A stretch of DNA of 28,157 nt, from positions 1-28,157 of the IMG/VR virus record IMGVR_UViG_3300025133_000482. The stretch is one strand, 5' to 3'. This DNA comes from a virus. How positions within the stretch are numbered: position 1 is the first letter of the stretch; every line of letters begins with the position of its first letter. This document shows, in pieces, positions 1-28,157 of the stretch. The notes beneath the pieces were generated by a model. That model did no database searches, was not told where the DNA came from, and worked only from the letters and a program-made list of their open reading frames with translations. The translations under genes were made by a program, and so were the position numbers.

Positions 1-390
1 GAAATCAAAGCATACCGTGAAGAACAGTTACGTAAACAAGGGGGGATATGCCCACTATGTCTAACAAAGATCGAGAAACACGAAGCGACACTAGACCATT
101 GCCATGCGACAGGCAATGTTCGACATGTCCTGCACAGGTCTTGCAACGGTGCCGAAGGGAGAATACTCTCATGGGCTGGTCAGAGAAGCAAAGGCGATTG
201 TCCTATAACCTTTCTAAAGAACTTGATGCGTTATTGGGAGCAGGATTTCGGGGGGAATCCGCTGCACCCAAAACATGGAGTCCCGAAGAAGAGGCGACCT
301 TCCAGAAGGAAATCAACCAGCTCTTCTCAGACTACGAAGAAGACCTTAAAGAAATCACCCAAGCTAAAAAAGCCAAGGAGTAAACGATAA
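1..390 (+). CDS. Endonuclease VII-type HNH nuclease, 5' end cut by window
   Basis: Frame 1 is open from the first base to TAA at 388-390. Its first half is a recombination endonuclease VII-type domain: C16xxC19, then D31-H32-C33-H34, G-N-V-R, and C47-N48 (numbering from the window edge). These match the zinc site and catalytic DHCH core of phage junction-resolving or DNA-debranching nucleases. The NPLHPKH segment near residue 86 also fits the tail of this family. From about base 274 onward frame 1 reads only Lys/Arg/Ser/Thr-rich sequence, while frame 3 reads a normal-looking acidic helix ending at TAA 381-383. A perfect CCCAAAA slippery heptamer at 267-273 sits at the switch point. The true C terminus may therefore be in either frame. 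The longer-looking frame-3 ORF starting at 48 is not the gene, because it misses the nuclease motif. The function is well supported and the C terminus is uncertain. Confidence 0.85.
   Translation, partial: EIKAYREEQLRKQGGICPLCLTKIEKHEATLDHCHATGNVRHVLHRSCNGAEGRILSWAGQRSKGDCPITFLKNLMRYWEQDFGGNPLHPKHGVPKKRRPSRRKSTSSSQTTKKTLKKSPKLKKPRSKR
267..273 (+). promoter_or_regulatory. Candidate -1 ribosomal slippery heptamer (CCCAAAA)
   Basis: In the endonuclease frame the bases read C CCA AAA, the exact X XXY YYZ form needed for tandem -1 slippage. A -1 slip moves decoding into frame 3, which stays open to 383 and reads like real coding sequence. A weak 7-bp pairing (287-293 with 321-327) lies 13 bases downstream and could act as a stimulator. 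The heptamer and open frame are seen directly. Use as a frameshift site is inference, and a one-base deletion or sequencing error is the main alternative. Confidence 0.35.
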
Positions 391-569
391 TGCATACTAT
401 TACTGAGCGTACACCTAAAGGATCTATAATTCATTATAGCCCCCGTAAGATTGACGTAGTGTATAGGCACGTTGATTTCAAGTACAAGGACAAGGCCCGG
501 TACAAGGAAGTATCGGACAAAATCTTTACTAAGATGTGCAAGAATGCATACAAGGTGGTAGAACTATGA
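390..569 (+). CDS. Small conserved-looking phage protein, 59 aa
   Basis: An ATG at 390 overlaps the last base of the endonuclease frame-1 stop and has AAGGAG at 375-380, nine bases upstream. The frame runs 59 codons to TGA 567-569, where it forms an ATGA overlap with the phosphoesterase start. The product begins MHTITERTPKGS, then has a beta-like stretch (IIHYSPRKIDVVYRHVDF) and a basic Lys/Tyr-rich second half. No family is recognised. Good ribosome binding, 4-base coupling to the next gene and the absence of any other gene in the interval argue that it is real. A role alongside the flanking nucleases or phosphatases in DNA metabolism is a guess from position only. Confidence 0.7.
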   Translation: MHTITERTPKGSIIHYSPRKIDVVYRHVDFKYKDKARYKEVSDKIFTKMCKNAYKVVEL

Positions 570-1327
570 AACATCTAATAATCCCAGATACGCAGTGTGA
601 CCCCGGTAGACCTGACGGTCACCTTACATGGGCTGGCAAGTACGCAGTACGTCATAAGCCTGATGTTATTATTCATCTAGGCGATCACTGGAACCTAGGC
701 AGTCTGTCAAGCTACGACAAAGGCAAAGGCTCTATGGAAGGCAGGCGCTACCTTGATGATATACAGGCTGGTAACGATGCTATGGACAAGTTCATGGCTC
801 CTATTCGTAAGGAACAGAAGCGCCAGCGTAAGAACAAAAAGCAGGTATGGAACCCTCGCTTGGTGTTCATCATGGGTAATCACGAAGAACGTATAGAGAG
901 GGCTATTAATGATAATATTCAGCTTGCTGATCTTATTGGTTACCATCACTTCAATCTTGAACAGCATGGTTGGGAGGTCGTTCCTTTCTTGGAAGTGGAA
1001 GTTATTGATGGAGTCGCTTATAGTCACTACTTCACTAGCGGTGTTATGGGCCGCCCTGTCAGTAGCGCAAGGCTCATGCTCAATAAAAAGCATATGTCCT
1101 GTGTGATGGGACACGTTCAAGACCGTGACATAGCCTACGCCAAGAGAGCAGATGGTACTAGCATGACAGGGTTGTTCGCTGGTATCTTCTATCAGCACGA
1201 TGAGGGCTACCTTAACCCCCAGACCAACGAGAGTTGGAGAGGGCTATGGATGCTTAACGAGGTAAGTGATGGGCATTTCGATGAGATGCCTGTGTCTTTG
1301 GATTACTTGCGTAACAAGTATAACTAA
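566..1327 (+). CDS. Calcineurin-like metallophosphoesterase
   Basis: The 253-residue product has the metallophosphoesterase signature in order: D8-T-Q10 (a variant of DxH), G39-D40-H41 (GDxx), G104-N105-H106-E107 (GNHE), H154 and G182-H183-V-Q. These form a two-metal site that hydrolyses phosphomonoesters or phosphodiesters. The substrate in phages is usually unknown, with nucleotides or DNA ends being candidates. I chose ATG 566 over the in-frame ATG at 536 because 566 is preceded by AAGGTGG at 551-557, overlaps the previous stop as ATGA, and starts directly at the conserved beta strand KHLIIPDTQ. The Asp-x-Gln first motif and the missing second Asp in GDH are variations seen in phage members of this superfamily. 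The fold is confident and the exact reaction is not known. Confidence 0.88.
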   Translation: MKHLIIPDTQCDPGRPDGHLTWAGKYAVRHKPDVIIHLGDHWNLGSLSSYDKGKGSMEGRRYLDDIQAGNDAMDKFMAPIRKEQKRQRKNKKQVWNPRLVFIMGNHEERIERAINDNIQLADLIGYHHFNLEQHGWEVVPFLEVEVIDGVAYSHYFTSGVMGRPVSSARLMLNKKHMSCVMGHVQDRDIAYAKRADGTSMTGLFAGIFYQHDEGYLNPQTNESWRGLWMLNEVSDGHFDEMPVSLDYLRNKYN

Positions 1328-1340
1328 TTATAGGTGACTT

Positions 1341-1541
1341 ATGAAGTATGAAATAGACCTGAACTTAGACGACATACACAAGATGATGACACAAGACCTG
1401 ATGGAGTGGCATCAAGATATAGTAAACTCTGATTGGACTTACGATATAAAAGACGCTAAGATCCTTAAAAAGGTCATAAAGCTATACGCTACTAAAGAGC
1501 AATGGGATCAGTACTACGGAGAGGAGGCGGAAGATGAGTGA
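1341..1541 (+). CDS. Small acidic protein, 66 aa, unknown function
   Basis: ATG 1341 is preceded by TAGGTGA, a usable ribosome binding site. The product begins MKYEIDLNLDDIHKMM and is helical-looking, with four tryptophans or tyrosines in its second half and a strongly acidic end (EEAEDE). No domain is recognised. The stop overlaps the start of the next gene by eight bases, the same coupling used along the following microgenes, so the run is probably one transcript. It differs from the three Cys/coiled-coil microproteins that follow because it lacks cysteine and the KRRIAELEAE helix. Confidence 0.7.
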   Translation: MKYEIDLNLDDIHKMMTQDLMEWHQDIVNSDWTYDIKDAKILKKVIKLYATKEQWDQYYGEEAEDE

Positions 1542-1746
1542 GCAGTGTACTTGTATTAAAGACCCTGAGATAACCTGTATAGCGCACCCTCACATTAGCC
1601 GAGAGCATAGGGTGGCTAAACGGCGCATCGCTGAACTGGAGGCAGAGAACAAGATGCTGCGTGAGGCGGCTAGGGCGGTGCTGGAGGACAGGATGGATTG
1701 GCACAAGGCGCTGACACTCAAAGCAGCACTGAAGGAGGTAGAGTGA
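1534..1746 (+). CDS. Cys/coiled-coil microprotein, copy A (70 aa)
   Basis: The product has a Cys-rich N terminus (C5-T-C7 with a third Cys about eight residues later and nearby His) followed by a leucine-heptad helix KRRIAELEAENKMLREAA. GGAGGCGG just upstream (about 1521-1528) serves as the ribosome site, and the start overlaps the preceding stop by eight bases. DNA at 1618-1634 is identical to 1815-1831 in the next gene, and 1728-1742 is identical to 2094-2108 in the third, so the three genes are duplicates. A small metal-binding dimer is a reasonable guess from the Cys cluster plus coiled coil. No named family is recognised. Confidence 0.72.
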   Translation: MSEQCTCIKDPEITCIAHPHISREHRVAKRRIAELEAENKMLREAARAVLEDRMDWHKALTLKAALKEVE

Positions 1747-1946
1747 TGGACGTTTGCACTTGTGGCACTAATTCGGCCCATGCGGTGAACTGCCCCGTGT
1801 ATTACAACAGGCAGAAACGGCGCATCGCTGAGCTGGAAGCCGAGCTACAGGCACTGCGGGAGGCGCTAACAACTACCCGAGGACAGTGGATTCACTCAGT
1901 CAATGCAAAGCAATGCTTGGCAGCACTGGAGGTGGATTATGAGTAA
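1746..1946 (+). CDS. Cys/coiled-coil microprotein, copy B (66 aa)
   Basis: I place the start at ATG 1746, which shares a base with the previous TGA and follows AAGGAGG (1732-1738). The upstream in-frame ATG at 1698 lies inside copy A. The product begins MDVCTCGTNSAHAVNC, again a C-x-C pair plus a later Cys, and then the same helix KRRIAELEAELQALREAL. Seventeen bases at the start of this helix are identical to copy A. The C-terminal third differs from copy A, suggesting divergence after duplication or domain exchange. Function is unknown. Confidence 0.72.
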   Translation: MDVCTCGTNSAHAVNCPVYYNRQKRRIAELEAELQALREALTTTRGQWIHSVNAKQCLAALEVDYE

Positions 1947-2151
1947 GATGCAGACGACAATTATCAAAGACTGCCGAAAGCAGATTGCTGAACTACAAGC
2001 CAAGAACAAGCGGTACGAGGAGTTGCTACGCATTGCCCGAGGTAGTGACTTCAAATGGCCTGAGTCTTTCAAAGCACAAGTAGACGAAGCTCTACTGAAG
2101 GAGGTAGAAGATGCTCAGTGTTGTAGCAGTATATGCAATGATGCGTCATAG
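1939..2151 (+). CDS. Coiled-coil microprotein, copy C (70 aa)
   Basis: ATG 1939 overlaps the copy B stop by eight bases and is preceded by GGAGGTGG. The product starts MSKMQTTIIKDCRKQIAELQAKNKRYEELL. It keeps the coiled-coil core (QIAELQAKNK) of copies A and B but has lost the N-terminal CTC motif. The stretch ACTGAAGGAGGTAGA at 2094-2108 is the same as in copy A and contains the ribosome site for the next small ORF. The last 14 residues (after KEVEDA) overlap that ORF in another frame and contain two adjacent Cys. This end looks like read-through into sequence selected for the downstream start. Confidence 0.65.
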   Translation: MSKMQTTIIKDCRKQIAELQAKNKRYEELLRIARGSDFKWPESFKAQVDEALLKEVEDAQCCSSICNDAS

Positions 2152-2245
2152 GATAATTGATGTTGATTACACACCTTGGTGCATAAGTGCTGGGGTAGTT
2201 GATCTCCAGATATTGTATTTTATTGATAAATTTCTTTTGGCATAA
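2111..2245 (+). CDS. Hydrophobic 44-aa peptide
   Basis: ATG 2111 follows a near-perfect Shine-Dalgarno GAAGGAGGT (2097-2105), the best ribosome site in this part of the window. The frame runs 44 codons to TAA 2243-2245, thirteen bases before the reductase gene. The peptide starts MLSVVAVYAMMRHRI and ends LQILYFIDKFLLA, so both ends are hydrophobic with a short polar middle. It could insert in membrane. It overlaps the end of copy C by 41 bases in a different frame. No homolog is recognised. The strong ribosome site and tight fit to the next gene support it, and its size keeps confidence moderate. Confidence 0.5.
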   Translation: MLSVVAVYAMMRHRIIDVDYTPWCISAGVVDLQILYFIDKFLLA

Positions 2246-2257
2246 AGAGGATAAAAG

Positions 2258-3898
2258 ATGAGCAGTGAATTTAAGAATGAATTTGGTGAACGGATCTTTA
2301 AGCACAAGTATGCCAATCATCCTGAACAAACATGGGCTGAGAAGTGTGAGCTGATTGTCGATGATGTAACCGAGAATATCTTTGATGATGACTCTCGTGC
2401 AACACTGAAGGCATACATGAAGGACTTCAAATTTATGTCTGGAGGTCGGTATACCTACTACGCTGGTCGTGAAGCTAAGTTCTATAACAACTGCTACCTG
2501 TTGAAAGGAGAGGAGGATACCCGTGAAGAATGGGGTAGGTTACTTAACAGAGCGTCTGATTGCCTTATGTCTGGGGGCGGTATTGGGATTGATTATAGCG
2601 TGTTTCGTCCTAACGGTGCTCCACTTGGTAGAACCGGAGGAACAGCTTCAGGGCCAATCCCTCTTATGTGTTCCGTTAACGAAGTCGGAAGGAATGTTAT
2701 GCAAGGCGGTTCCCGAAGATCAGCTATTTACGCTAGCCTTAACTGGAGACATGGAGATGCCCACGACTTCCTTAAAATGAAGGACTGGAAGACTCAGGAG
2801 ATTGCTGAAGGTGTCACGTATCATGACTCCAAGAACTTTGACTTCAATGCCCATGCCCCTATGGATATGACTAATATCTCACTGAACTATGACAATGCTT
2901 TCCTCGATCATATCAGTCAAGGGCATCTACCACAGATCTTTATAGATAACTGTCGTAATGCCATGCAGACTGGTGAGCCGGGCTTCAGCTTTAACTTTGG
3001 AGATAAAGAGAATGAGACATTACGCAACGCTTGCACTGAAGTTACTAGTGCTGACGATAGCGATGTATGTAACTTGGGTAGCGTTAATATGGGTGCCATT
3101 GAAACTCTCGATGAGTTCCGCTCAGTGGTTCGGGTTGGTGCTGGTTTTCTTGTTTGCGGGACACTTACAGCAGACCTACCTTACGACAAGATCCGAGAAA
3201 TCCGTAAGAAGAACAGACGACTAGGGCTAGGCCTGATGGGAATCCATGAGTGGCTACTGAAGCGTGGCTACGAGTACGGAATGAACAAAGAACTCCGCCA
3301 ATGGATGGAAGTATACAGAGAGGAGAGTGAACGTGCCGCTAATAGTTTGTGTGACCGCCTTGGTATTAGTCGGCCTATTGCTTATCGTGCAATTGCACCT
3401 ACCGGAACGATTGGAATCTTGGCGGGTACTACTACTGGTATTGAGCCTCTATTTGCTGTGGCGTATAAGCGTAGGTATCTTGTGGGTGGTGACAAGTGGC
3501 GATATGAATATGTTGTAGACAGTACAGCGGAGGAACTTATAACTAATTATAAACTCGATCCTAACAAGATTGAGACTAGTCTGTCACTGGTCAATGACTA
3601 TGAGCGTAGGCTGAAGTTCCAAGCTGATGTTCAAGATTATGTCGATATGGCTATATCATCTACAATCAATATGCCTGCATGGGGCACGGAGTTAAACAAT
3701 GAGTCTATGGTACAAGGATTTGCGGAGACGCTTGCAAAATACGCACCGAGGTTACGGGGATTCACCGTATACCCAGACGGAGCACGAGGAGGTCAACCAC
3801 TTACCGTCTGCTCTTACAAAGAAGCAAAGCGACACAAAGGAATGGTCTACGAAGAAAACTCAGAGTCTGTATGCGCTGGCGGCGTTTGCGGAGTCTAA
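2258..3898 (+). CDS. nrdJ: Adenosylcobalamin-dependent (class II) ribonucleotide reductase
   Basis: The 546-residue enzyme reduces ribonucleotides to deoxyribonucleotides for phage DNA synthesis. Key residues are visible: active-site N257-A-C259-T-E261, where C259 carries the thiyl radical; the redox pair C79 (NNCYLL) and C271 (DVCNLGS); the phosphate-binding loop APTGTIGILAG; and the C-terminal shuttle pair C539/C544 (CAGGVCGV). No small radical-generating subunit gene follows, and there is no glycyl-radical motif. This, with similarity to monomeric triphosphate reductases, supports the B12-dependent class. It is shorter than bacterial class II enzymes (about 700 or more residues), as in other phage versions that lack extra N-terminal or allosteric sequence. 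Ribosome site AGAGG lies about eight bases before the ATG. Whether di- or triphosphates are the substrate cannot be told here. Confidence 0.92.
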   Translation: MSSEFKNEFGERIFKHKYANHPEQTWAEKCELIVDDVTENIFDDDSRATLKAYMKDFKFMSGGRYTYYAGREAKFYNNCYLLKGEEDTREEWGRLLNRASDCLMSGGGIGIDYSVFRPNGAPLGRTGGTASGPIPLMCSVNEVGRNVMQGGSRRSAIYASLNWRHGDAHDFLKMKDWKTQEIAEGVTYHDSKNFDFNAHAPMDMTNISLNYDNAFLDHISQGHLPQIFIDNCRNAMQTGEPGFSFNFGDKENETLRNACTEVTSADDSDVCNLGSVNMGAIETLDEFRSVVRVGAGFLVCGTLTADLPYDKIREIRKKNRRLGLGLMGIHEWLLKRGYEYGMNKELRQWMEVYREESERAANSLCDRLGISRPIAYRAIAPTGTIGILAGTTTGIEPLFAVAYKRRYLVGGDKWRYEYVVDSTAEELITNYKLDPNKIETSLSLVNDYERRLKFQADVQDYVDMAISSTINMPAWGTELNNESMVQGFAETLAKYAPRLRGFTVYPDGARGGQPLTVCSYKEAKRHKGMVYEENSESVCAGGVCGV

Positions 3899-3926
3899 TC
3901 AAGATAAGGATAGAGAGGAGAAAGCA

Positions 3927-4265
3927 ATGAAAGAGGAGAAAGAAATGGACGTATGGGATGACAAGAACAAGCTGGATCTTGAGCTTACTTACGGGGAGGT
4001 ACAGGATAGATTGATCAGTAAGAAGTACTTTAACCCTAAGAACGTAGACTCACCTAGTCACTACGAGGTAGTCCCCGGTATTGAGGCTAAGGAGATTATC
4101 ATGTATGTATTAGATAGTCTAGGTGATACGATCACACCCTATCAGTCCTACTGTTTGGGGAGTTTATTGAAGTACCGACTAAGGGCGGGTAACAAAGATG
4201 ACATGCAACAAGACATTGCAAAAGCTGATAAGTTCAAGGAGATGTATGAAGATGCTAGCTGTTAA
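3927..4265 (+). CDS. DUF3310 family protein (phage nucleotide-kinase-like domain)
   Basis: The second half carries the DUF3310 pattern: N-V-D-S-P-S-H-Y near residue 38, then GIEAKEIIMYVLD, YCLGSLLKYRLRAGNKDD and a closing ADKFKEMYE helix. This domain is common in phage nucleotide-metabolism clusters and is often labelled nucleotide kinase, although the activity is not firmly established. That fits its place 28 bases after the reductase. I start at ATG 3927, which has AGGAG at 3916-3920. ATG 3945 with GAGGAG at 3933-3938 is a close alternative giving 106 residues. The open frame extends upstream to 3699, but that part lies under the reductase and its Arg/Thr-rich translation is not convincing. 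Confidence 0.82.
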   Translation: MKEEKEMDVWDDKNKLDLELTYGEVQDRLISKKYFNPKNVDSPSHYEVVPGIEAKEIIMYVLDSLGDTITPYQSYCLGSLLKYRLRAGNKDDMQQDIAKADKFKEMYEDASC

Positions 4266-4276
4266 AGGGGATTGAA

Positions 4277-4657
4277 ATGGATGACGCACTAAAAACTCTC
4301 GGCACTAAGATAGACTCTAACCAGGCCAGAGATGCTGTACATGTAGCTTGTATGCCTATACAGCTTCAGCACGACTCTAAACCTGGGACACACGTAGGCA
4401 TTAACAGTGAGGGTAAGGCTGATACTTCTGTATCACAGACTATCGGCATATTAGACCCCTTCATTGATGAGGAGTATCTCAACGTAGGAGACTGGGTATG
4501 GCTTATGCTGTACCCTAGGACTATTACCTCTCTCAGGCATGAGTGGACACATCCTGTTGTTGATACGGTTAAGATTGAGGATACACTGTATGACGCTCAA
4601 GAAGCCTCTAAGCAGTGGATTCTTGACTACATTGTAGGGGGAGGTTTCGGTGAGTGA
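4277..4657 (+). CDS. Conserved phage protein of unknown function, 126 aa
   Basis: The product has a distinctive block GILDPFIDEEYLNVGDWVWLMLYPRTITSLRHEW (residues about 58-92; shown in parts: DPF, GDWVWLMLYPRTI, SLRHEW). I recognise it from many phage proteins of unknown role found near replication and nucleotide genes. The N-terminal part (VHVACMPIQ, KPGTHVGIN) is also typical of that group. ATG 4277 has AAAGGGG upstream. No catalytic motif is apparent. A beta-rich fold is likely from the alternating hydrophobic pattern. The stop overlaps the next start by eight bases. Confidence 0.75.
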   Translation: MDDALKTLGTKIDSNQARDAVHVACMPIQLQHDSKPGTHVGINSEGKADTSVSQTIGILDPFIDEEYLNVGDWVWLMLYPRTITSLRHEWTHPVVDTVKIEDTLYDAQEASKQWILDYIVGGGFGE

Positions 4658-4835
4658 AGACCCTGAGCCAGTACTGGAGCAGATAGTGTCACTGATAGAC
4701 TACGCCCGTGACAACGGGCAGCCAGCTAAGGAACTGGTTATTACAGAGAAAGCCTTTGCCTTGCTTACTGAGCAGGTAGGCCATGAACTAAATATAGTAA
4801 TGGGCTGTAGGCTAAAGATAGCGGAGGAAGTATGA
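4650..4835 (+). CDS. Small acidic helical protein, 61 aa, GTG start
   Basis: Translation probably begins at GTG 4650, which overlaps the previous stop and has GGGGGAGG (about 4637-4644) at good spacing. No ATG start exists nearby in frame. The product starts MSEDPEPVLEQIVSLIDYARDNGQP and is a compact acidic helical protein with the segment ELVITEKAFALL. No family is recognised. The TGA at the end overlaps the ATG of the following membrane protein (ATGA), so the two are likely translationally coupled. Confidence 0.68.
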   Translation: MSEDPEPVLEQIVSLIDYARDNGQPAKELVITEKAFALLTEQVGHELNIVMGCRLKIAEEV

Positions 4836-5095
4836 AACAAACTAAACTAGTGTCTCTTATTGAGACTTTCATGACCGTAGGGATAGGTTTTTGTGTATCC
4901 CTTGTAGCTTGGCCTTTCGTAGGAGCATTGTATGACATACCGTATGCTTACAGCAGTCATCTTGGGATCACTGTTATATTTACTGTACTTGGACTTACAA
5001 GGGTCTATATTATCCGTAGATTCTTTGAAGGTAGGATTTACGAACGGGCGTACTTTCTAGCCGATAAGTTCAATAACTGGAGGTCTACTTCTTAA
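4832..5095 (+). CDS. DUF7220-like two-helix membrane protein
   Basis: The 87-residue product begins MKQTKLVSLIETFMTVGIGF and has two hydrophobic segments (about 13-32 and 43-60), separated by a short loop, then a basic end with RRFFE. The opening SLIET, the FTVLGLTRVY block and the Arg-rich exit are the pattern of a small phage membrane protein family (DUF7220) that I recognise only by pattern. Its role is unknown. It is the last plus-strand gene, and its stop lies 11 bases inside the end of the oppositely oriented holin gene. GCGGAGGAAG precedes the ATG. Confidence 0.75.
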   Translation: MKQTKLVSLIETFMTVGIGFCVSLVAWPFVGALYDIPYAYSSHLGITVIFTVLGLTRVYIIRRFFEGRIYERAYFLADKFNNWRSTS

Positions 5096-5486
5096 TAATA
5101 CCAGCAATCTTTTCCCCACTCCTGCCAACTACGTACCCCCCAAGTCCTAGTTGCAGGAGCATCCATGCTTCATCCCGCAATGGGGTGGCTAAGAACCCTA
5201 GAGAGTCCCCTACCGCTAGGGTTAAAAACGTAAGCATAGTAATAGGCCGCCAAGATGCCACAATCCAGTGGTCACTCTTGGCCTCGGCTGCTATAATATC
5301 CTGTTGGCCCTTGAGCGCCTGAAGCTCATAATCGAACACCACCTGCATACATGCTGCCTGTACCTCTAGCAGTCTCTCCTTATGCTGGTTCTTCTCATCT
5401 CTGGAGGTGTGCACCTCGTCAATAAGCTCAGCGGCTGGCTTGAATATGCTAGCTATGAGATCAAGCACTTTGAACTGTCCAATCAT
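5085..5486 (-). CDS. Holin of the 3-TM, GTA-type family
   Basis: The 133-residue product has a polar coiled N-terminal half, then the typical H-W-I-V-A-S-W-R-P-I turn (73-82), followed by hydrophobic helices (about 83-101 and 106-120) and a basic tail ending KIAGIIKK. This arrangement matches the 3-TM holin family first described in gene transfer agents. Such proteins open the inner membrane at lysis so that the lytic enzyme can act. The N-terminal 1-25 stretch may form the third membrane or amphipathic segment. The gene is the last of the late minus-strand operon and follows a 44-codon gene. GGAG sits about seven bases before its ATG. Confidence 0.8.
   Translation of the reverse strand: MIGQFKVLDLIASIFKPAAELIDEVHTSRDEKNQHKERLLEVQAACMQVVFDYELQALKGQQDIIAAEAKSDHWIVASWRPITMLTFLTLAVGDSLGFLATPLRDEAWMLLQLGLGGYVVGRSGEKIAGIIKK
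5119..5159. repeat. 12-bp inverted repeat near the convergent gene ends
   Basis: CTCCTG(C)CAACTA at 5119-5131 pairs with TAGTTGCAGGAG at 5148-5159: twelve pairs with one bulged base and a 16-base loop. It lies inside the holin coding region, about 25-65 bases past the plus-strand stop. No U-tract follows on either strand. It could end or slow transcription from the left arm, or be coincidental within coding sequence (LQLGLGGYVVGR). Confidence 0.35.
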
Positions 5487-5498
5487 TCTATAACTCCG

Positions 5499-5633
5499 TT
5501 ATAAGTCTATAAGTCTTACGCATTTGTTCCAGACTGAGTACTGTTCCCAAGCTATACAAGCTGACTCGTTAGCGGTATCACCAACCACTAATGGCCCTGT
5601 AGTCAAGTACACTATAAGTAGGTACTTAATCAT
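5499..5633 (-). CDS. Small secreted or membrane-anchored peptide, 44 aa, in lysis region
   Basis: ATG (complement of 5631-5633) overlaps the preceding gene's stop as ATGA, and the frame runs 44 codons to TAA at 5499-5501, just before the holin. The peptide starts MIKYLLIVYLTTGPLVVG, a short signal-like or anchor segment, then a polar stretch with two Cys (ESAC and NKC) and aromatic residues. It sits between a coiled-coil membrane protein and a holin, where small spanin or antiholin partners are often found. It lacks a lipobox, so it is not a standard outer-membrane spanin. Two Cys could form a disulphide in the periplasm. The role is inferred from position only. Confidence 0.6.
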   Translation of the reverse strand: MIKYLLIVYLTTGPLVVGDTANESACIAWEQYSVWNKCVRLIDL

Positions 5634-6085
5634 TTCCCTAGTGCTTCCCTAGTCTCTTTAGCATAGTCACCTATAGCCTTACGACTGACTTCCGAAGCTG
5701 ATGCCTGAGCTACTAACCCCATAATAATATCATCCCGCTTATGAGCTAATTCATCAAAGTGTTCAATCTTTCGCTGTAGGTTATGTATCTCTGCTGTACC
5801 GTTGTCAATCTCGCTGTTGATATACTGAGCACCTCCGTACATAAGAGAGACAATAACAGCAGCTAGTCCCAGAAAAGTCTTACCTACCAGACTTAATACA
5901 TCCTTGGTATCCCATCCAGACGACTGATCATACTCCTTAATCCCCTCAACTGCGTTAGTCAAGCGATCAATACGGTCAATAGTAGCACGTTGGTTAGTCT
6001 CGACTATCCCTCGTAGGCCAGCAAGGTCTTGCTCTACATGGTTTAATCGTGTATCGTAGTGTATTGTGTTATCACCTAAACTCAT
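5630..6085 (-). CDS. Coiled-coil, single-TM membrane protein of the lysis region (possible inner spanin analogue)
   Basis: The 151-residue product has an N-terminal coiled coil (about 11-50), one transmembrane helix (about 66-89, VGKTFLGLAAVIVSLMYGG), and a C-terminal helical region (91-145) beginning NSEIDNGTAEIHNLQRKIE. The topology, with coils on both sides of a membrane helix, resembles hemolysin XhlA-like or spanin-like lysis proteins, but normal inner spanins have the membrane helix at the N terminus. It is coupled by 4-base overlaps to the genes on both sides. Lysis function is inferred from neighbours (3-TM holin downstream). A virion-associated membrane protein is an alternative. Confidence 0.6.
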   Translation of the reverse strand: MSLGDNTIHYDTRLNHVEQDLAGLRGIVETNQRATIDRIDRLTNAVEGIKEYDQSSGWDTKDVLSLVGKTFLGLAAVIVSLMYGGAQYINSEIDNGTAEIHNLQRKIEHFDELAHKRDDIIMGLVAQASASEVSRKAIGDYAKETREALGK

Positions 6086-6348
6086 TTCCTTTTACCCGGT
6101 GGCCTAGACTTCCTACCTCCCGCCGCTTTTCCTGCCCTATTCCCTACTTTGCCTCCACGACTCCGATTGGTGGAACGATCCTCTGCCTTGAAACCCCCTC
6201 CTTTCTGCCGTGATGCGTCCCGTTTGTCCCCCTTTTTAAGGCCGAGGGCTTTCCGAGCTTTGTTGTCTGCTGCTCGTTTCTTTTTAGCCTTTGCTGTGGC
6301 GTTGTACTTCTTCTGGTACGCCGCCTTAGCTTCTTTAGTAGTAGCCAT
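6082..6348 (-). CDS. Small very basic protein resembling degenerate phage HNH proteins
   Basis: The 88-residue product begins MATTKEAKAAYQKKYNATAK and is about one third Lys/Arg. The start, the KALGLKKGDKRD segment and the RSTNRSRGGK block recall small phage proteins annotated as HNH endonucleases, in which the middle carries DxxHxDGNPxNN. Here the corresponding stretch (DASRQKGGGFKAEDRS) lacks both His and the Asn pair, so nuclease activity is unlikely. A nucleic-acid or genome-packaging binding role is plausible from charge. The start overlaps the stop of the large structural gene upstream by one base, so it is made late with virion proteins. Confidence 0.6.
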   Translation of the reverse strand: MATTKEAKAAYQKKYNATAKAKKKRAADNKARKALGLKKGDKRDASRQKGGGFKAEDRSTNRSRGGKVGNRAGKAAGGRKSRPPGKRK

Positions 6349-9161
6349 TAGTCTTCAGCCTCTTCTGCTTTCTTGAACATCATTTTGATTGGGTCGCCTA
6401 TAGCTGGCATACGGTATATCATTGGCTCGAAGTCACCTACAAGACCTTGAGCTACCGCTGCACCATACCCACCGGGAGGTAGGAAGGATGCCATCAGGAA
6501 CTCTACAGGGTTATCCATAAACATAGTCCTAGAGAAGTCATCTCCTAGTCTGTTCAGTGTCATGGCTGCTGCTACCTGATCTACTGTACCCATGAATACA
6601 TCTTGTATTTCAAAGTCATCACCTTTGAAGGCTGCATTACGTAGTTCATTGATCATACCATAGCCTAACCCTGCATACAGGACATACTTAGCGGCATAGG
6701 CTGCTGCTTCCTTCGGCCTACCCTCCATAGCTGCTTCCAGTACGTTCTTGCGGAGAAGGGCTTGTTGCTTGATAGCAAAACCTGTCATAGCATAAGCAGG
6801 GCGTAGTAGCTCATGCTTCACGTACCCCATAGGCCTACCAGCAATAGAGATCAACTGCTGCTCACCTAACCGAGCAAATGCCAGATCCTCTACTAGCGCC
6901 CTAATAGGCTCAGGGAATTCCTTAACAGGCTTACCAGAGGCTAGCCAAGGTTGTATCATATCTAGTTCACGATCATCAAACAACTGGGTGAACTTCTGTT
7001 TAAGCGTACCGTCACGGGCAGAGTCACGGGCTAGGTTAACAGCGCCACGGAGTACTCCACCTTTGCCTACCTCGTCCATATTACGGAAACCAGATACTAA
7101 CATGGCACCATCAGAAAACTTCTTAGAGCCAGCACTGAACTTATCTAATAAGCTAGGGTTGGACAGGAACATATCATGGTTCTGAATGAACTCGCCAGTG
7201 TTCTGATTACCAAGGAAGCCACGGACTGTCTTACCGAACTCACCCTCCATGGAATCGAATACCCCCTTCATAGTAGGGAGAGCACCGTTGTTCACCATGG
7301 ACACTGGTAAGTCATGCAGGTTCAATACAGCGGTTTTAAACTGAGCTAATGTCCCGGCATAGGCTAGGTTCATAAAAGCCCGTACAGGAGCAGGAGGAGC
7401 CCTCTTAGCCCCCATATAAGCCTCATGCATGGCACTAGCGGCAGCGTGTGCTCTAGCTTCATCGAAGCCATCACTAAGGAGTCTACGTTCCATCTCTTTG
7501 AAGAACTGAGAACTACCTCCATGCATGGCTAGAGAGGGACGTAGCCCGAACCGTTCACCTATCTGGAGTAGCTGCTCTTGGTCTGATACGTACTTGCTGT
7601 GGCTAAGGAGCGGGTTCTCGTAAGCGTCAAGAGTTTCCTGATCCATGTCCTTAGTGAGCTTACGTGAGCGGGTACGTAGAGCGGGTTCTTTCTGGCTACC
7701 TGCCCTGAACGAACTACCCCCGGTCATTACTTCATCTTCACGCCCTACACGATGAGTAGTGTGTATGAAGTTCTCATCCCATCCTTCTACAGGAGTCCAT
7801 GTTTTGTCTTTCTTCTCTTGAGATTGGAACAGCCTCTTCATGGCAGCTTCGTTGCGCTGCTTGGAGTAGCCCCACCAGTTATCAAACGCTTTCCGGTCTG
7901 CCTCTGGGAGCATCTTCCTGAACTTATCAAGGTTCTCAGGACTGTGCCACATGTCCAGCAGTAACCGTTTAGCTGCCTCGTTGTTGTTGACGAACTCCAC
8001 AGCTCCCTTCATAGGGTTCATGTAGTTGTCAGTGTAGTTGGCGTTAACTCTGACAGTACGCTCAACTGCTCTCTCCCAGTAAGCTGCTACCTTAGGGTCT
8101 ATGAGTGAGCGTATGTTCTCAGAAATAGGTAGGAAGTTCCTACGATACCAGTGATTCAGGCTGTTCTTGCTCTTTAACTTAGAAGCGCCGGGAGTCTTGA
8201 GTACCTTGTCTGCCTTGGCTAGCTCAGCTACATCTTCAGTGAAACGTAACCCTCCTTTCTTCCTGACTACTCTTAATATCTGTTCAGCTAAGGCATCACG
8301 TTGGTTATCGGGTACTAGCTCAGTAAAGTGTTGTACGGTCTTGCCGATAGTAACAGGAGATATACCAATAACAGGAGGTGTATCTAAGGTGTGTTCTGCG
8401 TAATCCTCTATACTGCCTCTGCCTAGCTCACGGAGTCGGGTAGCTTCTACGTCTTCGGCAGCTTCCATCAGGTGACGATTACCTTTGATATGCTCACGCT
8501 CTGCCCAATCAAATACCATCTTAGAGATATCATCATCAGTCGCTGCACCAGAGGCTGCGAAAGCATCAAGGTCTTCAGCAGGACGTAACCCTGCACGTAC
8601 ATCAGCTATGGCATCCTCTACAGCTACTATGATACCCCCTTCTCTACCCCCTGATGATAAACTAGGTGTAGTAGGTGCCTCAAAGTGCTGGGCTATCCTT
8701 CCTAACGCACCACCAGCAGCAGCACCTATAGCGCCCTCGACTGGGCCTTCAGAGATAGTACCGTACAAACCACCCTCTATAGCGCCTGCCATAGTTGTGC
8801 TCATACCTCTGTTCTTCAACCCTGTAAAGAAGGCCGCTGAAGTAGGCAAACTACCAAGGATCTCAGCACCCATTGCCATGCCGGGGTACAGAGTCTCTAG
8901 TTTCTTGTCCTTCTGGTCACGCTTCCACTTAGTTATGTCTATGTCTTCGCCATTAAGCTCAGCTTCAACTACAGTACCTAGCAGTTCAGAGAAACCAAAG
9001 GTAGCACCCTTGACAGCTTTACGCTCAAGGGCTTCTACGATATCTTGCTTACCCTCAACCACTTCCGATAAATGTTTATCGAAAGCAGACGAGATAACCT
9101 CAGGACTTTCCTTTTCAACCTCAAGGTTAACGAATTCAGCAAGTGAGTCTTCAAAACTCAA
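6348..9161 (-). CDS. Large internal virion / DNA ejection-type protein, 937 aa
   Basis: The longest product in the window. It has glycine-zipper-like hydrophobic segments at about 94-115 (GMAMGAEILGSLPTSAAFF) and 124-157 (AGAIEGG...GAAAGGALG), then a long mostly helical body with Arg/Glu-rich stretches. Position after the tail nozzle gene and two other glycine-rich or helical proteins matches the internal core proteins of T7-like and other podoviruses, which leave the capsid and help DNA cross the envelope. No lytic transglycosylase motif is obvious. Translation starts at TTG 9161 in a TTGA overlap, with GGGAGG upstream at good spacing. Function is inferred from size, composition and gene order. 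Confidence 0.72.
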   Translation of the reverse strand: MSFEDSLAEFVNLEVEKESPEVISSAFDKHLSEVVEGKQDIVEALERKAVKGATFGFSELLGTVVEAELNGEDIDITKWKRDQKDKKLETLYPGMAMGAEILGSLPTSAAFFTGLKNRGMSTTMAGAIEGGLYGTISEGPVEGAIGAAAGGALGRIAQHFEAPTTPSLSSGGREGGIIVAVEDAIADVRAGLRPAEDLDAFAASGAATDDDISKMVFDWAEREHIKGNRHLMEAAEDVEATRLRELGRGSIEDYAEHTLDTPPVIGISPVTIGKTVQHFTELVPDNQRDALAEQILRVVRKKGGLRFTEDVAELAKADKVLKTPGASKLKSKNSLNHWYRRNFLPISENIRSLIDPKVAAYWERAVERTVRVNANYTDNYMNPMKGAVEFVNNNEAAKRLLLDMWHSPENLDKFRKMLPEADRKAFDNWWGYSKQRNEAAMKRLFQSQEKKDKTWTPVEGWDENFIHTTHRVGREDEVMTGGSSFRAGSQKEPALRTRSRKLTKDMDQETLDAYENPLLSHSKYVSDQEQLLQIGERFGLRPSLAMHGGSSQFFKEMERRLLSDGFDEARAHAAASAMHEAYMGAKRAPPAPVRAFMNLAYAGTLAQFKTAVLNLHDLPVSMVNNGALPTMKGVFDSMEGEFGKTVRGFLGNQNTGEFIQNHDMFLSNPSLLDKFSAGSKKFSDGAMLVSGFRNMDEVGKGGVLRGAVNLARDSARDGTLKQKFTQLFDDRELDMIQPWLASGKPVKEFPEPIRALVEDLAFARLGEQQLISIAGRPMGYVKHELLRPAYAMTGFAIKQQALLRKNVLEAAMEGRPKEAAAYAAKYVLYAGLGYGMINELRNAAFKGDDFEIQDVFMGTVDQVAAAMTLNRLGDDFSRTMFMDNPVEFLMASFLPPGGYGAAVAQGLVGDFEPMIYRMPAIGDPIKMMFKKAEEAED

Positions 9162-10477
9162 TTAATATTACCTCCCTTAATAGCCTTGGAAGCAAGGCGC
9201 TCTTGAACTATGTTATCTACGCGCTGGCGCACCACATCTTCTGGAACATCTGGATTCTCTGCTGCGTACTCTCTGTACAGTGCAGACATAGTTTCTTGAT
9301 CCTTAAACACAGCATTCGCCTTCTCTGTATCATAGGACTCAGCGAAGTTATTAACTAACGTCTTGGCTAGTTCACGGCTTGATATCTCAGGGTTAGCCTC
9401 TACTATAGCCCTAGCTTCTATCCATAAAGGACTATCCTCTCTATCCTCTATATCTACGCTGGACATGGCTTCAAGCACATCTTCTCCCATACCCCAGTTA
9501 GTAGCAGAGTGCTTAAGAGTCTCCTCTACTCTACGGTTGGCACTGGCTTTACCAAGAGCTTCCTCGTTCTCACGCTTACGGTCTGTTCTGTAGTCGTGGT
9601 CTGCCTTCCATGCAGTACTGATCATTTTACGATAAGCAGATACAGTGCCTTCAGGTGCTCCGTTCTCTATCTTCTTTATGGCATCCTGTACTACAGGATT
9701 GTCACTGTTCTTAGCCCATTTCTTTACGTCATCTGCCAGAGGTATGTTCTTAGCGTTAATCTCTGATTCTTTCTCCAAGTTCTCGTTATAACTCGTTATA
9801 GCCGCCTGAACATCTACCCTGTACTCGTCAGGCACCTTAGAAATATCAAGACCTCCGACAACACCAGCAGTCAGTGTATCTACCTTTTGATTATGCTCAT
9901 TGATCCTCTGCTTGTCTTCAGCAGACTTAACCTCTAGCTTACGTTTTATAGTCTCATCAGCGGCCTTATCAGTAGCGTCAGTGATCTTGGTCATAGCCTC
10001 TGATACACCGTCAACAGCCATAAGTTCTTCTCTTCGGGCTTTGAGTACCTCTACAGCACGGGGGTCTACAGTACCTGCTAGTGCTTTATTGATATCCAGA
10101 ACCCCTTTCAGAGCACCCTTGGTACGTACTTCGGCTACCTTGCCTTGCATAGCTGCTGCACTGGTAACGCCTTCCATCTTACCTGTCTTGATGGCAGCAG
10201 CCTGCATATTTTTAGCTGCTTGACCTAGTAACCTTGCATCGTCACCATTGATAGCTCTTTGGGCCTGCATCATAGGCGCAGACAACAGACGAGCATTCTC
10301 TTGGTTCGTAGCAAGAGTCTCTGCCTTCAGTCTTTCCTTTTCCCTTCTGTCTCGTTCTTCCTTCTGCATCTCAAGCATAGGGTTGAACATGTTGCCACCT
10401 ATATTGGAGCCAGTTGTACCCATGGCGTTAGCCATTTGACTGAGCATACCGCCCAGATTAATTGCTGATCCTGCCAT
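9158..10477 (-). CDS. Helical internal virion-type protein, 439 aa
   Basis: The product begins with a short glycine/methionine-rich segment (residues 1-33, ending FNPM) and then is almost entirely charged helix, including MQKEERDRREKERLKAET and many Ala/Glu/Lys heptads. No enzymatic motif is seen. It stands between two other proteins of internal-virion type and shares 4-base overlap with the 937-residue gene. This is the arrangement of the two or three ejection proteins of short-tailed phages. It could also be an assembly factor for the internal core. Codon pattern and strand agree with its neighbours. Confidence 0.65.
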   Translation of the reverse strand: MAGSAINLGGMLSQMANAMGTTGSNIGGNMFNPMLEMQKEERDRREKERLKAETLATNQENARLLSAPMMQAQRAINGDDARLLGQAAKNMQAAAIKTGKMEGVTSAAAMQGKVAEVRTKGALKGVLDINKALAGTVDPRAVEVLKARREELMAVDGVSEAMTKITDATDKAADETIKRKLEVKSAEDKQRINEHNQKVDTLTAGVVGGLDISKVPDEYRVDVQAAITSYNENLEKESEINAKNIPLADDVKKWAKNSDNPVVQDAIKKIENGAPEGTVSAYRKMISTAWKADHDYRTDRKRENEEALGKASANRRVEETLKHSATNWGMGEDVLEAMSSVDIEDREDSPLWIEARAIVEANPEISSRELAKTLVNNFAESYDTEKANAVFKDQETMSALYREYAAENPDVPEDVVRQRVDNIVQERLASKAIKGGNIN

Positions 10478-10487
10478 TACTTACCCC

Positions 10488-11513
10488 TTAAGTATTAAAT
10501 ATATCCTTGAGTTTGTTAGTGACCCACTGACCTGCACCTGCATCATCCATCATCCCTCCCAACCCTGCGAGAGGGGTAGTCATAGCTCCGAACATATTAC
10601 CGTACAGTTCTGAGGCTGCCTTCTGAGAGTTAAGGTCGATCTGAGCACCGCCAAGATCAAGCTGACTACCAAGGTTAGCGCCTGTGAGCTGGCCAGTCTG
10701 GGCCATATCAGCGTTAGTAGCACCCATTTGCATGGCTTGCAGTTGGTTCTGCATAGGCATGAAGCTAGCCTGATAGCCTTGTAAGCCTTGACCTGCTTGC
10801 ATGTTACCAAGCTGACCCATCTGGCTACCTAGGCTGCCTTGCAGACCTGAGTACCCTTGTGCCAAATTACCGTACTGGCTAGCCAGAGCACCTTGGTTCA
10901 TCATCTCCTGCTGAGACTGGTTCATAGCCCCTAGCATGGCTGAGTTACGTGCTTCTGCCTCTGCCCTAGACTGAGCAAACTGCTCGCCTGAGCCTCCGTA
11001 CTGGCTTCCTGAGATACCCCCACGACCTTGAGCAAACGCTCTGGACTCCATACCAGCCCTAGCTCTGTCCATACCGGGCTGCTGTGCTGCCATCATACGG
11101 GAGTATATCTCTTGTTCTCTAGCTGCGTTATCCTGCATGCTCCTACCCATCATGCCCTCAGAGGCTCCCAGAGCGGTCTGCTGAGCATCTGGCAGTCCTG
11201 CCATACCTCCGCCCATCATATTAGAAGCGTTAGCCATGGTGCCTTGGCCTGTCTGGTAGTCAGGTCTACCCCAGTCACCACCTCCTACTCCAAGGTTGAT
11301 ACTCCCATCAGCAGCTACAGTGCTATCAGCTAGCCCTGTCTTGACTCCGTACCCAGTGAATGCAGATTCCGCTCTAGCCTGATCTGCCATAGCCTGTAGC
11401 TGATCATTCATGTCAGCGCCAGATTTAGTTATGTCGCTAGCCATGCTTACGCCTGCTCCAGCGGTTAAAGCTCCCGGTAAGAGGCTTTCAAAGAGTCCCG
11501 GTTTATCTGCCAT
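10488..11513 (-). CDS. Gly/Gln/Met/Ala-rich internal virion-type protein, 341 aa
   Basis: The composition is striking: long runs of Gln, Met, Gly, Ala and Ser with repeated M-Q-x-Q and G-x-L-G units (for example GSQMGQLGNMQAGQGLQGYQ), a hydrophobic N terminus (LLPGALTAGAGVSMASD) and few aromatics. A FTGYGVKTG block near residue 51 precedes the repeats. Such low-complexity helical proteins are typical of podovirus ejection proteins located after the tail nozzle gene. The ATG overlaps the nozzle gene's last base. No homolog is claimed by name. Confidence 0.65.
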   Translation of the reverse strand: MADKPGLFESLLPGALTAGAGVSMASDITKSGADMNDQLQAMADQARAESAFTGYGVKTGLADSTVAADGSINLGVGGGDWGRPDYQTGQGTMANASNMMGGGMAGLPDAQQTALGASEGMMGRSMQDNAAREQEIYSRMMAAQQPGMDRARAGMESRAFAQGRGGISGSQYGGSGEQFAQSRAEAEARNSAMLGAMNQSQQEMMNQGALASQYGNLAQGYSGLQGSLGSQMGQLGNMQAGQGLQGYQASFMPMQNQLQAMQMGATNADMAQTGQLTGANLGSQLDLGGAQIDLNSQKAASELYGNMFGAMTTPLAGLGGMMDDAGAGQWVTNKLKDIFNT

Positions 11514-13189
11514 TATATTATCCTTCCTATGAGGGTTTGTACATCAATTTCTTGGAGCGAAACACCGTTGCCGTTAATAGTGACTTCCAGTCCTATCTTT
11601 ACAGACTCTCCTGATCCAGAGGTGTTAACTCTATAACGTTTTATAAATAAATCTGATTCGCCGTATAAGCCTACATTGTACTCAGCTTCCCCCCAGTACG
11701 ATGCAGGGTTAGCTAGTAGGGTCAAGTGCTTAGACTTAAACGTACTAACAGTGTTATAACCCCACTTAGCAAAAGCATCACCTGTCAGTAAAGAGGAGAT
11801 GATAGTGTAGTCTATCTGTTTAATGAACTTAGTCTTGGTAGGCTCACCGAAGTTAAGCTGGTTGCTGTAATACTTGAAGATGTAGTCGTCCCCTGTAGCC
11901 CCAGAATACCCGTTGTACTTGATTATTCCTAAGTCGTTCTTCCCAGTGAACAATAGTACAGGGACAGTAGCACCTTCCACAAAAGCCATATCTCTGTAGT
12001 AGCAATCAGTCCAGCGAGTAATTTTAGCCAACCCACCTGTTAGGTAACTCTTCATGTCCAGACAGTACGCCAGTTCCTGCTCTGTGAACAGTGCTATAAC
12101 AAAAGACTGAGAGGCATCGTACACGATCTTAATACTGGCGTTATCTATAGTCTGGGCTATCAACCGAGTGATATCGCCTCTTACTTTGTTAGTGAGGTTA
12201 CCCATAGGGCTAGAGCGTTCTTGTATTGTTCTACCCAGTGAACGAACCCCACTATCGTCAACAAAGATAACGTCACTACCAATATTAACAATCGCATCAC
12301 GAGAGACGCACCCAACATTGGAAATCGTATCTTCAAGAGTAAATCCAGAAGCAGGATCAGCAGGATCACCGTAACCACTATTATACACCAGTATATTCTG
12401 TCTGCCAAATACGATCAGACGGTTGTTGTGTGCAGCTAGACCTATGATCTCGTCCCTGCCGTTAGGCCAGCTCTCTAGTACGTTGATCTTACCTGCTGTA
12501 CTGAGTGGGTCGAGTCCGTCTACAGTGTAGTTACTGGCACCTACGAGGAGGTCTGAGTAATAGATTACATTCTGTTCTGAGTTGTGACCTACTCCCCATA
12601 TACGACCATAAGCAGCAAGACCTGTGTTGAACTCAGGCGGAACCTGCGCTCCTGCTGGTATGTTCTGGATACCGTAGTACCCTGCCTCAGCACTGATCAA
12701 AGTAATAGCAGTCCCGTCCCAGATCATTACCTCATTACCTTCAGCCAGTATGTAGTACCTGTCATCAGTAGGGACTATCTGGCAGGTCTGTAAGGCTGAG
12801 TCATCTGACATAGCAGGATAGGAGATACTTGTAAGTGTACCTCCGTCCCTCTTGAAGATGTAGTAATCTTGGTCTACGTAGACACCCCCTGCATCATACC
12901 CTACGTTCCTACCTGTACAGATTATACTAGGTGATCCATTGATATTACCATTCTCGATAACATCTAGTTCTAAGACATGAGTTGTAGCACCGGGAATGGT
13001 AGCTAAAGTGGGGAAGTTAGTAGTGTCGTTATCGAATGCCTTTCTAGCGCCTATTCGACCATACTGATCTATCACTGCATTGTCAGCTACGGCAGCAAAA
13101 GAATAGTCTTGGGTTATAGGAGAGTCTTCAGTATTAAGGCCATTAAAGCCTACTGAGTCGATACTTACATTAACTTGTTGTTGAGCCAT
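11513..13189 (-). CDS. Tail nozzle / stabilisation-type protein, 558 aa
   Basis: The N terminus reads VNVSIDSVGFNGLNTEDSP with ADNAVIDQYGRIGARKAF at about 36-53. This opening is typical of podovirus tail proteins that play the part of P22 gp10 or T7 gp12 (tail tubular protein B). The rest is beta-rich with repeated short strands and Gly/Asp turns, as in a beta-propeller-like nozzle (YGRIWGVGHNSE, GLAAHNNRLIVFGRQN, VSRDAIVNIGSDVIFVDDSG). It likely closes the channel and connects the adaptor ring to the tail tip. It lies immediately downstream of the adaptor gene with a one-base overlap, the usual order. Exact family assignment needs profile comparison. Confidence 0.75.
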   Translation of the reverse strand: MAQQQVNVSIDSVGFNGLNTEDSPITQDYSFAAVADNAVIDQYGRIGARKAFDNDTTNFPTLATIPGATTHVLELDVIENGNINGSPSIICTGRNVGYDAGGVYVDQDYYIFKRDGGTLTSISYPAMSDDSALQTCQIVPTDDRYYILAEGNEVMIWDGTAITLISAEAGYYGIQNIPAGAQVPPEFNTGLAAYGRIWGVGHNSEQNVIYYSDLLVGASNYTVDGLDPLSTAGKINVLESWPNGRDEIIGLAAHNNRLIVFGRQNILVYNSGYGDPADPASGFTLEDTISNVGCVSRDAIVNIGSDVIFVDDSGVRSLGRTIQERSSPMGNLTNKVRGDITRLIAQTIDNASIKIVYDASQSFVIALFTEQELAYCLDMKSYLTGGLAKITRWTDCYYRDMAFVEGATVPVLLFTGKNDLGIIKYNGYSGATGDDYIFKYYSNQLNFGEPTKTKFIKQIDYTIISSLLTGDAFAKWGYNTVSTFKSKHLTLLANPASYWGEAEYNVGLYGESDLFIKRYRVNTSGSGESVKIGLEVTINGNGVSLQEIDVQTLIGRII

Positions 13190-13839
13190 TAGACTTCATA
13201 CCAGACGTTCTCAAGAGGACTAAGGGCAGAGTCTAGAGCTACTGCATCCTCAAGGTATTTCTTAGCTACACCAAATATCTCCAGTGCAGTCTGACCACCT
13301 ACCTCGCCACGCTCACGAGCAGCCATAGCTAAGGCTTCGTAGACCACAGGAAGGTGAGGCACTAGGAGTACATCATCGTCACCGGACAGGGCTACTTGGT
13401 TCTGGAACCCCTCTACTGTTAACTGACCTGCAACAGAAGGAGTAGGCCAGAGTTCTATCTGGATCTCCCTTGAAGCGTTAGTCCCGTTGATAGCGTACAG
13501 CAAAGGGAATGCCTCTGCTACTCCACCTTGGTGTTTACGTTTAAGGTCACGAGGGGAGGATTGATTCAGGAAGTACCCTTGGTTATCCTCTGTAACGTAG
13601 TCCAGCCGAACATAAGTATCTGAGCCTGTAAGAGCATACGTCTTTGTACTCTGGACTGTAGGAATAACCCATTCAGTACGTAGTACGTTCCAGTTCCAAG
13701 CATTCTCTACTTTAGTCTTTGCGTCATTAACGAGAGCAATCACCATCTTAGCCGATTCGTCATCTTGGGACACTACAGTAGTGATAGCATCCTGACGTAA
13801 TCGAGCTAACACCTCGTTAACTATTTCTAAATATGTCAC
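13189..13839 (-). CDS. Head-tail adaptor protein, 216 aa
   Basis: The product starts MTYLEIVNEVLARLRQD, followed by LVNDAKTKVENAWNWNVLRTEW (about 37-58), a four-helix opening shared by phage adaptor proteins equivalent to P22 gp4 or T7 gp11. A beta domain follows (KTYALTGSDTYVRLDYV) and a C-terminal helix pair (VVYEALAMAARERGE). It should form the ring below the portal. The start is GTG 13839, within a GTGA overlap with the previous gene's stop. It is followed directly by the nozzle-type gene. Confidence 0.8.
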   Translation of the reverse strand: MTYLEIVNEVLARLRQDAITTVVSQDDESAKMVIALVNDAKTKVENAWNWNVLRTEWVIPTVQSTKTYALTGSDTYVRLDYVTEDNQGYFLNQSSPRDLKRKHQGGVAEAFPLLYAINGTNASREIQIELWPTPSVAGQLTVEGFQNQVALSGDDDVLLVPHLPVVYEALAMAARERGEVGGQTALEIFGVAKKYLEDAVALDSALSPLENVWYEV

Positions 13840-16127
13840 TTAATGCTCCTTATGTAATTAACGTGTGGTAACAGGTTCTTCTTCTGTAGCCTTGTTAGCT
13901 TAGTGTACGGGAATAGCTCAGTCCACTCAGCCTCTGTAGGGGCTGCATTAGGTATTCCAGCACCTTCTCCCGGTAACACACTTGAAGAGGCTGTGCCTGT
14001 AGGTATTACCGTGGTGCTTGTACCCTGTTCAGTTCTATATGTAGGATAGTCACTATCCTCGAAAGCCCCATCACTAGGAGGTAAGTAGGTATCATCAGTA
14101 GGTAAAGTATCGTAACCTCCTAAGGTCAGTTCGCTACGGTAACCATCCTCTACAGCATTAAGGTCTTTACCTTCATGCATGTCGCCGTAACCATCTCTGT
14201 AGTACTCAGTAGGAACCTCACCTCTGACGTACTCGCCATCTGAGTTCCAGTAGTAACCCCAATCAGACTTGTCAGTAGCCAATGTGTCGTCATAGGTAGT
14301 GTCTTCGTTAATATCTACCTCTTCTGTTTCTACTGGAGCTTCTGCGTAAACCGTGTCATCTATAGACGCAGTAGGGTTCCTATCCATGTATTCTCGGAAG
14401 GCTGAGTCGTCTACAGGTGTCATGTCTCCATCTTGTTCTTCTGGAGAAACCCAAGTAGGCTTTGATGTAGCTGCTGGGGCGTTACCTTCTCCTGAAAACA
14501 ATCCTGAATAGGATGATAGGTTGGCTATTGGATTCCTCTCGTGTATCCCAGAGTATATGGACTCCCCCTTAGGTGTGAAGGGGGCAAGAAAACGCGGGTC
14601 GTACGGCGCTGTGTTGTCGTAGTAGTTCTGTTGAATCCTATCCCACTCGGTAGAGCGTACGTTGTTTTGGTGTGTAATTAACTTCCGATACTCCGGTAGA
14701 GTAATGTCTCCATCAGCTAGTTGCTGGTCTAGTCTTGCTTTCTCTTCAAGGTAGAGCCTCTTGTTTTCGCCTTGCTCTTCTCTAAGTCTACCTGACTCCT
14801 GATCAACATTGACCATAGGACGACCACCCATACCTATAAAGTCGAGCGCATCGCCTAGGTAGTCTGTTCTTAAGTACCCATCTTCAGTAAAAAGAGAACC
14901 TACATTCTCAGGATTAAGACCTATTTTACTTAGTAGCCCTTCTTTACCGAGAATACCGTGCAGGTCTGTGGTGTTGCCTATACGCCGTATGTCGTCAGGT
15001 ATTATATCATCACCGTCAATCTTATCCCGATCAACCTCTAGGTTATTGTCATTCGTCTGCTTTGTGTCACCAAATGCGTCTACGACAATATCTGCACCTG
15101 TCCCTAATAGGCCCGCCTTGATAGCGTCTTCAATGTCTAGGCTACCATCGTTGATAGCCTGTGATACGGCATCGTTAGTAGTGTGGCGTGTTAGGGAACC
15201 GATTACAGAATCGTCAGCGTATACGCTACCAAATCCGGGAACCTTACTTAAAACCCCTCCAGATAAGGCACCCGTTGCACCAGCCTTAAGAAGCCCCTCA
15301 GCGTCAAAATCCTGCGCCATCCACTGCTGTGCTGCCGTGGAGCCTAAAGCCGCCGCAGCGCCACTTCCGGCAAGTGCTCCCGCACCCGCAGTGGCCGCTG
15401 TAGCTCCCGGAGCAAGAGCACCGAGCGCAGCACCTCCTGTTGCTAAGCCCACCACTGCTGCGGCAAGGAGGGGGCCACCCTCCGTCAGGACACGAGCTAA
15501 GCCTGTGGGATCGTCCCGCAACTGGGCCTGTAGGGTGTTGTACTCCCCAATCTCGGCATCCCCTTTGTACTCAAAGTGTCCTGTGGGGGACTCCATTCCG
15601 AGCTGCTTTGCCTGAATGCCAGGGTGTCCCCCGTAGCCCGTATTGAGGACTTTTACTTCACCGTTCTCTACCTTGACTAGTGGGACACCAGCAGCCTCAG
15701 CAGCCTTATGGGCATCAGCCGTCTGTGTGGCCTGCACCCTGTCGATAGCCTTGGCCACCTGACCACCTTTCGACTGCGCGTGTCTTCCACCGCCACCCGA
15801 AAACTGACCTGCCGTCCGATGACCTCCCTGCGCGTCCGTAATGGCCTTCGTACGGGTCATGTACTCCGAGAGGGTTTCTCCTTCTTGAGGCCCATCCCCG
15901 AATTGCCTATTGTTGTACTCCTTTAAGCGCCCTTCACGAACATCCTTACGAAGTCCCTTCTTCTCCCCGTTCGTAAGGGCATCGTACCCATCGCCGTACC
16001 GCAGACGCGCCTCTTGGTTGATGTTCATCCCGGAGTAGTCACTACCCTCGCCCCAAAAGTCATTTTGGGTGAGCCGCTTGTCTATTAGTGTAGCGCCGAA
16101 GTACTCGGGGTTTGCCTCTGTCGCCAT
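13836..16127 (-). CDS. Large Gly/Ala-rich virion-associated protein with compositionally distinct N-terminal part, 763 aa
   Basis: No family is recognised. Residues 1-130 are polar and Gly-rich; 217-265 form a long Ala/Gly hydrophobic segment (LLAAAVVGLATGGAALGALA and following) that could cross or disturb a membrane; the middle has helical segments; the last 200 residues are acidic and Tyr/Asp/Thr-rich (DINEDTTYDDTLATDK). The coding DNA for about the first 300 residues (15228-16127) is visibly more GC-rich, with CG and CC-rich codons, than the rest of the gene and its neighbours, which suggests a mosaic origin. Position between small structural genes and the adaptor suggests a virion or ejection role. 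ATG has GGAG ten bases upstream. Confidence 0.6.
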   Translation of the reverse strand: MATEANPEYFGATLIDKRLTQNDFWGEGSDYSGMNINQEARLRYGDGYDALTNGEKKGLRKDVREGRLKEYNNRQFGDGPQEGETLSEYMTRTKAITDAQGGHRTAGQFSGGGGRHAQSKGGQVAKAIDRVQATQTADAHKAAEAAGVPLVKVENGEVKVLNTGYGGHPGIQAKQLGMESPTGHFEYKGDAEIGEYNTLQAQLRDDPTGLARVLTEGGPLLAAAVVGLATGGAALGALAPGATAATAGAGALAGSGAAAALGSTAAQQWMAQDFDAEGLLKAGATGALSGGVLSKVPGFGSVYADDSVIGSLTRHTTNDAVSQAINDGSLDIEDAIKAGLLGTGADIVVDAFGDTKQTNDNNLEVDRDKIDGDDIIPDDIRRIGNTTDLHGILGKEGLLSKIGLNPENVGSLFTEDGYLRTDYLGDALDFIGMGGRPMVNVDQESGRLREEQGENKRLYLEEKARLDQQLADGDITLPEYRKLITHQNNVRSTEWDRIQQNYYDNTAPYDPRFLAPFTPKGESIYSGIHERNPIANLSSYSGLFSGEGNAPAATSKPTWVSPEEQDGDMTPVDDSAFREYMDRNPTASIDDTVYAEAPVETEEVDINEDTTYDDTLATDKSDWGYYWNSDGEYVRGEVPTEYYRDGYGDMHEGKDLNAVEDGYRSELTLGGYDTLPTDDTYLPPSDGAFEDSDYPTYRTEQGTSTTVIPTGTASSSVLPGEGAGIPNAAPTEAEWTELFPYTKLTRLQKKNLLPHVNYIRSIK

Positions 16128-16128
16128 C

Positions 16129-16194
16129 TTAGGTGTACTCCAACTCTAAGGTCAATACTGCTGCGGTAGATCCATTCTTCGATTTACTACTCAT
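16129..16194 (-). CDS. Possible 21-aa micro-ORF filling the gap between two genes
   Basis: The frame starts in an 8-base overlap with the 107-residue gene's stop (ATGAGTAG) and ends one base before the next gene's ATG. The peptide starts MSSKSKNGSTAAVLTLELEYT. It has no clear ribosome site of its own and could be re-initiated after the upstream gene. The exact fit to the gap and the same 8-base overlap used elsewhere in the window are the only support. Confidence 0.25.
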   Translation of the reverse strand: MSSKSKNGSTAAVLTLELEYT

Positions 16195-16510
16195 CTTCTA
16201 ATTCCGCTAGGTGCTTGTAGAAAGATTCGACTGCAAAGAACAACTGCTTATAGGAGATAACCCCTTGAGATTTCCCTTGCCTAGAGGTTACTTCAAACGT
16301 GTCATTCATGTTCTCAGCAGTCATCTTGGCACTTAGCGTACGAGAGAAGTTAGCATCTACGAACTCTCCGTTCTGCCTTTTGATAACAGCCTCTTGTACC
16401 TCCACAAGAACTTCATGATCTTCAGGAGTAAAGAAGGTTACCTTAGCTGGACGGTAGTATGTTGTTTCTGTTCTGGTTACCTCTGTAACCTTTTCCTTAT
16501 ATCTAGACAT
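16187..16510 (-). CDS. Small protein of the virion region, 107 aa
   Basis: Starts MSRYKEKVTEVTRTETTYYRPAK, with a charged Thr-rich N terminus, then a mixed alpha/beta body (DHEVLVEVQEAVIKRQNG, SRTLSAKMTAENM, QLFFAVESFYKHLAELEDE). AAGGCGGG precedes the ATG. No family is recognised. It stands between fibre-like genes and the 763-residue gene in the late operon, so a small structural or assembly role is likely. Base composition here returns to the window average, unlike the GC-richer genes on both sides. Confidence 0.65.
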   Translation of the reverse strand: MSRYKEKVTEVTRTETTYYRPAKVTFFTPEDHEVLVEVQEAVIKRQNGEFVDANFSRTLSAKMTAENMNDTFEVTSRQGKSQGVISYKQLFFAVESFYKHLAELEDE

Positions 16511-16570
16511 TAAGCCCGCCTTGTTTGTCAGTTTCTAATGGCATTAAGCACCTGTTGATTGAACGTACAT

Positions 16571-17212
16571 TTATGCGGGTGTCAAAATGAGAGTGTTAGC
16601 TATATTGTCACCCGAAACAGTCCCTGTGAATACGCCGGGGTCGGGGATTCCAGTGAGCCTTGTTGCATAGGCGATAGCCCCGCTACTCTCCCAATCGAAG
16701 TCGGCCCTTTTCACCGTGCCTGCCAGAGTATATCCAGATGGTGCTCCGGTTATGTCGGCACCCTCGCCCATCTCGCCACCGCACGACACAACGAAATCCC
16801 TCCTACCAACGCTGCCCGAAGCTGGCGGTGGATTTGGTGCGTTGCCTTGGTCATAGTTAGAGGTCGAGTCGCCACTTGTCGGCTCTACACAACCTCGCCA
16901 AAAAGTTACGACTGCTGAATTGCTCCTCTCGCCGTTGGTGGAGACAATAGAAGTATCTCCACTATCCATCGTCCTCACCCAGAGGCAACCAGAGTTATCA
17001 CTGCCGGGAGGGGTTGCCTTGATTCGTGTCCAGTCGGCCACTTGTATCGTGCCATTAGTGTCAGCGACTATCCACATGACACCAATATCCCCGGTATCGA
17101 AGACAGCACCAGATATGTCTAAAGTAAAACCCGCGTCACCTGTTCCTGTTACCGTGTCCATCAACTCAATGGCAGGGCCAGAGATGGCCATTACTTTGCG
17201 AGCTATGCTCAC
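16571..17212 (-). CDS. Beta-rich fibre or capsid-decoration type protein, 213 aa
   Basis: Almost entirely short beta strands and Gly/Asp/Thr/Ser turns (TGTGDAGFTLDISGAVFDTGDIGVMWIVADTNG), with a Pro-rich loop NAPNPPPASGSVGRRD and a Gly-rich end. This is typical of phage surface beta-sandwich domains that bind receptors or decorate capsids. The start is GTG 17212 in a GTGA overlap with the upstream fibre-like gene, so the two are probably made together. The DNA is more GC-rich than the average of the window. Specific partner or ligand cannot be told. Confidence 0.6.
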   Translation of the reverse strand: MSIARKVMAISGPAIELMDTVTGTGDAGFTLDISGAVFDTGDIGVMWIVADTNGTIQVADWTRIKATPPGSDNSGCLWVRTMDSGDTSIVSTNGERSNSAVVTFWRGCVEPTSGDSTSNYDQGNAPNPPPASGSVGRRDFVVSCGGEMGEGADITGAPSGYTLAGTVKRADFDWESSGAIAYATRLTGIPDPGVFTGTVSGDNIANTLILTPA

Positions 17213-18186
17213 GACATATCACTCCCGGCTTGGAAGCCATACCACGTTGTCCCACCGTCATAGGTAAACATTGTGTATATCGCAACATCGGTAGCAGCAG
17301 GAACAGAAGGCGCAGAGCCTCCGTCCCACTTAACAGCGGCAGGCCATGTAATCGTGTAAGCACTACCCCCTTGTGTAATAACAAGCGTCAACCCAAAGGC
17401 ATTACCTGTAGATGGTACATTGCTAAAGGTGAACGTGGTGTTAGATGATAGCGTCTTGTGTTGAACATTCCCTAAAGCGCAATTAATAACCGAAGCAGAG
17501 ATAGCCGCAGCAGTCTCATTAACCTGTGTGGCTGTGAGAACAGTGAAGTCACCTGCTGCTGGGGTGTTACTACCCACAACGGCATCTACAGTGCCTCCGT
17601 TAATGTCAGCAGTGGTGGCAGTGAGAGAGGTAATCGTACCAAGAGTGGTAATCTGTGCAGAACCTGTCCACCCATCCAGTCCGTCAGGGGTAACTGAGCG
17701 AGTGGCATCAGTTCCTGCGTTTGTTTCTGCAACTGTGGCAAGCTCTACCAAGCCTGATGTTGTCAGGTCAGCAGTAGGAATGCCAACAAAGGTGGACGCT
17801 GTTAGAGAAGTGAATGTGCCATCATCGGCAGATAGGGTAGTGAACGCACCATCGGTAGCAGATAAGGTGGTGAATGTGCCAGCAGCAGGGGTAGACCCGC
17901 CTATCACAGCGCCATCAATCGTACCGCCGTTGATATCAACAGTGGTGACAGAACCGCCATCATCAACAGTCGCACCTGCGAAGGTAACTGTCCCTGTGGC
18001 AGTGACATTGGCAGCAGTGACCGTCCCTGTAAAGACAGGGTTTGATGTAGGAGCAGCTAAGGCAAAGGCCGCCTTAATAGATTCGTACTCTGTAGTATGC
18101 TCTGCTCCTTGAACTACCTTGTCAGGATCAGCAGCAGGTAGAGTATCTTTAGCTCCGAAGTTAGTTGTGATATTGTACGTAATCAT
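17209..18186 (-). CDS. Tail-fibre-like protein with internal repeats, 325 aa
   Basis: N-terminal lead MITYNITTNFGAKDTLPAADP is a usual start of phage fibre proteins that attach to virions. The body carries repeats: DINGGTIDGAVIGGSTPAAG at 84-103 and a second DINGGTVDAVVG...TPAAG at 194-212; FTTLSA/FTSLTA units at 105-130; and the fibre motif GLVELATVAETNAGTDATRSVTP at 145-167. The C-terminal third (FTFSNVPSTGNAFGLTLVITQ) is a separate beta domain ending in WYGFQAGSD. It likely builds an elongated trimeric fibre. It is the first gene after the post-capsid hairpin and is coupled to the 213-residue gene. Confidence 0.75.
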   Translation of the reverse strand: MITYNITTNFGAKDTLPAADPDKVVQGAEHTTEYESIKAAFALAAPTSNPVFTGTVTAANVTATGTVTFAGATVDDGGSVTTVDINGGTIDGAVIGGSTPAAGTFTTLSATDGAFTTLSADDGTFTSLTASTFVGIPTADLTTSGLVELATVAETNAGTDATRSVTPDGLDGWTGSAQITTLGTITSLTATTADINGGTVDAVVGSNTPAAGDFTVLTATQVNETAAAISASVINCALGNVQHKTLSSNTTFTFSNVPSTGNAFGLTLVITQGGSAYTITWPAAVKWDGGSAPSVPAATDVAIYTMFTYDGGTTWYGFQAGSDMS

Positions 18187-18254
18187 AAAAGGTTCCTGTT
18201 AGTTACACCGTATTAATCTGTTCTATAATAAGTTATAAAACACAGCAATAAGGT

Positions 18255-18278
18255 GTACCGCCCCCGAAGGGGCAGTAC
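18255..18278 (-). terminator. UUCG-capped 10-bp hairpin just downstream of the capsid gene
   Basis: On the minus-strand RNA the arm GUACUGCCCC pairs with GGGGCGGUAC (one U-G pair) around a UUCG tetraloop, beginning ten bases after the capsid stop codon. This is a very stable structure. No U-run follows immediately; a UUUU appears about 16 bases further on. It may be a partial terminator, like the one after the T7 capsid gene, or a 3' mRNA-protecting end. Confidence 0.6.
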
Positions 18279-18287
18279 GAGTAGGAC

Positions 18288-19190
18288 TTACTCAGTCCAG
18301 AGAGTGAAACCAGACTCAGGACGGTAGATTGAAGTACCGTACAGAGTATCAGCGGTGTACAGAGTTGCCAAGTACTCCTGCTGGTACTGAGTCTGAGAAC
18401 GAACACCCTTCTGGTTTACACAGAGGAAGGTGTCAGAGTGGAACAACACGTTGCCACGTGCGCCTGACTCAGTGGGGACGTTGGTAGAAACGTAGATGTC
18501 GATGCCGTACAGCTCACCGATCTTACCGTTTACAACACCACGACCATTCACGAAGTCAGAAGATACGTAACGATCAATGCCCATAATCTTGTTACGTACC
18601 TGAGGTGCGATAACAAACTTACGTCCATCCATGGGGGTATCCGCGTCATCCATTTTCTGAATGAGGTTACGGAAACCTGCATCGGTGAAGTCAGAGCCTA
18701 CGCCAGTAACGTAAGCAGACAGAACACCAGCAGTGTCAGTGAAAGACTGATCAGTTTGGTTGTCTGCACCAGTACCGTTACCGATAGACTTGGTGAGATC
18801 GAACAGATCACTGTCCTTCTGGAGTGCCAGAGCGTAACCAGCATCAGAAGTGTAGAACTGACGCAGAGACGCAAGCGCCTGAGTAGCAGTAATATCTTCA
18901 ATGTGGTTAGAGTACTCAAAGTGCTTGTCGATTGCAACTACCAACTCGGTGTGAGTGTTAGCTTGCAGAGTGACTTGCGCTTCAGCAGTCTTTGCATTGG
19001 CTGAACCACGAACAGGCTTAGGAATGTGGATGGTATCACCCTTCTTTCCTTCCATGCTCAGGTTACGTACAAGCGGAGCCATTACGAGGGATTTCTCGTA
19101 AGCCGCGATTACTTCATCACTCCAAAGTTCGGGGATGAATACTGCTGCCGTAGTGTTAGTTACACTAGGGACGTTATTAAATGCTGCCAT
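18288..19190 (-). CDS. Major capsid protein
   Basis: The 300-residue product starts MAAFNNVPSVTNTTAAVFIPELWSDEV, then EKSLVMAPLVRNLSMEGKKGDTIHIPKP. This is the typical N-terminal arm and E-loop beginning of HK97-fold coat proteins of podovirus type. Helical spine (DLFDLTKSIGNG, FRNLIQKMDDADTPMDGRKFVIAPQVRNKIM) and P-domain-like strands (GELYGIDIYVSTNVP, GNVLFHSDTFLCV) follow. It forms the icosahedral shell. Ribosome site AAGGA lies ten bases before the ATG. The scaffold gene precedes and a stable hairpin follows, as expected for a highly expressed coat gene. Confidence 0.92.
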   Translation of the reverse strand: MAAFNNVPSVTNTTAAVFIPELWSDEVIAAYEKSLVMAPLVRNLSMEGKKGDTIHIPKPVRGSANAKTAEAQVTLQANTHTELVVAIDKHFEYSNHIEDITATQALASLRQFYTSDAGYALALQKDSDLFDLTKSIGNGTGADNQTDQSFTDTAGVLSAYVTGVGSDFTDAGFRNLIQKMDDADTPMDGRKFVIAPQVRNKIMGIDRYVSSDFVNGRGVVNGKIGELYGIDIYVSTNVPTESGARGNVLFHSDTFLCVNQKGVRSQTQYQQEYLATLYTADTLYGTSIYRPESGFTLWTE

Positions 19191-19228
19191 TTTACTAATT
19201 CCTTATTAAGGGTTCGGGCTTAATTGCC

Positions 19229-20065
19229 CTATTTGACACGCTTCTCCAAGTAAGCTAGTTGGATCTCTTCTTCCATGCTAGCATAACGCTCAGGATCAGT
19301 ACGCATCATACGGATTATATCAGAACGCCGATAGACCTTCTTAGTACGCCTAGCATCAGGGTTAGAGCGGGTGTTGCCTGTAGATGCTTTTCTAACCTCG
19401 TTAGACTGCGCTTGTTTCTCTGTCACCTTAGTCTGTTCAACTATGTTAGCGCGCTCTGCCCAGTTATTAAATAACTCAGCGGCACTGTCGTAGTCGTAAG
19501 TCTTATCAGCGTTTTGATACAAACGTACTCGGACTGGCGAAGCCTTCACCCACTCAGCAAAAGCAGGTTCAGCCAACGTCTTCTCCATATCAGGGAAGTC
19601 AGTCTTTAGTCTAGCGAGTGATTGTCGCTTCTGCATTTCGGCAGTAACAGCCTCGGCTTGTTTCAGCTTCGGATGGTTGTCAATCGCTCTTTTTACTGCT
19701 GCTTCAGGATCAATGAAGAAATCAACATCTTCTTCTACCTTAGGCTCGTCTTTTGCCTTGACAGATGAGGTGACGAACTCATCGAATGCTGCTCGTAGTT
19801 CTCCGACTTCGCTGGACTGCCGTCCAATTGCTTTTTCGGCTTCGGTGTGCATTCGGGCAATCTCTGCCCTAGTCTTACCCTTGTACTTTTCAGGGAGATC
19901 ATCTTCTTCGGTATCCTCGGAAGTAACCTCAGGCGTTGCTTCTACTTCTTCGTCTGTAAGAGGAACCTCATCGAACAGCTCCTCCCGTGTATCAGTCTTA
20001 GAATTATCTACTGCGCCTTCGTGCTCTTGATCAGTTGCCTGCTCAGGGTCAATCAGTGTTGCCAT
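19229..20065 (-). CDS. Scaffolding protein
   Basis: A 278-residue, strongly acidic N-terminal half (TDEEVEATPEVTSEDTEEDD), a helical middle (RAEIARMHTEAEKAIGRQSSEVGELRAAF; long coiled region about 60-130) and a basic C-terminal end (DARRTKKVYRRSDIIRMMRT) that would bind coat subunits. This acid-to-basic polarity, with the short ARMHTEAEKAIGRQ-type segment, is characteristic of podovirus scaffolds directly upstream of the coat gene. It shapes the procapsid and then leaves. CGGAG precedes the ATG. Confidence 0.85.
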   Translation of the reverse strand: MATLIDPEQATDQEHEGAVDNSKTDTREELFDEVPLTDEEVEATPEVTSEDTEEDDLPEKYKGKTRAEIARMHTEAEKAIGRQSSEVGELRAAFDEFVTSSVKAKDEPKVEEDVDFFIDPEAAVKRAIDNHPKLKQAEAVTAEMQKRQSLARLKTDFPDMEKTLAEPAFAEWVKASPVRVRLYQNADKTYDYDSAAELFNNWAERANIVEQTKVTEKQAQSNEVRKASTGNTRSNPDARRTKKVYRRSDIIRMMRTDPERYASMEEEIQLAYLEKRVK

Positions 20066-20115
20066 TGTAGTTCTCCGTACCCTTTGGGTATTATGGAAAT
20101 GATAAGGGGGGCTGG

Positions 20116-20334
20116 CTAGCCTTTATCCTTACCTTTTTTCGCCTCTCTCTCGTGCATTTTCTCCCACTTCATCCCCTCACCGGGGAAGGTGTGGTCAAGC
20201 TTGCACCGTATTGGCGATATCATTCTTTTAGCAGGTGCGCCACATTCGCATTCGACCATCCGAACCTCATGCTGCACCATACGTTCATAAACTCTATTAG
20301 ATTCTGTACATCTAAAATCATACAGTCTAAGCAT
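20116..20334 (-). CDS. FmdB-like zinc-ribbon protein, partly degenerate, 72 aa
   Basis: I start at the ATG whose A is base 20334, which overlaps the upstream stop by eight bases. A longer frame upstream to 20406 lies under the neighbouring gene. The product reads MLRLYDFRC at the start, then a later E-C29-E-C31-G and the tail IS(P)IRCKLDH. This is the layout of FmdB-type zinc ribbons often found beside phage portal or coat genes. The first knuckle normally has two Cys, but here Ser12 replaces the second, leaving C9, C29, C31 and perhaps C44 as ligands. Role unknown; zinc-dependent regulation is only suggested by the family name. Confidence 0.75.
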   Translation of the reverse strand: MLRLYDFRCTESNRVYERMVQHEVRMVECECGAPAKRMISPIRCKLDHTFPGEGMKWEKMHEREAKKGKDKG

Positions 20335-20557
20335 TTTCGTATTCCTCAAAGCCCTGCCTGATGAAATCCTCATAGCCAAGCATTCTGTTGAATACTTCAT
20401 AAGCACCCTTAGCTTTCCAGAATTCTTCCGTTGAATTGCAGTTCTCCAATTTAATCTGGTCTGCTCCTGCCTGCATGTCCTCTACGAAAGCATGCCATCC
20501 AGTACTAGCAAACAGGTCAACTAATGATTCATAATACGCTGTATAGTCTTCACTCAT
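20327..20557 (-). CDS. Small acidic phage protein, 76 aa
   Basis: Starts MSEDYTAYYESLVDLFASTGWHAFVEDMQ and contains FWKAKGAYEVFNRMLGYEDFIRQ. The pattern (a Gly-Trp followed by FVED, a short loop, then the AKG...VFNRML...YE helix) is one I recognise from many podovirus genomes, always beside the FmdB-like gene. It is all helical and acidic. Its function is not known; a scaffold or portal accessory is possible from context. It has ATGA and 8-base overlaps with its two neighbours. Confidence 0.72.
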   Translation of the reverse strand: MSEDYTAYYESLVDLFASTGWHAFVEDMQAGADQIKLENCNSTEEFWKAKGAYEVFNRMLGYEDFIRQGFEEYENA

Positions 20558-20700
20558 TTCTTAGCCCTTGTTTTAGTCACCTGTTTTGGAGGATTCTCTA
20601 AAACGTCAATCCGATCCGTTATGCTTTTAAGGATCTTGTTTATCTGCTCTACCGCTGAGTACAGTTCTTTCTGTACTTCGTGTGCTTTAACTAGTGCCAT
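20554..20700 (-). CDS. Coiled-coil microprotein, 48 aa
   Basis: ATG (complement of 20698-20700) has AGGAG eight to nine bases upstream, and the frame ends in an ATGA overlap with the next gene. The peptide starts MALVKAHEVQKELYSAVEQ, continues with heptad-spaced Ile/Leu (INKILKSITDRIDVLEN) and ends in a basic tail (KTRAKK). This is a short dimer- or trimer-forming helix. It is below usual length cut-offs, but its ribosome site and coupling are good. Function unknown. Confidence 0.68.
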   Translation of the reverse strand: MALVKAHEVQKELYSAVEQINKILKSITDRIDVLENPPKQVTKTRAKK

Positions 20701-20810
20701 TTAAGGTTCTCCTAACCAGATATTAACTTTCACATTAAGGCCCCATCAGCTCGTCAATCTTGACTCTCGTCATAGATATCCCATACTTGCTTAGTCCATT
20801 CAGACATCAG
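20701..20810. other. Short gap with no certain gene, two tiny overlapping ORFs
   Basis: Between two minus-strand genes. It holds a 17-codon frame (20754-20807) and an overlapping 12-codon frame (20735-20773), neither with a strong ribosome site. The ribosome site of the following 48-aa gene is in the loop of a 4-bp hairpin (GGTT-AGGAG-AACC, 20705-20717). No promoter or terminator is clear. Confidence 0.4.
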
Positions 20811-21119
20811 TTACACCAATTCATCGTCATCTGTGCCAGCACCAATGTGCCCTTGGGCTTCAGCGTGAGCCAAGATAGCATCATGTAAATCTCTGAGGGT
20901 TTTTCGTGTGTTCGCACCAACATCACTGAAACGTAGCCGTTCGGTTATATAGTTCACAGGCTCTCCTGCATCATCACGGTTAGCGATCTGGTAAGTAAGC
21001 CTGACATTCCTGTTGATAATAGACCCATCTTGCCTGCGGTCTATGACTAAGCCAAAGCGTTCGACAGTATCTGTTACAATAGACCTTGTTACAACTGGGG
21101 TTGTTCTAGTTCTCGCCAT
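20811..21119 (-). CDS. Unknown protein, 102 aa, in fibre-to-scaffold interval
   Basis: Starts MARTRTTPVVTRSIVTDTVERFGLVID, then beta-like strands (RNVRLTYQI), a helix (TRKTLRDLHDAILAHAEAQG) and an acidic C terminus (GTDDDELV). No family is recognised. The gene overlaps the last base of the fibre gene before it and is on the same transcript. Given its place, it may be a small virion or fibre-assembly protein. There is no hydrophobic segment or Cys. Confidence 0.6.
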   Translation of the reverse strand: MARTRTTPVVTRSIVTDTVERFGLVIDRRQDGSIINRNVRLTYQIANRDDAGEPVNYITERLRFSDVGANTRKTLRDLHDAILAHAEAQGHIGAGTDDDELV

Positions 21120-22414
21120 TACTCTACCTTCCTTATGATTAACTCACACTCATCCTTCCAAGTGTCAGTTGTATATGTACCGTCTGAATCGTCTACCTCG
21201 ACATCCATCTCAATATACTGACCAGCAGTTAGCTCTCTTTCGGTATCCAGATGAACACTGAAGTCACCATAATTACTACCTCTGTGATATCCCCTTGCGG
21301 CTCCTGCATGTGTATTAGAGCCGTCTATCCTGACCCTCATAACCAGAGTAGTTCGTCCAGACCCTGAAGGGTTCAGACCTATATGACCTGTGATTTGATA
21401 CCTGCCAGCTTCAACAACAGTACATCGGCTAGGGTTAGTTGATGTGCTGTGTGTATAGTAGTCAGTATCTATACGGTCAGGAGTCTTATCCCACTTTACT
21501 TGATTGTTAGTCCCGTTTACCCCTCCTAAGTTCTGGTTGGCGACTTGCCTGAGGTGAGCTACGGGCCGCTTAAAACCATTGTCAAGATAACCATCTTGAG
21601 TGAGCCTACCTACCTCTACATTAGCATCGACCGTCCACTTAAAGTCACCTGATATGGCTTTGTGTGTCATTGACTCAGCTATATAACCTGCGCCTGATTC
21701 AGTATCTGCATCCTCGTCATATGCAATGTGTAGAGAGTTACCGAAAGCACCGTATGTGAAACCTTGGGTAAGAGACTGTCCTATGAAAGGTGCCTCACTA
21801 CCACCAGCTTCCAACTCACCAGTAATAGTTCTGCCTTCTATCTTCAGGTTAGCAGTGCCATCACTTAGTGTTAGAGTTGTGGTGTAATCTATCTGATCAG
21901 TATCTATCCCATCGGCTGTTGTGGTAGCGACTTTTACTCCATCATAGTATAGATCAACACTCCCCCCTGCTGTGGCCCCAATAGCATTATCACCGTCTAC
22001 CGATGTAAGGAATGAAGAACCAGCTTGTATATACAGAGGGACATAAGAGCTTGAGGTATTTATGGATTGGATCATCCCGTTATTACCCGAGTTGCCTAAC
22101 CGTAGGCCGCCACCAGTCTGTCCTGCTTCTATAGTCCCATTTATCGCTAGTGCATAGGTTCCGTGTATAGACGTACCTATTGCCATCTTACCTGTAACAT
22201 CTAGGTTACCAGTAAGCGAGTCTGTGGTATTTAATAGGTAGTCTGTATGGGTATGTGATGTAGGGGAGTAGGATAAAGATATCCCTCCCGCTGTAGACCC
22301 ATCACCAACAAACAACTCATGGTCATCTGTTGTCCACAATAACTCACCTGTCTCAGGTGTAACTCCAGAGCGAGATGCTTCCAATCCTGTCTTGATATAG
22401 ACTTTGTTCGGCAT
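21119..22414 (-). CDS. Tail fibre / receptor-binding-type protein, 431 aa
   Basis: Residues 20-45 (ETGELLWTTDDHELFVGDGS) match the small N-terminal domain of phage fibres and tropism determinants (GELxWxTDxxxLFVGDGST). A shaft with repeats follows (NLDVTGKMAIGTSIHG, DNAIGATAGGSVDLYYDG). The C-terminal about 145 residues form a distinct beta domain (RYQITGHIGLNPSGSGRTTLVMRVRIDG) resembling C1q/TNF-like jelly rolls used as trimeric receptor-binding heads. It is the third of three adjacent fibre genes overlapping by one base each. The head identity is inferred from the pattern. Confidence 0.72.
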   Translation of the reverse strand: MPNKVYIKTGLEASRSGVTPETGELLWTTDDHELFVGDGSTAGGISLSYSPTSHTHTDYLLNTTDSLTGNLDVTGKMAIGTSIHGTYALAINGTIEAGQTGGGLRLGNSGNNGMIQSINTSSSYVPLYIQAGSSFLTSVDGDNAIGATAGGSVDLYYDGVKVATTTADGIDTDQIDYTTTLTLSDGTANLKIEGRTITGELEAGGSEAPFIGQSLTQGFTYGAFGNSLHIAYDEDADTESGAGYIAESMTHKAISGDFKWTVDANVEVGRLTQDGYLDNGFKRPVAHLRQVANQNLGGVNGTNNQVKWDKTPDRIDTDYYTHSTSTNPSRCTVVEAGRYQITGHIGLNPSGSGRTTLVMRVRIDGSNTHAGAARGYHRGSNYGDFSVHLDTERELTAGQYIEMDVEVDDSDGTYTTDTWKDECELIIRKVE

Positions 22415-23592
22415 TAAAAGGTTCCACAGTCGATCACGAGGTCATCTAATACGGTTGTCATCTTAAGAGGGGTTACTGTTTTGGTATCATTAGTACCTGT
22501 GTTAGTCTCCCCTTGGGTAGCAATCTGGATGTAGCCAGCAGTTGACTCACTAGCAGCCCCTATGTTACTCTGTACTACTGTCCAGTCAGACAGAGAGGCT
22601 GCATCACTGGAGTCTACATCAGAGATCAGCACATCACCTATCTCTACTGCTTCAGTGAAGAACGTACCTGCTGCTGTAACAGTATACATATCACCAATAG
22701 AGATTGAAGGTGTTCCTGTGTCCAACGCAGGGGTGTTTGTGGATGCGTTATACCCACCCTTGTGTGTCAGACCACCTGTAACAGCATTGTCCACATACGC
22801 CTTTACAGACTGCTGTGTGGGTACATGGGTAGCTGAGTCAGACCCCATAGCATCTTCATCTAAGATCCAGTTCCATGAAGAGGAGCCAGCATCTGTGGTA
22901 AGAACTGTAGCTGCATCATTTGCCTCCCACCCACTGTTGTTGTTGAACTCGCTCAGCTTAATCTCGCTGACAGCCTTACGACTCTCAGTGCCAGCGTTGT
23001 TCAAGATAACTTCAGTAGTACCGCTGACATCACCTGTCATGTCGGTGAGAGTGGTGAAGTCCATGTCAATAGTCTGGATATGGTCACCAGATACAGTGTT
23101 CAGATCGCCAGTCAGACCAATACCAGCAGTGATATCAACTCGTGAGATATCTCCACTACCTAACCCGAACGGTAAGTCTGATACCAGACCTTTAACGACA
23201 TTACCACTAGTGGCATCGTTATAGATTATAGTGTCACTGGTTGCAATAGCAGAACCTTCTTGGTTCGTAGCAACATCAACAAAGTTATCAGCACCCGTGT
23301 AATCCAGAGAGACAGTTACATCCCCTGTACTGCCCCCATCTGCACCAGAGACACCTGTACCAGTCGTGATGGTTTGGTTATCCTGTGCGGAAGAGTTAGG
23401 CTGTGCTGCTACACCATCTGTACCTGTTGTTACGGTAGTGGTGATCTTGGTTACGGTTGCTCCAGCAGTTCCGATAAACAGTTCACCCTCGCCATTAGGT
23501 GATCCATCTTCTGAATATGCCAACTCACCTTGATCGAGAGAAGATGGTGTGTTTGTAGATGTTGAGCGCGGAATGCGTACCTGTTGGGCCAT
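22414..23592 (-). CDS. Tail fibre-type protein, 392 aa
   Basis: It opens VRIPRSTSTNTPSSLDQGELAY (about 5-26), the same kind of GELAYS...GELFIG entry domain as the next fibre gene, then Thr/Gly-rich repeats (TITTGTGVSGADGGSTGDVTVSL), the common fibre helix THVPTQQSVKAYVDNAV (255-271) and near the end the motif TAGYIQIATQGETNTGTND...TVTP (351-376). That last motif is shared with the 325-residue protein at 17209-18186. The final residues are short with one Cys, so a separate head may be supplied by the neighbouring gene product. A host-binding fibre shaft is the likely role. Confidence 0.75.
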   Translation of the reverse strand: MAQQVRIPRSTSTNTPSSLDQGELAYSEDGSPNGEGELFIGTAGATVTKITTTVTTGTDGVAAQPNSSAQDNQTITTGTGVSGADGGSTGDVTVSLDYTGADNFVDVATNQEGSAIATSDTIIYNDATSGNVVKGLVSDLPFGLGSGDISRVDITAGIGLTGDLNTVSGDHIQTIDMDFTTLTDMTGDVSGTTEVILNNAGTESRKAVSEIKLSEFNNNSGWEANDAATVLTTDAGSSSWNWILDEDAMGSDSATHVPTQQSVKAYVDNAVTGGLTHKGGYNASTNTPALDTGTPSISIGDMYTVTAAGTFFTEAVEIGDVLISDVDSSDAASLSDWTVVQSNIGAASESTAGYIQIATQGETNTGTNDTKTVTPLKMTTVLDDLVIDCGTF

Positions 23593-24164
23593 TAGAAGTA
23601 TCCTCCATCTATGTTCATTGTGTCGATTTCTGTTTTAGTATATGCATCTGCGATAGTATAGCCAGAGATAGTCGTTGGTATGCTTGTAAGACTCGCAAAC
23701 GAATGGGAATGAGAAGAGATAGGTGCTGCTGCAATGTCCGCAGGTGAGAAAGAGCGCAACTCTGTCTCTGTCCCTGCTGCCAGTTCTGCAGGCGTGACTT
23801 GTTCCGGTAATGTGCTGCCGCTACCACCGTGGGATATGTAGGTGTCTCCACCTTTTCCTAGACTGGGAAGCTCTACTGAGTCTTCGTCTCCGTTTGAGAA
23901 CTGGAAGATGAGGGAGTCGTCTGCTCCGAGTTCAACTCCTGTGACGGAGACTCCATCTTTACCATCCATTCCCGGTGAGCCTTCAGGGCCGTCATGGCCA
24001 TCTCGGCCAACTCCCATCTCACCACGGTCACCCTTCTCTCCTTTGATGCTTGTGCCGTCTTTACCTGCTGGGCCACGCTCACCCTTCGGGCCTACTTGCT
24101 TCGTTACCGAGGCAATCTGGTCTTGCAGCCTCTTAAGGAGAGCTAGGAGGGTAAGATCGTTCAC
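23592..24164 (-). CDS. Collagen-like fibre protein, 190 aa
   Basis: A short leucine-rich helix (1-22, NDLTLLALLKRLQDQIASV) precedes Gly-X-Y repeats from about residue 25 to 71 (GPKGERGPAGKDGT...GEKGDRGEMG). The later half has a small beta region and the phrase PADIAAAPISSHSHSFASL, a usual fibre linker before the tip. Collagen-like triplets form a rigid trimeric rod. The helix could start trimerisation. Translation begins at GTG 24164 in a GTGA overlap with the portal stop. It probably forms one segment of the same fibre as the two following products. Confidence 0.8.
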   Translation of the reverse strand: MNDLTLLALLKRLQDQIASVTKQVGPKGERGPAGKDGTSIKGEKGDRGEMGVGRDGHDGPEGSPGMDGKDGVSVTGVELGADDSLIFQFSNGDEDSVELPSLGKGGDTYISHGGSGSTLPEQVTPAELAAGTETELRSFSPADIAAAPISSHSHSFASLTSIPTTISGYTIADAYTKTEIDTMNIDGGYF

Positions 24165-26134
24165 TTAGGCTGACCACTTAATTGACGAATCAGCTCTGCC
24201 TCCGCAGCTTCTTTCTTGTGGGTATCTTTATCTTTCTCTTGCTGTTCTAGCTGACGGTATCGGATGTCGAGGTCTGCCAAGCGCATCTTCTGCTCAAAGT
24301 CCTTGTCCATTTCACCATCGTTGTTCATGTCACTGTACTTCATGACAGCCTCTTTAGGCATCAGTTCAGCTTCAACTACGTTCTTCTGGGATCTGGATTG
24401 TGCTTCTCCAGCCTGCGCTTGCAGTAACTGCACTTGACTCTGAAGGACACCCATCTCTAGCTGTTCCTTCTGTTTCTGGCGCTCTGTTGCCTCTGGATCT
24501 GGTTGAGGCGGAGTCTCTAGGATCTCAATGATCTCTTCACGGTTAGTCACGTTCAAGTGCTCAATGATAGCCTTCATCACTGCTGAGTGAGCAGGACTTT
24601 CAGGGGGTAGGCTCTGGATAAGCTGGGTAAGCTGGCCTACCTCGTACTCCCGAGCTACTACGCCCAGTGAAGAGATCACAGTGAACTTGAAGTCCTGTAC
24701 TGGGTACTCCTCTGGATCGAACTGCATGTACCGATAAGCAGCCTTCTTGACCATCGGAATAACAAAGTTCTCTTGGAAGTTCACCAGTGTACGCTTCTGT
24801 CGCTTGATGATTGCGCCAAGTGACATAGACATGCCTGCTGCTGTACCTTCTCCGTTGATGCTACCTGCTAGGCCAGCAGAATCCACTGCACCTGTAGCTG
24901 ACTGTACCATCTCCTGCAAGGCTCCAGCCTGTGCAAAGGTGATCTGGTCTACCTGACCGAAGTGGAAAGGCTGAAGGATCTCATTAGGCGGCCCAGCAGT
25001 CATGAACATCTTACCGGGGCGTACCTCAAAGGTAGCACCACGAGGAACACGAGTACTGTCTACACCCATCATAGGATGAGTGGTAAGGCCGAGGGCATCA
25101 ATACGTGCTCGCATTTCAGCATCCAGTGCCTTCTGTGACATATACCCTTTCTCACAGACACCACGGCCCCAAAACCTACCGGGGACTACGTCCCAAGGGA
25201 AAGCCACTAAAGGACGATCCTTCATCATGTACGGGTTAGCAATAGCCTTCAGTAGTTGACCTTCGTTGGCCATGACTACGATAGCTTCTACGTACATGCT
25301 ATCTTCTATCTCATCCTCGTCTACACCAGCGGCTACTAGAGCTTCGCGTGGTACTAGGCCGTAGTACTTAGTAAGGCGTACACGGTCTGTAGCAGACACG
25401 GTAAGGTCACGGTCTGCCTCAATCTCTTCGTCAGCGGCAGCTACGCCTACTGTTACAGTTGAGTCGTATACACCAGATTCTTGCAGCATCTCTACAGTGT
25501 GCAGGGATACGAACTCCTCAACGATACAGCCTTGAGCATCTTCGATGCATGTAGCAGAAGGGTCGATGAGGAACTGGTGGGGCTGTATAGGGTTCAGCTT
25601 GACAATAGGGCGGGTCTGTGCCATCACCCCTGTCTGCTGTAAGGCACCGTCCATGATGTCCTGAGTTGCTGGCTTACGGACTACCTGTTCTTCGATAACA
25701 ACTTCAGCTACTCCTGTGCCGTACACAGCAGCATTAATAAGGCACTCTCCTACTGAGGAGCGTACCCTACCGATCTGGAAGTCCCTTGAGAGGTTCTCAC
25801 GAAGCAAGATCATATCCTTGTTTTCTTCGTCAGCCTTGTCATCCTCTACATCAAAGAGCAACCCTGTCTTACCAAAGGAGGCTTCTTCGATCTCAGCTAC
25901 GTTGGACTCTACAGCCTGCTGGGTAGCAGGAGCAATCAGCTTAGAACGCTCTGAGTCACGAGTCTTGTCTTCCTCTGCCCACTGGCAACGCCATAAACGG
26001 TAGTACTCTTGGAAGATGTCATCGTAGTTGGATTCATAGAAATCACGCCACTCATTAGAGCGATCCTGCACCCAGTCAACAATATCTTGATCTGTACCTG
26101 AGTGTTCTATATCTTCATCAAAGCCTGAACTCAT
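24161..26134 (-). CDS. Portal protein
   Basis: The 657-residue product begins with an acidic segment, then RDFYESNYDDIFQEYYRLW and TRDSERSKLIAPATQQAVES, the usual start of T7/P22-type portals, followed by the clip/stem region (NPYMMKDRPLVAFPWDVVPGRFWGRG) and a conserved ALDAEMRARIDALG helix. The C-terminal 100 residues are coiled coil with many Gln/Glu. A calcium-loop-like sequence D602-M-N-N-D-G-E-M-D610 lies there. The protein forms the 12-subunit ring through which DNA is packed and ejected. It follows the terminase by about 430 bases, with a small accessory interval between. Confidence 0.9.
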   Translation of the reverse strand: MSSGFDEDIEHSGTDQDIVDWVQDRSNEWRDFYESNYDDIFQEYYRLWRCQWAEEDKTRDSERSKLIAPATQQAVESNVAEIEEASFGKTGLLFDVEDDKADEENKDMILLRENLSRDFQIGRVRSSVGECLINAAVYGTGVAEVVIEEQVVRKPATQDIMDGALQQTGVMAQTRPIVKLNPIQPHQFLIDPSATCIEDAQGCIVEEFVSLHTVEMLQESGVYDSTVTVGVAAADEEIEADRDLTVSATDRVRLTKYYGLVPREALVAAGVDEDEIEDSMYVEAIVVMANEGQLLKAIANPYMMKDRPLVAFPWDVVPGRFWGRGVCEKGYMSQKALDAEMRARIDALGLTTHPMMGVDSTRVPRGATFEVRPGKMFMTAGPPNEILQPFHFGQVDQITFAQAGALQEMVQSATGAVDSAGLAGSINGEGTAAGMSMSLGAIIKRQKRTLVNFQENFVIPMVKKAAYRYMQFDPEEYPVQDFKFTVISSLGVVAREYEVGQLTQLIQSLPPESPAHSAVMKAIIEHLNVTNREEIIEILETPPQPDPEATERQKQKEQLEMGVLQSQVQLLQAQAGEAQSRSQKNVVEAELMPKEAVMKYSDMNNDGEMDKDFEQKMRLADLDIRYRQLEQQEKDKDTHKKEAAEAELIRQLSGQPK

Positions 26135-26196
26135 AGTTTTTTCTGCATCTGTATAGTTCTATCTTGAATCTCATCATTTACGCTTTTATACGCCAT
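26131..26196 (-). CDS. 21-aa microprotein directly before portal, strong ribosome site
   Basis: ATG (complement of 26194-26196) is preceded by a perfect AAGGAG (26203-26208) with six-base spacing, and the frame ends in an ATGA overlap with the portal start. The peptide begins MAYKSVNDEIQDRTIQMQ and is a polar helix. It may be a real product or a leader whose job is to couple translation into the portal gene, which has no strong site of its own. The ribosome site and coupling are seen directly; the role is inferred. Confidence 0.55.
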   Translation of the reverse strand: MAYKSVNDEIQDRTIQMQKKL

Positions 26197-26202
26197 TTGA
26201 TT

Positions 26203-26208
26203 CTCCTT
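26203..26208 (-). promoter_or_regulatory. Strong Shine-Dalgarno (AAGGAG) ahead of 21-aa ORF and portal
   Basis: This is the only good ribosome site between the secreted-protein gene and the portal. It is spaced for the 21-codon ORF, not for the portal ATG about 70 bases on, so portal translation may depend on re-initiation after that ORF. Confidence 0.55.
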
Positions 26209-26217
26209 AGCTACTCG

Positions 26218-26502
26218 TTACGGGCAGTAGTAGTAACCACCTAATGACAGTCCATTCTCACAATCCTCTGTCTGGTATCGAGGTGTAGACGGTGTAGATG
26301 GTGTTTCTACTTCTGCTTCTGCTTCTATCTCTTTAACTCCACCTTGTACTCGCTTGATCTGCTCTACAGGCCAGCTCTTCGGTACAGCTACAATCTTCTT
26401 ACCTGATGGGATCACTAACCTTTCATTATCTGAGTTGTAGCACTCTTGTGACCATGCACTAAGAGACAGCGAACAGAATATCATCAAACCGATTACTTTC
26501 AT
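26218..26502 (-). CDS. Secreted (signal-peptide) small protein between terminase and portal, 94 aa
   Basis: Residues 1-18 form a clear signal peptide (MKVIGLMIFCSLSLSAWS) with an A-x-S type cut before Gln19. The mature part has three Cys (21, 81, 93), a mixed region (VIPSGKKIVAVPKSWPVEQ), a charged Glu/Ala tract (KEIEAEAEVE) and a TPSTPSTP linker, ending in aromatic GGYYYCP. It lacks a lipobox, so it is probably periplasmic or surface-exposed. The DNA of the linker is a short tandem repeat (GAAGCA units and an ACACC(A/G)TCT unit), which can change length by slippage. No family is recognised. A host-envelope role such as exclusion of other phages is a guess. AAGGAA precedes the ATG. Confidence 0.68.
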   Translation of the reverse strand: MKVIGLMIFCSLSLSAWSQECYNSDNERLVIPSGKKIVAVPKSWPVEQIKRVQGGVKEIEAEAEVETPSTPSTPRYQTEDCENGLSLGGYYYCP

Positions 26503-26532
26503 TACAATTCCTTATTTGTTACGTTAGATTAA

Positions 26533-26568
26533 CTATTTGTCTTCTTTACAACCACTACATACCTTCAT
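26533..26568 (-). pseudogene. 11-codon Cys-knuckle ORF, possible remnant of an HNH/zinc gene
   Basis: Directly after the terminase stop (TGAATG) a tiny frame reads MKVCSGCKEDK and stops. The C-x-x-C-K-E-x-K opening is the usual N terminus of phage HNH or endonuclease VII-type proteins, so this may be what is left of a deleted nuclease gene. It may also be a short peptide or chance. Confidence 0.3.
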
Positions 26569-27828
26569 TCAATAACCGCTTACAGCGTCCAGCGGCTCCC
26601 AGTCTGACTCAAAATCTTCTGCACTTGAGTACGGCAGTATAACCATCTGGTCGATGTAAGCTAATGCGTCTAGCAAATCATCATGAACTAACGGAGAAGG
26701 GAAGTTGCTAGCCTCGTCTACGAAGTTTACATTCCACTTCTCATCCTGCTTGAGGGAGATACTGCCTCTCTCAAATCTACCACCTAAGGCCCAGAGAATA
26801 CGGTCTGTCTTCTTCTGGTTACCATGCGATAGCAGTTGTATCCTGAACACCCTAGAGGTTCTACGCATCAAGTCCTGAAGGGGCTGCATAACGGCTTGCT
26901 GTGCTATGCCCTTCTCGATGCCTACGCCCATAGGTCTGTACTTCTCTACAGCGGCGAAGATACGCTCTGCTGTTTCGTCTAGAGTCCACCTACCGAAGTC
27001 GATTTGCTCTACCTGCCAATCGCCTATGTCGTTAACGTACACACAAGCTATGGCTGAATTGTCTCGCTTGGCAGTCTTGCTGCCACGTTTCTCTTCAAAT
27101 CCTGCAAGGTCAATTGCTATGTAATGATCACCGGGTATAGACGTATCTAGTTCGTCATAGAACTTGAAGTCGTCTACCTCAAAATGCTCACTCCCTTGTG
27201 CATCGAAGGATGCCATGTATTCTTGCTGGAAAGCCCACCGAGGCAGGGTAGCCTTCGCATGGTCAATTTCACCCTTATCCAACAAGGGGTTGTCATAGCT
27301 CGTGTAGTGCCATGCTTCCCACTGGGGATCACCTCCTATTTTAGCGTCTATGTACTTGTCGTAGAAATGGTTACGACCTTCTGGTGTACCTATAAAGATG
27401 CATGTCCCCTTCATGTCTGAAAGAGCAGGCCGAAGGATGGCATCGAATACATCAGCCTTCATGAATGCGAACTCGTCCAGAACAAGGTGCTTCAAGGAAA
27501 CCCCCCGAAGAGTGTCAGGGCGATCAGCGCCCTTAAGGTATATAGTCTGACCATTTGTTAGAGTTAGTGTCAGATCGTTCTTATTATGTGTGTCTATCAA
27601 TTCCCCGCAAATTTCGTACAGTTTATCCCACATGATATCTCGGGCCATACCTTGCGTTGGTGCGACATAGAAGACCTTGCCTCTCTTGTCTGATAGCGCC
27701 GACAGTACTAAAGATACTGCGGCTAGATGGCTCTTGCCAGTACGCCTACCCGCTGCAACTACTTTGAAGCGGAGATCCGTATCCATGACTTCTAATTGCC
27801 ATGGCAACATACTGAGGTCTAACTTCAA
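26569..27828 (-). CDS. Terminase large subunit (ATPase/nuclease)
   Basis: The 419-residue motor packs and cuts DNA. Visible motifs: Walker A around 25-33 (A-A-G-R-R-T-G-K-S), Walker B with catalytic acid at 114-119 (H-L-V-L-D-E), a coupling motif FIGTPEG at 145-151, and the nuclease acids D240 (AIDLAG), E305 (GIEKG) and D383/D384 with D387 (HDDLLDALAY). Start is taken as TTG 27828 in a TTGA overlap with the upstream gene's stop, with AGGCGG at six bases. ATG 27810 (MLPWQLEV) is an alternative six codons later, but has no good ribosome site. Confidence 0.93.
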   Translation of the reverse strand: MKLDLSMLPWQLEVMDTDLRFKVVAAGRRTGKSHLAAVSLVLSALSDKRGKVFYVAPTQGMARDIMWDKLYEICGELIDTHNKNDLTLTLTNGQTIYLKGADRPDTLRGVSLKHLVLDEFAFMKADVFDAILRPALSDMKGTCIFIGTPEGRNHFYDKYIDAKIGGDPQWEAWHYTSYDNPLLDKGEIDHAKATLPRWAFQQEYMASFDAQGSEHFEVDDFKFYDELDTSIPGDHYIAIDLAGFEEKRGSKTAKRDNSAIACVYVNDIGDWQVEQIDFGRWTLDETAERIFAAVEKYRPMGVGIEKGIAQQAVMQPLQDLMRRTSRVFRIQLLSHGNQKKTDRILWALGGRFERGSISLKQDEKWNVNFVDEASNFPSPLVHDDLLDALAYIDQMVILPYSSAEDFESDWEPLDAVSGY

Positions 27829-28157
27829 TTAACGCCGCCTACCAATCGCTTGTAGTCTACCATCTCTCTATCCCACTGTTCGCCTTTCTTAGTGCGTACT
27901 TTCTGGTCATTCTTATGACCTGCCCAGTGATTATCTAACCAGAAGTCTTTATCGGTCATCTCGCCTCTAGCGAGTTCACCTACTTCATCACCTTTAGTAC
28001 GGGCTACCCAGTCTGCTAGTAGGATAGCTCTTTGTCCATCCTCACTGATCTTGGAGAAGTCTGGTATCTTCTTGCTTATTTGCTCTCTATCCGATTTGCT
28101 GAGGTCTACGCCACCGTAGTTCTTCTCAAACCACTTCAGGCGGTTACGGGCTGTAGC
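27825..28157 (-). CDS. Gene in small-terminase position, 5' end cut by window
   Basis: The frame is open from the right edge for 110 residues to TGA 27825-27827. It contains RNRLKWFEKNYGGVDLSKSDRE, a middle helix ISEDGQRAILLADWVARTKGDE, and a basic end with DNHWAGHKNDQKVRTKKGEQW. No named family is recognised from what remains. Immediate upstream placement and overlap with the large terminase make a small terminase or packaging factor likely, but a separate unknown protein is possible. Its start lies beyond the window. Confidence 0.55.
   Translation of the reverse strand, partial: ATARNRLKWFEKNYGGVDLSKSDREQISKKIPDFSKISEDGQRAILLADWVARTKGDEVGELARGEMTDKDFWLDNHWAGHKNDQKVRTKKGEQWDREMVDYKRLVGGVN

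Follow-up and report, generated by a model that had tools for sequence, protein, structure and literature searches.

The question raised by this locus is why the genes for the terminase large subunit (TerL) and the portal protein of a phage are parted by an interval that encodes a probably exported protein of 94 amino acids and an open reading frame (ORF) of only twenty-one codons. The window, the whole stretch of DNA analysed here, is a 28,157-base IMG/VR virus record representing a fragment of an uncultured phage. On its minus strand the order, 5' to 3', is a gene end (27825-28157), TerL, the interval and the portal gene (Table 1), followed by collagen- and fibre-type genes, which occupy 21119-24164, between the portal and head protein genes. 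The major head protein is encoded at 18288-19190, while a holin family match is found at 5085-5486 and a protein of 88 aa that is very rich in lysine (phrog_6437, of unknown function) at 6082-6348. The portal protein distantly resembles, at 20-28 % identity, its counterparts in HMO-2011-type phages and their relations, and no near isolate could be distinguished in the phage collection on the basis of portal, TerL or head protein, with all matches below 60 % identity. The truncated gene product is related to those of L060:1009-1638 (phmmer E 2.9e-42) and L039:1506-2126 (4.8e-28), where L-numbers denote fetched relative loci and coordinates are given within each locus. It appears hydrolase-like by eye only; its own best PHROG match (E 0.0096) is of unknown function, and the two related proteins have no PHROG match at 0.01. 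Comparison ruled it out as the counterpart of L002:3045-3617. No Rfam match up to E 0.5 occurs in 25900-26900. The answer proposed here, to which we assign a probability of about 0.5, is that the interval is a nuclease-scarred slot which now carries a late exported envelope protein, together with a coupling leader for the portal gene.

Table 1. Features of the TerL-portal region of the window and relatives of the 94-aa protein
Feature	Position	Strand	Length	Basis or remark
Gene immediately preceding TerL (C-terminal part)	27825..28157	-		cut by window end
TerL	26569..27828	-		phrog_2 (3.7e-51); Terminase_6N (5.7e-14)
Start of an endonuclease VII-like gene, probable remnant (MKVCSGCKEDK*)	26533..26568	-	11 codons + stop	directly at TerL stop
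Probably exported protein	26218..26502	-	94 aa	coding score, rule-based signal, relatives
Signal-peptide-like start	26449..26502	-		rule-based; by eye
6-nt and 9-nt repeats coding for the Glu-Ala/TPST linker	26282..26325	-		DNA sequence
C-terminal motif C..(N/D).L(S/T)LG....C (codons 81-93)	26224..26262	-		shared with relatives
Ribosome site (AAGGAG) of the 21-codon ORF	26203..26208	-		-9.1 kcal/mol
Probable coupling leader for portal	26131..26196	-	21 codons	ATGA overlap with portal
Portal protein	24161..26134	-		phrog_1216 (5e-45); SU10_portal (2.5e-26)
Relative of the 94-aa protein	L086:4353-4586		77 aa	signal-like start (by eye and rule)
Relative of the 94-aa protein	L002:9893-10123		76 aa	signal-like start (by eye and rule)
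Relative of the 94-aa protein	L005:9423-9734		103 aa	signal-like start by eye; absent from rule listing

In this uncultured phage group, the stretch between TerL and portal is a slot for optional genes. Using the best 80 relatives for each of four queries (window TerL, window portal and two more), both genes could be placed in 277 of 309 sources, which yielded 205 distinct junctions, the window included, after identical junction sequences were merged. Measured from the TerL stop to the projected portal start, 125 junctions span 60 nt or less, fifty-one span 61-160 nt and twenty-nine are longer. By cargo, 125 are essentially empty, while fifty encode a single-TM peptide, ten carry a nuclease-like start (nine relatives and the window), four a glutaredoxin-like gene and sixteen other cargo; these shares reflect the choice of queries, among them one that has the TM peptide itself, and are therefore not natural frequencies. 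The variable cargo among relatives that the initial annotation proposed for this interval is thus borne out. Among the seven nearest relatives (TerL ≥75 %, portal ≥70 %), six (L002, L003, L005, L021, L083 and L086) have an empty junction and the seventh, L090, encodes a different, lysine-rich 97-aa ORF. The TM peptides of one clade comprise 29-45 aa, with a single hydrophobic segment and the core NTYGIYAISAVVFFTLGYS (L069:5844-5936, L037:3891-4025 and others), and the two examined have no PHROG match. A 554-aa cargo protein (L148:2706-4370) matches phrog_3170, of unknown function, and glutaredoxin-like genes flank TerL on opposite sides in different relatives (L202:1359-1592, L099:1956-2225). 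Classification of the interval as a moron, with its own promoter and terminator, was not supported by a consensus scan, where the two promoter-like sites both fall within the 94-aa gene (shuffle mean 1.6) and the one terminator-like site lies within the portal gene. No published description of this slot or of the 94-aa protein was found in the literature searched. If the proposed reading is right, a large group of uncultured phages has, within its packaging operon, a reusable slot for exchanging exported, membrane and nuclease genes.

The interval in the window opens with what is probably a decayed endonuclease VII-like gene. An N-terminal zinc-ribbon start of the endonuclease VII type (MK.C..CK.EK) is present at the junction, while a complete homing-endonuclease catalytic domain is absent from the window. 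In nine relatives a gene at or near the same place begins with a similar pattern, and MK.C..C does not occur in any of 200,000 random 36-mers of the composition of the interval. At the DNA level the remnant resembles L077 (78 % over 41 nt), a match which at E 0.43 is weak by itself. Endonuclease VII family support is available for six of the nine relatives, through PF02945 in L013, L031 and L133 and phrog_1035 in L077, L250 and L032. The family scans covered eight of the nine, all but L252; the junction gene of L134 has sub-threshold HNH matches only, and for that of L041 Pfam gives no nuclease match. As the same N-terminal part occurs in Lar-like proteins (phrog_5558 matches in relatives), nuclease identity of the eleven-codon start is likely rather than certain. 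The initial annotation had overlooked this start, as well as the relatives of the 94-aa protein that occur elsewhere, and its reading as a whole is supported in part.

What it did recognise, namely a protein between TerL and portal with a hydrophobic, signal-like start and three further cysteines, is confirmed. Cys21, Cys81 and Cys93 follow the hydrophobic start, with a fourth, Cys10, located within the putative signal. The coding score of the 94-aa frame exceeds those of all 110 off-frame 94-codon chunks from twelve window genes, although by the standards of this phage's genes it is low, with one of 55 in-frame chunks scoring lower; its ribosome site pairs with the anti-Shine-Dalgarno at -6.2 kcal/mol. 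It is the only ATG ORF of at least 60 aa in the window to pass the rule-based signal test, which is also passed by 44/3,721 ORFs of shuffled windows and 62/2,007 plus-strand ORFs of relatives. Export is probable, by a rule which 1-3 % of background ORFs also pass. By eye, a signal cut is proposed after residue 18, between AWS and QE; the rule stops already at residue 13. The Glu-Ala/TPST linker, built from a 6-nt and then a 9-nt repeat, is missing in the shorter relatives L086 and L002. Predicted fold models are poor (pLDDT 55.9 and 46.6). With respect to spanins, neither a lipobox nor a later hydrophobic stretch is seen by eye.

Three relatives of the 94-aa protein probably exist in the nearest lineages (L086, L002 and L005), at moderate homology. 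They were traced via signal-bearing small ORFs in the fetched loci together with a common C-terminus. With the window protein they have in common the C-terminal Cys motif, a signal-like beginning and, within the first half, (V/I)P.G. The lack of a signal peptide in all relatives, which the initial annotation had named as evidence against it, is not observed, since all three begin with a signal-like stretch by eye. Single BLASTP comparisons with the window protein give 4e-6 for L086 and 3e-4 for L005. By Smith-Waterman score among 6,546 ORFs, L086, L002 and L005 rank 1, 2 and 9, with ranks 3-7 taken up by loci fetched for the pattern GGYYYCP and hence biased; of 5,000 shuffles zero, zero and two, respectively, reach these scores. 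The C-terminal motif occurs in four of 12,696 ORFs against one of 761,760 shuffled ends, a count that is partly circular since these four proteins were the source of the motif; it is unseen in the other near relatives, whose loci are partial. Using the L086 protein as phmmer query, the window protein is third in kind (E 0.12, not significant alone), while L086 against L005 gives E 0.021. With the window protein as query among 16,731 ORFs, phmmer returned no relative, only the protein itself and a JeffCo protein (0.058), which was rejected as the match position lies within a large unrelated protein. The 94-aa protein has no match in PHROG (up to E 1), Pfam (above cutoff) or plasmids (E up to 1), and no relative among seven phage collection records, all at E 3 or worse, the first of which was dismissed as an unrelated larger tail-region gene. 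Likewise, no relative is found among 18 pattern matches in viral contigs and 146 in genome contigs, nor any short exported protein among 14 matches to GGYYYCP as a DNA pattern. A query built from the four-member alignment recovered only the L086 and L002 contigs among 62 pattern matches, and the best PDB profile match of the family (E 0.088) is not meaningful.

The four genes occupy different sites. The L086 copy is found 43 nt after the portal gene and that of L002 between two long fibre-like genes, both preceding the same fibre-like gene, which begins MSTISQFTPAKLKAWIELYS, while the L005 copy lies further down, past the head protein region; fibre-like here is a reading by eye. A gene beginning MSTISQFTPAKLKAWIELYS is also present in L021, with no exported gene before it. 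It thus appears that the gene for the exported protein changes place within the late module.

The initial annotation considered a secreted product among packaging genes to be an oddity, a view that does not hold for these phages: the slot between a small-terminase-like gene and TerL contains endolysin-type or signal-bearing genes in relatives, so that an exported product near TerL is ordinary here. The endolysin families include GH108 (L021), Peptidase_M15_3 (L202 and L069), Phage_lysozyme (L083), phrog_90 (L019) and phrog_894 (L202). L003, L004, L085 and L086 encode a 60-aa signal-bearing protein with two Cys (L086:887-1069, L003:879-1061) in place of the endolysin; neither Pfam nor PHROG gives a match for that of L086. 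A second exported family, with fifteen aligned members (L215:360-755, L069:4267-4590, L199:1683-2096 and twelve more), belongs to a different clade, where it is found directly before TerL, and is characterised by a signal, YxDGSTYT and WCxxYVPW, with a calcium-loop-like DxNxDG end in several. That it might be one family with the 94-aa protein is at most tentative: profile comparison gives a probability of 59 and E 9e-5, but the 38 columns matched take in the signal region. Its PDB profile search produced no meaningful match. A further small signal-bearing, Cys-rich family (L124:284-526, L285:3245-3496, L307:1282-1506) and proteins of ~250 aa with a lipobox-like start (L173:1210-1965, L196:766-1533 and others; no family match for L173) also precede TerL.

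At the other end of the interval, the 21-codon ORF with an excellent ribosome site (-9.1 kcal/mol with the anti-Shine-Dalgarno), leading via ATGA into portal, is as initially described, and the suggestion that it tunes portal translation is plausible. The portal start is itself almost without a ribosome site (+0.2 kcal/mol), the weakest among twenty-two window genes, with the next at -2.8. It is the weakest of 204 junctions where the starts of relatives are picked favouring strong sites, and the second weakest of 202 where they are picked blind; in the blind ranking L229 is weaker, the start picked there lying 36 nt away from the projection, while L193, L194 and L231 (-0.9, blind) own a -6.0 start 54 nt upstream when strong sites are favoured. 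The portal site averages -4.65 kcal/mol in 124 empty, -6.09 in fifty-one small and -5.07 in twenty-nine long junctions. In the empty junctions inspected it usually lies within the last TerL codons; the TerL end of most relatives inspected contains AGGA, which is absent from that of the window. At three further long junctions where the portal site is weak (L066, L254 and L099), a TAATG overlap is present at portal. When the 83 nt before portal were shuffled 2,000 times, 213 gave an ATG ORF of at least ten codons ending in the portal ATGA, and none of these had a ribosome site of -9 or stronger; the ORF alone is thus not rare, while the ORF with its site is. As the portal is almost siteless and the ORF site very strong, the preferred interpretation of the 21-codon ORF is a coupling leader, from which ribosomes probably restart on portal. 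The 4-nt stop/start overlap is that of termination-reinitiation pairs, an established mechanism, and translation was strictly coupled in 13 of 14 overlapping gene pairs tested (PMC6728339). The pair described here differs from known ones in that the upstream partner has twenty-one codons and appears to replace a lost ribosome site. A peptide with its own function, with portal started by another route, would account for an in-frame codon score far above that of the other frames of the ORF; it is an unlikely explanation given the near-absence of a portal site, and no relative of the peptide was found in the fetched loci, so that it was also rejected as a conserved peptide. If the coupling reading is right, a very short leader keeps an essential downstream gene expressed after an insertion.

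These observations can be brought together in a model where an endonuclease VII-like gene formerly occupied the slot in the lineage of the window and left eleven codons behind, and where the present occupant is the gene for a short exported protein, a member of a small family found at changing places in the late (structural) module of the nearest relatives. The protein would be made late, along with the structural proteins, exported, and probably disulphide-bonded outside the cytoplasm. There it may act at the host envelope. Insertion of cargo would have parted portal from the ribosome site at the TerL end, which is kept in relatives with an empty site, and the 21-codon ORF may make good this loss, with ribosomes loading at its strong site, stopping at ATGA and restarting on portal.

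The readings of this interval differ mainly in what the 94-aa protein does. It would be a late envelope protein, more likely to exclude competitor phages than to control lysis. Exclusion, or shielding of progeny, is favoured by the late position, probable export and fibre-like linkage, with two of the three relatives directly preceding the same fibre-like gene, and the evidence for exclusion is indirect. A role in lysis control, where the exported protein regulates or assists a holin or cell-wall enzyme (as an inhibitor, a helper or in an antiholin-like way) in the lysis neighbourhood around TerL, is a tentative alternative which draws on the lysis genes nearby, namely the endolysin-type genes before TerL in L021, L202, L069, L083 and L019 and the holin family match of the window, and on the other small signal-bearing Cys proteins in the slot before TerL. 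However, none of the relatives of the protein is encoded next to an endolysin, their genes being found after portal or amid fibre-like ones, and no family match to a known lysis regulator is found. The linkage to fibre genes in L086 and L002 could also indicate a host-recognition accessory carried with these genes, bound for example to released particles outside the cell. This is improbable, as virions assemble in the cytoplasm, where an exported protein would miss them, and the window gene is not beside a fibre gene.

A more sceptical account holds that one of the two ORFs, the 94-aa frame or the 21-codon one, lacks a function and that the interval is the scar of a lost nuclease gene. It is in keeping with the broken gene at the start of the interval, the ease with which shuffling yields an ORF ending in the portal ATGA and the absence of the interval from six of the seven nearest relatives; the coding score above all off-frame chunks, the relatives with the same motif and the ribosome sites of both ORFs make it unlikely. 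Returning to an exported envelope protein in a nuclease-scarred slot, a bolder form of this reading, offered as speculation, is that the four members seen belong to a new family of exported exclusion proteins in uncultured marine-type phages. Its genes would roam the late module, frequently next to those for fibres, and its products would stop competitors at the envelope, at a receptor or an incoming cell-wall enzyme, with nuclease-marked junctions aiding its movement and the 21-codon leader re-creating the portal site. Even without this extension, the proposed reading, if right, would provide a family of exported proteins to examine for phage exclusion.

Individual elements of the proposed arrangement have counterparts in known systems. 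Among Skunavirus, all 89 genomes encode a HrdP-type HNH nuclease at the TerL-portal junction, with a presumed role in packaging, and other HNH genes often occur as truncated copies (56/268; PMC12724721). The location is exactly that of the present junction, where, in contrast, nuclease-like starts occur in ten of 205 and the window retains eleven codons only. F-CphI, an endonuclease VII-type homing nuclease of cyanophage S-PM2, has a C-terminal endonuclease VII motif, as do L013, L031 and L133 by their Pfam matches (PMC6083498), whereas no catalytic part is kept in the window. The SH3 gene by the lysis module of T1-like phages, which an occasional HNH nuclease may have spread (PMC13164509), is similarly an accessory gene near envelope genes, but in another genome place and with no sequence match. 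The Llp of T5 and Cor of T1 are likewise small phage envelope proteins, in this case outer membrane lipoproteins that block the receptor (PMC9586334, PMC13164509); the window protein differs by eye in having no lipobox Cys, with S-Q-E preceding Cys21. A further comparison is with the T4 Spackle protein, a short exported, periplasmic superinfection-exclusion protein of 75 aa when mature, with one disulphide, which is an early gene product, forms a helical bundle and inhibits the tail lysozyme (PMC7677548). The window protein, which with the signal cut proposed by eye would be 76 aa when mature with three Cys, and whose possible export and disulphide bonding are read from the rule-based signal and the Cys count, differs in its late module location, poor fold models and lack of a sequence match, with no Spackle family match in PHROG up to E 1 or in Pfam above cutoff in a general rather than Spackle-specific scan. 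The capacity of a short, exported, disulphide-bonded protein such as Spackle to exclude phages provides a precedent for such a function (PMC7677548).
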